This document shows positions 1 through 64,000 of a DNA stretch of 64,000 bases, in pieces. The position numbers and the translations under genes are program-made. Under the pieces are notes generated by a model. The model was not told the DNA's origin and did no database searches. It saw only the letters and a program-made list of their open reading frames with translations. Within the stretch, counting starts at the first letter, position 1. Every line of letters starts with the position of its first letter. Source of the DNA: Nitrospirota bacterium (lineage in GTDB: Bacteria; Nitrospirota; Nitrospiria; Nitrospirales; Nitrospiraceae); the NCBI GenBank assembly GCA_016219645.1, contig JACRLR010000015.1, forward strand, positions 62,001-126,000, read 5' to 3'.

Positions 1-71
1 GGTTTCTCATCGGGAGCGTGTCGACGAGGGTGGTCCAGTATGCGAACTGTTCCGTGCTCGTCGTTCGGTGA
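1..71 (+). CDS. Universal stress protein, 3' end only
   Basis: Reading from base 3, the frame ends in STRVVQYANCSVLVVR with a TGA stop at 69-71. This is nearly the same as the C-terminus of the complete universal stress protein that follows (STRVVQQANCSVLVVR), so the two are probably tandem duplicates. The visible part is the last strand and nucleotide-binding tail of a Usp domain. The rest lies outside the window. Confidence 0.85.
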   Translation, partial: FLIGSVSTRVVQYANCSVLVVR

Positions 72-83
72 CAGTGTGAGAAT

Positions 84-223
84 GTCGCAAAAGCCCTCCA
101 GCTTAAGGGAAGGTCAAGGCTTAGGCTAAGGTTGAGAGAGGAAAGTCAGATCTTTGCTCAACCTTAACCTCGACCTCAGCCTGCTTCACTCGCTGCGGCC
201 TTGCTGGACAGGCTTTTTCACCA
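84..223. repeat. Intergenic palindrome with 6-nt periodic arms
   Basis: The outer ends (GCAAAAGCCCTCCAGC on the left, GCTGGACAGGCTTTTTCACC on the right) are complementary. The interior carries a second inverted pair built from 6-nt units (GGTTAAG/CTTAACC type). The right part contains CACTCGCTGCGGCCTTGCTG, a string that recurs in the islands at 19313 and 21375. It fills most of the gap between the two stress protein genes. It may act as a bidirectional terminator because a T-run follows the right arm. Confidence 0.7.
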
Positions 224-381
224 TTCTCTCGCGCACGGTTGTTGTGCCCACGAACTTCGCATGACAGACTCACCTGTCTTATGTGTAGGGCCTCTTGCAA
301 CAGTCTCAGCGCGAATGTGCGGCGGCATTTCCCAATGCGGGACGGGGCGGCTATGATGTTGATTCAACAAGGAGGCGTGGC

Positions 382-1245
382 ATGAACGTGCTCGTGGCGA
401 CTGATGGATCGAGGTATGGGGGATGGGGCCTCAACTGGGTGGCCACGCTGCCGTTCGTGAAACCGCCGAAAGTGAAAGTGCTGCATGTGCTGGATGTCGC
501 CGCGCTTCGTGCGCCATTTCTCTCGCAACCGGTAATGGCGGGAACCGAACGGTACTTCCAGGAAGAAATTCAGCGCATGGAAACTCGCTCGGCGAAAACT
601 CTCAAGGAGGCGACAGAGGAGTTGGCGGCGCTGAGGCTCAAGGGCAGGGTCCTCAAAGTACAGGGGCCGGTTGCGCCGACGATCTTGAAGCGTGCGCCAA
701 AGCGAGATGGGCTTCTGGTGGTGGGCAGTCAGGGCCTCGACGCACTCGACCGCTTCATGCTCGGCAGCGTGTCAACGAATCTTATCCATCATGCGACCTG
801 CCCGGTGCTGGTCGTTAAGGGCGAAGCAGCGCCATTGCGGAGGATCATCTTGGCGACCGATGGATCGAACGCTTCGGCCAAGGCGCTGGCCTTTGTGTTG
901 GCTAAATTTTCGCCGAATCGTTCGGCCGGTAAGGGCGGGCGCGTGCCGATTCATGTGAGCGTGGTCCATGTGATGCCGCCCGTCAAGTATCCGGGGCTGG
1001 AGGAGGCAAACCGTAAATTACTCGACCTGAGCGTCCAGAAGTTGGTCAAGGCGCGATTTACAGCCGAACCGCTGTGCAAGTTTGGGAAACCTGCTGAAGA
1101 GATCATGCAGGTGGCTTCAACGCAACATGCCGATCTGATTGTAATGGGAGCCAAAGGGCTGGGCGCCGTTGCGCGGTTCCTCCTCGGGAGCGTATCGACA
1201 AGGGTGGTGCAGCAGGCGAACTGTTCCGTGCTCGTCGTTCGATGA
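382..1245 (+). CDS. Universal stress protein with two tandem Usp domains
   Basis: A 287-residue protein made of two UspA-type alpha/beta domains. Each begins with a strand ending in ATDGS (LVATDGS near residue 5, ILATDGS near 157) and ends with the ATP-binding signature G-2x-G-9x-GS (GSQGLDALDRFMLGSVS, GAKGLGAVARFLLGSVS). The family binds ATP and supports survival under starvation or respiratory arrest. The start is the ATG at 382 because GGAGG lies at 371-375; an upstream in-frame TTG has no ribosome site. It follows a close paralogue, and a third two-domain Usp lies at 9452-10357. Confidence 0.93.
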   Translation: MNVLVATDGSRYGGWGLNWVATLPFVKPPKVKVLHVLDVAALRAPFLSQPVMAGTERYFQEEIQRMETRSAKTLKEATEELAALRLKGRVLKVQGPVAPTILKRAPKRDGLLVVGSQGLDALDRFMLGSVSTNLIHHATCPVLVVKGEAAPLRRIILATDGSNASAKALAFVLAKFSPNRSAGKGGRVPIHVSVVHVMPPVKYPGLEEANRKLLDLSVQKLVKARFTAEPLCKFGKPAEEIMQVASTQHADLIVMGAKGLGAVARFLLGSVSTRVVQQANCSVLVVR

Positions 1246-1317
1246 CAGAGCGAGAGAGACTCATCTTATTCTCGTAGGGAATGCACGTTCAGAATCACGA
1301 AATGGAGGAGTCGTCAT

Positions 1318-1800
1318 ATGTTGAGGGAAGTGGCAGGAGATATCTTGTTGACGAAGGCAGAGGCTCTGGCGCACGGTGTCGCCCCGAACGACAACTTTGC
1401 AAACGGGTTAGCTCTGGCGCTCAGAGAACGGTGGCCGGCAATGTATAAGGATTTCCGGCATTACTCTCAGACCTTTACTCCCAAGACCGGAGAATTGTGG
1501 ACCTGGGCCGGTGTCGGGGGCGTTCGAATTGTCAATCTGTTTACGCAGGAGCCTGCCGCCAGTCACGGAGGCAAGCCAGGCAGAGCCACGATCGAGAACG
1601 TGAACCACTGTCTCAAAGCCTTGTGTAAGTTGATCGAGGCTGAGAAGTTTAAGACAGTCGCGCTTCCACGCTTGGCTACCGGGGTGGGGGGACTCGACTG
1701 GAAAGACGTGAAGCCGCTGATGGAAAAACATCTCGGCCACCTGTCGATCCCCGTCTATGTGTATGGCACCTATCGCCCTGGGGTTCAGGCAGAAGAATAG
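1318..1800 (+). CDS. Macrodomain (ADP-ribose binding) protein
   Basis: A 160-residue single-domain protein with macrodomain features: N-terminal GDILLTKAEALAHGVAPND, the glycine-rich loop near residues 115-125 (LPRLATGVGGLDW), and a C-terminal IPVYVYGTYRP strand. Macrodomains bind ADP-ribose, and several remove it from proteins or nucleic acids. The N-terminal loop resembles the TARG1/DarG branch, but no toxin partner lies next to it. The start is supported by GGAGG at 1304-1308. It sits 72 bases after the Usp gene and may be cotranscribed with it. Substrate and activity are not known. Confidence 0.85.
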   Translation: MLREVAGDILLTKAEALAHGVAPNDNFANGLALALRERWPAMYKDFRHYSQTFTPKTGELWTWAGVGGVRIVNLFTQEPAASHGGKPGRATIENVNHCLKALCKLIEAEKFKTVALPRLATGVGGLDWKDVKPLMEKHLGHLSIPVYVYGTYRPGVQAEE

Positions 1801-2149
1801 GGGTAAGCAGGGGCGAGTCAGGAGGTGGGGCAGTCGGCATCGATTCAGCTTCCTAATTGGCAGCGCCCGCTATGGCGCGAGCCTCACCGCATATCCGTTC
1901 CATCCGCCCCGCGCCAGGGGGAAAAGCAAAGAGCAAGTTCGGAGGGACCATTTACAGTGGTCGTTCGGCGCGCGCAGTTCGGGATTCACCCAGGCTGCCC
2001 TTTCTGTGTCAGGTTCGGGTGCAACACCATCCTTCTTCTTTGCCGAAACCGCACGATCAGAATGTGCTCGCTCGATGCGCGCAGTAAAGGACAGTCTGAC
2101 GGTTCCCCTTTGGGCACAGCGGGGAAAGCTGGAAGGCCTTCGTCTGTTC
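1801..2149. repeat. Gene-free gap with decayed copies of the hairpin repeat family
   Basis: I find no convincing gene here. Two pieces match the dispersed hairpin repeat: GAGCAAGTTCGGAGGGACC near 1938 followed by TCGTTCGGCGCGCGCAGT, and CCGCACGATCAGAATGTGCT near 2050 followed by a GCGCGCAGT end. Both resemble half-elements of the complete copies seen at 38063 and 58638. The gap lies between convergent genes. Confidence 0.6.
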
Positions 2150-3079
2150 TCACCTTAGTGCATTCTCTATCTCCAGAATAACAGCCTGCAGGCCGGAGAC
2201 GACGCGAGCCATCCGTTCGTACTGAACGAGCTCGGGCCTGTCGTTGTGCGAATGGTAGGCGGGGTAGCGAAAGGGGGCTGTGTCGGTCACCATCACTGCC
2301 GGGAATCCCTCCTCCCAAAAGGCCCAATGATCCGACCATCCGACGCCGGGAGTCAATCCCGGCAGGGCTCCTCCTTCCGAGGGAAATTGAGCCCGTTGGC
2401 GGAATGATCCTACGAGCTGTCTCACCAGGCGCCCGTTCTCTACGTTGCTGACGAAGGCGATGAAGTTCCCGGTAGAGGGATAGATGAGATTCAATGGGAA
2501 GAGGAGATGTTGGCTCCCTGGCTCGTCTGAGTAGTACCCGATGGTCTCCAGACTGAGCATGAGAACGATCTTTTCGCCACGCTCGCGGCTGCGCTTGGCG
2601 TAGACGCGGCTTCCCATGTGTTCGGTTTGAAAGAACGGCGGTTCTTCGTTGGCAAATAAGACAAATCGCAGCGTCTGGGTCGGCGTGGTCTTCGCGAATG
2701 CACGAGCCAAGCCGAGTATCGCTGCCACGCCGCTTGCATTATCGTTGGCACCGGGACTCCCCTGCACCGAATCATAGTGCGCGCCGATGACGATGATGTC
2801 ACCTGGTCTCCGGCTACCCAGCACTTCCGCTTCAAGGTTCTCACAGATCTTCCCCGCTACCTCGTAGGGTTGCCGGCGAACTTCGTAGCCGGCACCGGCA
2901 AGCGTCGTCCGGATATAGTCCGCCGCCATGATGAGCCTCTCGTGGTGAACGACATTGCGCTCACCGATCTGCCCGGCGAGCATCTGTACGTGAGACCGGA
3001 GTTCCTTCTCCAGCGCCCGTTGTTCATCCGTCAGGGGAGGAAGCGGGCCCTGGTAACTCTGTCCCGGCATCCGGATCAT
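2150..3079 (-). CDS. M28 family zinc aminopeptidase/peptidase
   Basis: A 309-residue peptidase with the M28 co-catalytic metal motifs in order: GAHYDS (H101, D103), GANDNASG (D113 bridging), ANEEPPFF (E145 general base, E146 metal ligand), an ETIGYYS segment, and a late histidine in PAYHSHND. These residues predict a two-zinc exopeptidase. No signal peptide is evident. The ATG at 3079 overlaps the stop of the upstream gene in an ATGA arrangement, which implies translational coupling. It is the last gene of the run 10357-2150. Substrate is unknown. Confidence 0.9.
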   Translation of the reverse strand: MIRMPGQSYQGPLPPLTDEQRALEKELRSHVQMLAGQIGERNVVHHERLIMAADYIRTTLAGAGYEVRRQPYEVAGKICENLEAEVLGSRRPGDIIVIGAHYDSVQGSPGANDNASGVAAILGLARAFAKTTPTQTLRFVLFANEEPPFFQTEHMGSRVYAKRSRERGEKIVLMLSLETIGYYSDEPGSQHLLFPLNLIYPSTGNFIAFVSNVENGRLVRQLVGSFRQRAQFPSEGGALPGLTPGVGWSDHWAFWEEGFPAVMVTDTAPFRYPAYHSHNDRPELVQYERMARVVSGLQAVILEIENALR

Positions 3080-3978
3080 GTTGCTTCTGCGCTCATGGCC
3101 TTATAAGACTGGTAGTAGGAGGCACAGTCCTCTTCCCGCCCCCGTACGATTCGTTTCCCACTGAATGGGGTTTGATGGCTTGTGATCACGGTGCATTGGC
3201 GTTCGCCGTGGTCGTCATCGTAGTAGAGGATGACCCAGTCGCGCGTTTTCTTGAGCTGATGGGCCAGGGCGCTGTTCGAGAACAGCACGGTATAGTGGCG
3301 GGCGCCTCGTTGGGTGTGGAGGATCGGTAGCCAGGCCTCTTTCTCCGGATTGAACCGGTGCGGCGCAATTCGCTGCAGTCTGCCGGCCTTGGCTGCTTCG
3401 CGATATTCTCTATCCACGTCCAGCAATTCGTCGACAGGAGGTTCAAGGATTGGCTTTGGCCCGGCTACTTGAGGCAGCTTCCGAACCCGCCCTAATCGAG
3501 CAGTGAGGGAGTCGACGATGCCCTGGAGTTTCTTCGGGCCGATCCCTTCGATGTCTGTTAATCGTCCGTCATGCGCCGCCATTTCCAGTTGTTCCAACGA
3601 TTCAATGTGCAGATCGTTGTGCAGCCGATGGGCGAGGGCCGGACCGATCCCTGGAATGGAGGCGAGGAGCGAGACCGGGTCCATGCGGCCGCGCAGGCGA
3701 TCCAACATGGGCAGTCGCCCGGTGACGACGAGGGTGTGAATGGAGCGCGCGAGGCTCACCCCGATACCCGGCAATGATTGCAGCCCGTCCGTGCCCTGTT
3801 GCTGTGCGATCTCTGCGGCGGGAACTGTCAAGCGTTCGATCGTCTCCGCTGCCGCGCGATAGGCCCGCACGCGAAACCGATTCGCTCCCTGATTCTCCAG
3901 GAGCTGTGCGACTTCCTGCAGTCGTCTGCCAATGTCCTGATTCTGCGCGATGGGTGCCATGTGTGTGGTGGACCTCAC
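3076..3978 (-). CDS. Helix-hairpin-helix protein related to the PolX N-terminal domain
   Basis: A 300-residue protein whose first 170 residues resemble the 8-kDa and HhH domains of family X DNA polymerases. They include an N-terminal helical segment (LLENQGANRFRVRAYRAAA) and three hairpin motifs, GIGVSLARSIH, GIGPALAHRLH and GIGPKKLQGI. The nucleotidyltransferase palm and the PHP phosphatase of PolX are absent. The C-terminal 120 residues are unassigned. DNA binding is the reasonable expectation. The GTG at 3978 overlaps the upstream stop; an ATG at 3960 is an alternative start. It sits in an otherwise transport-related operon, which is odd. Confidence 0.8.
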   Translation of the reverse strand: MRSTTHMAPIAQNQDIGRRLQEVAQLLENQGANRFRVRAYRAAAETIERLTVPAAEIAQQQGTDGLQSLPGIGVSLARSIHTLVVTGRLPMLDRLRGRMDPVSLLASIPGIGPALAHRLHNDLHIESLEQLEMAAHDGRLTDIEGIGPKKLQGIVDSLTARLGRVRKLPQVAGPKPILEPPVDELLDVDREYREAAKAGRLQRIAPHRFNPEKEAWLPILHTQRGARHYTVLFSNSALAHQLKKTRDWVILYYDDDHGERQCTVITSHQTPFSGKRIVRGREEDCASYYQSYKAMSAEAT

Positions 3979-5207
3979 TCGTAGTGCAACGCCTCGATGG
4001 GGTTCATCTTCGACGCTTTGTTCGCGGGATAGAGACCGAAGAAGATGCCCACGACCAGGGAAAAGAAAAATGCAATGATGACGGCTTCCGGAGAGATAAT
4101 GGCCGGCCAGCCGATCATGGTGGTCAGCAGGTGTGCCATCCCGATCCCGGCGCCGACGCCGAGCGCTCCACCGATCGCGGTCATGATGATCGCTTCGGTC
4201 AGAAATTGGAGCAGGATATGCTTGCGTTTCGCGCCAACAGCCATGCGAAGCCCAATTTCCTTTGTCCGCTCCGTGACCGACACCAAGAGAATATTCATGA
4301 TGCCGATCCCGCCGACGATCAGCGAGATCGAGGCAATGCTCATCAACATGAACATCATGGTCCGGCTCGTGCCGGCGGTGGTCTTGGCGATGTCTTCCAT
4401 CGTGCGGATGGTGAAGTCGTCTTCTTCAGATTGCTGCAGCCGATGCCTGGTTCGCAAGAGATCCTTGATGTCGCCTACCGCAACGGGAATGTCGTGCCGC
4501 GTTTGAGTGGCCACGAGGATGATCCCTACGGTACCGAGAAATTTCGTGCCCAGGACTTTGCGTTCGGCAGTGGAAAATGGAAGGACCACAAGGTCGTCCT
4601 GGTCCTGGCCCGTGATCGACTGGCCTTTGGGCGTGAGAATGCCTATCACCCGGAGCGGGACGTTGCGGATGCGGATCTCGCTGCCGACGATCTCTTCATC
4701 GCTTTCGTATAGATTCTGGGCCGCAGTTTTCCCCAGCACGACGACTTTCGCGGCGGAATCCAGATCGGACTGTGTGAAGAAGTTGCCTTCGGCAACCGGC
4801 CAACTGCGGACGTCGGTGAACTCAGGCGTCGTCCCGAGGGCAACGGTGCTCCAGTTCTTGTTCTCGCGAATGACCTGCAGGACCGACCGTGAGCCATATA
4901 TCATCATCGCCACACCGGCGACTTTCTTTTGAATATCCTCCGCATCATCGACCGTCAAGGTCGAAACAGAACCGAGTCCGCCGCGCACGCCCCCGACGGT
5001 GGTAGCTCCTGGCACGATGATGATCACGTTGGTGCCCAGGCTGGCGATTTCAGCTTGGACGGAGGCGGTGGCGCCCTGACCCAAGCTGACCATCGCAACG
5101 ACGGCGCCGATGCCGATGATGATACCCAGCATGGTCAGGCCGGCGCGCAACGGGTTCCGGCGGAGGATACGGAGGGCGGATAAGATCGTGAGCCAGAGAA
5201 AAGACAT
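3975..5207 (-). CDS. MacB-type ABC transporter permease (no ATPase domain)
   Basis: A 410-residue FtsX/MacB-type permease. One N-terminal membrane helix (about residues 20-45) is followed by a periplasmic MacB core domain and three C-terminal helices, with the conserved SVTERTKEIGLRMAVGAK segment before the last two. Such permeases form tripartite efflux or mechanotransmission systems with a periplasmic adaptor and an ATPase. The adaptor is the next gene upstream. No ABC ATPase is fused or encoded nearby, so it must come from elsewhere if the system works. It overlaps the downstream gene by 4 bases. Confidence 0.9.
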   Translation of the reverse strand: MSFLWLTILSALRILRRNPLRAGLTMLGIIIGIGAVVAMVSLGQGATASVQAEIASLGTNVIIIVPGATTVGGVRGGLGSVSTLTVDDAEDIQKKVAGVAMMIYGSRSVLQVIRENKNWSTVALGTTPEFTDVRSWPVAEGNFFTQSDLDSAAKVVVLGKTAAQNLYESDEEIVGSEIRIRNVPLRVIGILTPKGQSITGQDQDDLVVLPFSTAERKVLGTKFLGTVGIILVATQTRHDIPVAVGDIKDLLRTRHRLQQSEEDDFTIRTMEDIAKTTAGTSRTMMFMLMSIASISLIVGGIGIMNILLVSVTERTKEIGLRMAVGAKRKHILLQFLTEAIIMTAIGGALGVGAGIGMAHLLTTMIGWPAIISPEAVIIAFFFSLVVGIFFGLYPANKASKMNPIEALHYE

Positions 5208-5221
5208 GGTGTGCAGGTGAA

Positions 5222-5316
5222 GTGTTTATCTGGTTTGTTTCGTTTGTCTGGATTATTGGGTGCGTCAGGCTCAAACCAAAGAAACTAAACAAACTAAATC
5301 AACCAAACAAACCAGT
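5222..5316. repeat. AT-rich 9-nt periodic hairpin, copy 1
   Basis: The left arm CTGGTTTGTTTCGTTTGTC pairs with a right arm whose complement begins CTGGTTTGTTTGGTTGATTT. The right arm reads as degenerate 9-nt units of the TTTGTTTGG type. It separates the adaptor gene from the permease gene in an otherwise overlapping run. Three further copies lie at 10577, 24516 and 33250. The base composition is very unlike the surrounding GC-rich DNA. Confidence 0.8.
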
Positions 5317-5317
5317 T

Positions 5318-6655
5318 TTATCTCACCTTCGGAGAGCCCTCGAAGCCAGGCGGCAGCTTCTTTTGGGCCTGTTCTTCCGTCGTCTCAATCCCCAGGATCA
5401 CACGGTCCCCTTCCTTCAGCGCCCCTTCGGTGATTTCTGTGGAGAGGGAGTCGGCGATGTCGGTCGTGATGGCCGTCTGACGAACGTGCTCCTCCTGATC
5501 TATCACCCACACCTGCGTCACCTTGCGGTCCACCGGGACTCCGGGCATCCGGAAGCGCAATGCTCCGTTCGGTACGCGCAGAGCGTTCTCCTTCTTGGCC
5601 GTCACGATCGTCACGTTCGCTGTCATTCCCGGTTTGAGCTTGAGTTCCCGATTGTCGACGGCGATCACCACGTCGTAGGTCACCACGTTCTGGATGCTGA
5701 TGGGCGCGTTGCGCACCTGTGTCACGGTGCCCTCGAAGAACTGTTTGGGATAGGCATCCACGCGGAAGCTGGCCTGCTTGCCCTCCGCGACCCCGCCGAT
5801 GTCGGATTCGCTCACGTTGGCATTCACCTGCATCTGCGTCAGGTCCTGGGCGATCATGAACAGGGTCGGCGTTTGGAAACTGGCGGCGACGGTTTGGCCT
5901 GTATCGACGTTGCGGGATACCACGATCCCGTTTACGGGCGAGTAGATCGTCGTGTAGCCGAGATCGAGTTCGGCTGAGGCCAACGTGGCTGTCGCTTGAT
6001 CCACCTGCGCCTGTGCGACCTCGACCTGGGCCTGGGCGTCGCGGAAGTTTGTGGCAGCGAGATCGAAATCCGCCTGGGAGATGAATTGTTGTCGGCGCAG
6101 GGTTGCCATGCGATCCAACTCGAGTTTTCGCTGATTCGCCATGTTCTTTGCCTTTGCCAGATTGCCCTGCCCGATCTTCAGGGCGGCGCGGGCCTGGCTC
6201 ACCCGTGCTTTGAACGGCTGCTGATCGATCGTAGCCAGGACCTGGCCCTTCGTAACCACGGAATTGAAGTCCGCCATCAGTTGGGCAATTTTGCCTGAGA
6301 CCTGACTACCCACTAGCACCGACATGACCGGATTGACCGTGCCGGTGGCAGTGACGATCGCAGTAATGGGGCCTCGATCGACCAGAGCGGTTTTGTAGTG
6401 GACGGGCGGGGGGCCGGCGGTCCACCAATACCAGATTCCCGCTCCTGTGATCGCGAGCAGAATCATGATGCCGATCAGCCGGGGTGCAGGGCTGCGTCTC
6501 CTAGGAGGTGCGATCACCGGTATCGAAGCGGGGAGCTGATGCTCGTGATCGGGCGAGCCACTCGACGAATGGCGAGCCGGGGTTGAGGAGGACCCGTGGG
6601 AGATGACCTCGGTGACAGAGACCTGACGGATCGGATCTTGAGGGTGAGCTGTCAT
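5318..6655 (-). CDS. MacA/RND-type periplasmic adaptor subunit
   Basis: A 445-residue membrane fusion protein. A cytoplasmic N-terminus of about 50 residues precedes one membrane anchor (LIGIMILLAITGAGIWYWW). Then come a split lipoyl/barrel-sandwich domain (VSGKIAQLMADFNSVVTKGQ and SPVNGIVVSRNVDTGQTV), a long coiled-coil hairpin with QAQVEVAQAQVDQATATL, and beta-barrel and membrane-proximal domains. The family links an inner-membrane transporter to an outer-membrane channel. The ATG overlaps the stop of the P-type ATPase gene by 4 bases. The matching permease follows after a 110-base gap filled by a repeat. Confidence 0.92.
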   Translation of the reverse strand: MTAHPQDPIRQVSVTEVISHGSSSTPARHSSSGSPDHEHQLPASIPVIAPPRRRSPAPRLIGIMILLAITGAGIWYWWTAGPPPVHYKTALVDRGPITAIVTATGTVNPVMSVLVGSQVSGKIAQLMADFNSVVTKGQVLATIDQQPFKARVSQARAALKIGQGNLAKAKNMANQRKLELDRMATLRRQQFISQADFDLAATNFRDAQAQVEVAQAQVDQATATLASAELDLGYTTIYSPVNGIVVSRNVDTGQTVAASFQTPTLFMIAQDLTQMQVNANVSESDIGGVAEGKQASFRVDAYPKQFFEGTVTQVRNAPISIQNVVTYDVVIAVDNRELKLKPGMTANVTIVTAKKENALRVPNGALRFRMPGVPVDRKVTQVWVIDQEEHVRQTAITTDIADSLSTEITEGALKEGDRVILGIETTEEQAQKKLPPGFEGSPKVR

Positions 6656-9459
6656 GCTGTGTCAATCCGTCGCGTGACTCCGCCGGCGCGGCTGTTCGTA
6701 AATCGGTTCATGATGATCTTACGGCATTCTTCTGCGAATAACAGACCAAGGGCTCCCAGAGCGAGCGGTCCGAAGATCCAGAGAGGCAAGGGACCGGTTC
6801 CAAAGATTTCGTTACCCCAGGGGGTATAGATGATCAAGGCCAGGACGACGAGTTCTGTCGCGATTCCCCAGAAGATCAATGGATTGCTGAACCAGCCGAG
6901 TCGGAAGAGCGATGCTCGGTCCGATCGGCAGGCGAACACGTTCGCCACCTGGGCGACGACGATGGCGGCGAAGGTGGCGGCGGTGGCTTGTTTGTAGAGT
7001 GGATCAGACCAGTCAAGCGGCGTGCCCCAGGTCCATCCTTGCGTCAGGAGCAATAAAAAGAATGAACCCATGGCGATTCCGGCTTCGATCAGCCCCAAAA
7101 AGACATAGGCGCGCAGGAGGAGCGGCAGGTTCATCAACCGTTCCGTGCGCGGGCGCGGGGGGGTCGCCATAATGCCGGCATCGGGCTTTTCGGCACCCAG
7201 GGCCAAGGCCGGAACCATGTCGGTACCGAGATCCACGGCGAGGATTTGCGGGACCGTCAGTGCCAGCGGAATTCCCAGGAATCCATACGCCAGATAGGGG
7301 ACGATCTCTGGCACGTTACTAGCCAGCACGTACGTGGAGAATTTTCTGATGTTGGCGTAGACGGCCCGGCCTTCTTCTATGGCATTGACGATGGTCGCAA
7401 AGTTGTCGTCGAGCAAGATCATGTCCGCCGTTTCTTTTGCCACATCGGTTCCGGCGATGCCCATCGCAATGCCGATGTCGGCCTTCTTGATGGCTGGAGC
7501 GTCATTCACCCCGTCGCCCGTCACGGCCACTACCTCGCCCAGGTCTTTCAGCACCGACACGACACGCATCTTGTGCCGGGGGGCCATGCGCGCGAAGACC
7601 GGCTCGGCCTCGCCAGGGCTGGTGGGTGTGAGGAGCAGACGGAGAGCCTCGTCGTTCATCGTTTCGACCTGGTGTCCTTCGATCACGGGACAGTATCCTG
7701 CCGACTCAGCGCGGGACTCGTCCGGCGCCAGTCCGATCTGACGGGCAATGGCCAGGGCCGTGAGCGGATGGTCGCCGGTGATCATGATGGTGCGGACGCC
7801 GGCCTGGCGGCAGCGCGCGATGGCCTCCGGCACTTCGTGGCGCGGGGGATCTATCATCGCCACGAGGCCGAGGAAGGTGAGGTTCTGTTCCACCTGGTCG
7901 ATGTCCAGCTTCTCGATACCCTGCTCAATGTCTCGCATGGCCACAGCCAGGACCCGATAGGCCTGGTGCGCAAAGATACGGCTTTGTTCCATGATGCGGA
8001 GGCGGTCTTCCTGACTTATCGGGGAGCGGGCATTGTGGTGGAGCATCTCATTGCAGAGGGGTACGAGAGATTCCGGCGCTCCCTTCACGAAGGCCACGAG
8101 TCGGCCCTCGCGCCAATGGAGGGTGGACATGCGCTTCCGATCTGCATCGAACGGAAGCTCGCCCATCCGGGGCAGCGGTTCTTGGTGGAGGAGTCCGTGA
8201 TCCTGTGCGAACTCGACCAGGGCCACTTCGGTTGGATCGCCAGTGATGGTAGGGCGGCCGTCGGTCCGCCGTACGCGCTTGGCATTGTGGCAGTGGATGA
8301 TCGCATCGAAGAGCGGCGCATATTCCTCGGCCTCGATCGCGCTGGTCACGCGTCCGGCGATCACCAGACAGCTTTCCTGCACCCCGATTTCGAGATGGTC
8401 CATATAGAACCGTGCCACGCGCATCCGGTTCTCGGTCAGCGTCCCGGTCTTATCCGTGCAGATGACGGTGGTGCAACCGAGCGTTTCAACGGACGTCAGT
8501 TGCTTGATGAGCGCGTGGCGTTTGGCCATGCGCTGACTGCCTAACGCTAAGGCCAGCGTCACGGTGGGGAGCAGTCCTTCCGGCACGTTCGCCACGATAA
8601 TGCCGATCCCGAAGATCGCGCTGATCCAGAAACCCAAGCCTACAGAAAGGCCGATGGCGAAAAAGACCCCGCCCATGGCGAGCGATAGCAGTGCGACCAC
8701 ATGGGTGACCTTCACGATTTCTTTCTGCAGCGGGCTGAGACCTGTATCGATCCCTGTCGAGAGGCGGGCGATCTTGCCGAATTCCGTCTGCATACCGGTG
8801 GCGAACACCACTGCCCTGCCTCTGCCGGAGAGCACGGGGGTGCCGGCAAATACGAGATTGGGGATGTCCAGGAGATGTCCATCGGTGACCGGCTCCGCTA
8901 TCCGCCGCTTCGGTTGGGATTCGCCCGTGAGAGAGGAGAGGTCGACACGCATGTCGGCTGCCTCGACGAGCCTGGCGTCGGCAGGGATCTGTTCTCCCTC
9001 CTCGATCACGAGCAGGTCTCCCGGCACGATCTCGCTCCGCAATACGTCATGTGGTTGGTTGTTTCGCAGTACCCATGCCCTGGCAGGGAGGAGTCGGTGG
9101 AGGGCATGGACCGCCCGCTCCGCCTTATATTCCTGAAAGAAGGCAAAGGAGGCGTTGATGACGATCACACCGATGATTGCCCAGCCGAGTGTGGCCATCC
9201 CTTCGCCGGGCTTCATGAATTCTGCTGTGAAAGCCAGCCCTGCGGCAATCCAGAGCAAAATGGCCAGGAAGTGGGTGAACTGGTGGAGAAACTCCCGAAT
9301 CAGTGAATAGCGAGTTGGTTCCTCCAGGACATTGGGTCCATACTGACTCAGTCGCTGCTTCGCCTCTTCGGGCGACAAGCCGCCTTCCCTGCTTCCCAGT
9401 TGCTTGAAGACCTCACCAACCGGCAGTTGGTGGAGCTGTGGCTCGTCGAGGTCAGGCAC
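6652..9459 (-). CDS. P-type cation ATPase, P2 class (Na/K-ATPase-like)
   Basis: A 935-residue P2-type ATPase. It has an N-terminal cation ATPase domain, TGES near residue 178, the phosphorylated aspartate D336 in CTDKTGTLT, a nucleotide-binding domain, GDGVNDAP in the P domain and a C-terminal bundle of membrane helices. The fourth-helix segment VANVPEGLLPTVTLALALG followed by QRMAKRHALIKQL is closer to Na/K-ATPases (P2C) than to SERCA pumps, so Na or K export is more likely than Ca transport. The GTG start overlaps the upstream Usp stop by 8 bases. Transported ion is not established. Confidence 0.92.
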   Translation of the reverse strand: MPDLDEPQLHQLPVGEVFKQLGSREGGLSPEEAKQRLSQYGPNVLEEPTRYSLIREFLHQFTHFLAILLWIAAGLAFTAEFMKPGEGMATLGWAIIGVIVINASFAFFQEYKAERAVHALHRLLPARAWVLRNNQPHDVLRSEIVPGDLLVIEEGEQIPADARLVEAADMRVDLSSLTGESQPKRRIAEPVTDGHLLDIPNLVFAGTPVLSGRGRAVVFATGMQTEFGKIARLSTGIDTGLSPLQKEIVKVTHVVALLSLAMGGVFFAIGLSVGLGFWISAIFGIGIIVANVPEGLLPTVTLALALGSQRMAKRHALIKQLTSVETLGCTTVICTDKTGTLTENRMRVARFYMDHLEIGVQESCLVIAGRVTSAIEAEEYAPLFDAIIHCHNAKRVRRTDGRPTITGDPTEVALVEFAQDHGLLHQEPLPRMGELPFDADRKRMSTLHWREGRLVAFVKGAPESLVPLCNEMLHHNARSPISQEDRLRIMEQSRIFAHQAYRVLAVAMRDIEQGIEKLDIDQVEQNLTFLGLVAMIDPPRHEVPEAIARCRQAGVRTIMITGDHPLTALAIARQIGLAPDESRAESAGYCPVIEGHQVETMNDEALRLLLTPTSPGEAEPVFARMAPRHKMRVVSVLKDLGEVVAVTGDGVNDAPAIKKADIGIAMGIAGTDVAKETADMILLDDNFATIVNAIEEGRAVYANIRKFSTYVLASNVPEIVPYLAYGFLGIPLALTVPQILAVDLGTDMVPALALGAEKPDAGIMATPPRPRTERLMNLPLLLRAYVFLGLIEAGIAMGSFFLLLLTQGWTWGTPLDWSDPLYKQATAATFAAIVVAQVANVFACRSDRASLFRLGWFSNPLIFWGIATELVVLALIIYTPWGNEIFGTGPLPLWIFGPLALGALGLLFAEECRKIIMNRFTNSRAGGVTRRIDTA

Positions 9460-10357
9460 GCCGGCCTCGCACGATCAGGACGGAACAGGGGGCATGTCTC
9501 AGGAGACTTTCCGAGACGCTCCCCAGATGGAGCCGCTCGTTCTTGGTCAAATCGCGAGATCCGATCACCAAGAGATCGGTATGAGTTGCCTCCACATGTC
9601 TGACAATGGTGTCGATCACGTGGTCCATCTGCACGTCCGTCTCTACGGCGTAGCCCTCTTTCAGGAAATCGTCCCGCAATGATGTCACCAGTCGTGTGGC
9701 TCGCTCGACGACCGGCTGCTCCAACTCTTCGATCTGGGATTTGGACAGGTACCGAACAGCCAAGTCGGTCACAGGTCTTTCGGCAGAGGAGAGGATGGTG
9801 GTGATAGCAGATTCCGGAAGAATACGGGAGCGAAGAAATCGGGCGGCGGCTCGGGACGGTTTCGAGTCATCGACCGCGAGGGTCACGCGCGTTAGCTGAT
9901 GGATCGGCTGTTTCACAACGAGGACGGAGCATGGGGCAATCGATGCGACCTGCCGAGAAATGCTTCCCAACAAGAATCCTTCGATGTCGCTTATCCCGCG
10001 GGATCCAATGAGGATGAGGTCGGCCCTCGCCCGCTGCGCCTGTCGCGCGATCGTCCGGGCGAGGGGGCCGTGGGCTAAGACCGGGTGGTATGTTGTGCGA
10101 GGGCCGGTCGCGGCCTGTCCGAGGGCGACTCGAGCCGATCGCTCTGCTTCGCGGAGGAGCATCGTACCGGCCTTCTCCATGGCACCCAAAGCGCGCTTTT
10201 CAGCCACGGGATTCTTGCCTCTGCCAGCTTGGAGGGCCGATAAATCGACCACATGGAGAAGCGTCACATCCTCCGGCTCACGGTCTGCGAGCGCTTCGAG
10301 TGCTTGCACCCCCCATTGAGACCATTCAGATCCATCCACTGCACAAAGAATTCGCAT
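9452..10357 (-). CDS. Universal stress protein with two Usp domains
   Basis: About 301 residues in two Usp domains. Domain 1 starts MRILCAVDGSEWSQWG and carries GSRGISDIEGFLLGSIS. Domain 2 starts VTLAVDDSKPS and carries GSRDLTKNERLHLGSVSES. Both have the ATP-binding G-2x-G-9x-GS pattern. The ATG at 10357 has GGGAG about 7 bases upstream, so I prefer it to the in-frame extension starting at 10390. It heads the run of overlapping genes that includes the P-type ATPase, which suggests the pump is made under the same stress conditions. Confidence 0.92.
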   Translation of the reverse strand: MRILCAVDGSEWSQWGVQALEALADREPEDVTLLHVVDLSALQAGRGKNPVAEKRALGAMEKAGTMLLREAERSARVALGQAATGPRTTYHPVLAHGPLARTIARQAQRARADLILIGSRGISDIEGFLLGSISRQVASIAPCSVLVVKQPIHQLTRVTLAVDDSKPSRAAARFLRSRILPESAITTILSSAERPVTDLAVRYLSKSQIEELEQPVVERATRLVTSLRDDFLKEGYAVETDVQMDHVIDTIVRHVEATHTDLLVIGSRDLTKNERLHLGSVSESLLRHAPCSVLIVRGRRA

Positions 10358-10676
10358 GACAGCTCCCTTCTTCAATGACGACGACGGCAAACAACCAGTT
10401 GGCGACTCCCGGTATCAGAACTGCATTGCATGTGCCTGTGACACAGGGGAGTAAAGAAGAAGAATCAGCCCTATTCCAAGGAGTTGCGGAGAGAATCAGT
10501 AGAGTGGCTCCAATGAATGGTGCGGCGTTTTGCAGCAGAGAGGGGAACAGCACTGTGGTGAATAGGGTCAGTCTAGCTGGTTTATTTAGTTTGTTTGGTT
10601 TATCTGGTTCGTTTCGTTGAACCCCAAAACCAAATAGACCAAACAAACTAAACAAACCAGAGTGAGGAGGACATCC
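10358..10676. other. Divergent intergenic region with repeat
   Basis: This 319-base gap separates the minus-strand Usp operon from the plus-strand CBS gene and must contain promoters for both. I could not pick a convincing -35/-10 pair. The right third is occupied by the AT-rich hairpin at 10577-10660. The ribosome site of the CBS gene (GAGGAGG, 10664-10670) lies directly after that hairpin. Confidence 0.5.
10577..10660. repeat. AT-rich 9-nt periodic hairpin, copy 2
   Basis: The left arm is a chain of TTTATTTAG, TTTGTTTGG, TTTATCTGG units. The right arm, read on the other strand, is CTGGTTTGTTTAGTTTG and continues with matching units, giving an inverted repeat of more than 30 bases around a short centre. 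It lies just upstream of the ribosome binding site of the CBS-domain gene, so it could affect that messenger. Confidence 0.85.
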
Positions 10677-11129
10677 ATGCCGACGAAGAGGAAGGCGAAG
10701 ACAAAGAAGAAGGCCAGGACAGATAGGAAGAAGGACTTTGGCGAGATGACGGTCAAACAGGTGATGCAGAAAATGGTGCAGTCTGCCCATCTCAAGACGA
10801 AAGGCGACGTTATTGCGTCGCTCATGATCGAGGGGTTCGGGGCCGTGCCGGTGGTGGATACCAAAGATAAACTTCTGGGGATCGTCAGCGAACATGATCT
10901 ACTGGCTGCATTGGATGATGGGCACAAGCTGGGCGCTGTTACCGCCGCTGACATCATGACGTGCAACCCCTATTCGGTCCACCCGGAGACCATACTCCCG
11001 ACGCTGATTCATGTGTTCAGAGCCAGCGATTTGATTCGGGTGCCGGTAGTGGATGTCAAGGACAAACTTGTCGGAATCATCGCCCGTCGCGACGTTCTGC
11101 GTGCTTACCTCGCAGCAGGCCGAGCGTAG
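10677..11129 (+). CDS. CBS-domain pair protein with basic N-terminus
   Basis: A 150-residue protein with two CBS domains (about residues 28-85 and 90-148). Each has the typical VPVVD...LLGIVSEHDLL or VPVVDVKDKLVGIIARRDVL ending. A lysine-rich leader precedes them. Tandem CBS domains form a Bateman module that binds adenine nucleotides. Stand-alone proteins of this size include Hrp1 of the mycobacterial DosR regulon. The ATG at 10677 is chosen because of GAGGAGG at 10664-10670. A paralogue lies at 11605. Confidence 0.92.
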   Translation: MPTKRKAKTKKKARTDRKKDFGEMTVKQVMQKMVQSAHLKTKGDVIASLMIEGFGAVPVVDTKDKLLGIVSEHDLLAALDDGHKLGAVTAADIMTCNPYSVHPETILPTLIHVFRASDLIRVPVVDVKDKLVGIIARRDVLRAYLAAGRA

Positions 11130-11130
11130 A

Positions 11131-11573
11131 AGGATGCTGAAGATGACCCCAAGAAGGGAGAGGGATGGTCCGGTGAGTCCCCTCTGCTCGCGGCTTCAGA
11201 AGGATGGGAAGGGAGCGGCCAGGTGCCCTTCTTGCTCGCAGATAGGGGCGGGGGATGGGGCCTGATGATCTTCTGTGCTCACGCAACGCGCTGCCTCGGA
11301 AGGCGCTCGTTGGACGCGCGCAGTGGAAGATCAATCAGCCCCCATCCCTAGAGATATAACGAGCAAGCTTGGAGGGAACGATGTATGTCGTTCGACGCGC
11401 GCAGAAAGGGCAGCCTTGGCCACTCCCTTGAAGAGATGTAAAGAGCATTGGAAGGCCCTTGCCTGCGGAGCGGCGCGTCCCAGGGCAAAGAGTCTGTCTT
11501 GGCAGACTCAGGGCGGGCGGGTGAAATACCAGCCGGGGTTGGGCGGGTGAGAGCCGCGGTCATTTTGAGCATC
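11131..11573. repeat. Composite repeat island 1 (CAGGATGCTGAAAA-type ends)
   Basis: The left end AGGATGCTGAAGATGACC begins one base after the CBS gene stop. The right end GGTCATTTTGAGCATC is its inverted copy. Inside are the hairpin element at 11252-11348, a half-element beginning GAGCAAGCTTGGAGGGAACG, and a short hairpin with a TCTTGG centre at 11490-11509. About 180 bases from 11241 are almost identical to 26650-26840. No gene is visible within it. Confidence 0.85.
11252..11348. repeat. Variable-arm hairpin element A
   Basis: The left arm GGGATGGGGCCTGATGATCT (from 11252, ending ...CTTC at 11273) pairs with the right arm at 11326-11348 (GAAGATCAATCAGCC then CCCATCCC). The 52-base core between them has the conserved CTCACGCAACGCGC and CTCGTTGGACGCGCGCAG flanks and a TCGGAA apical loop closed by GCC/GGC. 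Confidence 0.85.
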
Positions 11574-11604
11574 ACGCAAATAGAGGATAGAGAAAGGAGG
11601 GACT

Positions 11605-12039
11605 ATGCGACAAACGGAGTTTCTTGCGGCGGCTTGCGATCCCAAATCCTTGACGGTGGGGCAATTGATGCAGGACGCGGTCTTTACCTGTGGCTCCAGG
11701 GCCGATGCCTTGTCCATCAGCCGCATGATGACCCAGCGGAACTTCGGCAGCCTGCCGGTGGTGGAAGAGGACCGGACCTTGGTCGGTCTGATAAGCGAGT
11801 ATGATCTGCTTCAGGCGATGATCGATGGCCGGGATTTGCGAAAGATCATGGCTGTCGAACTCATGAGCAGCAACCCGGTGACCGCTACTGAGAATATGCT
11901 GCTGGAGCAGGTCGCGAATCTTTTCCAGGATCGGTATATCACGCGGGTACCGGTCGTGCGGAACGGCAAGCTCGTCGGTATTCTGGCACGGCGCGATCTA
12001 TTGTATGGGTATATGAAAGCATCGCAGTACTGGTCTTAA
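11605..12039 (+). CDS. CBS-domain pair protein
   Basis: A 144-residue protein with two CBS domains (residues 16-75 and 80-140). Each ends in the usual pattern, LVGLISEYDLLQAM and LVGILARRDLLYGY. It probably senses adenine nucleotides like its neighbour at 10677, although the two are clearly diverged. AAAGGAGGG precedes the ATG with good spacing. It is separated from its paralogue by repeat island 1 and followed directly by island 2. No effector domain is attached. Confidence 0.92.
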   Translation: MRQTEFLAAACDPKSLTVGQLMQDAVFTCGSRADALSISRMMTQRNFGSLPVVEEDRTLVGLISEYDLLQAMIDGRDLRKIMAVELMSSNPVTATENMLLEQVANLFQDRYITRVPVVRNGKLVGILARRDLLYGYMKASQYWS

Positions 12040-12209
12040 CAGGATGCTGAAAATGACGACCTTCTCACCCGCCCAACCCCGGCGCGTCGAGACGCGCGTT
12101 TCCTCAATTGTCGTTCTCAGTCGCTCGTCTCCCTGCAACGTACCCCAAGGGTACGCTTCGGTTGCCGAGCTCCCTGCGGCCTTGCTGGGATGTCATTTTG
12201 AGCATCCTG
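12040..12209. repeat. Composite repeat island 2
   Basis: The sequence CAGGATGCTGAAAATGACG starts at the base after the CBS gene stop (TAA, 12037-12039). The inverted end TGTCATTTTGAGCATCCTG closes it at 12209. The interior carries GCGCGTCGAGACGCGC, a hairpin at the same place as the TCTTGG hairpins of other islands, and GTACCCCAAGGGTACGC, which resembles the centre of the island at 19313. The 3' end lies about 50 bases from the next start codon. Confidence 0.85.
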
Positions 12210-12260
12210 CGGGTGCTACTGTATCTGTTCGGTGCCGCCTTGCTCAGAAATACATCGAAT

Positions 12261-13088
12261 ATGTCCGCTACTATGCTCAAGGCGTTCTGGAGTTCGCTGG
12301 TTGCTGTGACCGTGATGATGGTCATGGCTTTTCACACTTCCGCGCAAGCTGAATCCTCCAAGAAGTATCGCGGTCCCTGTGAGATTCATTATCTGAGTGA
12401 TGCGACGGTCGAGTGGGATTGCCGTGTCATTCCGCACGGCAAATCGCTGGAGACGATGTTTGGCGAGAACTGGGTATATGTGGCGCGATTCAATCGGATC
12501 GATCGGCGCCATGCACATTCAAGCGTGCCCATCAAAGTTCCAATGAGGCTGGAGGATCTCACATCCTTTACTCCTCTTCCCCTGTTCTATCCGGTTGCAG
12601 AGCGAGACGAGCAATTCATTCTGATCGATCTCACGGAGCAGTTTCTCGGAGCCTATGAATATGGAGCCCTTCGCTTCGCGGCTCCCATCGCTTCAGGGAA
12701 TGGACTCAACGAAACGCCCACAGGAAAGTTCCGTCTGACGGCTGCCCATCTGCAACATCAATCCGATCTCTATACCATCGAAGGGACGGATCGACCCTAT
12801 CCGATGAACTACGCGCTGCGCTTCCATGTGAATCGGGAAGGCGTCTCCTATTGGATCCACGGACGGGACATGCCAGGCTATCCAGCCTCCCACGGCTGCA
12901 TCGGCCTCTACGACGAGTCGATGCAGAAAGAAGAATACGGCATACCAATGGACCCGGAACTCAACGACGCGAAAAGACTATTCATGTGGGTTTTAGGCGG
13001 TGAAGTGGAGGACAATCGGGTGATCCGGTTGCCCTATGGTCCAAGGGTCCACATCATCGGCCAAGCGCCCAGGAGTGAGCGGGAATAA
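12261..13088 (+). CDS. L,D-transpeptidase (YkuD family), secreted
   Basis: About 275 residues with an N-terminal signal peptide (hydrophobic FWSSLVAVTVMMVMAFHTSA) and a YkuD catalytic domain containing IHG followed by SHGCIGLYD; C213 is the catalytic cysteine. The enzyme cross-links peptidoglycan or attaches lipoproteins in the periplasm. The region before the catalytic domain (LETMFGENWVYVARFNRID) looks like a degenerate LysM-type segment. The ATG at 12261 is chosen because the signal peptide begins there; ATG 12273 is also possible. The frame stays open upstream into repeat island 2, which is not likely to be translated. Confidence 0.88.
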   Translation: MSATMLKAFWSSLVAVTVMMVMAFHTSAQAESSKKYRGPCEIHYLSDATVEWDCRVIPHGKSLETMFGENWVYVARFNRIDRRHAHSSVPIKVPMRLEDLTSFTPLPLFYPVAERDEQFILIDLTEQFLGAYEYGALRFAAPIASGNGLNETPTGKFRLTAAHLQHQSDLYTIEGTDRPYPMNYALRFHVNREGVSYWIHGRDMPGYPASHGCIGLYDESMQKEEYGIPMDPELNDAKRLFMWVLGGEVEDNRVIRLPYGPRVHIIGQAPRSERE

Positions 13089-13187
13089 TCCGGTGAACTC
13101 GCCCGGCTTTACGTAGGATGGAGTTCGGTATATGGTGTGACCCCGTTGTATTTATACGAACCTCTGTAAGCAGGAGGGTGATGCAAG

Positions 13188-13808
13188 ATGAATCTCAGAT
13201 TTCTGATCGCGTGGCTGGCGCTGTGGCTCCTCGCAGCAGGAGGCTGCGCGGAGGGGCCGAAGGTGCTCACAGATTCCGATCCGTCCACGCAGTTCTCTGC
13301 GTTTCGCACGTTTGCCCTTTCGGGGATGACGGACAGAGGCTATGAGGTCGGGCCGTCGGACCGTTCACCCTTGAGAGGGCGGGTCAAAGAGATGGTTGAC
13401 GAGCAGCTCGTTGCCAAGGGGCTCCGGCAAGTCAGCATGGAAAACCGCCCAGACCTGCTGGTGCACATTTTTTTCGGCGTGAAGGGCCAGCAACGTGTCG
13501 AGACCACTGACAAGACACAGGACCTCTATCCGGGCTGCTACAGAGGTTTCTATCCCGGCTGCTATGGCCGTCAGGTGACTGCCTATGAGTATCACGACGG
13601 CGATTGGGTACCCGCCAGTACTCGCGTCGTGACTACCCACGAGGATCATGAAGGCACCCTGATTGTGGATCTGGCGGACTCGTCGAAAAAGAAGCTGGTG
13701 TGGCGAGCCGTGATTCGGGCAGTGTTGGGGGACAACTTGGAGCAGAATTTTGAATCGGCTAACAAGGGAATCGCCGAAGCATTCAAAGACTATCCACGCG
13801 CCAAATAG
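13188..13808 (+). CDS. DUF4136-type lipoprotein
   Basis: A 206-residue protein with a short lipoprotein-like signal (LALWLLAAGGC, cysteine at about residue 20) and the pattern of DUF4136 envelope proteins: an early FRTFAL segment, a central DLLVHIFFGV strand and a late LVWRAVIRAVL segment. Function of the family is not known. A CYRGFYPGCYG insert in the middle is cysteine and aromatic rich. GCAGGAGGG lies just before the ATG. It follows the transpeptidase by 100 bases. Confidence 0.82.
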   Translation: MNLRFLIAWLALWLLAAGGCAEGPKVLTDSDPSTQFSAFRTFALSGMTDRGYEVGPSDRSPLRGRVKEMVDEQLVAKGLRQVSMENRPDLLVHIFFGVKGQQRVETTDKTQDLYPGCYRGFYPGCYGRQVTAYEYHDGDWVPASTRVVTTHEDHEGTLIVDLADSSKKKLVWRAVIRAVLGDNLEQNFESANKGIAEAFKDYPRAK

Positions 13809-14147
13809 CAGGGATCGGCCCGATCCCATCGGTGACTGTCGGCTGTCCGTTTTGCATCCCTTCTACGCCTCCAACCAGTGAAGGTTTTACCTGTGTCCGG
13901 CATGCTTGGCTCTCGGATTGAGCGTGACATGGCAAAGGAGCGCGAGCCATACGTGTCCAAGGCATGCGGAGCCAGGCCTGTCCTTCCGAAAAAGATGCAT
14001 GAGTAGACGACTGGCCCGGTTATTGAGATAATGAATTATAGCTAAGTGCCAGTCCATTGAGCTCCGTAGCGCTGTCGTGATATTTGTGTGGGAGAGGAAA
14101 CGATAGGTTGCGGATCAGTTCACTGCTTGCAGCACGAAGGCCCCAAA
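13809..14147. other. Intergenic region upstream of the mlaC-like gene
   Basis: No gene is visible. GGGATCGGCCCGATCCC just after the DUF4136 stop is a compact palindrome that could end transcription, but it lacks a T-run. Further on, ACTGGCC near 14010 and GCCAGT near 14048 bracket an AT-rich stretch (TTATTGAGATAATGAATTAT) that may hold the promoter of the next gene. GAAGG near 14136 is its likely ribosome site. Confidence 0.4.
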
Positions 14148-14783
14148 ATGATCAGACAGGCCTTGCGACATGTCCTATCTGGAATCGGAGTGGTCCTCGT
14201 GTTGGCCGTGGGAGTGGCGCCCATGGCGGCTGGAACCGCCACAGCAGCGATAAAAACCACGATTAAACAGATGTTCGTCATCTTGAATGATGAGGAATTG
14301 AAGACCCCGGGCAGGGCCGAAGAACGCCGCCAGCAGCTCGAGAATGTGATCGGGAACCGCATCGCCTATGACGAAATGGCCAAACGATCGTTGGGACCCC
14401 AGTGGGCGCAGCTGAATGACGAAGAAAGGCAGGAATTTGTCCGGTTGTATGCTCAGCTTCTCAGGGATACCTATTCCAGTCGTTTCGACCGCTACTCTGA
14501 TGAGAAGGTCGAGTTTCTCCAGGAGACACTTCAGGGAGACTACGCGGAAGTCAGGACGAGGTTGACGAGTAGCAAGTTTAGTCTTGATGTGGATTACCGG
14601 ATGCTGCAGCGGGCTGGAGACTGGCGTGTCTACGACATTGTTGTAGACGGAATCAGCCTGGTCCACAGCTACCGCGAACAGTTCACCAAAATCATCAGAA
14701 CATACTCCTACGAAGAGTTGGTCACAAAGCTGATGCAGAAGACCGGAGAGATCAAACCTTTTTCGGAGGCGGCGAACCCCTAG
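14148..14783 (+). CDS. mlaC: MlaC/Ttg2D-type periplasmic phospholipid-binding protein
   Basis: About 211 residues: a signal peptide ending near AAGTATA, then a MlaC fold. Family features seen are the LNDEERQEFVRLYAQLLRDTY segment, the VDYRMLQRAGDWRVYDIVVDG strand pair typical of the family, and the SYREQFTKII helix. MlaC carries phospholipids across the periplasm between the outer membrane and the MlaFEDB complex. The other mla genes are not nearby, which is common for stand-alone copies. The TAG stop overlaps the first bases of a repeat element. Confidence 0.85.
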   Translation: MIRQALRHVLSGIGVVLVLAVGVAPMAAGTATAAIKTTIKQMFVILNDEELKTPGRAEERRQQLENVIGNRIAYDEMAKRSLGPQWAQLNDEERQEFVRLYAQLLRDTYSSRFDRYSDEKVEFLQETLQGDYAEVRTRLTSSKFSLDVDYRMLQRAGDWRVYDIVVDGISLVHSYREQFTKIIRTYSYEELVTKLMQKTGEIKPFSEAANP

Positions 14784-14973
14784 CCCACATTATTCATGAC
14801 AGTTCGTTGCGAAATCGCTGAGCCGCGTCGCGAGAACGGCGCGCGGAGCCCTGAGGACCTGAGGCGTACTCGTGCAGTACGTTGAGGGTCCGCAGGGCGA
14901 GCCCGCCGACCGAAGGCTTGTCGTGCAGCGGATCGGCGATTGCAGCAGAAGTGTTCATGAATAATGCGGGCTA
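14781..14973. repeat. MITE-like element with TAGCCC-ATTATTCATGA ends
   Basis: The ends TAGCCCACATTATTCATGA (left) and its inverted copy TCATGAATAATGCGGGCTA (right) match over about 20 bases with one mismatch. The 193-base interior is GC rich and includes TACTCGTGCAGTACG, a small hairpin similar to those in other islands. It has no coding capacity and looks like a non-autonomous palindromic element. The first three bases are the stop codon of the preceding gene. Confidence 0.75.
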
Positions 14974-15096
14974 GATCTCCCACATGTTGGGTGGTCGCCA
15001 TGCTCATTTCTCTTCCGGTTTCCACCCTCGTGCGAGCTGTCCCGCCTGGACAAGGTTGGGACGTGAATAAGGTCAATGCTTATGAAGGCTCAGTGG

Positions 15097-15516
15097 CTAG
15101 TCGCACTCCTTAAACTTCGACTGTCGACAATGCCGGGCCATCTCCAGCGCTTTCGCAATCTGCGCGGCGCTCATGCGTGAAGCCACACGGTCTCGAAGCT
15201 TTATCGCGACCATCGCATCATCCCCACTCACTGCTTCGGCAGCGAGGTGGTACCACATGTATGCGCGAATGAAGTCTTGCGGGACGCCCTGCCCCTTGTC
15301 ATACATCAACCCCAAATTATACTGCCCCTCTGCGTCTCCCTGCTCGGCCGCCCGCTGCCACGACTTCACGGCTCCCTGAGGGTCCTTCGGAATAGTCTGG
15401 CCATCGGCATACATTGCAGCCAGATTGGATTGTGACCCGGCGTCACCAGAGGAATCTGCCGCTTCGCCTGGCGCACAGGCCATGATCAGGAAGACTGTGA
15501 AGAGAACATGCCGCAT
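15097..15516 (-). CDS. Secreted Sel1-like repeat protein
   Basis: About 139 residues: a signal peptide (MRHVLFTVFLIMACAPGEA), then Sel1/TPR-like repeats (NLAAMYADGQTIPKDPQGA and YNLGLMYDKGQGVPQDFIRA) and a C-terminal AYMWYHLAAEAV helix. Sel1 repeats act as protein-binding scaffolds. I choose the ATG at 15516, where the signal peptide begins. The DNA just upstream, including any ribosome site, belongs to a degraded copy of the GAGCAAGCTTGGAGGGA repeat, so expression may depend on repeat-derived sequence. Confidence 0.85.
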   Translation of the reverse strand: MRHVLFTVFLIMACAPGEAADSSGDAGSQSNLAAMYADGQTIPKDPQGAVKSWQRAAEQGDAEGQYNLGLMYDKGQGVPQDFIRAYMWYHLAAEAVSGDDAMVAIKLRDRVASRMSAAQIAKALEMARHCRQSKFKECD

Positions 15517-15822
15517 TGCTAACCTGCCTTCTGCACACATCGAACGTAATCCATGTTCCCTCCAAGCTTGCTCATATGCTCTTCTCTGGAACGGCACTCG
15601 TGTCGGGCCTGACCGTGGCCGTCGAGCGAGGCCCTTCCGATTCTTCAGCTTCTCCAGAGAGGGCGGGCAAACAGTCCTTCACTGCGGGCAGTGAACGATT
15701 ATCGTCGATCTGCTGATTGATCCTTCCCAGCTCGCTAGTTTTTTCTCCCGTGGAAGGGTACCCATGTTGGTCTACGTGCGGCCGTCAAATGCTTGTCCTC
15801 ATCTACCCGCTCTCAGCGAGGA

Positions 15823-15902
15823 GGCTGGCATAGTCTCTACTGCGCGCATCGAGGGACCACCGTTCTATCGTGGGGCCTCTGCGAGCACAGAGACTAGCCA
15901 GC
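15823..15902. repeat. Variable-arm hairpin element B
   Basis: The arms GGCTGGCATAGTCTCT (15823-15838) and AGAGACTAGCCAGC (15889-15902) pair with one bulged base. The 50-base core has the conserved ACTGCGCGCATCGAG and CTCTGCGAGCA flanks and an apical CCAC/GTGG stem. It is in the opposite orientation to copy A. Confidence 0.8.
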
Positions 15903-15930
15903 TTTCTCGCCCCCCTCTCGCCGTACCAGC

Positions 15931-16185
15931 TTGTACGTATAAGTAGTCTCCACAGGCGAAGTGGTTGATGACGCATCGACTAGGAGGCGGGATCGTAAAG
16001 ATCGACCCTTTGCCATTCAGGAAAACCCTATTGCCCGTTCAAATTTGAAAGGACAAGGACCTCAGACTGTACACATTTGTACGTATAAGTAGTCCCCACA
16101 TGGCTAAGTCATTGATAATGTAAGGACTCAATGTTGGATTGTAAATTGCTAAGTACTCCCCACGTCAGTCAATTTTCATCATAAT
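15931..16185. promoter_or_regulatory. Three degenerate direct repeats upstream of zinc-ribbon gene
   Basis: TTGTACGTATAAGTAGTCTC at 15931 is repeated as TTGTACGTATAAGTAGTCCC at 16077. A weaker third copy (TTGTAAATTGCTAAGTACTC at about 16139) ends just before the ribosome site of the gene at 16202. All continue with CCAC. The AT-rich, spaced copies look like operator or promoter elements. No regulator can be assigned. Confidence 0.5.
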
Positions 16186-16201
16186 GAGGGAGGAAAGAGT
16201 G

Positions 16202-16381
16202 ATGGATTGCCCAAAGTGCAAAGGATTAATGATGTTGGAACGGTTCTCGGATTTCTTCCTGGTCTTTTATGCCTGGAAATGTGTCAATTGCGGCGCGATC
16301 ATCGACAAGACGATTTGCAATAATCGAAGAAATAGCCTCGCTGCTAAAGCTACGAAAGAAGTTGAAGCGGCTACCGTATAA
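16202..16381 (+). CDS. Small two-CxxC zinc-ribbon protein
   Basis: A 59-residue protein starting MDCPKCKGLMMLERFSD, with a second cysteine pair in CVNCGAIIDKTI. The two CxxC knuckles predict one bound zinc. Its role is unknown; similar tiny ribbons often accompany regulatory genes. GAGGGAGG at 16186-16193 fixes the ATG at 16202. Relatives of the same design occur at 28327 and 21168 in this window. Confidence 0.82.
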   Translation: MDCPKCKGLMMLERFSDFFLVFYAWKCVNCGAIIDKTICNNRRNSLAAKATKEVEAATV

Positions 16382-16478
16382 TTTTCGTCACAACCTTCGA
16401 TTTCTTTGTGATGTGCCTCAAATTGAACCTCTGAATAGGGGAGGCGGTATATCTGTCCTCCCCCACAGCAGTCTCCCG

Positions 16479-17915
16479 TCACCGCTTTGTTTTCTTCGTG
16501 GTTGTCTTTCCCCCACAGGGCTCCGGGCGGCTGAGGTCGGCCGGTAACTTGGTCTGCTCGTCGAGACAGGCGCTGTCGATTTGCGCCTGGGTCAGGCCCA
16601 GCGCTCTCGTGAGGTTCGCGCCCCGCAAGTTTGCCTGCCGCAGATCGGCTGCATCCAGTCGTACGCCGGTGAAATCCACGCCCGGAAACGAAGTTTCCTG
16701 AAGGTTCGCCTCCTGCAGATTGGCCTGCTCGATCGTGGCGTGACTGAAGTTCGACCTTCTCAAGTCCGCTGCGACCAGATTGGCCGATTCCAAATTTGCC
16801 CCATTGAATTGCGCGCGCTCCAGCGACACGTTCGGCGCGTACATCTGGCTGAGGTCCGCTTGGATGAAAATGGTTCCCTTGCCCCTCGCTCCGATCAGGA
16901 CGGCGTGAGGGAGTTTCGCACCACGGAAGTCGGTTCCATCGAGAATCGAATGGTACAGAATCGCCATTCGAAGGTTGGCAGATTGCAGGTTGGTCCTCAC
17001 CAGCCGTGCGTCTTCGAAGTTGACTCCTTCCAGGTCTGCTTGCCGGAAGTCTGCAGACTGCAGATTGGTGAACCGAAAGTCGGCGCCCCGGAGCAACGCA
17101 TCGCGGAGGCTGGCTTCCGTCAGATCCGCCTCATCGAAATAGGCTCCTTCGAGATCTGCTTCCACGAGGCGCGCGCCGTATAGTCGGGCGCCGTCGAGAA
17201 GGGCGCCCTGCAGATTAGCCTGTTCCATGTTCGCTTTGGTCAAGTTTGTCCGGCGGAGATCGGCATTCAGGAAGTCGGCTCCGGACAAGGCTGCGCCCTG
17301 CAGGTTGGCGCCATAAAAATAACTATCGGCTAGGTTGGCCTGTGTGAAATCGGCAGCGGTGAGGTCCGCGCCTTCAAAGTGTGCCCGTTCGAAGGTGGAT
17401 TCGCGCAGTCTGGCCCCGGTCACAATGGCGTCGTACAGAGCCGCTTCATCGCCTATCGCACGGGATAGACTGGCTTTCGACAATCGAGCATGCCGGAGAT
17501 CGGCGCCCGACAGGTTGCTGTCCTCCAAGCCGGCCTTGGTAAGATCGGCACCGGCGAGCCGCGCCTGCGTCAAGGTGCTCTCGGCGAGGTGCGCTTCCCG
17601 TAGGACTGCGCCTTCCAGGTTGGCCCGTTCCAGGTTGGCTCCGGCGAGTTTCGCCTGGCGCAAGTCTGCCTGACAGAGATTTGCCCGTTGGTACTCCTGC
17701 TTTTCACGTTGTGCGAGCCACCGCCCGTGCGATTCCACAATCGCCTGCAGCTGCTTGGGCGGAACAGGCTTCTTTTTGTAGGCGCTCTCACAGTTGGTGG
17801 CGTAGCTGCTTGCCTGACTCGGTTCTGCCGCTTGGGCAATGGCGGGGATTCCGATGGTCAACGCTGCGATCAATACCCTATGGAAGGCACAGGCTCCTTT
17901 AAGTAATCTTTTCAT
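16479..17915 (-). CDS. Secreted pentapeptide-repeat protein
   Basis: A 478-residue protein with a signal peptide (VLIAALTIGIPAIAQA, cut near residue 30). About 60 residues then precede an almost unbroken run of A(D/N)LXX pentapeptides (ANLERANLEGAVLREAHLAE and similar) to about residue 455. A charged tail KTTTKKTKR ends it. Pentapeptide repeats fold into a right-handed quadrilateral helix. In cytoplasmic Qnr/MfpA proteins this mimics DNA, but export here argues for a structural or binding role in the envelope. AAGGAGATACGA precedes the start. The coding strand is highly repetitive. Confidence 0.92.
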   Translation of the reverse strand: MKRLLKGACAFHRVLIAALTIGIPAIAQAAEPSQASSYATNCESAYKKKPVPPKQLQAIVESHGRWLAQREKQEYQRANLCQADLRQAKLAGANLERANLEGAVLREAHLAESTLTQARLAGADLTKAGLEDSNLSGADLRHARLSKASLSRAIGDEAALYDAIVTGARLRESTFERAHFEGADLTAADFTQANLADSYFYGANLQGAALSGADFLNADLRRTNLTKANMEQANLQGALLDGARLYGARLVEADLEGAYFDEADLTEASLRDALLRGADFRFTNLQSADFRQADLEGVNFEDARLVRTNLQSANLRMAILYHSILDGTDFRGAKLPHAVLIGARGKGTIFIQADLSQMYAPNVSLERAQFNGANLESANLVAADLRRSNFSHATIEQANLQEANLQETSFPGVDFTGVRLDAADLRQANLRGANLTRALGLTQAQIDSACLDEQTKLPADLSRPEPCGGKTTTKKTKR

Positions 17916-17960
17916 TCGTATCTCCTTAGGATGAACATCCGGCGGTGTGGCATGTGATTA

Positions 17961-19295
17961 TTACACAGATTGGTCTACGGCGAACGCAAGATCATGAAGT
18001 GGTTGAGAGATTCTAACCTCATAGGGGTGGTCGCCCTCCAGACTTCGTAACGGATCAGGCAACAGTGCCAGCTCTGTGGCGGCCCGTTGACGCAATTCCG
18101 TCAGTTTCTGAGTAGGAACAAGGCGTCGGCCCCCTGTCATCACGGGATGCAACAGTGGATCTCCTGTGCCGGGGGCCTCCACTGTGGTCACGAGATCGTA
18201 ATCGCATCGCCCATCGCGGCGGTACTGTCGATAGACCTGTTTGCTGCCAGGCCAGGTGGCTTTCCCTTCCGATCGTTTCCGGCAGGGCCGGCCGGCATAC
18301 TCTTGAAGTTTGTAGGCACAATCGAGTGACGGCGCGTCGGCCGACGTGGTCATGGCGGTGCCGATGGCAAAACTGTCGATCGGTGCTCCGCTGCCGATCA
18401 GCCGCTGCAATTGGTACTCGTCCAGATTGCCGCTCGCCAGGATCTTGGCTTGTGGCAAGCCCCCCTCATCCAAGATGCACCGGACTTTTCTCGCATGGTC
18501 TGCCAGGTCGCCACTATCTAACCGTACGCCCTTCACCGTGATGTTCCGTTGCCTTAAGCGAGGAGCCAGCGCCACAACTTTGTGTGCTGCCGCCTCCGTG
18601 TCGTAGGTATCGATCAAGAAAACTGTATTCTCCGGCTGTGCAAGAGCGAAATGTTCGAAGGCAGTTGCTTCGTTTTTGTGGGCCTGTACAAACGAATGGG
18701 CCATCGTCCCGTAGGTCGGAATGCCATATTCCATACCCGCGAGGACTGTGGCGGTGCCGGCGAAACCGGCCAGATAGCTGGCTCGCGCGGCGAGCAGGCC
18801 GGCCTCCGCTCCGTGCGCCCGACGTAACCCAAAATCGATGAGTGGTTTTCCGCCTGCGACCAAGACCGATCGTGCCGCTTTCGACGCGATGAGTGTCTGA
18901 AAGTTGAGCAGATTCATGATCCTCGTTTCGGCGAGCTGCGCTTGGGGAAGGGGGGCCCTCACGCGAAGGATCGGCTCGTTCGGAAAAAACACCGTTCCCT
19001 CCCGCATGGCGTGCACGTCGCCGGAGAACCGCAGGGTTTCCAGATAGTCCAAACAGGATTGACTGAACCGTCCGGTCTGTTCGAGCCATTCCAGTTCGGC
19101 TGGGCTGACGCGGAGCTGTTCCAAGAAGTCCAGGACTTGCTCCAACCCGGCGGCCATCAAAAAGCCACGTTGGGGCGGCAGCCTCCTCACGAAAAACTCA
19201 AAGACGGCGCTGTCCATCATGCCTTGCTCGACATAGGCCTGCACCATGGTGAGTTGATAGAGGTCGGTCAGAAGAATACTTGAGCAGGGATTCAT
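17961..19295 (-). CDS. pncB: Nicotinate phosphoribosyltransferase
   Basis: A 444-residue enzyme of NAD salvage that joins nicotinate and phosphoribosyl pyrophosphate with ATP hydrolysis. Family landmarks are N-terminal LLTDLYQLTMVQAYVEQG, EFFVRRLPPQRGF, the IDFGLRRAHGAEAG segment, YGTMAHSFVQAHKNE, and VRLDSGDLADHARK. The length suits the short clade of the family. It is transcribed with, and downstream of, a nicotinamidase gene (pncA) separated by a repeat island. A pncB paralogue belongs to the mycobacterial dormancy regulon. Confidence 0.94.
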   Translation of the reverse strand: MNPCSSILLTDLYQLTMVQAYVEQGMMDSAVFEFFVRRLPPQRGFLMAAGLEQVLDFLEQLRVSPAELEWLEQTGRFSQSCLDYLETLRFSGDVHAMREGTVFFPNEPILRVRAPLPQAQLAETRIMNLLNFQTLIASKAARSVLVAGGKPLIDFGLRRAHGAEAGLLAARASYLAGFAGTATVLAGMEYGIPTYGTMAHSFVQAHKNEATAFEHFALAQPENTVFLIDTYDTEAAAHKVVALAPRLRQRNITVKGVRLDSGDLADHARKVRCILDEGGLPQAKILASGNLDEYQLQRLIGSGAPIDSFAIGTAMTTSADAPSLDCAYKLQEYAGRPCRKRSEGKATWPGSKQVYRQYRRDGRCDYDLVTTVEAPGTGDPLLHPVMTGGRRLVPTQKLTELRQRAATELALLPDPLRSLEGDHPYEVRISQPLHDLAFAVDQSV

Positions 19296-19312
19296 GCGGC
19301 GAGACTTTCTTG

Positions 19313-19435
19313 CAGGATGCTGAAAAAGTCCGCCAGCGTCGTTCTCGCATCGTTCAGACCCTCAACGTACCGCAAGGGTACGCCTCGGGCCTTCACTCGC
19401 TGCGGCCTTGCTGAACGGCCTTTTTGAGCATCCTG
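19313..19435. repeat. Simple repeat island (perfectly bounded palindrome)
   Basis: The ends CAGGATGCTGAAAAAGTCCG and GGCCTTTTTGAGCATCCTG are inverted copies. The centre contains ACGTACCGCAAGGGTACGC, a hairpin. A-run and T-run lie just inside the two ends, so the structure looks like an intrinsic terminator readable from both strands. It sits between pncA and pncB. This is the shortest copy and may represent the uninterrupted form of the family. Confidence 0.85.
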
Positions 19436-19497
19436 TTTCAGTGGTTCCCTCTTATCAGAGACGGATAGGCCTTTGAAGTTCAGGTAATCCATAATGA

Positions 19498-20088
19498 CTA
19501 TACGCAGTATTCCAGCCGGGTCGGGATCGCTCCCAATCGAACCATGGCTTCTTCCGCCTTGCGTCCATCCTCCCAGGCGACATTGACAGGCCTGATTGCA
19601 TCGGTCAGCAAACAGACGTGGTAGCCGAGCAGCCGCGCGTCCTTGACCGTGTTGAGGACGCAATAGTCCGTGGCGAGCCCGCCGATGAAGAGCCGCCCGA
19701 TACCAGCCGCCTGTAGGTGTTCGTGTAGAGGCGTATCTTGGAAGGCTGAATAGGCTTCCTTGTCCGGCAGGGTCGCCTTCTGAATGATGGTAGCCGTTTC
19801 CGGGATGGGGAATGAGGGAGGCGGCAGAGCGCCGAGCGAACCAGCCACGCAATGGATTGGCCAGGGTCCTCCCTGCTCGCGAAAGGAACAATGGTTGGGC
19901 GGATGCCAGTCGTGCGACAAGAAAATCGGCAGGCCCTGTGACTGGAAACGATGAATGTACCCGCGCAGGATGGGGATGATCTCGTCGCCTCCCTTGACCC
20001 CTAAGGCTCCGCCTGGGAGAAAATCGTTCTGGACATCGGCGATCAGCAAGGCATCGCCGATGTACAGCTCTTCCCGTATTGTGCTCAT
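19498..20088 (-). CDS. pncA: Nicotinamidase (isochorismatase fold)
   Basis: A 196-residue hydrolase converting nicotinamide to nicotinate. The catalytic triad is visible: the aspartate in ADVQNDFLPGGALG, a lysine in IIQKATLPDKEAYSAF and the nucleophilic cysteine in GLATDYCVLNTVKDA. The metal site SHDWHPPNHCSF follows the first strand. A typical GG(L)ATDYCV signature supports pncA over other isochorismatase relatives. It feeds the nicotinate phosphoribosyltransferase encoded downstream. Confidence 0.94.
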   Translation of the reverse strand: MSTIREELYIGDALLIADVQNDFLPGGALGVKGGDEIIPILRGYIHRFQSQGLPIFLSHDWHPPNHCSFREQGGPWPIHCVAGSLGALPPPSFPIPETATIIQKATLPDKEAYSAFQDTPLHEHLQAAGIGRLFIGGLATDYCVLNTVKDARLLGYHVCLLTDAIRPVNVAWEDGRKAEEAMVRLGAIPTRLEYCV

Positions 20089-20207
20089 GGCGTATCGGTG
20101 TCACCAGAAAAGAGCATACATGCAGGGCGCTCAAAAAGCCCGTTCAGCAAGGCCGCAGCGAGTGACCAAGGATGATCCCTCAATGCTTGCTCGTATGTAT
20201 TGTCCCT

Positions 20208-20305
20208 AGGAGTGGCCCGGATGGGTCCCCCACTGCGCGCGTCCAACGAGGGTTTTCCGAAACCGCGCGTTGCGCGAGCACAGGGGACCCATCCGCGCCA
20301 CTCCT
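20208..20305. repeat. Variable-arm hairpin element C
   Basis: The arms at 20208-20230 (AGGAGTGGCCCGGATGGGTC...) and 20283-20305 (GGGGACCCATCCGCGCCACT...) form 23 pairs with one mismatch. The 52-base core has the conserved ACTGCGCGCGTCCAACGAG and CGCGCGTTGCGCGAGCA flanks and a GGTTT/AAACC apical stem. It ends 8 bases from the cytochrome c stop and is a likely terminator. Confidence 0.88.
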
Positions 20306-20312
20306 CTTCCTG

Positions 20313-20699
20313 CTACCGTCCCTGCTGGGACAACAGGCGGATATAGGCCACCACGTCCTGCATCTCGCCGTCCGTCAGCTGCCCTCGCCACGCATGCATG
20401 GGGCTGAAGACGACTCCGTGTTCGATGGTTCGTAGCAGCTCTTCGTCGGATTTCAGAAAAGATAGGAAGCGGTGAAAGTTGGCCGGCGGCACCTTGAGAG
20501 CCTGCCCGTCAGGTCCGTCCCCCCAGCCTCCGATACCGTGACAGGCCTGGCAATGTCGCTCATAGACACCTTTGCCCCTTGTGATATCGGCCGGATATTC
20601 TTGCGCGCGGAGAGATGAATAGAATGTCAGACCCATCATTCCTGCGATGACGATGACTCGGACGATGGTCGGCATCAGGTCATGATGGATCGGGCGCAT
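20313..20699 (-). CDS. Periplasmic monoheme cytochrome c
   Basis: A 128-residue class I cytochrome c: a signal peptide (IVRVIVIAGMMGLTFYSSLRA), then a heme attachment site CQACH near residue 53 in YERHCQACHGIGG. The likely distal ligand methionine is in VVFSPMHAWRGQLTDGEMQD, followed by the C-terminal VVAYIRLL helix. It is a small electron carrier; its partners are unknown. AGGAGG precedes the ATG. No other respiratory gene is adjacent. Confidence 0.92.
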   Translation of the reverse strand: MRPIHHDLMPTIVRVIVIAGMMGLTFYSSLRAQEYPADITRGKGVYERHCQACHGIGGWGDGPDGQALKVPPANFHRFLSFLKSDEELLRTIEHGVVFSPMHAWRGQLTDGEMQDVVAYIRLLSQQGR

Positions 20700-20789
20700 G
20701 AAAACCTCCTAGTAAGCTGCGGAAAATCCGTTGTGGTATGCACAGCATTGCACTGTTCCCTTGCTAGCGGTCGTAAACCAAGAACCAGG
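20700..20789. other. Region upstream of the cytochrome c gene
   Basis: This is the upstream side of the cytochrome gene. Apart from the AGGAGG ribosome site just before its start I see no convincing promoter. The next repeat island begins at 20790. Confidence 0.4.
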
Positions 20790-21167
20790 CAGGATGCTCA
20801 AAAAGGTCAGACATTTCACCCGCCCGCACTGAGTCTGCCAAGACAGACTCTTTCCCCTGGGACGCGCCGTTCCGCAGGCAAGGCCGCAGCGAGCGACCAA
20901 AGATTGATCTTTCCAAGCTTGCTCGTTCTCTCTTCAGGGATGGGGGCTGATTGATCTTCCACTGCGCTCATTTTTACCTTCCCATATTTCTCCAAAGGGT
21001 GGCTTGGTCGATCCTCGATTGCGCGCGTCGAACGAGCACATTCTTATCGTGCGCGTTCCGCGAGCAGGAGGACGACCAGGCTACCCGTCCCATCCTTCTC
21101 AGGCCGCGCGTTGCGCGAGCACAGAAGATCATCAGGCTCCATCCCCTTCCCATTTTTCAGCATCCTG
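20790..21167. repeat. Composite repeat island with nested element
   Basis: The ends CAGGATGCTCAAAAAGGTC and CATTTTTCAGCATCCTG are inverted copies. The right end touches the FmdB stop codon on the minus strand. Inside are a TCTTGG-type hairpin at 20831-20850 and the two halves of an alpha-arm hairpin (GGCTGATTGATCTTCCACTG near 20945 and GCGCGAGCACAGAAGATC near 21113). These halves are separated by the complete hairpin 20997-21086, so one element has been inserted into another. Confidence 0.8.
20997..21086. repeat. Variable-arm hairpin element D (nested)
   Basis: The arms GGGTGGCTTGGTCGATCCTC (20997-21016) and GAGGACGACCAGGCTACCC (21068-21086) pair well with a small bulge. The 51-base core has the conserved TTGCGCGCGTCGAACGAGC flank and apical GCAC/GTGC pairing. 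It lies inside another split element. Confidence 0.82.
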
Positions 21168-21332
21168 CTAACTCTTCTTGGTCGTGTGGGCCACAAACGA
21201 CGTATAAAGTTGCTGCATCTTGCCGCTGCCGCACTTCGGGCAGGTCACCTTATTGGATTCATGTTGCTTCAAGGTTAAGACCACCAATGATTCCTTCCCA
21301 CAGTCCTGACATTTATAGTCGTACATGGGCAT
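21168..21332 (-). CDS. FmdB-type zinc-ribbon protein
   Basis: A 54-residue protein with the FmdB pattern MPMYDYKCQDCGKESLVVL, then CPKCGSGKMQQLYTSF and a short lysine tail. Two CxxC pairs predict zinc binding. The family is tentatively described as regulatory, without firm proof. GGAGG lies 8 bases before the ATG at 21332, so the upstream in-frame extension is rejected. The TAG stop is immediately followed by the end of a repeat island. Confidence 0.88.
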   Translation of the reverse strand: MPMYDYKCQDCGKESLVVLTLKQHESNKVTCPKCGSGKMQQLYTSFVAHTTKKS

Positions 21333-21374
21333 ATGAAGACCTCCCCCTAGTAGGTTGCCAAAAAACCATTCCCG

Positions 21375-21526
21375 AAGGCTGCTCAAAAAGGCCGTTCAGC
21401 AAGGCCGCAGCGAGTGAAGAAGGCTGAGGTCGAGGTTAAGGTTAAGTGTCGATGAGATTCTTGTTTTCTCAACCTTAGCCTCAGCCTCAACCTTCCCATA
21501 CGCTGGCGGCCTTTTTCAGCAGCCTG
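21375..21526. repeat. Repeat island with 6-nt periodic inner arms
   Basis: The ends AGGCTGCTCAAAAAGGCCG and GGCCTTTTTCAGCAGCCT are inverted copies. Inner arms are built from 6-nt units (GGTTAAGGTTAAG, then CTCAACCTTAGCCTCAGCC). The right end touches the Lon-type gene stop codon (TAG at 21527-21529 on the minus strand). The inner arms match the repeat at 84-223. Confidence 0.82.
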
Positions 21527-23950
21527 CTAGACTTCTGTGATAATGCGTCCATTAGGCTTCCTTTCGCCCTCGCTCCATTCTGCGATGGCCTGAGCCAGCT
21601 CTGCGAGTCGTTGGGCCGCGCGGCCGTAGACCGTGTCGGGAGCATACTCCCCATTGAGGTCTCGCACGCCTGCCGGCACGCCGGTGAGCAATTCGATGGC
21701 TTCTTCTATGGTGTTCACCCCATAGATCGTGAAGCGACCGGACTCCACCGCCTCGACGACCTCGCGCCGCAGCGCGAGATGTTTGGTATTGCGGGCGGGG
21801 ACAATGACGCCCTGTTTCCCGGTCAGCCCCCGCCGTACACAGGACTCGAAGAATCCTTCGATCTTTTCATTCACACCGCCGATGGGCTGCACCTCACCCA
21901 GCTGGTTGACCGAGCCGGTTACGGCGAGCCATTGACGAACGGGGAGATCGGCGAGGCTGGACAGGATGGCGGCCAACTCGCCCACTGCGGCGCTATCACC
22001 TTCCACTTCAGAGTAGGTCTGCTCAAACGTCAGTGAGGCGCTCAACGCAAAGGGATGGGCGCCGGCAAATTTTCCGGTGAGGTATCCCGCGAGTGTCATC
22101 ACACCTTTGCTATGGATGTTACCTGCCAGTTCCGCTTCGCGTTGAATGTCGATCACCCCTTTGGTGCCGACGGAAGTGCGCGCCGTAATCCTGGTCGGGC
22201 GGCCGAAGGCATAGTCACCGAGCTGGTGTACGGAGAGCCCGTTGACCTGACCCACCACTTCTTTGTCCAGATCCACCAGCAAGGTGCCTTCCCGGATTTC
22301 GTCCTGGATCCAGTGTTCCGCCAGATTGGACCGATGGCGTTTGTGCGCAACCGCTGCTTCGACATCCGCACGTGTGACGAACGCATGGCCATCCTTCTTG
22401 GCCCAGTAACCTGCTTCCCGGATGAGGTCGCTGACCAGACTGAAACGCAACGAGAGGCGGTCGTGCCGGTCCGCAAACCGGAACCCCTGTCGGATGATTT
22501 CGGCCACGGCATCGACTCCAAAATGCGGGAGCCCTTCTTCCCGGCAGAGCTTGGCGACGAAGCGCGCATATTGGCGATCCTGCCGCTCGCTCCGCACCAC
22601 CTCGGTGTCGAAGTCCGCCTTCACCTTGAAGAGTTTGGCAAAGTCTTCTTCGTAGGCTTGGAGGAGGTAATACAGTACCGGGGGTCCGACCATGATGACT
22701 TTGACGGTGACGGGAATCGGATCCGGTCTGAGTCCTGCGGTGGAAAATCCATAAAACTCGGCTGGGTCTTCGATCTTGACTTCCGCCGTCTTGATGACCC
22801 GCTTTAACGCGTCCCAGGAAAAGGGCTGGCGGAGAACATCCATTGCATTGACGATCAAATACCCGCCGTTGGCGAGGAGGGCTGCACCGGCCCGAATCTC
22901 AGTAAAGTCAGTGTACATGACTCCCATCTGGGCTTTCCGTTCGATTTTCCCTATCAGGTTGGTATAGGTCGGGTGGGATTCATCGATCACTGGCGCCCCG
23001 GACGTTGGGTCATGCTCGACAATGAGATTGACGAGGTACCGGGTCATATCGGGCCGACGCGGCTCAAGTCCCGGGAGGTGGAGGGCCGGACCTTCGTGCG
23101 GTAGGAAATCCTTGTACTGATGAATAATGTTCTGATGCACTCGTTCGAGATAGCCGGCGATCGCCGGCAGGTCCAGGTAGGCGCGGCGTATCGTCTCGTA
23201 GCGACCTTCCATGATGTTGGCCACGAGTTGACGGTCCAAGTGCTGCCGGGCGTGCTCCGCTTCCTTTTCGAGGGCGTGGATGCGGACGTGAAATTCACGA
23301 ATTTCCCCTTCGAGCGTTTTCCGCCGCTCTGCCAGCTCCTGCTGTTCCTGCTCCGTCAGGGCCTCCATCTGTTCGTCGGTCATCGGATGGCCATCTTTGA
23401 GAGGGACGAGCCCGAACCCTCCGGGGGTTTCTTCGAAACCGAACCCCCGCGCTACGCTCAGTTCCGTCAGATCGCGAAAGAGCGCTTTCTTCTTCGATTC
23501 CGTGTCTTCGAAGATTTTGGCCTTGGCATCCAGATACTTTTTGCTGTCGAAGGCCAGGGGAATGTCACGCCGCAGGCCTTCGATGAACGCAGCCATCTCC
23601 CGCTTGAAAATGCAGCCCTGTCCGGCGGGAAATGACAGACAGACCGGGCGTGACACGTCCTGAAAGTTGTTCACATAGCACCAGTCGGCCGGGGCCGGCG
23701 CCCCCTGGGCCACCCGTTTCACCATCTGGCGGACGAGCGTCCCCTTCCCGGTACCGACCGGACCAGAGACATAGAGATTGAAGCCTGGCCCCTTCATGTG
23801 CAGGCCGAATTCCAAAGCTTCGACCGCTCGTTCTTGTCCGATGATTTCGTTCAGCGGCTCCAGTTCGCTGGTATCGTCGAACCCTAGCTGTGCCGGATCG
23901 ACAGCCGGCGACAGCATGGAGACGGGAATCTTGAGTCTGTCGACGGCCAT
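21527..23950 (-). CDS. LonB-like ATP-dependent protease (S16 family)
   Basis: An 807-residue AAA+ protease of the type with an N-terminal AAA_32 domain. GPVGTGKGT near residue 67 is the Walker A motif. A long coiled-coil insert (LTEQEQQELAERRKTLEGEI) follows. The C-terminal Lon proteolytic domain has the Ser-Lys dyad S653 (EGDSAAVGEL) and K696 (GGVNEKIEGFF), 43 residues apart as in Lon. The classic Lon N-terminal LAN domain is missing, and no membrane helices are visible, unlike archaeal LonB. Protein quality control is likely. It lies 8 bases downstream of the hibernation factor gene. Confidence 0.92.
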   Translation of the reverse strand: MAVDRLKIPVSMLSPAVDPAQLGFDDTSELEPLNEIIGQERAVEALEFGLHMKGPGFNLYVSGPVGTGKGTLVRQMVKRVAQGAPAPADWCYVNNFQDVSRPVCLSFPAGQGCIFKREMAAFIEGLRRDIPLAFDSKKYLDAKAKIFEDTESKKKALFRDLTELSVARGFGFEETPGGFGLVPLKDGHPMTDEQMEALTEQEQQELAERRKTLEGEIREFHVRIHALEKEAEHARQHLDRQLVANIMEGRYETIRRAYLDLPAIAGYLERVHQNIIHQYKDFLPHEGPALHLPGLEPRRPDMTRYLVNLIVEHDPTSGAPVIDESHPTYTNLIGKIERKAQMGVMYTDFTEIRAGAALLANGGYLIVNAMDVLRQPFSWDALKRVIKTAEVKIEDPAEFYGFSTAGLRPDPIPVTVKVIMVGPPVLYYLLQAYEEDFAKLFKVKADFDTEVVRSERQDRQYARFVAKLCREEGLPHFGVDAVAEIIRQGFRFADRHDRLSLRFSLVSDLIREAGYWAKKDGHAFVTRADVEAAVAHKRHRSNLAEHWIQDEIREGTLLVDLDKEVVGQVNGLSVHQLGDYAFGRPTRITARTSVGTKGVIDIQREAELAGNIHSKGVMTLAGYLTGKFAGAHPFALSASLTFEQTYSEVEGDSAAVGELAAILSSLADLPVRQWLAVTGSVNQLGEVQPIGGVNEKIEGFFESCVRRGLTGKQGVIVPARNTKHLALRREVVEAVESGRFTIYGVNTIEEAIELLTGVPAGVRDLNGEYAPDTVYGRAAQRLAELAQAIAEWSEGERKPNGRIITEV

Positions 23951-23958
23951 GAAGATTC

Positions 23959-24504
23959 CTACAAGACGAGGGGGGACGGACGTTGGACCGTCGTGGCCTG
24001 AGGGCCTTTCTCGCCCTCTTCAAGGTTAAAGGCAACGTCGGTTCCATCGTTCAATTCTTCGAACGTGAGACCCTGTAGCGCGTGTTTGTGGAAGTACACC
24101 TCGCCCCCGCCCTCCTTGAGGATGAATCCGTACCCTTCTTTTGGAAACAGTTTGCAGATCACTCCGCGTAATGGAGGGATCGGAGGGGTACGTACCTCGG
24201 TGCTGGCCCGCTTCTCGCGGTACTTGCGGAGCTCGATAGCCATGGCGTCGAAAGCTGTTCGGATGGCCTCCTCGAACGTCTTGTCTTCCTTACGGGCCGT
24301 CATGGTCTGGCGACCGGGGAGCGTGAGGACAATGAGCGCTTCGGCAACATTGTCCAACTTCTTGTGGTGGGGATTTTTCGTGAGGGTGACACGCCCATGG
24401 ATCAGATCGTAATGCCTCTGCTGGAGGTCTGCCATGCGGGTCTCGATTTCACTCTTCCAGCGGGGAGTCATCTCGACGTTTCTGCTCTCAATTTCCAGCT
24501 GCAT
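23959..24504 (-). CDS. Ribosome hibernation factor (S30AE) fused to a cold-shock domain
   Basis: A 181-residue fusion. Residues 1-100 match HPF/RaiA proteins (MQLEIESRNVEMTPRWKSEI, VTLTKNPHHKKLDNVAEALI) that dock in the decoding centre of idle ribosomes. Residues 110-178 are a cold-shock domain with the RNP-like GVICKLFPKEGYGFILKE and VYFHKHAL motifs. The S30AE dimerisation tail of long HPF is replaced by the RNA-binding domain. GGAGG precedes the start. It is cotranscribed with the Lon-type protease, linking ribosome storage and proteolysis. Confidence 0.9.
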   Translation of the reverse strand: MQLEIESRNVEMTPRWKSEIETRMADLQQRHYDLIHGRVTLTKNPHHKKLDNVAEALIVLTLPGRQTMTARKEDKTFEEAIRTAFDAMAIELRKYREKRASTEVRTPPIPPLRGVICKLFPKEGYGFILKEGGGEVYFHKHALQGLTFEELNDGTDVAFNLEEGEKGPQATTVQRPSPLVL

Positions 24505-24515
24505 GTGGCCTCCGT

Positions 24516-24599
24516 TCGTTTATTTGGTTTGTCTTGTTGATTTGGTTGAATGAAACTAACCAGATGAACTAAATCAACCAAACAAACTAAACAAACCAG
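24516..24599. repeat. AT-rich 9-nt periodic hairpin, copy 3
   Basis: The left arm reads TTTATTTGG, TTTGTCTTG, TTGATTTGG. The right arm on the other strand reads TTTGTTTAG, TTTGTTTGG, TTGATTTAG, so the two arms pair over about 30 bases. It lies 12 bases upstream of the hibernation factor start codon, in the region where its promoter or leader would be. Confidence 0.85.
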
Positions 24600-24855
24600 A
24601 ACGACCAGCTGCCGGTTGACATCAGCAAGCTGTATGCCGCCCTCAAACAGAGAGCTTGGGGTGAGAGTATAGGGGGTAGAGGCTGATATTTCTTGTGTCT
24701 TGCCCCTTGTTGCACTCCTCTCGCCTAATTGAAGTGACGCATTTCTCCCCAGTGGCTCGGTTGGGAGTGAAGCTCAATGCACCAGTTTATGTTGAGGCGA
24801 ATGGTTGATTCATTCTCTAGTGGCTCCGTTGCATGCTTAAACCTTGCCTTACGCG
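24600..24855. other. Intergenic region before the phosphotransferase gene
   Basis: No gene is seen. CTCCCCAGTGGCTCGG near 24745 resembles CCCCACATGGCTAAGT in the direct repeats upstream of the zinc-ribbon gene at 16202. No clear Shine-Dalgarno sequence precedes the next gene. Confidence 0.35.
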
Positions 24856-25974
24856 ATGGAACACGAATTGCCTATCTTCACTCCTATGCCTATGCTCAAG
24901 AAAGAGTCCCTGGAACAATACCTTCGCGGCCGGTTCGGTTTCAAGGCGACCTTGCTGACCTATGGGGCAATCGGGAAGGAAAGCTCGAAGGGCACCTACA
25001 AACAGTATGGGTATGGTTCACCGGTCAAATTGACATTTCGAATCGGGCGCACTATCCAGTCGGCGGTATTGGAGACGATGAGTCCTGGGCCGTTCGGTCA
25101 TGAGCATATGGCGGACCGGGCCCAGGCAATCCTCTGGGATTATGACTCCTATGGCCGGCTACCGCGCCACGTGAAGGCTCTCGATGTCGGAGCCTTTACC
25201 GACGATCAGCAGCTGATCTCGGTGGCGGAGGCGCGCGAATTTTTTGTTCTGACTCAATGGACGGAGGGAACCAGCTATCATTCCGATCTGGAGCGATTGG
25301 TCAAAGGCGGAAGCCTCAGGAAACTGGATCGAGAGCGAACGATAGCCCTGGCACGTTATCTGGCGGAGATCCATGCCAGGAAACGGCGCGACCCCTCCCT
25401 CTATCGGCGCCGGCTCAGGGAATTGATCGGTCACGGCGAGTGTATTATGGGGCTGACCGACAGCTACCCGGACCGCTACGAGTTTATCTCGGCGGATCTC
25501 TTGCGCGGAATCGAAGAGGCTTGTAACCGGTGGCGCTGGCGCCTGCGCGGGGAGACCCACCGTCTCTCGCAAGTTCATGGAGACTTTCATCCCTGGAATG
25601 TCTTGTTCCGGAAAGGAGCGGATTTCTCCGTGCTCGACCGGTCACGCGGGGAGTGGGGGGAACCGGCGGACGATGTGACCTCGATGACGATCAATTATCT
25701 GTTTTTCTCACTCTGTCGCTGGGGCACATTGAAAGGGCCTTTGGAAGTGCTGTTCCGGCTCTTTTGGGACACCTATGTGGAGGCAAGCCGAGACCATGCG
25801 GTCACAGAGTCTGCTGCCCCCTTCTTTGCATTTCGAGGATTGGTCTTAGCGAGTCCCGTGTGGTATCCCAAGCTGCCGATCGAGGTGCGCCGGACCATCT
25901 TTCGATTTATCGAGCATGTGCTGGATGAGCCGTACTTCGACCCTTCGAGGGTGAATGAGTATTGCCGAGCCTAG
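24856..25974 (+). CDS. Aminoglycoside phosphotransferase-like kinase
   Basis: About 372 residues of the APH/choline kinase fold. The catalytic loop is VHGDFHPWNVLF (around residue 240) and the metal-binding segment follows as LDRSRGEWGEPADDV. The usual DxD arrangement is recognisable, but the second aspartate lies in an unusual VLDRSRGEWG context. It probably phosphorylates a small hydroxylated molecule; drug resistance should not be assumed. The start is uncertain (ATG 24856 or in-frame TTG 24844; no ribosome site seen). An APS-kinase-like gene follows, a pairing that suggests linked function. Confidence 0.8.
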   Translation: MEHELPIFTPMPMLKKESLEQYLRGRFGFKATLLTYGAIGKESSKGTYKQYGYGSPVKLTFRIGRTIQSAVLETMSPGPFGHEHMADRAQAILWDYDSYGRLPRHVKALDVGAFTDDQQLISVAEAREFFVLTQWTEGTSYHSDLERLVKGGSLRKLDRERTIALARYLAEIHARKRRDPSLYRRRLRELIGHGECIMGLTDSYPDRYEFISADLLRGIEEACNRWRWRLRGETHRLSQVHGDFHPWNVLFRKGADFSVLDRSRGEWGEPADDVTSMTINYLFFSLCRWGTLKGPLEVLFRLFWDTYVEASRDHAVTESAAPFFAFRGLVLASPVWYPKLPIEVRRTIFRFIEHVLDEPYFDPSRVNEYCRA

Positions 25975-25975
25975 A

Positions 25976-26092
25976 GGGTCATTGGTCACTAGTCATTGGT
26001 CAATGGTGAAGATTGGATTCTTTTCGCGATGCCGACATGTTTTCTGCGTATATTGGTGACCGTTGACCGATGACCATTGACCATTCTTCCAG
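25976..26092. repeat. Heptameric GGTCATT repeat palindrome
   Basis: The left part is a chain of 7-nt units GGTCATT GGTCACT AGTCATT. The right part is the inverted chain (GACCGTTGACCGATGACCATT). They flank about 50 bases. The right arm contains the start codon of the next gene (ATGACCATTGACC at 26070), so the first residues MTIDH are repeat-encoded. Confidence 0.82.
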
Positions 26093-26603
26093 CTTCGCGA
26101 TCTGGATCACCGGCCTTCCGGCGTCGGGCAAGAGCACGATCGTCTCGGCACTAAAGCCCCAGCTCGAAGGACTTGGATTGACGGTCGAGGTATTGGAGTC
26201 TGATGAAGTAAGGCGGGTCATTACGCCGAGACCGACCTATTCGGAAGCGGAGCGGGACCTCTTCTACCGCGCCTTGGCTTTCACCGGGCAGAGGCTCGTC
26301 GCACATGGTGTGACCGTGATCTTCGATGCGACGGCGAGCCGCAGAGTCTATCGGGACTTTGCGAGGTCCGCGATCCCCCGCTTCATTGAGGTTGCCGTGG
26401 AATGTCCTCTTGCAACCTGCATGGAGCGGGACAAAAAAGGAACCTATCGAAAGGGCCAGTCGGGCGACTCTCTTACGGTCCCGGGGTTGCAATCTCCCTA
26501 CGAAGTGCCGATCAAGCCGGATCTCTCGATCGACAGCGCCACCATTCCCTCAGACAAGGCGGCAAGCCGGATTCGCGACCTGGTCAAAGCGAAATTCCTA
26601 TAG
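26070..26603 (+). CDS. APS kinase-like P-loop kinase
   Basis: A 177-residue protein of the adenylylsulfate kinase family with Walker A GLPASGKST near residue 15, an LESDEVRRVITPRP segment at the substrate side, FDATASRR, and a KGTYRKGQSGDSLTVPG lid. APS kinases make PAPS, but stand-alone relatives next to phosphotransferases may act on other nucleotides or alcohols. No sulfate-assimilation gene is nearby, so the substrate is open. The start codon lies inside the heptameric repeat and no good ribosome site is visible. The TAG stop is directly followed by a repeat island. Confidence 0.85.
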   Translation: MTIDHSSSFAIWITGLPASGKSTIVSALKPQLEGLGLTVEVLESDEVRRVITPRPTYSEAERDLFYRALAFTGQRLVAHGVTVIFDATASRRVYRDFARSAIPRFIEVAVECPLATCMERDKKGTYRKGQSGDSLTVPGLQSPYEVPIKPDLSIDSATIPSDKAASRIRDLVKAKFL

Positions 26604-27147
26604 CAGGATGCTGAAAAAGCGGCAGGGTAGCCTGGCCGTCCTCCTGCTCGCGGAACAGAGAGCGGGATGGAGCCTGATGATCTTCTGTGCTCGCGCAACG
26701 CGCGGCCTCGGAAGGCCCTCGTTGGACGCGCGCAGTGGAAGATCAATCAGCCCCCATCCCTAGAGATATAACGAGCAAGCTTGGAGGGAACGATGTATGT
26801 CGTTCGATGCGCGCAGTAGAGGGCAGCTTTGGCCACCCCCTTGGAGATAGGTAGTGGGAATTATAAGGCCCTCGCCTGGGTAAATGGCACGTCTTGGCGT
26901 GCCAGTGGGTGGGCGGGTGAAAAAGCTGCGCGCAGTGGAAGATCAATCAGACTCCATCCCTAAAGAGAGAACGAGCAAGCTTGGAGGGAGCACGGATATC
27001 GTTCGACGCGCGCACTCGAGGATCGACCAGGCCACCCTTGAAAATGAATTGGGCATTAGGAAGGCGCGCGCAGTTGGGATCATCCCAGCCACTCCGTATA
27101 AATGATAGTTCGATGCGGCCTTGCTGGGATGTCATTTTGAGCATCCT
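26604..27147. repeat. Large composite repeat island with nested elements
   Basis: CAGGATGCTGAAAAAGCGG starts right after the kinase stop codon and the inverted end GTCATTTTGAGCATCC closes it. Inside, a left half-hairpin (GGGTAGCCTGGCCGTCCTCC near 26625) and its matching right half (GAGGATCGACCAGGCCACCC near 27014) are about 370 bases apart. The complete hairpin 26664-26760, GAGCAAGCTTGGAGGGA pieces and a GGCACG-TCTTGG-CGTGCC hairpin at 26886 lie between them. No gene is visible. Confidence 0.82.
26664..26760. repeat. Variable-arm hairpin element E
   Basis: The arms at 26664-26685 (GGGATGGAGCCTGATGATCT...) and 26738-26760 (GAAGATCAATCAGCC...) pair with one bulge. The 52-base core has TGTGCTCGCGCAACGCGC and CTCGTTGGACGCGCGCAG flanks and a GGCC-TCGGAA-GGCC apex. 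It uses the same arm family as element A. Confidence 0.88.
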
Positions 27148-27317
27148 TCACGGTCCGCTCCCGTTGTTCAAGACGTGCAGACCCTCTCGCAATCATCCTG
27201 ATGATCCTTGTTCGCTCTGCTCTGTACACTCTATGAAGCTACGTCTCGCCCCGGTTGACTCGGAGGGCCTTGTGAATTTACTCTGCGAATGTAGACTCGC
27301 CTGCGGAACTTTTTGGT
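27148..27317. other. Short intergenic region upstream of the hydrolase gene
   Basis: This is the 170-base leader of the alpha/beta hydrolase gene. No gene or strong ribosome site is seen, and a promoter could not be fixed by eye. Confidence 0.35.
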
Positions 27318-28316
27318 ATGATGACCGCTATGTCACAGAACCGGCGCGAATTTACACCGGCACCCTGGCTCCGCCATCCAGATTTCATGACGGTGCTCCC
27401 ACTCTGTTGGCCTCGCCGGGCGCTCTTGACCGGCGTCCCGACCGAGTCGCGGCTCTTTACCACCGAGCCGCACACCCAGTTGCTCGGTCACTGCCACTGG
27501 CAGCCCCACCGTACGGCCTGCCAGACCCTGGTCCTCGTGCACGGCCTGGAAGGCTGCAGCGAGTCGCACTATATGCGCGGCATCGCCGCAAAAGCCTATC
27601 GTGCCGGCTGCAATGTCATCCGGATGAACCAGCGGACCTGTGGCGGGACCGAGCACCTGACGCCGACCCTCTACAACAGCGGCTTGAGTCAGGACTATCG
27701 CACCGTTGTCCAGGAATTAGCGCAAGTAGATGGACTCGATCGCATCTGGCTGATCGGCTATTCGATGGGCGGGAATCTGGTCCTCAAAGCCGCCGGTGAA
27801 ATCGGCGCCTCAGAGGCAGCGTTGGCCGGCGTGATCGCGGTCTGCCCGACTATCGATCCTCCACAATGCATCGAGGCTTTGGAACAGCCTCGTAACCGGA
27901 TGTATCACAGAGGCTTTCTCAGGAAACTGAAAGCCCGCTTGCGGCGAAAGGCCGCGCTCTTCCCCGACAAGTGGGATCTCACGGACCTCGCGGGCATCGC
28001 CTGGATGAGAGAATTCGATGACCGCTACACTGCGCCTGACGGAGGGTACACGAGCGGCGCCGACTACTACCAGCGGACCGGAGCCCGCCATGTACTTGAG
28101 TCCCTCGCCGTCCCTACCCTCATCATCACAGCCCAGGATGATCCCTTCATTCCCTACGCCATGTTTACAGGACCGCTGGTTCAGCGCCACCCGCAGATTC
28201 GGATCATCGCGCCGCGTCATGGGGGGCACTGCGGGTTCTTGCACCGGGCCCGTAATGGCGAAGATGCCTACTGGGCCGAAAATCGGATTGTGGACTTCGT
28301 GCTGGAACGGACGTGA
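27318..28316 (+). CDS. YheT-family alpha/beta hydrolase
   Basis: A 332-residue hydrolase of the YheT/ABHD1-3 type. Features are HGLEGCSESHYMRGIA (oxyanion-hole region), RMNQRTCGGTEHLTPTLYNS (a family signature), nucleophile serine in GYSMGGNLVLK, an aspartate in AQDDPFIPY and a catalytic histidine in HGGHCGF. No signal peptide or membrane helix is obvious. The family acts on esters or lipids, but the physiological substrate is unknown. The start ATG at 27318 is the first of two adjacent in-frame ATG codons. Confidence 0.9.
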   Translation: MMTAMSQNRREFTPAPWLRHPDFMTVLPLCWPRRALLTGVPTESRLFTTEPHTQLLGHCHWQPHRTACQTLVLVHGLEGCSESHYMRGIAAKAYRAGCNVIRMNQRTCGGTEHLTPTLYNSGLSQDYRTVVQELAQVDGLDRIWLIGYSMGGNLVLKAAGEIGASEAALAGVIAVCPTIDPPQCIEALEQPRNRMYHRGFLRKLKARLRRKAALFPDKWDLTDLAGIAWMREFDDRYTAPDGGYTSGADYYQRTGARHVLESLAVPTLIITAQDDPFIPYAMFTGPLVQRHPQIRIIAPRHGGHCGFLHRARNGEDAYWAENRIVDFVLERT

Positions 28317-28326
28317 GGAGAACCGC

Positions 28327-28644
28327 TCACCCAACCTTGCCTGTTCCGCCCCCTTGCGGCTTTCCTGCGCGTGGGACTCCTGTCGGTGGTCTCGCGCGTC
28401 TCGTGTTGGGAGGTGCAGGCTCAGGGCGCTTCCATCGGTTAGTCAGGATATCGAGATCCATACAGTTGCCACAGTTGACACAACGCCGGACCATCGCTGG
28501 TCTGCCTGTGATGCCCCGTCCCGTGAACGACGTGTGGTCGGAAATCAGCAACCCGCCACAGCGCGGGCAAGAATGCACCAGGCGAAGCCGATACCTTGCT
28601 GCACTGGTCACTTTCCCGGTCCGGTGCCTGACTGGGTCCGTCAA
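28327..28644 (-). CDS. Small zinc-ribbon protein with proline-rich tail
   Basis: About 105 residues. CPRCGG near residue 26 and CVNCGNC near 55 form a zinc ribbon, followed by MDLDILTNR and a proline and arginine rich tail. The tail may be unfolded. The start is uncertain: a TTG at 28644 lies 6 bases after the upstream stop. The design resembles the ribbon at 16202. Another frame is open over the same DNA, but the paired cysteine motifs favour this one. Confidence 0.62.
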   Translation of the reverse strand: MTDPVRHRTGKVTSAARYRLRLVHSCPRCGGLLISDHTSFTGRGITGRPAMVRRCVNCGNCMDLDILTNRWKRPEPAPPNTRRARPPTGVPRAGKPQGGGTGKVG

Positions 28645-28650
28645 ACAGAA

Positions 28651-28926
28651 TCATCGCGGCGGTCCGATCTGCCGGAAGTACTGCGGGGTTGTTTCCCGGA
28701 CCTTTGTGAAACATTGGGGACAGTAGGTATGGGTGAGAGAAAGAGCGCCTGGCTTTATGTCATAGGTTTTTTGATACGTTTGTGGCGTGAGCCAGCGTTC
28801 GGGACCAGGGGATGAGCCCCCGGCGTCTCGAACGAGCCCGCACAGACAACAGACAGGGAGCAGCATTGGCTGTGTAAGCGGTACGTTCTTCCGGGTGTAC
28901 GGTGTTTCAGAAGACATAGGCGACAT
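28651..28926 (-). CDS. Small cysteine-pair protein (probable zinc binding)
   Basis: About 91 residues. CCLCGLVRD near residue 22 and THTYCPQCF near residue 70 are spaced like the short zinc-binding modules with CxxC-KxxRD and SHxxCPxC motifs often attached to bacterial signalling proteins. Function is unknown. I choose the ATG at 28926, preceded by AAGGAAAG; the open frame runs further upstream. It is the first of two minus-strand ribbon genes next to an insertion sequence. Confidence 0.65.
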   Translation of the reverse strand: MSPMSSETPYTRKNVPLTQPMLLPVCCLCGLVRDAGGSSPGPERWLTPQTYQKTYDIKPGALSLTHTYCPQCFTKVRETTPQYFRQIGPPR

Positions 28927-29052
28927 TCTTTCCTTCATCCGCCGGCCAGGAGCTGTGCCACAGCGGCGGGCTGAGCTGTCTACGGCATGGTTATACGGAC
29001 GGGCAGCCGTTTGCGGAACTAGGAAGTTCCCCAGTTCCACTCGAACAACTTA

Positions 29053-30126
29053 CTAGTGTAGTGCGTCCAACGCTTCTTTACATTTGGCGACTTTGCTCAG
29101 GATCCGTTCCACTGACGCCGTCCAGACGAACACGCGAGGGTTTTGGTTGTGATGGTCCAGGTAGTCTCTGATCGCGGCAATCAGTTCCGGGACACTGGTG
29201 AAACTGCCGCGACGGATCCGCTTGTCAGTGAGCTCACGGAACCATCGCTCAACCATGTTCAACCACGAACTCGACGTCGGAATGAAGTGCAGCTGGAACC
29301 GTGGATGTCGTTGCAGCCAGCGTTTCACACGGGGGTGTTTGTGGGTGCCATAGTTGTCCACGATCAAATGCACATCAAGTTCGGCCCGCGTGTCGGTATC
29401 GATCTTCTTGAGGAACCGAATGAACTCCTGGTGCCGATGCCGCGGCATGCAGTCGCCGATGATCGTGCCATCGAGCATGCTCAGGGCTGCGAACAACGTG
29501 GTGGTGCCGTGGCGCTTGTAATCGTGCGTCATGGTGCCGCAGCGGCCCTTCTTCAAGGGGAGGCCTGGCTGGGTGCGGTCGAGGGCCTGGATTTGGCTTT
29601 TCTCATCGACACACAAGACCAAGGCTTTGTCCGGGGGATTGAGGTACAGGCCGACGACATCGTAGAGCTTCTCGATAAAATGCTGATCGCGGCTGCTCTT
29701 GAAGGTCTTGACCAGATGCGGCTTGAGGTGGTGTCGTTTCCAGATGCGGCGGATGGTGGCCTCGCTCAGCCCGTGCGCCTCGGCCATGCGTCGGGTACTC
29801 CAATGTGTCGCCGCGGGAGGCGTAGTGTGGAGCGTCGCCTCGACCACCGCGCGCACTGCCCGCTCCGAGATGCGTGGAATCCGTCCAGGGCGCGGGGCGT
29901 CCTGTTCCAAGCCCGCACAGCGCAGCGCCAGAAACCGTTGTCGCCACAGCTGCACCGTTGGGCGGGAGATATTCAAGTGTTGGGCGATGTGCTGACTCAG
30001 GAGGCCCTCGGCGGCCATCTGGATAATCCGTGCGCGTTGCACCAATCGCACGGGGAAGCGCCGCCCGTGCGCCCAGGTGGAGAGGATGACGCGTTCATCG
30101 GGAGACAACACGATGGGCTCGGCCAT
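29053..30126 (-). CDS. IS630-family transposase
   Basis: About 357 residues with an N-terminal helix-turn-helix (LSQHIAQHLNISRPTVQLWR) and a second winged-helix segment (HGLSEATIRRIWKRHHLKP). The DDE catalytic core has the aspartate in LCVDEKSQIQALDR, the second in HLIVDNYGTHKHP and the glutamate in LNMVERWFRELTDKRI. The likely start is the ATG at 30126 (MAEPIVLSPDERV); an ATG at 30165 is in frame. The TAG stop is formed by the duplicated TA and the next flanking base, so it lies just outside the element. Confidence 0.93.
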   Translation of the reverse strand: MAEPIVLSPDERVILSTWAHGRRFPVRLVQRARIIQMAAEGLLSQHIAQHLNISRPTVQLWRQRFLALRCAGLEQDAPRPGRIPRISERAVRAVVEATLHTTPPAATHWSTRRMAEAHGLSEATIRRIWKRHHLKPHLVKTFKSSRDQHFIEKLYDVVGLYLNPPDKALVLCVDEKSQIQALDRTQPGLPLKKGRCGTMTHDYKRHGTTTLFAALSMLDGTIIGDCMPRHRHQEFIRFLKKIDTDTRAELDVHLIVDNYGTHKHPRVKRWLQRHPRFQLHFIPTSSSWLNMVERWFRELTDKRIRRGSFTSVPELIAAIRDYLDHHNQNPRVFVWTASVERILSKVAKCKEALDALH

Positions 30127-30193
30127 CCGACTCATACGCACACAGCGTATAGATCCTAAATACATATGTCAATCTATTTATGACGCACTACAC
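29056..30193 (-). mobile_element. IS630-family insertion sequence, complete
   Basis: The 1138-base element has perfect terminal inverted repeats GTGTAGTGCGTC / GACGCACTACAC and is flanked by TA at 29054-29055 and 30194-30195, the target duplication expected of IS630/Tc1 elements. It carries one intact transposase gene, so it may be active. It lies between the zinc-ribbon genes and the two-component region. Confidence 0.93.
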
Positions 30194-30196
30194 TAG

Positions 30197-30554
30197 CGGC
30201 TGTTGATAGAGGCCGCCCTCTTCGTTCGTCGTTCGTGAATTGAGCGAGACGTGCGCGACTCACGAGGGTAAGATTTCCGACCAGTGCCTGGGTAGAGAAA
30301 CTAGGAGGACCCCTAGTCTCGCAAGGAGAGATTACTAGCGGCTGACCAATGGCAGTTTCTCGGCTTGTCTGATTTTCGCAATAAGCATAGACTTCGGTTC
30401 CTGATCAACCCTTCAGTCGAGGGCAACGACTTCTCAGTGCTGTGGACTAGGCTGAAGGGGGTAAGGCCGAACGAAGTATTCGGAGTTTCGAATTCCTACC
30501 TTCAGCCTTACCCGCGTCACCCCTGCGCCTGCCTTTCTTAAGAAGGACAATGTG
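30197..30554. other. Intergenic region upstream of the sensor kinase
   Basis: No gene is seen in these 358 bases. GGCTGAAGGGGGTAAGGCCG near 30450 and CCTTCAGCCTTACCC near 30503 form an inverted repeat around TCGGAGTTTCGAATTCC. A related string (TCGGAATCTCGAATC) is found near 38370. The promoter of the kinase-regulator pair should be here but could not be identified. AAGAAGGAC precedes the start. Confidence 0.45.
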
Positions 30555-32585
30555 ATGGCCAAGAAATCCGGCAAATCCAGGAAGACTACGGAGCTCCGCC
30601 GGCAGGCGGAAGAGTTGCTGCGGGCGACGAAGCGCGAGGTGGCGGCCATGCCGCTCAAGGACGTCCAACAGCTCGTGTATGGACTGCGGATCCGTGAGAT
30701 CGAGCTGGAAATGCAGAACAAGGAGCTGCGCCGGGCGGAAGATGCCTTGCGGCTTGCAAAATTCTCGATGGAAAGGGCTGCTGATGCGGTGTACTGGATC
30801 GACCCGCAGGCCAAGGTCTTGGATGCGAACGAGGCAGCCAGCCTGATGCTGGGCTATTCGAAAGAAGAGTTGTGTGCCATGACTGTCCACGATCTGAATC
30901 CCGATTTCCAAGCGAACATGTGGCCGGGGTTTTGGGCAGAAACTCAGCGGCACGGGACCATGGTGTTTGAGACTGCCCATCGGGCCAAGAATGGCCGTCT
31001 GGTTCCCATAGAAGTGAGTGTCAATTATCTCTCCTACGGTGGAAAGGAATATCACTGTGCGTTTGTGCGCGACATTACCAAACGGAAGCAGGCGCAGGCA
31101 GCGCTCCGAAGCAGCGAATTATTCCTCGACTCCATTGTGGAGAACATCCCGGACATGATTTTCGTGAAGGATGCCCAGCAGTTGAAGTTTGTTCGATTGA
31201 ACAGGGCCGGTGAGGAGCTTCTCGGTCGTGCGCGCACTGAACTTATTGGAAAGTCGGATTACGATTTTTTCCCCAAGGAAGAAGCGGATTTTTTCACCGG
31301 AAAGGATCAAGAGGTACTCAGGGACGGACATTTCCTCGATATCCCAGAAGAGCCCATTCTCACCAAAGGAAAAGGACCGCGCTTCTTACACACCAAAAAG
31401 ATTCCTCTCTTTGACGAAATGGGGCATCCGCAATATCTATTGGGGATTTCCGAAGACATCACCGAGCGGAAGCGTACGGAGGAGGCATTGCAGGCGAGCG
31501 AAATTTTTTCTCGTTCTGTCCTGAACTCGCTCTCCGCACTTATCTGCGTGCTGGGCAAGGACGGGATCATCTTAAAGACGAACGATGCCTGGAAAGAGTT
31601 TTCCTGCCGCAACTCAAATCGCCTGGTTCCCCCTATCGATTCCGGAGAGAATTATCTCGATCTATGCCGTCGGGCGATCGCCGATGGAGATCCGGCAGCT
31701 CAGGCCATTGTCGAAGGTATTGAAATCGTGCTCAGAGGCAGTCAACCGATTTATAGTTCGGAATATGCCTGTCTTTCGTCCGAAAAAGAGCAATGGTTTC
31801 TGATGCGGGTCACTCCCCTGAAAGAGTCGAAGGGTGTCGTCGTTTCGCACACGGATATCTCGGAGCGGGTCCAAATGGGGCGGGAGTTAGAGAATCATGC
31901 CCGCCTGCTTGGCGAAAAGCAGGAGGAGTTGGAATCCCTGACGGGGAAGCTGATCGAAGCCCGGGAACAGGAGTGCAAAAGGATCGCGCGCGAACTGCAC
32001 GACGACTTCAATCAACGACTGGCAGCTCTGTCCGTCGAACTCGAGAACCTGGAGCGATCTCCTGTTGCCCCACCGGTATCGATCGCCCGACAACTCGCAG
32101 TCATTCGAGGACAGATGGTGCAACTCTCCGATGACCTGCACGATCTGGCTTACAGGCTGCATCCCTCGTTGCTGGATCACGTCGGTTTGGAAGCCGCCGT
32201 GCGGGACCATATCGCCGAGTTCACGAAGCGGACCGGGTTGCCCGTGAGGTTTACCGCTCGTGAGGTACCGATGCGGCTCTCGCCGGAGATTGCCACTAAC
32301 CTGTTTCGTGTGGTGCAGGAAAGTCTGCAGAATGTGTCCAAACATGCCAAGGCGACTGATGTGACGGTCAAGCTGAGCGGCTCCTCCAAAGGGATCGGTG
32401 TATCGGTGCGCGATGACGGCAAGGGGTTCGATCTCGGAGACAAGAGTGCTCGCTTGAAGGGACTCGGCCTGGTCAGCATGGAGGAGCGCACGCATGGGCT
32501 GGGCGGGTTTCTCAGGATCCATTCATTCGAGATGGGCGGCACGAAGGTCTGCGCCTGGATCCCACTTGCTCCGGAGGGGGCATGA
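30555..32585 (+). CDS. PAS-domain sensor histidine kinase (NarX-type core)
   Basis: About 676 residues, apparently soluble. An N-terminal coiled segment is followed by three PAS domains (about residues 70-190, 190-310 and 315-430), a HisKA_3 dimerisation helix with phospho-acceptor H482 in IARELHDDFNQR, and an HATPase domain (FRVVQESLQNVSKHAKA, VRDDGKGFD, GLGLVSMEER). With no membrane segment it senses an internal signal, for example redox state or a ligand bound by PAS. Its stop overlaps the start of the NarL-type regulator gene, so they form a pair. Confidence 0.93.
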   Translation: MAKKSGKSRKTTELRRQAEELLRATKREVAAMPLKDVQQLVYGLRIREIELEMQNKELRRAEDALRLAKFSMERAADAVYWIDPQAKVLDANEAASLMLGYSKEELCAMTVHDLNPDFQANMWPGFWAETQRHGTMVFETAHRAKNGRLVPIEVSVNYLSYGGKEYHCAFVRDITKRKQAQAALRSSELFLDSIVENIPDMIFVKDAQQLKFVRLNRAGEELLGRARTELIGKSDYDFFPKEEADFFTGKDQEVLRDGHFLDIPEEPILTKGKGPRFLHTKKIPLFDEMGHPQYLLGISEDITERKRTEEALQASEIFSRSVLNSLSALICVLGKDGIILKTNDAWKEFSCRNSNRLVPPIDSGENYLDLCRRAIADGDPAAQAIVEGIEIVLRGSQPIYSSEYACLSSEKEQWFLMRVTPLKESKGVVVSHTDISERVQMGRELENHARLLGEKQEELESLTGKLIEAREQECKRIARELHDDFNQRLAALSVELENLERSPVAPPVSIARQLAVIRGQMVQLSDDLHDLAYRLHPSLLDHVGLEAAVRDHIAEFTKRTGLPVRFTAREVPMRLSPEIATNLFRVVQESLQNVSKHAKATDVTVKLSGSSKGIGVSVRDDGKGFDLGDKSARLKGLGLVSMEERTHGLGGFLRIHSFEMGGTKVCAWIPLAPEGA

Positions 32586-33229
32586 AAAAACCGCGGGTTC
32601 TTATGGCCGATGACCATTCGATGATCCTCGCCGGCTTGCGGAAGCTGGTGGAGGCTGAGTGTGAGGTGGTGGGCACGGTGGAAGACGGGCGGGCACTGGT
32701 GGCGGCGGCGCGGAAGCTGCGGCCGGATTTGATTCTCCTGGACATCTCGATGCCGCTCTTGAACGGCCTCGAAGCGGCCAGGCAACTTCGCACCCTGGTG
32801 CCGGAAAGCAAACTGATCTTCCTCACCATGCATGCCAGCCCGACCTATGCGACCGAAGCGTTCCAGGCCGGGGCCTCCGGCTATCTCCTCAAGCGCTCCG
32901 CAGCGTCAGAACTCAGTCTGGCGATCAAATCTGTCCTCCAAGGGCAACACTATCTTACCCCGTCGCTCACGAAGGAGGTGCTGGACTCAGTCCTCAATCC
33001 GTCCAGCGTCGAACGAGGCAAGCCTCTGGCTGCGGTCCTCACGGCGCGCCAGCGGGAAGTCTTGCAGCTTGTCGCTGAGGGCCGAGGCACGAAGGATATC
33101 GCCACGATTCTCAACGTGTCGGTGAAAACGGTGGAATTCCATAAGACCCGTATCATGCAGCAACTGGACATTCATACCACGGCTGACTTGACGAAGTATG
33201 CGATCACCCACGGAATCACCGGCCTCTAA
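32582..33229 (+). CDS. NarL/LuxR-family response regulator
   Basis: A 215-residue regulator. The receiver domain (1-120) has phosphorylatable D54 in LLDISMPLLNG, the conserved T in FLTMHASPTY and K in GYLLKRS. The LuxR-type helix-turn-helix (about 148-205) reads LTARQREVLQLVAEGRGTKD and NVSVKTVEFHKTRIMQQL. It overlaps the kinase gene by 4 bases. Such regulators, like DosR and NarL, control respiration or dormancy genes. Its targets are not known here. Confidence 0.94.
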   Translation: MKKPRVLMADDHSMILAGLRKLVEAECEVVGTVEDGRALVAAARKLRPDLILLDISMPLLNGLEAARQLRTLVPESKLIFLTMHASPTYATEAFQAGASGYLLKRSAASELSLAIKSVLQGQHYLTPSLTKEVLDSVLNPSSVERGKPLAAVLTARQREVLQLVAEGRGTKDIATILNVSVKTVEFHKTRIMQQLDIHTTADLTKYAITHGITGL

Positions 33230-33230
33230 C

Positions 33231-33331
33231 GGTAGGTTGCTGATGCGGTTCCCTTGTTTATTTGGTTTGTTTGGTTGAACGAGACAGACCAGATAAACCA
33301 GATAAACGAAACAAACCAGTTTGAGCATCCT
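33231..33331. repeat. AT-rich 9-nt periodic hairpin, copy 4, with island-type end
   Basis: TTTATTTGGTTTGTTTGG (left) pairs with ACCAGATAAACGAAACAAAC (right, inverted). The segment starts right after the regulator stop codon with GGTAGGTTGCTGATGC and ends with TTTGAGCATCCTG, the end sequence of the repeat islands. One repeat family therefore sits between the ends of another. Confidence 0.75.
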
Positions 33332-33660
33332 GCTAACCTGTAATTTCTCTGCCGGCTTCCATCGCAATTGTCTACACGCTGCTGCGAACTTATTTGTTGT
33401 TCGTGAAGCGTGAAGCATCCGAATCCGGAAACGAAATACGCTTCACGGACGACGCTTCACGCCCAGGCGGGCGGTTTCGTACCGAGTGACCTCTAGTAAC
33501 ATTGCCCCTCAATGCCAGGGTTCTTCCTAGTTCCACGCTCTCTCCTGGAAGCCTACGATTCCCTCGCTGCCATTTTTCCTCTGTGGTCTCCTCTGATCCA
33601 TCGAACGCTTGGCTGGCCAGGATAGTTTCTCGTGGCCTGATAGAGAGGAGAGACAATGAG
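33332..33660. repeat. Intergenic region with GTGAAGC heptamer palindrome
   Basis: At 33399-33462, CGTGAAGCGTGAAGCATCCG and the inverted ACGCTTCACGGACGACGCTT form a palindrome from 7-nt GTGAAGC units. The rest of this 329-base region shows no gene. The ribosome site of the receiver-only regulator (GAGAGGAGAGA) lies near its right end. Confidence 0.65.
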
Positions 33661-34110
33661 ATGATAAAGCCACGTATCTTACTTGCCGAGGATCATCCTT
33701 TGGTAAGGGATGCCTTGTTGGGCCTCCTGGGCGAGCTGGGTAAAGTCGTGGGGGCGGTGAGAGACGGGCATGCGCTCGTAGAAGCGGCACAATGGCTGAA
33801 TCCGGACATTATTATTTCGGATATTTCGATGCCAAAGCTGAATGGCCTCGACGCCGTTCGTGCCCTGCAAAACTGTGCACCACAGAGCAAAGTGATCATT
33901 TTGACGACCTATCAGGAACCGGCATACCTGACCTTGGCATTCGACGCGGGGGCTCGCGGCTTTATCCTCAAGAACACTGCCCTCCTTACAGAATTGCCTC
34001 AAGCCCTTTTGCACGTGCTCGCCGGCGATCGCTATATCGGGCTAGGGGTGAAGGGGGAGTGGATGCCAGTTGATGGAGGCAGGGTTCCGATACAGCTATC
34101 GAGGACGTAG
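33661..34110 (+). CDS. Receiver-only response regulator (NarL-type, no DNA-binding domain)
   Basis: A 149-residue receiver domain with D54 in IISDISMPKLNG, the conserved threonine pair in ILTTYQEPAY and lysine in GFILKNTALL. It resembles the receiver of the regulator at 32582, but its helix-turn-helix is missing and a short unrelated tail (GVKGEWMPVDGGRVPIQLS) ends the protein. It may compete for phosphate or work by protein contact. The ATG at 33661 is preceded by GAGAGGAGAG. The globin-type sensor gene follows. Confidence 0.88.
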   Translation: MIKPRILLAEDHPLVRDALLGLLGELGKVVGAVRDGHALVEAAQWLNPDIIISDISMPKLNGLDAVRALQNCAPQSKVIILTTYQEPAYLTLAFDAGARGFILKNTALLTELPQALLHVLAGDRYIGLGVKGEWMPVDGGRVPIQLSRT

Positions 34111-34203
34111 GGGCCGAAGCGACGCGTTTCACGATTGTGGAAGAGCGACGGATGGGCTGAACGACTTGTTGATGCGTTGAGCGATGGCAAGAAGGAGGCT
34201 GTG

Positions 34204-35049
34204 ATGGAAAAACCAGATGGCCAAGAATGGGACAGGACGTTGCTCACGCGGGAAGAGGCCTCCTCGCTATCTCTGCTGGAACCGCTCCTCGACCGCCATC
34301 TCGCCCCCATACTCGAGGCCTTGACCCTTCACCTCGGGAGTGGTCCTGAGGGGGCCTCGTTACTGTCGGACGAACTCGCAGTGGCCCGATTGAAACGGTC
34401 GCAACGGGAATATCTTCTCTCCATGCTGAGCGGAGCGAGCGATGGGTCTGTCGACAGAGACGGAGTGCCGGTAGCAGAGTATCGTGATCCATTTGGTCTT
34501 GGCAGCGAATGGCACCTGCGGAGCTTTGTCCATTTTCTGACCTCGATGCAGCCGGTGGTGTTCGAAGCCTTTGGTATGACTCCTCACTTGTACCAGAAGA
34601 TCTGGAATGCCCTGCTCAAAGTCATGTTTAGTGACCTTGAGCTGGCGCTCAATGCTTCCCTCAAGCAGCGCGATGATCTGATAGAAGCAACCAAGCAGGA
34701 TGCAAGCGAGGCGAGGAGGACTCTGGACTATGCGCTGAGCAGGCAAGCGACTGAAGAGAAGCAGCGCCAGGCCGAGCATCGGACGGTCGTGAATCTTCTT
34801 ACGGCATGGCTCACGAAGACATCAGAATTGGCCCAAGAGATGGGGACCCCGCTCAATGTGATCCTCTGCCGTGCTGAGTCCCTCCTGGAGCGAACCGATG
34901 AGGAGACAACACAAGCTGCTCTCCGGAGCATCATCAGGCAGGTTGAGCAACTGATTCCGCTGAGACAGCAACTGTGCGCCCTCGATCATGGGTCTGACAT
35001 CAAGCCGCGTGTGTCTGGTCTCGATGCCCTGGGGGGACGGTCCCGCTAA
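34204..35049 (+). CDS. Globin-type sensor with degenerate histidine kinase helix
   Basis: About 281 residues. Residues 15-160 resemble sensor globin (protoglobin) domains: LLEPLLDRHLAPILEALTLH, ARLKRSQREYLLSML, GLGSEWHLRSFVHFL and LLKVMFSDLELALN. I cannot place the usual heme-ligating histidine, so heme binding is doubtful. A coiled linker follows, then a helix like kinase dimerisation domains (LAQEMGTPLNVILCRAESLL) in which the phospho-acceptor histidine is glutamine, Q211. No ATPase domain follows. AAGGAGG precedes the ATG at 34204. It is probably a non-catalytic signalling partner. Confidence 0.75.
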   Translation: MEKPDGQEWDRTLLTREEASSLSLLEPLLDRHLAPILEALTLHLGSGPEGASLLSDELAVARLKRSQREYLLSMLSGASDGSVDRDGVPVAEYRDPFGLGSEWHLRSFVHFLTSMQPVVFEAFGMTPHLYQKIWNALLKVMFSDLELALNASLKQRDDLIEATKQDASEARRTLDYALSRQATEEKQRQAEHRTVVNLLTAWLTKTSELAQEMGTPLNVILCRAESLLERTDEETTQAALRSIIRQVEQLIPLRQQLCALDHGSDIKPRVSGLDALGGRSR

Positions 35050-35354
35050 GCTCTGGCACCCCATGATCGAGTGGTGGGATTCAAATGTCCTCCCATATGT
35101 GGGGTTGCCCACGGATTAGAGGACTGTTCGGAGAACTCCGCAGATGAAAAATCATCTGGTTGATGTGTAACCAGTGCGCAGATTGTGACATGTCTGCGAA
35201 GACATACATTGCTGCGGCAATATACGTCAGCCATCCGTGAGTGACCGCCTGTTGCCTTGTTGTTTAGTCTACGTATTTTCCTGAGGCGCACTTGGCACCG
35301 AAGCTGCAAGGTGATTGGACCATGCACCACATTTCATCAGAAAGGGGGAGAAAC
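35050..35354. other. Intergenic region with possible sigma-54 promoter
   Basis: No gene is evident in these 305 bases. The only feature I can single out is the GG-N10-GC promoter-like site at 35292-35308. AAAGGGGGAG just before 35355 is the ribosome site of the next small gene. Confidence 0.4.
35292..35308 (+). promoter_or_regulatory. Putative sigma-54 (-24/-12) promoter
   Basis: TTGGCACCGAAGCTGCA has GG at 35294-35295 and GC at 35306-35307 with exactly ten bases between them, close to the TGGCAC-N5-TTGCA consensus (one mismatch in the -12 box). It lies about 47 bases before the next start codon. No sigma-54 activator binding site was identified. Confidence 0.4.
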
Positions 35355-35594
35355 ATGCAGGCTCAACAGAGTACTGACCTCCGGGTGTTGGAAGTGATCG
35401 TTCGATCACCGGGAACTGCCCTCGATGACATCGTGCTCGAGTGTCCGGATCTCACCTGGAACCAGGTCTTTATCGCGATCGATCGGCTCAGTCGAGAAGG
35501 GGCGCTCAAGCTGACGCCTAAAGGACGCGGGCTGTATACGGTTCACCTCTCGAACGATGCATTGCAAGCAGCGCAGCACCAAATCGTCGCCTGA
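35355..35594 (+). CDS. Small winged-helix-like protein
   Basis: A 79-residue protein (MQAQQSTDLRVLEVIV...) with a predicted helix-turn-helix and wing: LDDIVLECPDLTWNQVFIAI as the helical part and LKLTPKGRGLYTVHL as the wing hairpin. It is likely a small DNA-binding regulator of a type common in Nitrospira-like genomes. AAAGGGGGAG gives the start at 35355. It is followed closely by a DUF2934 gene. Confidence 0.72.
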   Translation: MQAQQSTDLRVLEVIVRSPGTALDDIVLECPDLTWNQVFIAIDRLSREGALKLTPKGRGLYTVHLSNDALQAAQHQIVA

Positions 35595-35613
35595 ATCATC
35601 TGAAAGGAGCATC

Positions 35614-35862
35614 ATGAAAGCACAGACCTCAAAACAGACGGCTGAGAAGAAGCTGCACCGCCCGCCGGCAAAGCAGGGCGCAGAAGCAACAGCACCCGCC
35701 AAGCCCAAGCGTCAGGGGCAACCCTCATTCGATGATCTACAAGCGCGCATCACGGTACGGGCCTATGAATTGTACGCCGAGCGGGGCTACCGGACTGGTT
35801 GTGCGTTGGAGGATTGGGTGGATGCCGAGCGGGAAATCCTGAGTCGTGAATTTCCTGTATAG
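35614..35862 (+). CDS. DUF2934 protein
   Basis: An 82-residue protein. A lysine, alanine and proline rich N-terminus (about 40 residues) is followed by the DUF2934 motif RITVRAYELYAERGYRTG and CALEDWVDAEREIL. Function of this short domain is unknown. GAAAGGAGC supports the ATG at 35614. It lies 19 bases after the small winged-helix gene and probably shares its transcript. Confidence 0.82.
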   Translation: MKAQTSKQTAEKKLHRPPAKQGAEATAPAKPKRQGQPSFDDLQARITVRAYELYAERGYRTGCALEDWVDAEREILSREFPV

Positions 35863-36224
35863 GTCCCTGTCCGAAGCTACCATCCGGCGTGAATGTAATC
35901 GGGCTCTTGCTGCTACCTGCACGACCTGTTGCTTTACGCTACAGTGGCAACTAGGGTCACTGTAGCAGGACTCCCCGAATCCGATTTTCATCCCTCAAAT
36001 TTTTCTCGAACCCCCCAATATCTATTGGAAAAATTCCTGTCTAAGGGCCCCATGTCAGGGTCTCTCATTTGCAATCGCAGCGTACGGGCGTCGTCGGAGA
36101 GATGGGCTGTCTTGTCAATCTGCTTTTTCTGATTACTTGAATTGTCGAGGTTCTTTGGAACAAGCTATACGCAAGATCCTTTCATCCCCTGCTGGGTTCG
36201 TGACTTCTAGAGGAGGGCATGGCG
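35863..36224. other. Intergenic region upstream of ftsH
   Basis: No gene is seen in these 362 bases. The middle is AT-rich (ATTTTTCTCGAACC, CCAATATCTATTGG is a palindrome near 36018). A promoter for ftsH should lie here, but no heat-shock or housekeeping consensus is clear. AGGAGG at 36211-36216 is the ftsH ribosome site. Confidence 0.4.
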
Positions 36225-38036
36225 ATGCCGGTGAATAAGAAAATGTCCTTTTCGATCCTCTATGTTTTTCTCGCGATTTTTTTGGTCGTGCTCATGCACG
36301 ATTTCATCGTGGCGACGCAGAAGCCGGAAGAGCTTCCCTACAGCGAATTCAAGACACTCGTGGCGGCCGACAAAGTGGCGGAAGTCGCGGTGACTCATCA
36401 GAGATTGGTCGGGAAGCTCAAGTTGGAAGAGGGAGCCAAAGAGCAGAGGATATTTACGACTGTTCGGGTTGAAGACCCCGATCTTATCAAGGACCTCAGC
36501 GCGCGCAACGTGACGGTTACCGGCGTGATTGAAAGTACCTTCTTGCGCGACCTCATTTCCTGGGTTATTCCTGCCTTGGTCTTTGTCGGCATTTGGCTCT
36601 TTGCCATGCGACGTTTCGGTCAGGGCCAACAAGGGGGATTCATGACGGTGGGGAAGTCGAAGGCCAAGATCTACGTGGAGCAGGATATCAAGGTGACGTT
36701 CGCGGATGTGGCAGGGGTGGACGAGGCGAAGGAAGAGTTGCTGGAGGTGGTCGAGTTTCTGAAGACCCCGGAAAAGTTCACGCGTCTCGGAGGAAAGATT
36801 CCGAAAGGCATCTTACTCGTCGGACCGCCTGGAACGGGTAAGACCCTTCTCGCCCGCGCCGTGGCCGGAGAGGCAGGGGTGACATTTTTCAGCATCAGCG
36901 GGTCCGAGTTCGTGGAAATGTTTGTAGGGGTCGGGGCAGCACGCGTGCGGGACCTGTTCGATCAGGCCAAGGTTAAAGCCCCTTGTATTATCTTTATCGA
37001 CGAGCTGGATGCGCTCGGGAAAGCCCGCGGGATGGGGCCCATGGCGCATGAAGAACGAGAACAGACCTTGAATCAGTTGCTCGTGGAGATGGACGGCTTC
37101 GATCCCCGCATCGGCGTTATTCTGATGGCGGCGACTAATCGGCCTGAAATCCTGGATCCGGCACTCTTGCGGGCCGGCCGGTTCGACAGGCAAGTCTTGG
37201 TCGACCGGCCGGATAAGCTCGGCCGTCTGGCCATCCTGCGCGTCCATGCGAAGAAGGTGGCCTTGGGTTCCGATGCGGATCTCGAGATCATTGCCGGGAT
37301 GACTCCCGGCTTCTCCGGCGCCGATCTCGCCAATATCATCAATGAAGCAACGCTCTTGTCCGTGCGTCGAAATAAAGAGCGGGTGGGCCTCCCGGAATTG
37401 CAGGAAGCAGTGGAGCGGGTCGTCGCCGGATTGGAAAAGAAGAACCGGGTGCTCAATAAGATGGAGAAAGAGCGAGTCGCTCACCATGAAGTGGGCCACG
37501 CATTGGTGGCTCTGTCACTGCCTGGAACCGACCCGATTCAAAAGATCTCGATCATTCCCCGTGGAATCGCGGCACTGGGCTATACCCTTCAGCTTCCGAC
37601 CGAGGATCGTTTCTTGATGGCGAAAACGGAGCTGGAGAACAAGATTGCCGTCCTATTCGGAGGGAGGGTTGCAGAGGAATTGATTTTCGGCGAGGCCTCT
37701 ACAGGAGCGCAGAACGACATGGTGAAGGCCACGGACATTGCCAAGAGTATGGTCAAATCCTACGGAATGAGCGAAAAGTTGGGGACAGTCACGCTCGATC
37801 GCGAACGCCAGCCCCTCGTGATGCAAATCCAGGCGCCTCAGGAGAAAGGCGACTACTCAGAGGAGACCGCCCGCGAGATCGACTGCGAAGTGCGTCGGAT
37901 TATCGATGAACAGTATGAGCGTGTGAAACGGCTCCTGGCTGAAAGGAAGCCCGCACTCATTGAAGGAGCAAGGGTCCTCCTCGATCGAGAGGTGATCAGT
38001 GGGGCGGATCTTAAAGCCATCATGGACAAGTACTGA
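36225..38036 (+). CDS. ftsH: FtsH ATP-dependent zinc metalloprotease
   Basis: About 603 residues: a membrane helix ([20 protein letters not shown]), a small periplasmic domain, and a second helix ([20 protein letters not shown]). An AAA domain follows with Walker A GPPGTGKT near residue 200, [12 protein letters not shown] as Walker B and the second region of homology ([20 protein letters not shown]). The zinc site is HEVGH at 421-425. It degrades membrane and short-lived proteins. ATG 36225 is chosen because its spacing to AGGAGG is 8 bases; ATG 36219 is too close. The stop is directly followed by a repeat island. Confidence 0.95.
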
Positions 38037-38299
38037 CAGGATGCTGAAAAAGAAGAGGGGATGGGGTAGCTGGGACGATCCCTTGCTCGCGGAACGCGCA
38101 CGATCGGAATGTGCTCGTTCGACGCGCGCAGTTGGGATCATCCCACCCACCCCTTCAATAAAGTGATAACTCGCTGAGGCCTTGCCCGCGGAACGGCGCG
38201 TCCCAGGGCAAGGAGTCTGTCTTGGCAGACTCAGGGCGAGAGGGTGAAATATTAGCCGGGGTTGGGCGGGTGAGAAGTCTGGCCTTTTTGAGCATCCTG
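38037..38299. repeat. Composite repeat island after ftsH
   Basis: CAGGATGCTGAAAAAGAAG begins at the base after the ftsH stop codon and GGCCTTTTTGAGCATCCTG ends it. Inside are a complete variable-arm hairpin (38063-38153) and the GAGTCTG-TCTTGG-CAGACTC hairpin (38213-38232) in the same order as in island 1. It may terminate the ftsH transcript. Confidence 0.85.
38063..38153. repeat. Variable-arm hairpin element F
   Basis: The arms GGGGTAGCTGGGACGATCCC (38063-38082) and GGGATCATCCCACCCACCCC (38134-38153) pair at 17 of 20 positions. The 51-base core carries TTGCTCGCGGAACGCGCACG and GTGCTCGTTCGACGCGCG. Confidence 0.85.
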
Positions 38300-38464
38300 C
38301 GAAAGAGGGGAGACTCGCGGGATTTGCGAGAATAGCGGCACAGGCCAGGCAGACTGAAGGCTGAAGTGTTCGGAATCTCGAATCTAGACCTTCGGACTTC
38401 GCGTCGCGCTTTTCCCGCCGGTCTCGCCCGTCTCGCTTGTGTCAGGCATTGGCAATGAAGGCAG
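38300..38464. other. Intergenic region upstream of the VIT1-like gene
   Basis: CTGAAGGCTGAAGTGTTCGG near 38355 and the inverted CCTTCGGACTTCG near 38391 form an imperfect palindrome related to the one near 30450. No gene or clear promoter is seen. Confidence 0.4.
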
Positions 38465-38941
38465 ATGAAGACATCGTTCATGACCGGTTTGAGTTTCGGT
38501 CTCACGTCCGGCGTGATTACGACATTGGGGTTGATGGTAGGACTCCATTCGGGCACCCATTCACGAACCGTCGTGATCGGCGGCATTCTCACGATTGCGA
38601 TCGCTGATGCCATGTCGGATGCTTTAGGCATGCACATTGCCGAGGAGTCCAAGAATCACGGAGTCCTGTCGGAAATCTGGGAATCGACCATTGCGACTTT
38701 TGCGGCGAAGTTCTTGATAGCGATGACTTTTGTGGCGCCTGTGTTGCTGTTGCCGCTGGAGCAGGCCATGATGGTAAGCGTGGGATGGGGTCTCATGCGG
38801 CTCGCCGTGCTGAGCTACTTCCTGGCGCGGGCCCAGCAGATCTCGGCCTGGAAAGTCATCTCGGAGCATTTAATCATTGGTATCAGCGTGATCGCGATCA
38901 CGCATTATGTGGGTGACTGGATTCAGTCAACGTTGAGTTAG
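38465..38941 (+). CDS. VIT1/CCC1-like membrane protein
   Basis: A 158-residue membrane protein with about five helices. The N-terminal part (GLTSGVITTLGLMVGLHSG, then GILTIAIADAMSDALGMHIA) matches the metal-transporter half of VIT1/CCC1 proteins, which move iron or manganese. A conserved glutamate follows in AEESKNHG. It is shorter than plant VIT1 and has no ferritin-like extension. Metal specificity is unknown. Two bases separate it from the phosphorylase gene, so the two are probably cotranscribed, although their functions are not obviously linked. Confidence 0.78.
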   Translation: MKTSFMTGLSFGLTSGVITTLGLMVGLHSGTHSRTVVIGGILTIAIADAMSDALGMHIAEESKNHGVLSEIWESTIATFAAKFLIAMTFVAPVLLLPLEQAMMVSVGWGLMRLAVLSYFLARAQQISAWKVISEHLIIGISVIAITHYVGDWIQSTLS

Positions 38942-38943
38942 TT

Positions 38944-40680
38944 ATGGTGCCACCGCCGCGCGTCGCATATTTTTCCATGGAGATCGGCCTTGAGTCCGGA
39001 ATCCCGACCTATGCGGGAGGGCTTGGTGTGCTCGCCGGCGACACGATTCGCTCTGCCGCTGACCTCGACGTGCCGATGGTGGCTGTATCCCTGCTGCACC
39101 GGCGGGGATACTTTTTCCAGCGTGTGGATGCGCAGGGTCGGCAAAGCGAGGAGCCTGTTGCCTGGCCGGTCAATGATTTCGTTGAACTGATCGACGAACG
39201 GGCCACGGTCGACATCGAAGGTCGGACGGTCCATGTCAGGGCCTGGAGGTACCGCGTGACGGGTGAGTCCGGACATGTCATTCCTGTGTATCTGCTCGAT
39301 ACAGATGTGAACGAGAACCAGCCCTCAGACCGGACCCTTACCGATGTGCTCTACGGGGGTGACGATTATTATCGATTGTGTCAGGAGTTGGTGCTGGGAA
39401 TCGGGGGACTCCGCCTCTTGCGGGCGCTTGGGTACCAGGACCTTCTCCGGTTCCATATGAATGAGGGGCATTCCGCCTTGCTCGTCCTCGCGCTGCTGGA
39501 AGAGAAACTGGCCTCGCAGGGCGAGGCAGAGTCCTTTTCGGCCGATCTTATCGAACACGTTCGTGAACAATGTGTCTTTACGACCCATACGCCAGTGCCG
39601 GCCGGTCACGATCAATTTCCCGAGGAACTCCCTCGACGCCTGCTGGGAGAACGCCGGTGCAGACTGCTGAAGGCCTGCAATAATGGGCAGACATTGAATC
39701 TGACGCAACTGGCGCTGCATGGCTCTCGGTATATCAATGGGGTTGCGATGAAGCATGGTGAGGTTTCGCACAGCATGTTTCCCGGCTACCCGATCCATTC
39801 CATTACCAACGGCGTTCACGCGGTAACGTGGACCGCTCCGTCGTTCCAGAAACTCTTCGATACCCATCTGCCGGACTGGCGGCGCGATCAACTCTCGCTG
39901 CGCTATGCCGTGAGCATTCCCACATCGGATATCTCGGCGGCTCATGTGGAAGCCAAGCGCACGTTAGTTGACCATGTGAACCGGGAAACGAACACGGGAT
40001 TCGATCGCGACGTGCTGACGATTGGGTTCGCCCGTCGGTTTGCGGCCTACAAACGTGCCGGTTTGATCTTTCAGGATCTCGACCGGCTCAAGGAGATCGT
40101 CCGAGCGGCCGGGCCGATCCAGATCGTCTTTGCCGGCAAGGCGCATCCGTGCGACCGTGATGGCAAGGATCTGATCGTGCACATCCATGAGATGCGTGAT
40201 GCGCTGCAGGGTGTAATCCCGGTGTCGTACTTGAATAATTACGACATGGAGGTGGCCAAGATGCTCTGTGGCGGTGTCGATGTGTGGCTCAATACGCCGC
40301 TGCCGCCGATGGAGGCCTCAGGAACGAGCGGAATGAAAGCGGCGATGAACGGGGTTCCCAGCCTCAGTGTGCTCGACGGCTGGTGGATCGAAGGCCACAT
40401 CGAAGGTGTGACCGGCTGGTCGATCGGCGATCGGGTGGAGGCCTGTCTGGAGCCTCAGCCCGGGATGGATGCCTGTCATGCAGCGGAACTCTACAGAAAA
40501 CTGGAAGAGAAGGTCTTGCCCTGTTTTTATAAGGAGCGTGAACGATTTACCGAGATCATGCGGCACGCGATTGCATTGAACGGAGCGTTTTTCAATACGC
40601 AGCGCATGGTCACCCAGTATCTCCACAATGCCTATCGATTGGGGGAGGCACACATGCCGCAAAGACAGGGATCGACGTGA
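38944..40680 (+). CDS. glgP: Alpha-glucan (glycogen) phosphorylase
   Basis: A 578-residue GT35 enzyme of the short bacterial/archaeal type. It releases glucose 1-phosphate from glycogen or maltodextrin. Signatures are FSMEIGLESGIPTYAGGLG near the N-terminus, FHMNEGHSAL, FTTHTPVPAGHDQF, RRFAAYKRAGLI, and the pyridoxal-phosphate lysine in EASGTSGMKAAMNG. It would mobilise stored carbon during energy limitation. It follows the VIT1-like gene by two bases. Confidence 0.94.
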   Translation: MVPPPRVAYFSMEIGLESGIPTYAGGLGVLAGDTIRSAADLDVPMVAVSLLHRRGYFFQRVDAQGRQSEEPVAWPVNDFVELIDERATVDIEGRTVHVRAWRYRVTGESGHVIPVYLLDTDVNENQPSDRTLTDVLYGGDDYYRLCQELVLGIGGLRLLRALGYQDLLRFHMNEGHSALLVLALLEEKLASQGEAESFSADLIEHVREQCVFTTHTPVPAGHDQFPEELPRRLLGERRCRLLKACNNGQTLNLTQLALHGSRYINGVAMKHGEVSHSMFPGYPIHSITNGVHAVTWTAPSFQKLFDTHLPDWRRDQLSLRYAVSIPTSDISAAHVEAKRTLVDHVNRETNTGFDRDVLTIGFARRFAAYKRAGLIFQDLDRLKEIVRAAGPIQIVFAGKAHPCDRDGKDLIVHIHEMRDALQGVIPVSYLNNYDMEVAKMLCGGVDVWLNTPLPPMEASGTSGMKAAMNGVPSLSVLDGWWIEGHIEGVTGWSIGDRVEACLEPQPGMDACHAAELYRKLEEKVLPCFYKERERFTEIMRHAIALNGAFFNTQRMVTQYLHNAYRLGEAHMPQRQGST

Positions 40681-41040
40681 GGGGTACTGTGAGTGAGCCT
40701 GCGCAATCCCGCCGTACCATAAGATTCCGATTGATCAAGTAGGCATTATGCAGGGTAGAACCACAATGACGCAGGGAGAATCCCTGTTCGCTGTGACAAA
40801 GATTTTATGGGAGTTGAGCTGCCCAAACCGCTGTGAAAAGCATGCCGTCATTTGGCGCAAAACTCCCCACAGAAGTTACCCGTTCTGTTGCACAACGGGT
40901 CAAAATGGTCCTTGGCTGTGGCTTATAGGGAGAGTAGGGGGGTCTATGTCTTGCAGAATTGAAGCATGTGACGCTGCGAGCCGGTGGTCATCACGAGCGA
41001 GCGGTGCACACAATCACACTCTACAAACAAGGAGGTTCGT
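40681..41040. other. Intergenic region upstream of the PepSY gene
   Basis: No gene is visible in 360 bases. It has CAGGGAGAATCCCTG (near 40775) and ACCCGTT...AACGGGT (near 40880), two small hairpins, and CTCCCCACAGAAGTTACC near 40863, which resembles the CCCCAC-AGT strings of the direct repeats at 15931-16185. AAGGAGG at 41030-41036 is the ribosome site of the next gene. Confidence 0.45.
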
Positions 41041-41409
41041 ATGAAACAGTTATTCGGAATGATGGTCCTGGCGCTCGGCGCCATGTTGGTGCTGAACGGT
41101 CCTGCCTGGAGCGATCAGAAAGGCAAGGGAAAGAAAGATGAATCGAAAGAGACGGTTGAAATGGCCGCGGCGGCCAAGGTGACGATCGATCAGGCGATCA
41201 AGACGGCGACAGAAAAAATACCGGGCAAGGTCGTCGAGGCCGAACTGGAGAAGAAACACGGTATGCTTGTGTGGGAAGTCGAAGTCGTCACGGCCGAGAA
41301 CAAGGTGATGGAGGTGCACATCGATGCGGAGTCCGGAGCCGTAATCGATGTGGAGGAAGAGAAACCGGAAAAAGACATGAAGCGTGAGCGAAAGCAGGAA
41401 CACAAATAG
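41041..41409 (+). CDS. Secreted PepSY-domain protein
   Basis: A 122-residue protein with a signal peptide (MKQLFGMMVLALGAMLVLNG, cut near residue 24), a lysine-rich linker and one PepSY domain (VTIDQAIKTATEKIPGKVVE then WEVEVVTAENKVMEVHID). It ends in a charged acidic/basic tail. PepSY domains inhibit or modulate peptidases and are also seen in metal or redox systems. The strong AAGGAGG fixes the ATG at 41041. A cation exchanger follows after a 350-base gap. Confidence 0.88.
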   Translation: MKQLFGMMVLALGAMLVLNGPAWSDQKGKGKKDESKETVEMAAAAKVTIDQAIKTATEKIPGKVVEAELEKKHGMLVWEVEVVTAENKVMEVHIDAESGAVIDVEEEKPEKDMKRERKQEHK

Positions 41410-41761
41410 GAACACAAGCCCTGGGCGAACAGAGCGGTCGACAGAACTACTAGAAAACGTTTTCGCGCGTCGGGGTCTGCCCCTGGGGTAGCCATGGGCT
41501 CGGCTGCTGGTTGCTCGATTCTCCCGCATTCCGCGCCTACACGCGTCGATAACTCCTGAATTCTTCTGAAAAGAAGATGTGAAGGCGCCCGCTCCTTCAT
41601 CCCCGGCCAATTCGCAGAATCGCTGCATCCATGCTATCGCGGATTCCGGCGTCGCTTCGATCAAGTTGCGACTCGTGGTAGGTGTCGCCAAAGGTGGCAC
41701 GGCGGGCCCTCTGTTCGGTGTTGGTCGTGAGGATGACGCGTCGCGAAAAAGGAGAGGGCCG
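41410..41761. other. Intergenic region with perfect palindrome
   Basis: No gene is clear. GAAAACGTTTTC at about 41452-41463 is a perfect 12-base palindrome that could be an operator. AAAAGGAGAGG just before 41762 is the ribosome site of the exchanger; an in-frame extension up to 41579 lacks one and is not supported. Confidence 0.45.
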
Positions 41762-42787
41762 ATGGTTTGGGGTGAAGGGCTCGTGCCCTGGGCGATCTTT
41801 CTGCTAAGCGCAGCAGTGATCGTCTATGCCGGGACAAAACTATCCCGTTATGGCGACGAGATTGCGAAACTCACCGGTTTGGGTGGGTTGTGGATCGGCG
41901 TCGTTGTGATGGCGGGTGCGACCTCGCTTCCGGAAATCTTCACGACCGTCAGCGCCGGGTGGCTGAATACGCCGGATCTTGCGGCCGGCAATCTGTTCGG
42001 CGCCGGCATGAGCAACATGCTGACACTCGGCCTGATCGATCTCCTTCATCGGCAGAAGCGAATCTGGCAACAGGCTGCGCTGGGACACACGCTCACCGCC
42101 GCGCTGGCGATGGCGTTGACGGGTCTTGGTGCGTTCTTCGTGCTGCTGAACGTCAATGTGACCCATGTCGGCGTGGGGCTCGGGAGTCTCACGCTCTTTC
42201 TCTTATATGTGTTGGGGATGAGACTCGTCTTTCGGCAAGAGGATATGGAGCGTCGCCAGCGGGAACAGGACGTGGTGGTTGCACAAACTCTCGTCACACA
42301 GGATGCCGTCAGCCGACGGGTTGAGTTGCGTCGCGCCGTCATCGGCTTCTCGCTCAGCGCGCTTGCCTTGCTCGTGGCCGCCCCACTTTTGGCCTGGTCC
42401 GCTGAACGGATTGCCGAAGAGACCGGCACCAGCGCCACGTTTATCGGCACGTCGCTAGTCGCCATCACGACTTCCTTGCCGGAACTGGTGGTGGCGATCG
42501 CCGCGGTGCGATTGGGTGCGTTCGATCTTGCCGTGGGAAATCTCTTCGGAAGCAATGCCTTCAACATGGCGGCGTTCTTGTTCGCCGATCTGGCCTATCG
42601 CGACGGCGGCTTGCTGGACAGCGTGAGTTCCGCCCACGCCTTCACTGCGCTCTGGTCCATCCTGATGATGAACATCGGCCTGATGGGGATTATCTATCGA
42701 GCCGAGAAACGGTTTATGTTGATGGAGCCGGATGGACTGCTGATGGTCGTCAGCTATGTGTTGGGTTTGTGGCTGTTGTTTCGATGA
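41762..42787 (+). CDS. Ca/Na exchanger (CaCA family)
   Basis: About 341 residues with ten or so membrane helices in two inverted halves. The alpha-repeats carry the ion-binding motifs GATSLPEIFTTVSAG and TTSLPELVVAIAAVRLG, each followed by a GNLFG segment. A charged loop (EDMERRQREQD) separates the halves. It exchanges Ca, or K/Ca, for Na or H. The ATG at 41762 has AAAAGGAGAGG upstream. It precedes a Ca-type P-ATPase by 14 bases, so both likely control cytoplasmic Ca. Confidence 0.88.
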   Translation: MVWGEGLVPWAIFLLSAAVIVYAGTKLSRYGDEIAKLTGLGGLWIGVVVMAGATSLPEIFTTVSAGWLNTPDLAAGNLFGAGMSNMLTLGLIDLLHRQKRIWQQAALGHTLTAALAMALTGLGAFFVLLNVNVTHVGVGLGSLTLFLLYVLGMRLVFRQEDMERRQREQDVVVAQTLVTQDAVSRRVELRRAVIGFSLSALALLVAAPLLAWSAERIAEETGTSATFIGTSLVAITTSLPELVVAIAAVRLGAFDLAVGNLFGSNAFNMAAFLFADLAYRDGGLLDSVSSAHAFTALWSILMMNIGLMGIIYRAEKRFMLMEPDGLLMVVSYVLGLWLLFR

Positions 42788-42801
42788 AGGATTGAGGGGA
42801 A

Positions 42802-45660
42802 ATGGAACCACGAAATGATGCGGTTGCCGTGAGGCCCTGGCACGCAATATCGGCCGACGCGCTGGCGCTGGACCTGCGCACACATCCCGAAGCCGGGCTT
42901 GGTGCGGACGAAGCCGGCCGTCGACAACAGAGTGAGGGGTTCAACGAACTGCCCGAAGCTCCCCCACCGTCACTGGTGAAGCTGTTTCTTTCTCAGTTCA
43001 CGAGCGTCATTGTCTGGGTGTTGATCGGGGCGGCGGTCATCTCCGGTCTCCTGGAAGACTGGCTCGATGCGGCGGCCATCCTGGCCATCGTGCTGCTCAA
43101 CGGAATTCTTGGATTTGTCCAGGAGTTTCGGGCTGAGCGATCGTTGGCGGCGCTGCGAAAAATGTCCGTGGCGACGGCCCGGGTCGTTCGCGACGGGATT
43201 GTGCTGTCGATTCCCGCACGGGAATTAGCGCGAGGGGATTTGATCCTCCTCGAAGCAGGCGACCGTATCCCTGCCGATGCCCGGCTGATCTACACGACGA
43301 ATTTCCAGACGCAGGAGGCCTCGCTGACCGGCGAATCGACGCCGGTTCAGAAGCATGCGGGCGTCATGGCCGGAACCGACGTCCCGCTCGCCGAGCGGAC
43401 GAACATGGCCTTTATGGGGACTATTGCGGTGTCCGGGAAAGCCAGGGCTCTTGTCGTCGCGACTGCTGTGCACACCGAGTTGGGGCGGGTCGCCGCGATG
43501 ATCCAGAAAGCCACGGAAGCTGAGCGGGCGGAAACTCCCTTGCAGCGCCGGCTTGAACAATTCGGCTATACGCTGCTGTGGCTGGCTCTGGCGGTTGTGA
43601 CCGTCGTGTTTGCGTTGGGCTATCTGCGGGGCGAGCCGGCTGTCCTGATGCTGTTGACGGCGGTGAGTCTGGCGGTGGCCGCTGTTCCGGAAGGGCTCCC
43701 CGCCGTCGTGACGATCACGCTGGCCCTGGGCGTCACCCGCATGGTGAAACGCCATGCTCTGATCCGCAAGCTGCCTGCGGTCGAAACACTCGGATCCGCC
43801 ACGGTCATCTGTTCCGACAAGACCGGCACGCTCACCAAGAACGAAATGACGGTGACGAGGTTGTTTGCTGGAGACCGGGTGTTCGAGGTGACGGGCGAAG
43901 GGTATGAGCCGATCGGCGAAATCCGTGAGGCGTTAGGCGTCAGGCGTGAAGGGACTTGGGAAGGCGGCGATGGTCAATTGTCATCGGTCACTGATCAATT
44001 GGACCACACTTCTGAGCATCCTTCACGCCTTACCCCTTACGCCTCACGCCTCACCTCTGGCGACCCCTTACGCCTCACGCCTCACGCCTCACGTCTGCCA
44101 TCAGGCTTGCGTGAGCTGCTGACGGCGGCAGTCCTTTGCAATGGTGCGACGCTGCGGCAGGAGGAGGGAACGTGGAAAATGTTGGGCGATCCGACGGAAG
44201 GGGCCTTGCTGGTTGCGGCGGCGAAAGCAGCGCTGACGATCGACAGATTCGCTTCGACCTATTGCTTTCTTGGAGAGGTGCCGTTTGATCCTGAGCGCAA
44301 GATGATGACGATCGTGCGGCAGACACCAGACGGTTCGGTCGCCTATGTCAAAGGCGCGCCGGATGTGTTGTTGCGGCACTGTACGCATCGGCTGGCCATG
44401 GACGGCACGACCGAACCGATCACAGAATCGATTCGTACCGCCATCCTCGATGCGAATGCATCGTTCGCGCATCAGGCGTTGCGTGTGCTGGCAATGGCCC
44501 ATCGGCGATTGGATGGGGAACCCAAGGTCTATCGGGCGCAAGACCTGGAGGACCGGCTGGTGTTTCTTGGGCTTGCGGCCATGAAAGACCCGCTGCGGCC
44601 GGAGGCGAAAGCCGCCGTCCAGGCCTGCCACGATGCCGGTATCAGGACCGTGATGATTACGGGAGATCATCAGGATACGGCGGTGGCGATTGCAGAAGAA
44701 CTCAGGGGGGTGAAGGAATCGATACGGTCGCTGTCCGGCATGGAACTCGATCGCTTGTCCGATGAAGAACTGGTCAAGACCGTGGACCAGGTGGCGGTCT
44801 ACGCGAGGGTTTCGGCGGAGCATAAGCTGCGTATCGTCAAAGCCTGGAAGGCGCAGGGCGCCATCGTGGCCATGACGGGGGACGGGGTGAACGATGCACC
44901 GGCAGTCAAAGCCGCGGATATCGGCGTCGCGATGGGGATAACCGGAACCGATGTCACGAAAGAGGCCGCCGACATGGTGGTGACGGACGATAATTTTGCC
45001 TCGATCGCCGCGGCCGTGGAAGAAGGTCGCGGCATCTTCGACAATATCCGCAAGACCATCTATTTTCTCTTGTCGTGCAATGTCAGCGAGGTGCTGGTCA
45101 TGTTATTTGCGACATTGATCGGGCTTCCGTTGCCCCTGTTGCCGATCCAAATTCTGTGGATGAATCTCGTGACGGACGGATTTCCTGCCCTGGCTCTGGC
45201 GGTGGATCCCAAGTCGCCCGATCTGATGAAGCAGCCGCCCCGCCGACCGGAGGCTCGGTTGTTGGACGGCGGCACACTCCTGGCTATCGGGGCGCAAGGG
45301 GTTATGTTGAGCGCGATCGCGTTGGGGGCATTCGCCTATAGCCTCTATGGTCTCCATCAAGAAGTCGAGCAGGCGAGGGCCGTTGCATTTACCGTGATGG
45401 TCGTCGCGCAATTGGTACATGCGTTCAACTGCCGAAGTGAACGATGGTCTCTGTTCCAAGTTGGTCTGTGGACCAATCGTCCACTCCTCTTGGCCTTTAC
45501 GCTCTCTCTTGGGACTCAGGTTGTCGTGCTCACCGTCCCAGCGGTCTCGACGATCTTCAAGGTTGTCCCGCTCCCGATTGAAGACTGGGCGCTGATGGGA
45601 GCGATGGGTCTGCTGCCGTTCGTAATCATGGAGGGAATCAAGTTGCTGCGGAGACCATGA
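42802..45660 (+). CDS. P-type ATPase, P2A (SERCA-like Ca) class
   Basis: A 952-residue pump with N-terminal cation ATPase domain, TGES, fourth-helix [18 protein letters not shown], phosphorylated aspartate near residue 339 ([11 protein letters not shown]), [17 protein letters not shown] and a C-terminal helix bundle. The AVPEGLP motif is that of Ca pumps, distinct from the pump at 6652. Between residues 376 and 433 the nucleotide-binding domain carries a serine, threonine and leucine rich insert encoded by intergenic-type repeats. It lies between the CaCA exchanger and the hydrogenase operon. Confidence 0.9.
43928..44100 (+). repeat. Heptameric repeat palindrome inserted in frame in a P-type ATPase
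   Basis: Within the ATPase coding region, GCGTTAGGCGTCAGGCGTGA (left) is complementary in pattern to the chain ACGCCTCACGCCTCACG (right). Between them lies GGTCAATTGTCATCGGTCAC, of the same type as the GGTCATT repeat at 25976. It adds about 50 residues while keeping the frame open. Other members of these families are intergenic. Confidence 0.8.
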
Positions 45661-45719
45661 ACGTGCAAGTCTGTTCAAGAGAGTCGCAACAGCCGCTCGG
45701 CGTTGCAGAAAGGAACAGG

Positions 45720-46844
45720 ATGAAGAACAAGCCGATCAACGAGCCAGGTCCCGCCCTCTTAGCGAAGCCCTCTTTCCAACGGCTCATCGATCTGTTGCAC
45801 AAACAGGGCTATCGAGTTCTGGGTCCCACCTTGCGCGACGGCGCAGTGGTGTGGGACACGATCCGTCAGATCTCGGATCTGCCGGTCGGCTGGCGCGATG
45901 TGCAGGAACCGGGTCGCTATCGGTTAGAGGATACCGGCTCAGCCCAGATCTTCGGTGTCGTGCATGGGCCGCAATCGCTCAAGCCCTTGACCTTCACGCC
46001 CCGCGAGCCGCTGCTCCAGATTGAACGAACGAAGGACGGATTCACTGTACGGCCGACGCTCCCCCGGGAGGAGAAGATCGCTGTGTTGGGGGCTCGCGCC
46101 TGCGATCTCGCCGGACTGGCCATCCAGGATCATATTTTCCTGAAAGACCGCTATGCGGATCCATACTATGAAGCCCGCCGCAAGGGGCTCCTTGTCATCG
46201 CGGTGAACTGCACTCGCGCGCTAGCCACGTGTTTCTGCGCCTCGATGGAGACCGGACCGCGAGCAACCAGCCGGTTCGATCTTGTGTTGACGGAATTGGA
46301 TGACGTGTTCCTGATCGAAGCGGGCAGCGGGGCCGGCCGTGGAGTTCTCGCGGAGTTGTCGTTGCCCGCTGCGTCGCAGGAGCTGGGCACAGACGCCGCA
46401 CGTCGCATCGATGTCTGCGCCCAAAGCCAAGTCAGACGCTTAGATCGGTCGCGCCTGCCGCAGGCGCTCTATGATGCGCATGAACATCCACGGTGGGATG
46501 ATGTGGCGGCGCGTTGTCTTGCCTGCGGGAACTGTACGATGGTCTGCCCGACTTGCTTCTGCCACCAGGCGGAGGAGCCGGCGGACCTCACGCAGCAGTA
46601 TAGTGAGCACCTCAGATTATGGGATTCCTGTTTCACCCAGGAGCATGGGTATATTCATGGCAAGAACATTCGCCCGACGACCAAGGACCGGTACCGCATG
46701 TGGCTCACGCATAAGTTGGCCTCCTGGATCGACCAGTTTGGAACGTCCGGCTGCGTAGGCTGCGGGCGCTGTATCACCTGGTGTCCGGTCGGGATCGACC
46801 TGACCGAAGAGTTGCCGGCGCTTCTAACCCTGGCTCGACTATGA
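45720..46844 (+). CDS. hyhB: Group 3b [NiFe] hydrogenase iron-sulfur subunit (beta)
   Basis: A 374-residue ferredoxin-like subunit. The C-terminal third holds two cluster motifs, CLACGNCTMVCPTCFCH and CVGCGRCITWCPVG, that carry electrons between the hydrogenase and the flavin subunit. The N-terminal 230 residues match the beta subunit of archaeal sulfhydrogenases (ARACDLAGLAIQDHIFL region). AAAGGAACAGG precedes the ATG at 45720. Its stop overlaps the next gene start (ATGA). It is first in the four-subunit hydrogenase operon. Confidence 0.88.
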   Translation: MKNKPINEPGPALLAKPSFQRLIDLLHKQGYRVLGPTLRDGAVVWDTIRQISDLPVGWRDVQEPGRYRLEDTGSAQIFGVVHGPQSLKPLTFTPREPLLQIERTKDGFTVRPTLPREEKIAVLGARACDLAGLAIQDHIFLKDRYADPYYEARRKGLLVIAVNCTRALATCFCASMETGPRATSRFDLVLTELDDVFLIEAGSGAGRGVLAELSLPAASQELGTDAARRIDVCAQSQVRRLDRSRLPQALYDAHEHPRWDDVAARCLACGNCTMVCPTCFCHQAEEPADLTQQYSEHLRLWDSCFTQEHGYIHGKNIRPTTKDRYRMWLTHKLASWIDQFGTSGCVGCGRCITWCPVGIDLTEELPALLTLARL

Positions 46845-47698
46845 ACGGCGTCGCAAATCGGCAGTCCCAGAACCCTTACGAGATCCAGCCGGCGACGATC
46901 GTCGAGAAGATCTCGGAGGCGGAGGACATCGAGACATTCCGTTTGCGCTTCATCAATCAGGCGACGCGGCGCGGGTTCCGGTTTGCGCCGGGACAATTCA
47001 ACATGGTCTATGCCTTCGGCGTGGGTGAAGTGGCGATTTCGATTGTCTCCGATCCCGGCCAGCCTGGACTGCTGGATCACACGATCCGGGTGATTGGGCG
47101 GGTCACGAAGGCGATCGGGCGCCTGAAGCCGGGTGATGTCTTGGGCCTCCGCGGGCCGTATGGGGTGGGGTGGCCGCTGGATGAAGCCCGCGACAAGGAT
47201 GTCATCATCGTGACCGGTGGGTTGGGTTGCGCACCGGTAGTCGGCGCCATTGAATACATCTTCCGGAGGCGCGATCAGTATGGTGCCGTCAAGATTTTGC
47301 ACGGGGTGAAGACCCCCCACGATCTGCTCTATCGCGCTCGGTTCGACGCCTGGCGACGGCATCCCAATACCGAGGTGTTGCTGACGAGCGACCAGCCGGA
47401 TAAGACCTGGGCTTACCACGTCGGCGTGGTGACGGACCTGTTTGAGCAGGTGTCGCTTGATCCGGCCAAGAGCATGGTCCTGATGTGCGGGCCGGAGATC
47501 ATGATGCGTTTGGGCGCGCCGATCTTGATGCGGCGCGGGATTCCGGCGACCGCGCTCTACGTGTCGCTCGAACGGCATATGGAGTGCGGTATCGGTTTGT
47601 GCGGCCATTGTCAGTTGGGGCCCTACTTTCTGTGCAAGGATGGTCCGGTCATGCGGTACGACCGGGCAGCGCCGTGGTTGGGACGAACAGGGGTGTAG
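46841..47698 (+). CDS. hyhG: Group 3b hydrogenase FAD/NAD(P)-binding subunit (gamma)
   Basis: A 285-residue reductase of the dihydroorotate dehydrogenase electron-transfer type: an FAD barrel (FRFAPGQFNMVYAFGVGEVA), a NAD(P)-binding fold starting DVIIVTGGLGCAPVVGAI, and a C-terminal [2Fe-2S] site in HMECGIGLCGHCQLG ending FLCKDGPV. It connects the iron-sulfur chain to NAD(P)H. The ATG at 46841 overlaps the previous stop. Confidence 0.92.
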   Translation: MNGVANRQSQNPYEIQPATIVEKISEAEDIETFRLRFINQATRRGFRFAPGQFNMVYAFGVGEVAISIVSDPGQPGLLDHTIRVIGRVTKAIGRLKPGDVLGLRGPYGVGWPLDEARDKDVIIVTGGLGCAPVVGAIEYIFRRRDQYGAVKILHGVKTPHDLLYRARFDAWRRHPNTEVLLTSDQPDKTWAYHVGVVTDLFEQVSLDPAKSMVLMCGPEIMMRLGAPILMRRGIPATALYVSLERHMECGIGLCGHCQLGPYFLCKDGPVMRYDRAAPWLGRTGV

Positions 47699-47855
47699 CT
47701 CGTGAAGCGTAAGGGGTGAGGGGTGGCGTGTTACAGAGGAAACGCGGCACGATGAATGATGAACGATGGATTTGTGGATCCAGCCATTCAGTACCCCGCG
47801 TGAAATGACGCCTAACTCCTGACGCCTCACGAGAAGGTCTGGACGAGCGAGACAT
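47699..47855. repeat. Heptameric repeats between hydrogenase genes
   Basis: GTGAAGCGTAAGGGGTGAGG at about 47702 and GACGCCTAACTCCTGACGCC near 47813 are inverted degenerate chains of 7-nt units related to those inside the ATPase at 43928. They interrupt an otherwise tight operon by 157 bases. No gene or promoter is seen. Confidence 0.7.
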
Positions 47856-48695
47856 ATGGAAAGGCAGAAAGAAACCACGACGCCTGTTCGGCCCCGATTG
47901 GGTATATTCAAGTTCACCTCCTGCGACGGCTGTCAGCTCAGCATCTTGAATCTGGAAGATGACCTGCTCACCTTGGGACAGGTCCTGGACATCTCCTACT
48001 TTCCGGAAGCTTCGAGCGATATGAGAGCAGGTCCATATGACATCGCGCTGGTCGAAGGTTCGATCACCACGCCTGAGGATACGCATCGGATCCTGTCCGT
48101 GCGGGAGCAGGCCAAGGTCCTGATCACGATCGGGGCCTGCGCCACGGCCGGGGGGATTCAAGCGTTGCGCAACTGGGCCGACGTCGAGGCCTTCAAGCGC
48201 GTGGTCTATCCCAATCCGCAGTACATCGAGAGCCTCACCGCTTCGACGCCGATCTCGGAACATGTGCGCGTGGACTTCGAGCTCTGGGGCTGTCCGATCG
48301 ATAGGGGGCAACTATTGAGACTGCTCACCGATTTGTCAGCCGGTGTGCAATCGAGGCTGCCCTCTCATCCGGTCTGTGTAGACTGCAAACGACGCGGGAT
48401 CGTCTGCGTGATGGTCGCGAAGGGAATTCCTTGCCTGGGGCCTGTTACGCGCACTGGCTGCGGGGCGATTTGTCCGGGCATGGGGCGGGACTGTTACGGC
48501 TGCTTCGGGCCGGCAGAGGGTTCCGTCCTGGGGCCGGGGGTCCCCCCGAATACAGCCTCGCTCGCGAAGCAGTTTCATCATGGGCTTCAGCTCATTCCAG
48601 TCGAAGTGCTGCGGCGGTTTCGTGGGATCAACGGCTCCGTCAAACCATTCCGGGAGGAGAGCCAGGTGTGGGAACGTCTAGGCCGTGACGAGTAG
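47856..48695 (+). CDS. hyhS: Group 3b [NiFe] hydrogenase small subunit
   Basis: A 279-residue small subunit. N-terminal TSCDGCQLSILNLEDD, then IGACATAGG and ELWGCPIDR, give the proximal [4Fe-4S] ligands. CVDCKRRGIVCVMVAKGIPC and CGAICPGMGRDCYGC hold the medial and distal clusters. There is no twin-arginine signal, so the enzyme is cytoplasmic, as group 3b enzymes are. It passes electrons from the NiFe site to the iron-sulfur and flavin subunits. Confidence 0.94.
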   Translation: MERQKETTTPVRPRLGIFKFTSCDGCQLSILNLEDDLLTLGQVLDISYFPEASSDMRAGPYDIALVEGSITTPEDTHRILSVREQAKVLITIGACATAGGIQALRNWADVEAFKRVVYPNPQYIESLTASTPISEHVRVDFELWGCPIDRGQLLRLLTDLSAGVQSRLPSHPVCVDCKRRGIVCVMVAKGIPCLGPVTRTGCGAICPGMGRDCYGCFGPAEGSVLGPGVPPNTASLAKQFHHGLQLIPVEVLRRFRGINGSVKPFREESQVWERLGRDE

Positions 48696-48781
48696 GGGGC
48701 CGGCTCCCTCCGTCGCCTCTGGGCTGAGGAGGGTGCCCGTCCCGGTGCGACTTGAAGCGTGACGTGTGAGGAGTGAAGGGG

Positions 48782-50083
48782 ATGGCTGAAGAGAAACACA
48801 AGGCCAGAACGATTGCGATCAATACCATCGCCAGGGTGGAGGGTGAAGGAGCGTTGCGCGTCACGGTGACGGACGGTCTCGTGCAGGACGTGGAGCTGAG
48901 GATCTTTGAACCGCCGCGGTTCTTTGAGGCGTTCTTGCAAGGCAGGCACTACGACGAGGTGACGGACATTGTGGCGCGGATCTGTGGCATCTGTCCGGTC
49001 GCCTACCAGATGAGCGCGGTCCATGCGTTGGAGCAGATCTTCGGCGTCGAGGTGACCGGCTCGTTGCGGGACCTGCGAAGACTGATCTACTGCGGCGAAT
49101 GGATCGAGAGCCACGCGTTGCACGTCTATATGCTGCAGGCGCCGGATTTCCTCGGCTATGACAGCGGCATCGCGATGGCGAAGGACCACGCGGATATGGT
49201 CACCCGTGGTCTGCGGCTCAAAAAAGCGGGCAATGCCATCATGACGTTGCTGGGTGGCCGTTCCGTGCATCCCGTCTCGGTGAAGGTCGGCGGGTTTTCG
49301 CGGGTGCCGCGGCGACGCGAGTTGGAGGGTCTCAAAGACGAACTGCTGTGGGCGCGCGATGCGGCGGTTGCGACGGTCCGCTGGGTGGCGGGCTTTGAGT
49401 ATCCTGATTTTCTGCCCGATTCCCTGTTCGTCGCGCTCCGTGCTTCCGGCGAGTATCCCTTCAACGAAGGGCAGATCGTCTCCAGCAACGGTCTGCAAAT
49501 CTCAGCGACCGAGTTCGAGCGGCATTTTGCCGAACAGCAGGTATCCTATTCCAATGCCCTCCACTGTACGCTGCATGGATCGCCCTATCTCGTCGGGCCG
49601 CTGGCACGTCTGAACTTCAACCACGATCATCTCTCGCCGCTGGCCAGGCAGATCCTGGCCGGCACCGGACTGACGCTGCCCCTGCGCAATCCCTTTCACG
49701 GGATCATTGCCCGCTCGGTGGAAATTCTTTACGCGTTGGAGGAATCGTTGCGGCTGATCGAACTGTACGACCCGCCACCCTCGCCCTCCGTGGCGGTCGT
49801 CGTTCGACCGGGCAGCGGGACAGCCTGCACCGAAGCGCCACGCGGTATCCTCTACCATCGGTACAGGGTGGATGCGGACGGGATCATCCGCGAAGCCAAG
49901 ATTGTTCCACCGACCTCGCAGAACCAGGGTCGAATCGAACAGGATCTTCGCCTGTTCATGCCTCGCCTGTTGAACCTTCCCGACAAGGAAGCGGCGCTCG
50001 CCTGCGAACGGGTAATCCGGTGCTACGATCCTTGTATTTCTTGCGCCACGCATTTCTTGCGATTGGAAATTGAACGCGAATAA
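48782..50083 (+). CDS. hyhL: Group 3b [NiFe] hydrogenase large subunit
   Basis: A 433-residue catalytic subunit. The four NiFe ligands lie in [12 protein letters not shown] (about residues 64-75) and [11 protein letters not shown] near the C-terminus. The final FLRLEIERE after the histidine is the tail expected to be removed by the maturation protease encoded next. The subunit oxidises or evolves hydrogen with NAD(P). GAGGAGTGAAGGGG gives the ATG at 48782; part of this site comes from a heptameric GTGAAGC-type repeat. It resembles the hydrogenases reported in comammox Nitrospira. Confidence 0.95.
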
Positions 50084-50097
50084 GAACCAAACAGACC

Positions 50098-50571
50098 ATG
50101 GCTGCAGTTCGAATCATCGGTCTCGGTAATGCATTCAAAGGCGACGATGCGGTCGGCCTTCTTGCTGCTCGCCGGCTTCGCGCGCGAGTGGATGACCGGG
50201 TGGAGGTGATCGAAGCGGAAATGGCCGGCGTGGAGATCATGGAGTTGATGAAGGGAGCGCGCATCGCGATACTGATCGATGCCGCGCGCAGCGGGCAGGC
50301 TCCGGGGACGATCCACCGCTTCAATGCCTCGGACAGTCCGGTCAGTTCCCTTGTGTTTCCCCGTTCCAGTCATGCCATCGGCGCGCTGGACGCGTTGGAG
50401 CTTGCACGGACGTTGGGCACTCTTCCGCCGGTCGTCATCGTGTTCGGGATTGAAGCCGGTGACACAGGAGCCGGGCAGCCTCTGTCGCCACAGGTGGCTC
50501 AGGCGTTGGACGAGGTCGTCGAACGAATTCTCCGGGAGAGCGAGGCGCTAACGTGCACGAATTACATCTGA
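50098..50571 (+). CDS. Hydrogenase maturation protease
   Basis: A 157-residue endopeptidase of the HyaD/HycI family. GLGNAFKGDDAVGLLAAR holds the first nickel-sensing acidic residue, IDAARSGQAPGTIH the second, and SSHAIGALDALELARTLG the histidine. It clips the C-terminal tail of the large subunit after nickel insertion. It lies 14 bases after the large-subunit gene, and its end overlaps hypA by 19 bases. Confidence 0.92.
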   Translation: MAAVRIIGLGNAFKGDDAVGLLAARRLRARVDDRVEVIEAEMAGVEIMELMKGARIAILIDAARSGQAPGTIHRFNASDSPVSSLVFPRSSHAIGALDALELARTLGTLPPVVIVFGIEAGDTGAGQPLSPQVAQALDEVVERILRESEALTCTNYI

Positions 50572-50903
50572 TGGCGCAGGTTGTCAAAGCCGTCGAGACC
50601 GGGCTGGAGAGGGCGCCGGGGGCCAAACCGACGGTGGTAAGACTTAAAGTAAGCGCGCTGTCGCATCTGCTGGCGGATCCCTCCACTCTTCACGCGGCCT
50701 TTGCGCTGGCCGCCTGCGGTACAGTGGCCCAAGGAGCCGCGCTCGAAATTATCACGGCATCCGGTGAAGCCTGGTGCCCACATTGCGAGATACGAGCGAC
50801 GGGTGCGGGACAAGATGTGATCTGTCCAACCTGCGGAGCACTCATGATCGCGGGAGAAGGGGTGCCGGAAGTGATGGTACAGGAGGTCGTGGTGGAAGAA
50901 TGA
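50553..50903 (+). CDS. hypA: Hydrogenase nickel incorporation protein HypA
   Basis: A 116-residue metallochaperone. It starts MHELHLMAQVVKAVE, with the conserved N-terminal MHE nickel motif (GTG start at 50553). The zinc site is formed by CPHC and CPTCG. It delivers nickel to the large subunit, normally with HypB. The stop overlaps the hypF start (ATGA). No hypB follows in this cluster. Confidence 0.93.
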   Translation: MHELHLMAQVVKAVETGLERAPGAKPTVVRLKVSALSHLLADPSTLHAAFALAACGTVAQGAALEIITASGEAWCPHCEIRATGAGQDVICPTCGALMIAGEGVPEVMVQEVVVEE

Positions 50904-53266
50904 GGGACAGCATTGCTCATCGCCTTCGCGTTGAAGTGGACGGGACTGTGCAAGGCGTCGGGTTCCGCCCGTTTGTGTACCGGCTGGCACGAGAACTGGA
51001 GCTGGCCGGATGGATCAGCAACAAGAGCGACGGTCTGTTGATTGAAGTGGAAGGGGAGGCCGGCGCCGTTGAGACGTTTCTCCATCGGCTGGAGACCGAC
51101 GCACCGGCCTCCGCACGAGTCGAGACTCTGATGACAGCCGTTATTCCGGCACAAGGCGGCATATCTTTTTCGATCTGCACCAGCACCGGTTCCGGTCAGC
51201 GGACCCTCGTCATTCCACCGGATCTGGCGACGTGCCTCGACTGCCGCCGCGAACTTGCGGATCCAACCGACCGCCGGTTTCGCTATCCCTTCCTCACTTG
51301 CACGCAATGCGGACCTCGTTTCAGCCTGCTCACAGCGATTCCTTACGACCGGCCCAATACGACCATGGCGGGATTTGGACTCTGCTCCGCTTGTCGAACC
51401 GAGTACGAAGACGAAACGGATCGGCGCTTTCACGCTGAGCCGATCGCATGCCCGGCCTGCGGACCACACGTGATCTTGTGGGATGAAGAGGGGCGCGATG
51501 TCGCCGGCGGCGACGAAGCCTTGCGTCAGGCGGCGGCCTTGATCCGTGAGGGATTCATTGTCGCGGTCAAAGGCCTAGGCGGGTTTCAGCTCTGGGTCGA
51601 TGCGGGCCCGGGGGAAGCCGTACAGCGCCTACGCTCTCGAAAACGGAGGCCGGACAAGCCGTTTGCCCTGTTGTTTCCTTCTGTAGAATCGGTCCGAGCC
51701 TCCTGTGTGTTGTCGCCGGAAGAGGAAACATTTCTTCGTTCGCCGCAAGCGCCGATTGTGTTGGTGAGGAAACGCCAAGAGGCGGATCTGGCCGAAGCAG
51801 TCTCCCCGGGGAATCCCTACATCGGCGCGATGTTGCCGGCCACGCCGTTGCATTATCTGTTGATGGAGGACCTGCAACGGCCGGTGGTGGCCACGAGCGG
51901 TAATCGGTCCGAGGAACCGATTGTGATCGATGAGCGAGAGGCGCTCATTCGGCTGAAGGGGATCGCGGACGCGTTTCTCGTGCATAACCGGCCGATTGCC
52001 AGGCCGGTAGACGACTCGGTGATACGGGTGTTTCCCGGTGGGCCTGAGCCGAAGTCTAAGCCCAAGATGAATGTGGTGCTGCTGCGGCGGGCGCGAGGCT
52101 TCGTGCCTCAAGCGATCCGCTTAGGCGAGAATATGCGTCAGGGAAGAACGAGCGATCCGGTCCTTGCCGTGGGCGGGCATCTCAAGAACACTGTAGCCAT
52201 GCTGTGCGGTGATCGCGTTGTGATGAGCCAACACGTCGGTGATTTGTCTACGGTGGAAGCCGTCCTGGCCTTTCGACAAGTTGTGGATGATCTCCAGCGG
52301 CTGCTCCAGGTCGCACCTCAGACCATTGCCTGCGATCGGCACCCCGATTATCGTTCGTCGGTCTTCGCGCGCGAGTTGGCGGCTGCTCTGTCCGTGCCGC
52401 TCGTTCCCGTGCAGCATCACCATGCGCACGTCGCTTCCTGTATGGCGGAACATGGGATCGACGGCGAGGTGCTCGGCATCGCGTGGGATGGAGCCGGTTA
52501 CGGGTTGGATGGCCAGATTTGGGGTGGGGAATTTCTCATTGCGAGCTATGAGGGGTTCACCCGGTTCGCGCACCTCCGACCGTTCCGGTTGCCGGGCGGA
52601 GAAGCCGCGATGCGAGAGCCGATACGCACGGCTGCGGCCCTGCTGTGGGACATCATGGGAGAGGAGATGCTGGCGCACCGGCTTCCTCGTTGGAAACCGC
52701 CGCACGATCAGCAGGTCCAACTCGCGATGTTGCTCAGAACCGGGGTCGCATCACCATGGACGACGAGTATGGGCCGGCTGTTCGACGGAGTGGCGTCGCT
52801 CACAGGCCTGTGCCATAGTGCATCATTCGAAGGACAAGCTGCCATGGCAGTCGAGTTCGCAGCAGAGCGGGCCCGGCAGAGCGGGGGAGACCCAGCAGCA
52901 GGATATTCAATGGACTTGCGCCCGGGTCCTTCTACTGCGAAGGGCTGGGTCGTCGATTGGCGGCCTATGGTGAGCGCCATCGTGGATGATCTTCGTGTGG
53001 GAAGCAGTGCCGAGTTAATTGCGGCGCGGTTTCACGCCGGGATAGTCGAGGTGATGCTGCGCGTCGCGCGGGAAGCAGGGCTGGAGCGTGTGATTCTGAC
53101 CGGAGGCTGTTTTCAGAATGCCTACCTGCTGCGATTGGCACAGCACCGGTTGGCAGAGGCCGGCTTCACGGTCTATAGCCATTGTCTCGCTCCACCGAAT
53201 GATGGTGGGTTGTCCTTAGGGCAAGCTGTGGTCGCGGCACACCATGCTGATGGCCCCTCTAGATAA
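50900..53266 (+). CDS. hypF: Carbamoyltransferase HypF
   Basis: A 788-residue enzyme that makes the CN ligands of the NiFe site. In order it has an acylphosphatase domain (VDGTVQGVGFRPFVYRLARE), two zinc fingers (CLDCRREL...CTQCGPR and CSACRTEY...CPACGPH), a YrdC-like domain (VAVKGLGGFQLWVDA, ATSGNRSEEP) and a Kae1-like domain with the VQHHHAHVASCMAEHG metal site. The length is normal. The start at 50900 overlaps hypA. Confidence 0.95.
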   Translation: MRDSIAHRLRVEVDGTVQGVGFRPFVYRLARELELAGWISNKSDGLLIEVEGEAGAVETFLHRLETDAPASARVETLMTAVIPAQGGISFSICTSTGSGQRTLVIPPDLATCLDCRRELADPTDRRFRYPFLTCTQCGPRFSLLTAIPYDRPNTTMAGFGLCSACRTEYEDETDRRFHAEPIACPACGPHVILWDEEGRDVAGGDEALRQAAALIREGFIVAVKGLGGFQLWVDAGPGEAVQRLRSRKRRPDKPFALLFPSVESVRASCVLSPEEETFLRSPQAPIVLVRKRQEADLAEAVSPGNPYIGAMLPATPLHYLLMEDLQRPVVATSGNRSEEPIVIDEREALIRLKGIADAFLVHNRPIARPVDDSVIRVFPGGPEPKSKPKMNVVLLRRARGFVPQAIRLGENMRQGRTSDPVLAVGGHLKNTVAMLCGDRVVMSQHVGDLSTVEAVLAFRQVVDDLQRLLQVAPQTIACDRHPDYRSSVFARELAAALSVPLVPVQHHHAHVASCMAEHGIDGEVLGIAWDGAGYGLDGQIWGGEFLIASYEGFTRFAHLRPFRLPGGEAAMREPIRTAAALLWDIMGEEMLAHRLPRWKPPHDQQVQLAMLLRTGVASPWTTSMGRLFDGVASLTGLCHSASFEGQAAMAVEFAAERARQSGGDPAAGYSMDLRPGPSTAKGWVVDWRPMVSAIVDDLRVGSSAELIAARFHAGIVEVMLRVAREAGLERVILTGGCFQNAYLLRLAQHRLAEAGFTVYSHCLAPPNDGGLSLGQAVVAAHHADGPSR

Positions 53267-53281
53267 AAGGTGGGAGGAACG

Positions 53282-53524
53282 ATGTGTCTCGCGGTTCCAG
53301 GACAGGTTCTCAGCATCACTGACGACCAACTCCGCACCGGGACTGTATCGTTCGGCGGAGTAACCAAGGATATCTCTCTGGCCCTGGTCCCGGATGCAGG
53401 AGTGGGCGACTATGTCATCGTCCATGTCGGTTTTGCCATCAGCAAGTTGGACGAAAAGGCAGCGCTACGCTCGCTCGAATTGATGGCGCAATTAGATCGG
53501 CGAGAAGCGCCGGGGCCGTCATGA
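53282..53524 (+). CDS. hypC: Hydrogenase assembly chaperone HypC
   Basis: An 80-residue chaperone starting MCLAVPGQV, the family signature with the essential Cys2. It carries the Fe(CN)2CO unit between HypD and the large subunit. GGGAGG at 53272-53277 fixes the ATG at 53282. It overlaps hypD by 4 bases. Confidence 0.94.
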
Positions 53525-54633
53525 AATACGTTGACGAATATCGGGACCGTACCCTTGCGACGAGGTTAGCGGAGCGCATCACGCATACCGTGCACCGGCC
53601 TTGGACGATCATGGAAGTCTGCGGTGGGCAGACCCATGCCATTGTGCGGTTCGGTCTCGATGCCTTGTTACCGACGAGCCTGACGGTCGTGCATGGGCCC
53701 GGCTGTCCTGTGTGCGTTACGCCGGTCGGCCTCATCGACCAAGCGCTCCAACTCGCATCGCTGCCGCATGTCATCTTCTGCTCGTTTGGAGACATGCTGC
53801 GTGTGCCCGGGTCGCGAGGGGACTTGTTCGGTGTGAAAGCGGCGGGTGGGGATGTTCGGATCGTCTATTCGCCGCTCGATGCAATGACCCTGGCCCGCGC
53901 CAACCCGGCTCGCGAGGTTGTCTGTTTTGCCGTGGGGTTCGAGACGACCGCGCCGGCCTGGGCCATGGCTGTGATCCAAGCGAAAGAGTCGGGACTGACG
54001 AACTTCAGCCTGCTGGTCGCCCATGTGCTGGTGCCGCCGGCAATGGAGGCGATCCTGTCGTCGCCTCAGAATCGGGTCCAAGGTTTTCTCGCTGCGGGCC
54101 ATGTCTGTACGGTGGTCGGCTACGAAGACTACGAAGCGCTCGCAGCACGCTATCGAGTTCCGATCGTCGTGGCCGGATTCGAGCCGCTCGATATCCTGGA
54201 AGGCATCGGGCTCCTCGTCACCCAATTGGAGGAGGGGCGAGCCGAGGTCGAGAACCAGTATGTGCGATCCGTCCGCCGGGAAGGGAATCGGCAGGCGCGA
54301 GCCGTCGTCGAGGAGGTCTTCGAACCGGCGCCGCGCACCTGGCGCGGCATCGGCGAGATCGCGCGGAGTGGTCTACAGCTCAGGCCGGCCTATGCAGCCT
54401 ACGATGCGGCGGTTCGATTTCGTGAGGCGCTTTCCCAAGCCGGTTCAGTAGGGGTGGAAGATCCGGATTGTCGGAGCGGGCTGGTATTGCAGGGCTTGAT
54501 CAAACCGCCGGACTGTCCGGCCTTCGCCACGCGTTGCACGCCGGAACAACCCTTGGGGGCGCCCATGGTATCGAGTGAGGGCGCCTGCGCCGCCTACTAC
54601 CGCTATCGCAGCCATGTGAAACGTGAAACGTGA
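53521..54633 (+). CDS. hypD: Hydrogenase formation protein HypD
   Basis: A 370-residue scaffold for building the iron ligand set. Conserved motifs are [48 protein letters not shown] and the C-terminal cluster region ending [12 protein letters not shown]. The last residues (HVKRET) are encoded by GTGAAAC heptameric repeats, and this repeat also supplies the stop codon. Confidence 0.95.
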
Positions 54634-54780
54634 AGCGTATCTCGCGAGACTGGCGGGAGTCGCGCGAAAAGCGCGGCGGGTTGAGGAGATTGTCGAGACG
54701 AGTCCCGCCTTTCGCGCAGGCCTTGCCTCTCTCGCAAGCACGAGATACGAACGACGCTTCACGAGATACGAGAGATTAAT
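54617..54780. repeat. Heptameric GTGAAAC repeat palindrome between hypD and hypE
   Basis: GTGAAACGTGAAACGTGAAG at 54617 is a chain of 7-nt units that overlaps the hypD end. The inverted CGACGCTTCACGAGATACGA lies near 54755. Between them are GC-rich inverted segments. It separates two genes of an otherwise overlapping operon by 148 bases. Confidence 0.75.
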
Positions 54781-54781
54781 C

Positions 54782-55837
54782 ATGACCGAGAACAAATCCT
54801 ATGAGCCGGCCTGTCCGTTGCCGGCCTCGGGAAAACAGACCGTGCAGCTCGCCCATGGCGGCGGCGGGCGCCTCATGCAGGAGTTGATTCGAGACGTCTT
54901 TCTTCGCGCGTTCGACAATCCAATGTTGGCCCACCTGCATGACGGCGCGACGTTCCCGAACGAGAAAGGCACGCTCGCGTTCACGACCGATTCCTACGTG
55001 GTGCACCCCCTATTCTTTCCCGGCGGCGACATCGGAAGCCTGGCGGTGCACGGCACGGTCAACGATCTGGCTATGTGCGGGGCGAAGCCCCTATGTCTCA
55101 GCGCGGGATTCATTCTGGAAGAAGGATTGAATTTAGAGACGCTCCGTCGAGTCGTGGAATCGATGGCGAAGGCCGCACAAGCGGCTGGTGTGCCCATCGT
55201 GACCGGGGACACCAAGGTGGTGGATCGTGGCAAGGGCGACGGCATCTTCGTCAACACGGCGGGGGTCGGGCTGGTGCCGGCGGGCGTCCGTGTGCTGCCT
55301 GAGTTGGTCCGGCCGGGGGATGCCATTCTGCTCAGCGGCGATCTTGGCTGTCACGGTATCGCGGTCCTCAGTGTGCGCGAAGGCGTCGCCTTTACCGGCA
55401 ATGTGGAAAGCGACTCAGCGCCCTTGCACCAAGTCGTCGGCGAGCTGGTTGACAGCGGCATCGAGATCCATTGCCTGCGCGACCTCACGCGCGGTGGGCT
55501 CGCCAGCGCGCTCAATGAAATTGCCGTTGCGGCGAAGGTCGGCATGGTCAGCGACGAGGCGGTCATTCCGGTCCTCGAAACCGTGCGCGGCGCCTGTGAG
55601 CTAATGGGGCTCGATCCTCTGTATGTGGCGAATGAGGGGCGTTTCGTCGCAATGGTTCCAGAATCGGATGTCGAGAGCGCGCTGACGATCATGCGTCGGC
55701 ATTCCGTGGCGCACCAGGCGGTCCGGATCGGCAGAGTGACAGCGGAGAATCCACCGCTGGTAGCGTTGCAGACCCTGCTGGGCACGCACCGTATTCTCGA
55801 TCTGTTATCGGGAGAGCAACTGCCTCGGATCTGCTAA
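54782..55837 (+). CDS. hypE: Hydrogenase expression protein HypE
   Basis: A 351-residue PurM-fold enzyme that dehydrates a carbamoyl group to cyanide on its own C-terminal cysteine. Features are [56 protein letters not shown] and the C-terminal PRIC, with the cysteine last. ATG 54782 starts the usual N-terminus; the in-frame extension further upstream is repeat DNA. Confidence 0.95.
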
Positions 55838-56012
55838 CAGGCCCCAGGTGGGATCCCGCGCCGCCCATGCCAAGCGAACAATCGTGGAGACACTGATCAG
55901 ACATAAGCGATACATCGTAGAGCATGGCGATGGCCTGCCGAACATTCGCAACCGGCGATGGAGCAGGAAGGGATAAGCGCGAGTATCTGCTCAGCCTTCG
56001 GGAGGATTTTCG
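55838..56012. other. Leader of the Mg-type ATPase gene
   Basis: I see no M-box riboswitch-like structure and no gene. GGGAGG lies just before the ATPase start codon. Confidence 0.4.
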
Positions 56013-58532
56013 ATGTCTCATGCGTGGAGCTTTTGGAGCAGCTCCTCGGCTGAGGCACTCAAGAGGCTCGATTCAAGCTCCAACGGCCTCTCGGCTGATG
56101 AAGCGCTGCGGCGTCACCTGCGCGGTGCACACCTTCTCTTAAAACCGAAGAGCCGTCTGTCCACCTACGAGCTACTGGCCCGGCAATTCACCAGCCCGAT
56201 CATCCTCATCCTCCTGGCAGCCGCAGGGCTGGCCTTCTTTTTGGCGGATCGGACCGATACGGCGATCATTCTCATCATCGTGCTCGTCAGCGGCCTGCTC
56301 GGATTCTGGCAGGAACGGAGCGCGAATCGAGCGGTGACCAACCTGCTGGCGATCGTGCAGGTCAAAGCGGATGTGTGGCGGGACGGAAGCCAGGCCTCTG
56401 TGCCGGTCGATGAGGTCGTGCCGGGCGATGTCGTCCTGCTCAGAGCGGGCGATACGGTTCCCGGCGATTGTCTCCTGCTTGAATCCAAAGATCTGTTCGT
56501 GGATGAGGCGACGCTCACGGGCGAAACCTATCCGGTAGAAAAAAACTGCGGCATCCTGCCGGCCGACATGCCCTTGGGCCGACGGACGAACAGCCTCTTT
56601 CTCGGGACCCATGTCGTGAGTGGAACCGGGACGGCGGTCGTGGTGCACATCGGGTCGGAGGCGGAATTCGGGAAGGTCTCAGGTCGCTTACAACTCAGGC
56701 CACCCGAGACGGAGTTCGAACGAGGCATCAGGCAATTCGGATATCTACTGTTGGAAGTGACCATTGTGCTGGTCGTCTCCATCTTCGCAGTCAATGTGTA
56801 TCTGGCCAGGCCTGTGCTCGAAGCCTTTCTGTTCTCTCTCGCCCTTGCGGTCGGCCTCACCCCGCAGCTGCTGCCGGCTATCATCAGTATCAATCTCGCC
56901 CATGGGGCCAAGCGCATGGCCCGGCGGAAAGTGATTGTGAAGCGATTGGCCTCGATCGAAAACTTCGGGAGCATGACAGTCTTTTGCTCTGACAAGACAG
57001 GGACACTGACCGAAGGGCTCGTCCGGCTGAAGTCTGCCTGCAATATCGCAGGCAGCTCGAGCGAACGGGTGCTCTTCCATGGCTGGCTCAATGCGAGTTT
57101 CGAGACCGGATTTCTCAATCCGATCGACGAAGCGATCCGTGCCGCTCGTTCGTTCGACCTCTCTTCCTATCGGAAGCTGGATGAGGAACCCTACGACTTC
57201 GTCCGCAAACGGTTGTCCGTGTTAGTCGCGACGCCGACCAGCCATCTGTTGGTCACCAAGGGGGCCCTGGCGAATGTCCTGGCGGTCTGTTCAAGCGCCG
57301 AGTCTGCAGATGGGACCCTGGTTGAGTTGGCTGCCGTGCGCGACGCCATCGAATTGCAGATGGCTCAGTGGGCCGGCCTGGGATGGCGGGTGCTCGGGCT
57401 TGCTTCTCGCGAGATGGGTGCGAAAGTGGGCATCACTAAAGACGATGAGGCTGGCATGACGTTCCTGGGATTCCTGCTGTTCGAAGATCCCGTAAAGGCC
57501 GATGTCGTGGAGACGATTGGCCGCCTCAAGAGGGTAGGCGTCACCTTGAAGATTGTGACCGGCGACAATCGTCTCGTTGCAGCCCACGTCGGACAGACGA
57601 TCGGCCTGTCGAATGGGAATCTGTTGACCGGTGGGGATTTGCGGCAGATGAGCGAAGAAGCGTTGGTGTCACGCGTGAATGATGTCCATGTCTTTGCCGA
57701 GGTCGAGCCGAATCAGAAGGAACGGATCATCCTGGCGTTGAAAAAGGCAGGCCACGTCGTAGGCTATGGGGGCGACGGCATCAATGACGCTTCGGCATTG
57801 CACGCGGCGGACGTCGGCGTGTCCGTCGAGAGCGCGGTAGACGTGGCGAAAGAAGCGGCGGATATCGTGTTGCTGGAAAAGGATCTTGGCATCCTTGTCG
57901 AGGGAGTGCAGGAAGGGCGGCGGACGTTCGCCAACACGTTGAAGTATGTCTTTATGGCGACCAGCGCGAACTTCGGCAACATGTTCAGCATGGCAGGGGC
58001 GTCGCTCTTTCTGTCTTTTCTGCCACTGCTGCCCAAACAAATATTGTTGACCAATCTCCTCACCGACATTCCGGAAATGACCATCGCCGGCGATCGCGTG
58101 GATGAGGAGCTGATCGATCGGCCCAGGCGGTGGAACATCGCCTTCATTCGAAAATTCATGCTCACGTTCGGGTTGGTGAGTTCCATATTTGACTATATGA
58201 CGTTTGGTGTACTGCTCTTGGTCTTTCAAGCTGGTGTCGAGGAATTCAGAACCGGATGGTTTGTGGAGTCGGTGATCTCCGCCTCGATCATTGTCCTGGT
58301 CGTTCGAAGTCGTCGGCCGTTTACTCAAAGCCGACCGAGCCGTGGCCTGTTGGTTGCGACGCTTTCGGTCGTAGGACTGACGCTTCTGTTGCCCTATACG
58401 CCACTGCGCGGGCCGCTGGGGTTCGTGCCGTTGCCGCCTCTGTTCCTGGCAGCCTTGCTGGGTATCGTCGTGGGGTATGTCGTGGCGGCTGAAGTGGCGA
58501 AGAAAGTCTTTTATCGGCATGTGGTCTTTTGA
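56013..58532 (+). CDS. P-type ATPase, P3B (Mg-importing) class
   Basis: An 839-residue pump resembling MgtA/MgtB: TGET at 169-172, the fourth-helix LALAVGLTPQLLPAIISI, phosphorylated D327 in [28 protein letters not shown] and GGDGINDASALHAADVG. The GLTPQLLP motif is typical of this class, distinct from the other two pumps in the window. The N-terminus lacks the long MgtA extension. It lies downstream of hypE in the same direction. Ion specificity is inferred from class only. Confidence 0.88.
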   Translation: MSHAWSFWSSSSAEALKRLDSSSNGLSADEALRRHLRGAHLLLKPKSRLSTYELLARQFTSPIILILLAAAGLAFFLADRTDTAIILIIVLVSGLLGFWQERSANRAVTNLLAIVQVKADVWRDGSQASVPVDEVVPGDVVLLRAGDTVPGDCLLLESKDLFVDEATLTGETYPVEKNCGILPADMPLGRRTNSLFLGTHVVSGTGTAVVVHIGSEAEFGKVSGRLQLRPPETEFERGIRQFGYLLLEVTIVLVVSIFAVNVYLARPVLEAFLFSLALAVGLTPQLLPAIISINLAHGAKRMARRKVIVKRLASIENFGSMTVFCSDKTGTLTEGLVRLKSACNIAGSSSERVLFHGWLNASFETGFLNPIDEAIRAARSFDLSSYRKLDEEPYDFVRKRLSVLVATPTSHLLVTKGALANVLAVCSSAESADGTLVELAAVRDAIELQMAQWAGLGWRVLGLASREMGAKVGITKDDEAGMTFLGFLLFEDPVKADVVETIGRLKRVGVTLKIVTGDNRLVAAHVGQTIGLSNGNLLTGGDLRQMSEEALVSRVNDVHVFAEVEPNQKERIILALKKAGHVVGYGGDGINDASALHAADVGVSVESAVDVAKEAADIVLLEKDLGILVEGVQEGRRTFANTLKYVFMATSANFGNMFSMAGASLFLSFLPLLPKQILLTNLLTDIPEMTIAGDRVDEELIDRPRRWNIAFIRKFMLTFGLVSSIFDYMTFGVLLLVFQAGVEEFRTGWFVESVISASIIVLVVRSRRPFTQSRPSRGLLVATLSVVGLTLLLPYTPLRGPLGFVPLPPLFLAALLGIVVGYVVAAEVAKKVFYRHVVF

Positions 58533-58849
58533 CGTGGAACTGCCACCCACGGTGGTTCTGTGCCCTCGGAACCTCGGAAGGGATGAAGCCTGATGGTCTT
58601 CGGTGCTCGCGCAACGCGCGGCTTCAGAAGGAGTGACGCAAGGGAGTGAGGACCTTTTTTTGCTCCTGGAACGCGCACGATCGGAATGTGCTCGTTCGAC
58701 GGCCGCAGTCAAAAGGTCCTCACTCCCTTGCTTAGCTGGGTATTGAAAGGGAGTGGAGAGTACAAATGGACACGAGCAGTAGAAGATCAATCAGCCTCCA
58801 TCCCTGAAGAGGAAGTAACGGTTCCTTCGACCGATCTGACCAAATAACG
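58533..58849. repeat. Gene-free gap between convergent genes with hairpin element and half-elements
   Basis: The region holds a half-element (GCCTGATGGTCTTCGGTGCT near 58586), the complete hairpin 58638-58731 and a right half-element ending in AGAAGATCAATCAGCC near 58780. No gene is seen. It could terminate transcription from both sides. Confidence 0.7.
58638..58731. repeat. Variable-arm hairpin element G
   Basis: The arms at 58638-58658 (GCAAGGGAGTGAGGACCTTT...) and 58711-58731 (AAAAGGTCCTCACTCCCTTG...) are perfectly complementary over 21 bases. The 52-base core contains GAACGCGCACGATCGGAATG and GCTCGTTCGACGGCCGCAG. It is the clearest copy of the family. Confidence 0.92.
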
Positions 58850-59644
58850 TTAGGGGACCCCGAGAATCCATCCTTCGATCTGAGCCCGCGCACGTTCATC
58901 CAGCGTCAGCTTTGGATGGAAGAATTCAGCAAGGCCGCCATCGCGATCTGTGTTTCGCATCCAGGCGGCGACAGAATAGGCGTCGTGCTGATCGGCTGTG
59001 CGACCTTCAGAGGGAAAGCTTCGACTCCATAGTGACGGATAGACCTCGGCCACAACCGACAATCCATCCGGCACCTCCCAGCCGTCGAACGGCCAGAAAT
59101 GGACCCGTGCTCCGACCCGGCGGCGAATAAACAGAAGCCAGGGAAGGCCGGAATGCGTGGACTTCGCCACCGATCCCTGCACGTCGAAACGAAAGACCGA
59201 CTTGGCCGTTCGAGTACGTTGCTCACTTAACCGCAGCCAACGGGGATTGCCGGAGCGAGCCGCGCCATTTCCATAATGGCCCTCCCGAACAAAATCTACA
59301 TACATATGATCCTGATCAGTCGGCCAGTGTCGGTGGAAATCTTTGAGAAACGCCGGCCAATCGAGCGGTAGCCCATGTCGCTTGAAATACTGGATCGGAA
59401 ACGAAAAACCATGATCGATGCCAACCAATGTCCTTGTTGGTTCAGCAAGCCGTTCGACCAGCCATTCGCCAATGCCCCGTCTGGTCCAATACTTTCTCGG
59501 ACTCGGCGGCGGAGGCACCTCGACCGGCGGCATTTCACAGCCCGCAGCATAGACACGCAATCCCTTCAAACTCGCCGTGGGAGTCTCTGCGCCGGAATAG
59601 TCGATGCCGATGTAGCGATCGAACATGGGGCCATCGCCCGGCAT
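58850..59644 (-). CDS. RNase H-like fold protein (DUF429-like)
   Basis: A 264-residue protein with YIGIDYSGAE at the N-terminus, TLVGIDHGFSFP near residue 93 and QHDAYSVAAWM near 227. These three acidic motifs are spaced as in RNase H-like proteins such as the DUF429 group. Its role is unknown. It starts 5 bases after the hsdS stop, so it is read with the type I restriction-modification genes. It could be a nuclease or a regulator of the system. Confidence 0.7.
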   Translation of the reverse strand: MPGDGPMFDRYIGIDYSGAETPTASLKGLRVYAAGCEMPPVEVPPPPSPRKYWTRRGIGEWLVERLAEPTRTLVGIDHGFSFPIQYFKRHGLPLDWPAFLKDFHRHWPTDQDHMYVDFVREGHYGNGAARSGNPRWLRLSEQRTRTAKSVFRFDVQGSVAKSTHSGLPWLLFIRRRVGARVHFWPFDGWEVPDGLSVVAEVYPSLWSRSFPSEGRTADQHDAYSVAAWMRNTDRDGGLAEFFHPKLTLDERARAQIEGWILGVP

Positions 59645-59649
59645 GTCAG

Positions 59650-60852
59650 TTACAGCTCGCCTTTGAAGGCTTTGTCGAGGATGGAGGGCAGGAGCGCGGC
59701 GAGTTCGTCGGCGGTCTCGGCTTGCAGCTGTTTCAGCTCATCCACCTTGGCCTGCAAGCCGTCGAGGTAGGCGACAATACGGCGCTGTTCATGAATGGAT
59801 GGTAACGGCACCGTAAGTTCCCGGATCTCTCGCAATACTAGGTGCCTGATCATGTCACCACGAGACTGAGATTTCATTCTCTCTTGAAGATAAGGCGCCC
59901 TCAGCACCCACGTGAGAAATTCTCCGTCCAGCACATTTGCTTTTGGCTTAACAAGAGCGACCGAAACGAAGAAACTAAACTCGCGGTCGGTATCTACAAA
60001 GCAAGGGACACCTATTGTGCCGTCCTTACTGATCAGTACGTCCCCCTTATCTGCGCGAGCTCTCTTTTGGTATAGTTTGTGATCCTCAGGAGTTATGTAT
60101 TTATGGTCTCTGAAGCTGATTCGCCCAGAAGTTATGTTAAGAACTGTGATGAACGGCACTCCTCCGTCAACATAGCGCGGAGTAATATGCGGCCCATCGG
60201 CTACATCCGTGACAACATCAGTTAGCTTGCACCAATCAGCTATTTGTAGCTTCCCACGCTCTCCTGTGTAGGGATTTCCCAAGAATCTGTTAAGGACAGC
60301 GCCGACTAATGAATCTCGTTCATCAAACAACTCTTGCCGCAGTCCTTGTGCATTTTGTACCTTCTCAGTAAGGGATTCGATCCGCGCCACGATCCGTCGC
60401 TGCTCCGGAAGTGGGGGGAGAGGGATTTCGATTTCCAAGAACCGCTCAGGCCGAATCCGGTTCTTGCCGCTTGTGCCACGAGACTTCTCATCGCATTGCT
60501 CCCAGAACGTGGGAGTTTTCGTTAGCCAGTGAAACCAAAGAGGCTCTAACCGCTCTGCTGTCGGCTTGAAGGTGGGAAATTCACCGGAAACATAACAACC
60601 TGCCAACTTGTCTGGTACCACGGCGACACTTCCGTTTCTTGCCCAAATCTTGTTCACTACAATGTCATCAGCCTCGACACGCGACAGCGTTTTGTATTTC
60701 GTCTCACTCCCATCGAGCAATTCTCGCTCATAAGCTCCCTCACCCCACAATCTGACGCCTACCTGTCTGTATGGTTTCCCCGGAACGGGCACTTCCGGAC
60801 GCTCGACTGGCGAAGCCACCCTTCCCAGTGAAACCATCGACCACTTACTCAT
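59650..60852 (-). CDS. hsdS: Type I restriction-modification specificity subunit HsdS
   Basis: A 400-residue subunit with two target recognition domains (about 5-165 and 205-370), each followed by a conserved helix: PLPPLPEQRRIVARIESLTE and PLPSIHEQRRIVAYLDGLQA. The two helices set the spacing of the split DNA target. It overlaps hsdM by 4 bases. The recognised sequence cannot be predicted. Length is normal. Confidence 0.93.
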   Translation of the reverse strand: MSKWSMVSLGRVASPVERPEVPVPGKPYRQVGVRLWGEGAYERELLDGSETKYKTLSRVEADDIVVNKIWARNGSVAVVPDKLAGCYVSGEFPTFKPTAERLEPLWFHWLTKTPTFWEQCDEKSRGTSGKNRIRPERFLEIEIPLPPLPEQRRIVARIESLTEKVQNAQGLRQELFDERDSLVGAVLNRFLGNPYTGERGKLQIADWCKLTDVVTDVADGPHITPRYVDGGVPFITVLNITSGRISFRDHKYITPEDHKLYQKRARADKGDVLISKDGTIGVPCFVDTDREFSFFVSVALVKPKANVLDGEFLTWVLRAPYLQERMKSQSRGDMIRHLVLREIRELTVPLPSIHEQRRIVAYLDGLQAKVDELKQLQAETADELAALLPSILDKAFKGEL

Positions 60853-62234
60853 CGGCCTTCTCCGAGTAACTTCTTTATCTGAGATATGAGGTCGCAGATC
60901 TTCTCTTCCTTGCGGAGGATGTCCTCCGCAAGGACTTCTGGAGGCAAATGTTCGAAATCGACTTTGCTGCGCGGATTCTTGATGTCGAGGTTGCAGCTGT
61001 TCTTGAGAATGTCGGCGGCGGGGACTTTCCAGGCTCGGTCGTTCTCCTTCCGTTTATTCCACCAGGCGATGCAGTCGGCGAATTCGTCGAATTGAATCGG
61101 CTGGGTCTTGGTGTAGTTTTTCCGGCCTTCGGGGAGCGGCTGCTCGTAGTACCAGACGTCTTTCGTGGGGCCGGAGCGGTCGAAGAACATGAGATTGGTC
61201 GGAATGCCTGTGTAGGGAGCAAAGACGCCGTTGGGTAAACGGACAATCGTGTGAAGATTGAAATCCTTCAGCAGTTCTTCCTTGATGCGGGCGCAGACGC
61301 CGTCGCCGAAGAGGGTACCGTTCGGAACAACGACGCCAGCCCGACCGCCCTTTGAGATCTGAGATTTGAGATTGCCCATCCCTGGGTGCGCGCCCGGGCG
61401 GCGGAGCTTGCGCATGATGAGCTGGAGAAAGAGCAGTGCAGTCTCGGAAGTCTGCTTGTCTTCGGGAAAATTGGAGAGGATGCCACGCTCTTCTTCGCCG
61501 CCGAAGGGCGGATTGGTCAAGATGATATCGCCCCGGTCTTTGTCGCCGATTTCTTTCAAGGGAAAGCGTAGGCTGTTGAGCGGATCAATCTGCGGGGTTT
61601 CAAGGCCATGAAGCAATAGATTCATCTGGGCGAGCAGATAGGGAAGCGATTTAGCCTCCCCGCCGATAAGGCTTCTGGTCTGGAGGATTTCCCGATGCTG
61701 GACGGTCTTGCACTGCTTCTCCAAATGCGAGAAGGCTTCGACGAGGAAGCCGCCGGTTCCGCAGGCTGGGTCGAGGAGGGTTCCCCCTAACCTGGGATCG
61801 GTCACGGCGACCATGAAGCGGACGACGGCGCGCGGGGTGTAGAACTCGCCCGAGTCGCCGGCGGCGTCGCGCATTTCTTTGAGCATGGACTCGTAGAGAT
61901 GGCCGAGGGTGTGGATTTCGTCGCTGGAGGAAAAGTGGATGCCGTGGACTTTGTTCACGACATCGCGCAGGAGGTAGCCGTTGATCATGCGGTTGACGGT
62001 GCCGCGGAAGACGGTGGCGATCACGTCGCGGCGGTCGCCACCGTTGGCCCCTTGCAGGCTACGGAGGTAGGCGAAGAGGCCGGGCCCTTTTTCCCCGTCT
62101 GGGCCGATGGCTTCGTCGTTGTTCACGAACTTGATCAACTCGTCGCCAGTGATGCCGTCGGGCTTGGCAGCCCAGTCGCGCCAGCGGTAGGGTGATTCAA
62201 TGGCGGGACGGAAGCGTTTGCCCGCGAGCTTCAT
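60849..62234 (-). CDS. hsdM: Type I DNA methyltransferase HsdM, N-terminally shortened
   Basis: A 461-residue adenine methyltransferase with the SAM site LLDPACGTGGFLVEAF and catalytic NPPFGGEEERG. It starts MKLAGKRFRPAIESPYRWRD, a segment normally preceded by about 55 residues in this HsdM family. The missing front appears out of frame just upstream (62236-62304). In addition, NLKSQISK near residue 287 is an insert encoded by 7-nt repeats. The N-terminal domain contacts DNA and HsdS, so activity is uncertain. Confidence 0.85.
   Translation of the reverse strand: MKLAGKRFRPAIESPYRWRDWAAKPDGITGDELIKFVNNDEAIGPDGEKGPGLFAYLRSLQGANGGDRRDVIATVFRGTVNRMINGYLLRDVVNKVHGIHFSSSDEIHTLGHLYESMLKEMRDAAGDSGEFYTPRAVVRFMVAVTDPRLGGTLLDPACGTGGFLVEAFSHLEKQCKTVQHREILQTRSLIGGEAKSLPYLLAQMNLLLHGLETPQIDPLNSLRFPLKEIGDKDRGDIILTNPPFGGEEERGILSNFPEDKQTSETALLFLQLIMRKLRRPGAHPGMGNLKSQISKGGRAGVVVPNGTLFGDGVCARIKEELLKDFNLHTIVRLPNGVFAPYTGIPTNLMFFDRSGPTKDVWYYEQPLPEGRKNYTKTQPIQFDEFADCIAWWNKRKENDRAWKVPAADILKNSCNLDIKNPRSKVDFEHLPPEVLAEDILRKEEKICDLISQIKKLLGEGR
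61350..61377 (-). repeat. In-frame heptameric insert in hsdM
   Basis: On the coding strand the units AATCTCA AATCTCA GATCTCA encode NLKSQIS between RRPGAHPGMG and GGRAGVVVPNG. Close HsdM proteins, as I recall them, run from RRP directly to the GR-AVVVPNG strand. The same units fill the intergenic DNA of this operon. Confidence 0.7.
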
Positions 62235-62235
62235 A

Positions 62236-62304
62236 TCAGTCGCGCGCGGATTTGATCAGTGAGCCGAGCTGCTGAGCGGTGGTCAAGGGAACCTTAGATT
62301 TCAT
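62236..62304 (-). pseudogene. hsdM: Detached N-terminal fragment of hsdM
   Basis: Reading from the ATG at 62304 gives MKSKVPLTTAQQLGSLIKSA then RD and a stop (TGA at 62238-62236). This matches the usual first residues of this HsdM family (TTAQQLGSLIKSARDIMRKD). The frame then breaks and about 35-40 codons (up to the LAGKRF segment at 62228) are missing. A deletion with frameshift is the simplest explanation. The ATG itself lies within a repeat. Confidence 0.75.
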
Positions 62305-62486
62305 ATTTCAGATCTCATAGAGGAATCGCAAATCTCAAATGGCATAGTTCAAAGAGTGGCTCCTGCACTTGATCGTTTCGGACTCGGAGAGACTGCAAGG
62401 TGCTGGACTGCAGAGGAGGCTTCGATTTCATGTTTTAGATCTCAAATTTCAAATCTCAAAAAGAAATCTCAGATTTCAGATTACTT
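62290..62486. repeat. Heptameric ATCTCAG/ATTTCAA repeat stretches
   Basis: GATTTCATATTTCAGATCTC near 62298 and ATCTCAAATTTCAAATCTCA near 62437 are chains of degenerate 7-nt units. They flank about 100 bases of unassigned sequence between hsdM and the four-helix-bundle gene. Confidence 0.78.
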
Positions 62487-62963
62487 CGTCTCGGATTTGC
62501 GGAGGTGGTCGAGTTCTTCAAGGAAGGCTGCTTGGTCCTTCTGCGCAACGGTTCGAGACCGGGCTGTATCGTTCAGATGCCGCTGGCCGGTGATGTCGGA
62601 GTTCTTGAGTTGCTCGATCCAGCCGTAGAGCTGCCGCGATATACCAGCGGCAGCCGATCTCAAATTGCAAATTTCAGATTTCAGAGGGGAGAAAGCGGGG
62701 ACGCGCTCTAAGAGGCAGAGCATGGAACGGACTTCGCCGGCGGAGCCGCGGGCGATATAGAGGAAGGCGAGCAGTTCGTTCGTGCTGCCGCGTTCGAAGC
62801 CTTCGGCGATGTTGTTAGAAATAGAGAGGGCGGCCCGTTCCAGTTGGTCGCGCAGGCCTGCATGCCCGCGAAAGGCTTGTTGCTCGGTGAAAGCGTAGGT
62901 GTGACGAGCCAATTCAATGGCAGCTTGCCAGACGGGAAGGTCTTCGAAGGATTTGTACTTCAT
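62481..62963 (-). CDS. Four-helix-bundle protein (23S rRNA intervening-sequence type)
   Basis: About 160 residues. The N-terminal 110 match the S23/IVS-encoded four-helix-bundle family: YKSFEDLPVWQAAIELARHT, GLRDQLERAALSISNNIAEG and ELLAFLYIARGSAGEVRSML. Near residue 95, LKSEICNLRSA is encoded by the 7-nt repeats, and the C-terminal tail also runs into repeat DNA, so the protein is longer than usual. The function of the family is unclear, but it often sits inside other operons. I prefer ATG 62963. Confidence 0.85.
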   Translation of the reverse strand: MKYKSFEDLPVWQAAIELARHTYAFTEQQAFRGHAGLRDQLERAALSISNNIAEGFERGSTNELLAFLYIARGSAGEVRSMLCLLERVPAFSPLKSEICNLRSAAAGISRQLYGWIEQLKNSDITGQRHLNDTARSRTVAQKDQAAFLEELDHLRKSETK

Positions 62964-62973
62964 GGTCACCTTT

Positions 62974-63068
62974 GGTGAATCTCAGATCTCAGATCGCAGA
63001 TCTCACATGGCAGATCTCAGATAACGGAGGCGGATTGTACCTCTGAAATCTGAGATTTGCTATTTGCG
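62974..63068. repeat. Heptameric GATCTCA repeat array
   Basis: GATCTCAGATCGCAGATCTC and following units make a degenerate 7-nt tandem array, with an inverted part (CTGAAATCTGAGATTTGC) to its right. It lies between hsdR and the four-helix-bundle gene and contains no gene. Confidence 0.82.
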
Positions 63069-63078
63069 ATGTGTCTCG

Positions 63079-64000
63079 CTATGCCGCGTACAGCAATGTT
63101 TGCAATTGATGAACCCCCATACGGAGCTGGTCTGGTCCACCGAAGAATCCGGCGATCTCCATGACATTGCCTCGCTTGGAGATCGGCGGCACTTTCAGCA
63201 CATCGGGAATGACAAACTGCGCGGTGCCGTATTCCGCATATTTTTCCAATAGCTCAGCTAGAATCACTTTCGCCTGCGGCTCATATTGGTCAAAAAAGTC
63301 CTTCTTCTCTCTCTTCAGCCGGTCCGCTCGCTCTCGTCTAGTCCGCAGGGGTGCGTTGAAGGCGACATGGCAGAGCAAATCGAACGGATCGGCGTCCGGC
63401 TGGCTGCCGGCCTTTGCCAGATCGTCAAAGTCGATGCCTCGATCAGCCAATCGCTGAATAATCTCGGCACGCTGTTCCGGGTCCGCCCATTGGGCTCGGA
63501 GTTCCGATGCCGTCCGATAGAGCGTGCGGACCTTTTCCGCCGTGTAGTCGGTGAACTTGACCACGCGCAACTGTTTTCCATCCGGATCGAGTTCATGGAC
63601 GATGTGCGCGACAATCTCGACCTGGCCGCCATCGAAGTAAAATTTCCGCCGCTCCCCTTCTCTGTCATCTGAGATTTGAAATTCCTCTTCCTTTTCCGCC
63701 ATCACAGGCTGTTCTTCGACGATCTTGTATTCTTTTGGTTCACCCGTTTCGGTCATTTCTTCTTGCGTGATAAGGACTGGATCGCCGTCGAAGTCCGGAT
63801 CGGCAAATAATCTGGTGGCCGAGCCCGTGTAGTCAAGAATGTTGAAGTAGAGCTTCCCGTAGTCGTCACGGACTCGCGTTCCCCGGCCGATCATCTGCTT
63901 GAACTCAGTCATGGAATTCACCACCCGCGCGAGCACGATGTTCTTGCAGGTGGGCGCATCCACGCCGGTTGTGAGCAGCTGCGATGTCGTGAGAATGACC
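63079..64000 (-). CDS. hsdR: Type I restriction subunit HsdR, C-terminal part
   Basis: The frame is open to the window edge, so the 5' part is missing. The visible 307 residues start within the helicase domain: ILTTSQLLTTGVDAPTC, then SMTEFKQMIGRGTRVRDD, which is motif VI of the translocase. The C-terminal helical domain follows (FDLLCHVAFNAPLRTRRERA, EIAGFFGGPDQLR). EEFQISDDRE near the front is encoded by TTTCAAATCTCAGAT, the same 7-nt repeat as in hsdM. The protein ends normally at 63079. Confidence 0.9.
   Translation of the reverse strand, partial: VILTTSQLLTTGVDAPTCKNIVLARVVNSMTEFKQMIGRGTRVRDDYGKLYFNILDYTGSATRLFADPDFDGDPVLITQEEMTETGEPKEYKIVEEQPVMAEKEEEFQISDDREGERRKFYFDGGQVEIVAHIVHELDPDGKQLRVVKFTDYTAEKVRTLYRTASELRAQWADPEQRAEIIQRLADRGIDFDDLAKAGSQPDADPFDLLCHVAFNAPLRTRRERADRLKREKKDFFDQYEPQAKVILAELLEKYAEYGTAQFVIPDVLKVPPISKRGNVMEIAGFFGGPDQLRMGVHQLQTLLYAA

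Follow-up and report, generated by a model that had tools for sequence, protein, structure and literature searches.

In a 64,000-nucleotide stretch of DNA (the window) from a genome of 3.65 Mb in 71 contigs, whose closest named relatives are Nitrospira, the gene for a putative Ca-type P-ATPase carries an array of palindromic 7-nt repeats within its reading frame. This arrangement raises the questions of where the inserted DNA came from and how an otherwise intact pump accommodates it. The answer favored here, with a probability of about 0.7, is that hairpins of dispersed heptamers move time and again into a small number of disordered protein loops and are exchanged there, the only filters being reading frame and absence of stop codons.

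The P-ATPase gene and the architecture of its insert

The protein encoded by the host gene, P0001 (Table 1), contained the Pfam domains Cation_ATPase_N, E1-E2_ATPase, Cation_ATPase, Hydrolase and Cation_ATPase_C, and its closest structures in the PDB were the Listeria pump lmo0841, followed by ATP2C1 and SERCA. The sequences DKTGTLT, TGES, and TGDGVND, which we take to be the catalytic motifs of P-ATPases, were all present, as a first-pass annotation of the window had claimed, and were also invariant columns of alignment A1. With these domains and motifs intact, P0001 is, as judged from its sequence, a Ca-type (P2A) P-ATPase with putative Ca specificity. An AlphaFold2 model based on 32 aligned sequences had moderate overall confidence (mean pLDDT 69.7). 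Residues 379–429 had pLDDT values below 50 and lacked secondary structure before residue 427; this segment was flanked by a strand ending at residue 376 and a helix starting at residue 427. The insert is therefore predicted to lie in a disordered loop at the surface of the ATP-binding domain, in agreement with its earlier placement in the nucleotide-binding domain.

Table 1. Positions in the window of the ATPase gene, the parts of its insert and an intergenic copy.
Feature	Position	Strand	Basis or size
Putative Ca-type P-ATPase gene (P0001)	42802–45660	+	One open frame, 952 aa
In-frame palindromic heptamer element, residues ~375–433	43924–44100	+	Inverted repeat, 7-nt array, translation
Left (F) arm: GTGAGGC, GTTAGGC, GTCAGGC, GTGAAGG; read EALGVRRE	43925–43952	+	4 units
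Spacer with nested GGTCAATTG...CAATTGGACC hairpin (43972–44004), second heptamer family	43953–44019	+	Read from sequence
Right (R) arm, first block, TCACGCC/TTACCCC units	44020–44054	+	5 units
Right (R) arm, second block, TTACGCC/TCACGCC units	44065–44092	+	4 units
Intergenic copy of the GTGAGGC palindrome (GTGAAGC/GTAAGGG arm ... TGACGCCTCACG arm)	47702–47830	+	Arms read

The arms of the insert formed an inverted repeat of 29 nt with 90% complementarity, in which 43924–43952 paired with 44020–44048, and Tandem Repeats Finder identified a 7-nt array at 44023–44093. A smaller GGTCAATTG/CAATTGGACC hairpin is nested inside the GTGAGGC palindrome, which makes the element composite. Its RNA fold had an energy of −85.9 kcal/mol (z = −7.0 relative to dinucleotide shuffles). 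The first-pass description of about 170 bases of palindromic 7-nt repeats that keep the frame was borne out by this array within an intact frame, and its estimate of roughly 50 added residues came close to the ~47 by which the loop exceeds that in outgroup phyla, where, as in short-loop paralogues, it measures 11–17 aa. An assembly artefact or frameshift was rejected because the reading frame runs through the insert and because similar inserts were seen in many Nitrospira genomes that had been assembled separately. A scan of 43700–44300 against Rfam yielded nothing at the gathering threshold. The combination of conserved core, terminal inverted repeats, and target-site duplication that defines a MITE was not found: the longest direct repeat flanking the insert was 6 bp (CGTGAG at 43924 and 44110), and its first copy belongs to the arm.

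Since 7 and 3 share no factor, the heptapeptide encoded by a tandem 7-nt array does not depend on the frame, and the R arm (TCACGCC, translated as SRLTPHA) can therefore be read through in almost every frame. Consistent with this property, 20 of 23 R arrays with at least four units were open in two or three frames, and translation of the second R block of the insert gave PLRLTPHAS in one frame and, in the other two, peptides of the RLTPHAS type. Seven of 15 F arrays had no open frame and the other eight were open in one. Within the insert, both R blocks were open in all three frames and the F arm was open only in the frame that is used. Because no more than one frame of a left arm is open, such an arm must be short, must lie in phase, and must carry local changes. 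In the TGAGTTC family, the unit that would give an in-frame TGA was substituted in every row of alignment A2, the replacing letters in columns 25–30 being, by eye, ACGAGA, TTAAAA, CCAAAA, and similar.

Dispersed copies in the genome and in other proteins

A scan of the whole window at lags 4–14 detected 0, 0, 0, 3, 0, 1, 0, 0, 0, 0, and 1 arrays, respectively. Two of the three lag-7 arrays fell in the insert and the third at 62979–63022. The latter array consists of ATCTCAG units and lies upstream of a minus-strand ORF whose product, we assume, resembles a 23S rRNA-intervening/four-helix-bundle protein. In the intergenic copy within the window (Table 1), the F arm occupied 47702–47722 and the right arm lay near 47809–47830; the upstream ORF ends at 47698, and neighboring ORFs presumably resemble hydrogenase or sulfhydrogenase subunits.

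In the source genome (G000), at least 48 matches to the insert were found, query included, a count that covers 40 of 100 candidates scored. In the 37 stretches holding the other matches, adjacent arms occurred in F-to-R order in 18 pairs, in R-to-F order in none, and in R-to-R order in one, with F–R spacers of 12–106 nt; in the P0001 insert, F likewise precedes R. The center of the insert (query positions 41–105) was covered by no other match in G000 except its own inverted match, which indicated that the arm pair, rather than a core, is dispersed; no conserved mobile core was found in this genome. With its 7-nt units arranged head to tail and dispersed through a single genome, the element belongs among the short tandem heptamer repeats.

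These repeats had been described in the first pass as otherwise lying between genes. The intergenic copy and the genome-wide matches agreed with that description, but not every copy lies between genes: several further G000 genes hold copies in frame. Gene-level annotation, which covered part of the 37 stretches, located two in-frame copies in linkers of CheA (L141). Others lay in a HerA-like ATPase (L127), in a YbeY loop placed by alignment to 1oz9 (L132), and in CheB (L123), where the repeat occupies the linker that joins the receiver domain to the methylesterase domain. Arrays of GCCTCAC/TTCACGC units were also observed near the apparent N-termini of a pilin-like protein, a SCO1-cytochrome c protein, and an unknown protein (L118, L143, L154), whose true starts are unsure, so that these arrays may be 5' untranslated.

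The linker of the HerA-like protein showed turnover similar to that of the ATPase loop described below. Among 17 sequences, several families were represented, and 15 linkers were palindromic relative to codon shuffles and 11 were 7-periodic. An outgroup linker (L199) was neither palindromic nor 7-periodic, yet equally long, so that a gain in length is shown for the ATPase only. Within this set (L127, L184–L200), a GGGGTAT-type family (L186, L193, L197, L198, L200) was palindromic and not clearly 7-periodic, as if decaying. When the ATPase and HerA loops of the same genome were compared by eye, their families were alike in three of seven genomes (G000, G004, G006) and unlike in G012, G013, G018, and G019; this comparison carries no weight in the reading favored here. 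For CheB, eight linkers were parsed from 16 loci, two of which (L155, L156) held clear GTNAGGC-type repeats; linker L161, from another Nitrospira, holds a different palindromic repeat, read CLSQSPLSEGGQRLSEGGQAP. CheA linkers 1 and 2 were parsed in 3 and 1 of 13 loci, respectively.

Family turnover at the ATPase loop

Loop sequences of ATPase homologues were cut from the loci of homologue searches, yielding 104 rows, 83 of them distinct. For the periodicity test 46 of these 83 were kept, the 37 dropped being either not Nitrospirales-like at the LCN anchor or devoid of the GY-x-P-x-G anchor (L024, L028, L060). Seven rows without the GDP motif were left out, including L012 and L041, which on later reading were one sequence of TGAGTGC type. 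Most Nitrospira loops were 21–63 aa long, with short ones of 3 (L060), 16 (L074), and 17 aa (L065, L070). Thirty-seven of the 46 Nitrospirales loops were 7-periodic (p < 0.01 relative to codon shuffles). A stricter scan found clear 7-nt arrays in 24 of 45 loops, and each of six control lags gave none in these 45. At a higher threshold, arrays remained in 10 of 45 loops (4,542 bases in total), as compared with eight in 434,627 bases of the same loci outside the listed loops; three of these eight were the loop itself in duplicate loci and two look like one place seen twice.

The loop families included GTGAGGC, TGAGTTC/TGAGTGC, GTGAAAC/TTTCACC, GGTCAAT (the main repeat in L018, L062, and L074), GTTATCC, and others, and peptides from different families were unrelated. 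In N. moscoviensis, the same ATPase loop holds a G-rich palindrome (L059, 5081–5173) read SPALPLEGGGEGGGED, and the genome of this species had zero matches to the four loops searched as described below. Loop L063 (4251–4409) contains more than one nested kind of repeat, including a GTCGAAGGG-type repeat. Alignment of orthologues, as proposed in the first-pass annotation, indicated that the insert is not peculiar to P0001. As the contrary case, that annotation had named orthologues that all carry an unrelated insert of the same length, which would make it an ordinary loop. Most Nitrospira indeed carry an insert, mostly of other heptamer families, but the lengths differ. Since the inserts differ in length as well as in family, the loop itself is variable, the difference lying in which dispersed repeat occupies it.

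Four loops were each searched in nine genomes. The GTGAGGC loop of G000, with the matches at home given above, had 15, 6, 5, 5, 5, 3, 0, and 0 matches in the other eight. A GCACTCA loop (G028) had 11 matches at home vs. 0–4 elsewhere, and a GTTATCC-type loop (G033) two at home and none elsewhere. The GTGAAAC-type loop of G006 matched its own genome 10 times, G027, whose loop shares its family, 32 times, G036, which has no insert, 14 times, and G018, whose loop belongs to another family, 12 times. Three of the four loops were thus richest in their own genome, and the match between loop and genome is imperfect, the G006 case counting against it. A Y1 (REP-type) transposase was not favored as mover of the elements, as the numbers of matches to PF01797 (Y1 transposase; G000, 1; G006, 2; G018, 3; G027, 3; G028, 3; G033, 4; G035, 0; G036, 1; G061, 0) did not track repeat counts.

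A tree was built without the loop from 55 of 76 rows, 21 distant rows being left out. Family labels were assigned by the analyst from motif counts and were mixed in several rows (L043, L051, L053, L063, L071). This tree required 23 label changes, or 22 and 20 when branches below 80 and 95, respectively, were collapsed to soft polytomies; among the 33 rows labeled A–D, 11 and 10 family changes were counted, with a parsimony minimum of at least 10. Shuffled labels needed 25–34 changes as compared with 22 observed. Labels therefore follow the tree better than shuffles do, which indicated that some families were inherited rather than re-acquired. L001 and L010, neighbors in the tree whose proteins are 88% identical, carried unrelated loop families.

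Synonymous differences suggested a relative age for some of these loops. For L013–L016, pS was 0.07 in the loop vs. 0.50 and 0.68 in the flanks, and for L049–L055 it was 0.10 vs. 0.34 and 0.57. Several like-family pairs had loop pS below that of the flanks and pN similar to or above it. Such low-pS loops look younger than the surrounding genes and less constrained as protein; comparison of pS between loop and flanks gave no younger-loop signal in the pairs L055–L091 and L058–L082. Exchange of loops by recombination fits these values. Low loop pS may instead reflect homogenization of repeats, and low pS together with the conserved TGAGTTC stems could mean selection on the hairpin, against neutrality.

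Origin of the inserts and comparison with known systems

The favored reading builds on the repeat make-up of the insert, its dispersal, the preserved frame, family turnover at one site, the stop filter, and a second protein that behaves alike. The dispersed element consists of GTNAGGC units, a spacer, and GCCTNAC units, with one copy in frame in the P-ATPase loop. This loop would be a standing landing site across Nitrospira, at which elements drawn from the heptamer families dispersed in the respective lineage enter or replace one another, and loops may also pass between species through recombination of the gene. Only copies that are in frame and free of stops would persist, with purifying selection acting on frame and openness. 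Template switching or microhomology is suggested as the route of entry, in preference to a transposase, because neither a repeated core nor a target duplication was found and the Y1 transposase counts did not track the repeats. Exchange would involve homologous recombination. The added peptide would be tolerated because the loop is unstructured and far from the catalytic motifs, and is probably near-neutral.

An unlikely alternative is that the hairpin is kept as nucleic acid, with a strong mRNA stem, placed at a domain boundary or loop, that slows the ribosome or protects the message. Any palindromic family would then serve, so that families could interchange while the hairpin stays. The strong fold of the insert, the position of the CheA and CheB copies between domains, and the palindromic character of most HerA-like linkers and of 24 of 36 repeat-labeled ATPase loops (relative to codon shuffles) are in line with this idea, as is the TGAGTTC family, where 7 of 29 pairs had changed on both sides. 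However, the other 12 of the 36 loops (L018, L057, L061, L062, and others) were not significantly palindromic, the covariation term was small (−0.48 of −25.54 kcal/mol), and palindromes are expected anyway in elements that are palindromic between genes too. A broader proposal, which is doubtful, is that Nitrospira continually renews palindromic heptamers of any family at a few fixed linkers and loops (Ca-ATPase, HerA-like, CheA, CheB), the hairpin rather than the peptide targeting or keeping the element. If true, each of these proteins has a linker that is lineage-specific and exchangeable, being drawn from the repeats current in the genome.

Very little probability is given to the loop peptide being a selected regulatory or partner-binding module that diversified adaptively. 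Persistence of an insert in most Nitrospira would agree with such a role, as would its position: residue 434 of P0001 aligned with residue 408 of SERCA1a, and the loop just ahead of SERCA residue ~408 is, we presume, a regulator-binding region in SERCA2a, although the open-licence literature yielded no paper on that regulator motif. Against such a role, different families encode unrelated peptides, loop pN/pS exceeded that of the flanks, as under relaxed constraint, and the segment had low pLDDT. Least credible of all is an ordinary fast-evolving loop with heptamers made in place by replication slippage, unrelated to the dispersed repeats: loop sequence and length do vary and heptamers can expand by slippage, but the loop units correspond to repeats scattered through the respective genome, an inverted copy across a spacer is beyond slippage alone, the arms keep the F-to-R order found elsewhere in the genome (18 to 0), and the closely similar L001 and L010 proteins hold unrelated families.

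If dispersed hairpins do enter and exchange at these loops, Nitrospira would be a free-living lineage, represented by tens of related genomes, in which ‘non-coding’ repeats build protein segments repeatedly at one place. Source repeat, frame filter, and relative insert age are all readable there, and a natural series of loop variants is available in one pump. For annotators, heptamer palindromes within Nitrospira ORFs are not necessarily assembly errors.

No published report on heptamer palindromes of Nitrospira was found in the open-licence literature; N. moscoviensis appears in a REP table of a RepRanger paper. Among described systems, Rickettsia palindromic elements, intragenic REPs, and TAACTGA heptamers come nearest. 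The heptameric G-rich repeats of Xanthomonas and Nostoc are dispersed and mostly non-coding; unlike the Nitrospira arrays, they are of G-quadruplex type and under-represented in coding regions (PMC4692102). The enterobacterial elements RU-1, RU-2, and RU-3 are intergenic units that also occur in frame in genes, but are MITE-like units of 103–168 bp rather than heptamers (PMC2759123). The TAACTGA heptamers of Beggiatoaceae, Cyanobacteria, and Bacteroidetes are closer in build: they are tandem and mostly intergenic, with one orientation that stops all frames and another that is open and read LSVISYQ in ORFs (PMC4679880). The Nitrospira repeats share their 7-nt tandem units and the contrast between a stopped orientation and an open heptapeptide. 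TAACTGA repeats, however, are direct arrays of one heptamer that lie in ORFs mostly at protein ends (PMC4679880), whereas Nitrospira F and R arrays pair as a hairpin and fill internal loops.

The GTAG/CGTC REPs are mostly intergenic short palindromes, some of which lie inside ORFs, where clusters encode up to 43–82 residues, and in recB two Xanthomonas species have different REPs at roughly one position (PMC3733652), which sets a precedent for the filling of a single site by different repeats. The insert in P0001 differs from these REPs in its long tandem 7-nt arms, as compared with a REP stem of 5–13 bp, and carries no GTAG/CGTC tag at the foot of such a stem: GTAG and CTAC were absent from 43924–44097, and CGTC occurred at 43938 and 44092, within or at the end of arms.

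Rickettsia palindromic elements (RPEs), to which the first-pass annotation had likened the insert, are ~150-bp elements of ten families found in frame inside protein genes (PMC10969869). The analogy is sound in that the insert is a palindromic repeat dispersed in its own genome and lies in frame in an unstructured loop of an otherwise intact pump, and in-frame copies (ATPase, HerA-like, CheA, CheB, YbeY) coexist with intergenic ones, among them that at 47702–47830. As with RPEs, dispersed palindromes lie in frame in unrelated genes and add peptide while the gene is apparently alive (PMC10969869). The likeness does not extend to build, since the arms of the Nitrospira elements consist of heptamers in tandem, no core is repeated, and one site holds different families in different species. 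By analogy, with RPEs compared by description, the element thus acts like RPEs and intragenic REPs, a likeness in behavior that makes the question posed by RPEs, whether repeat DNA feeds new protein sequence and does so neutrally, testable.
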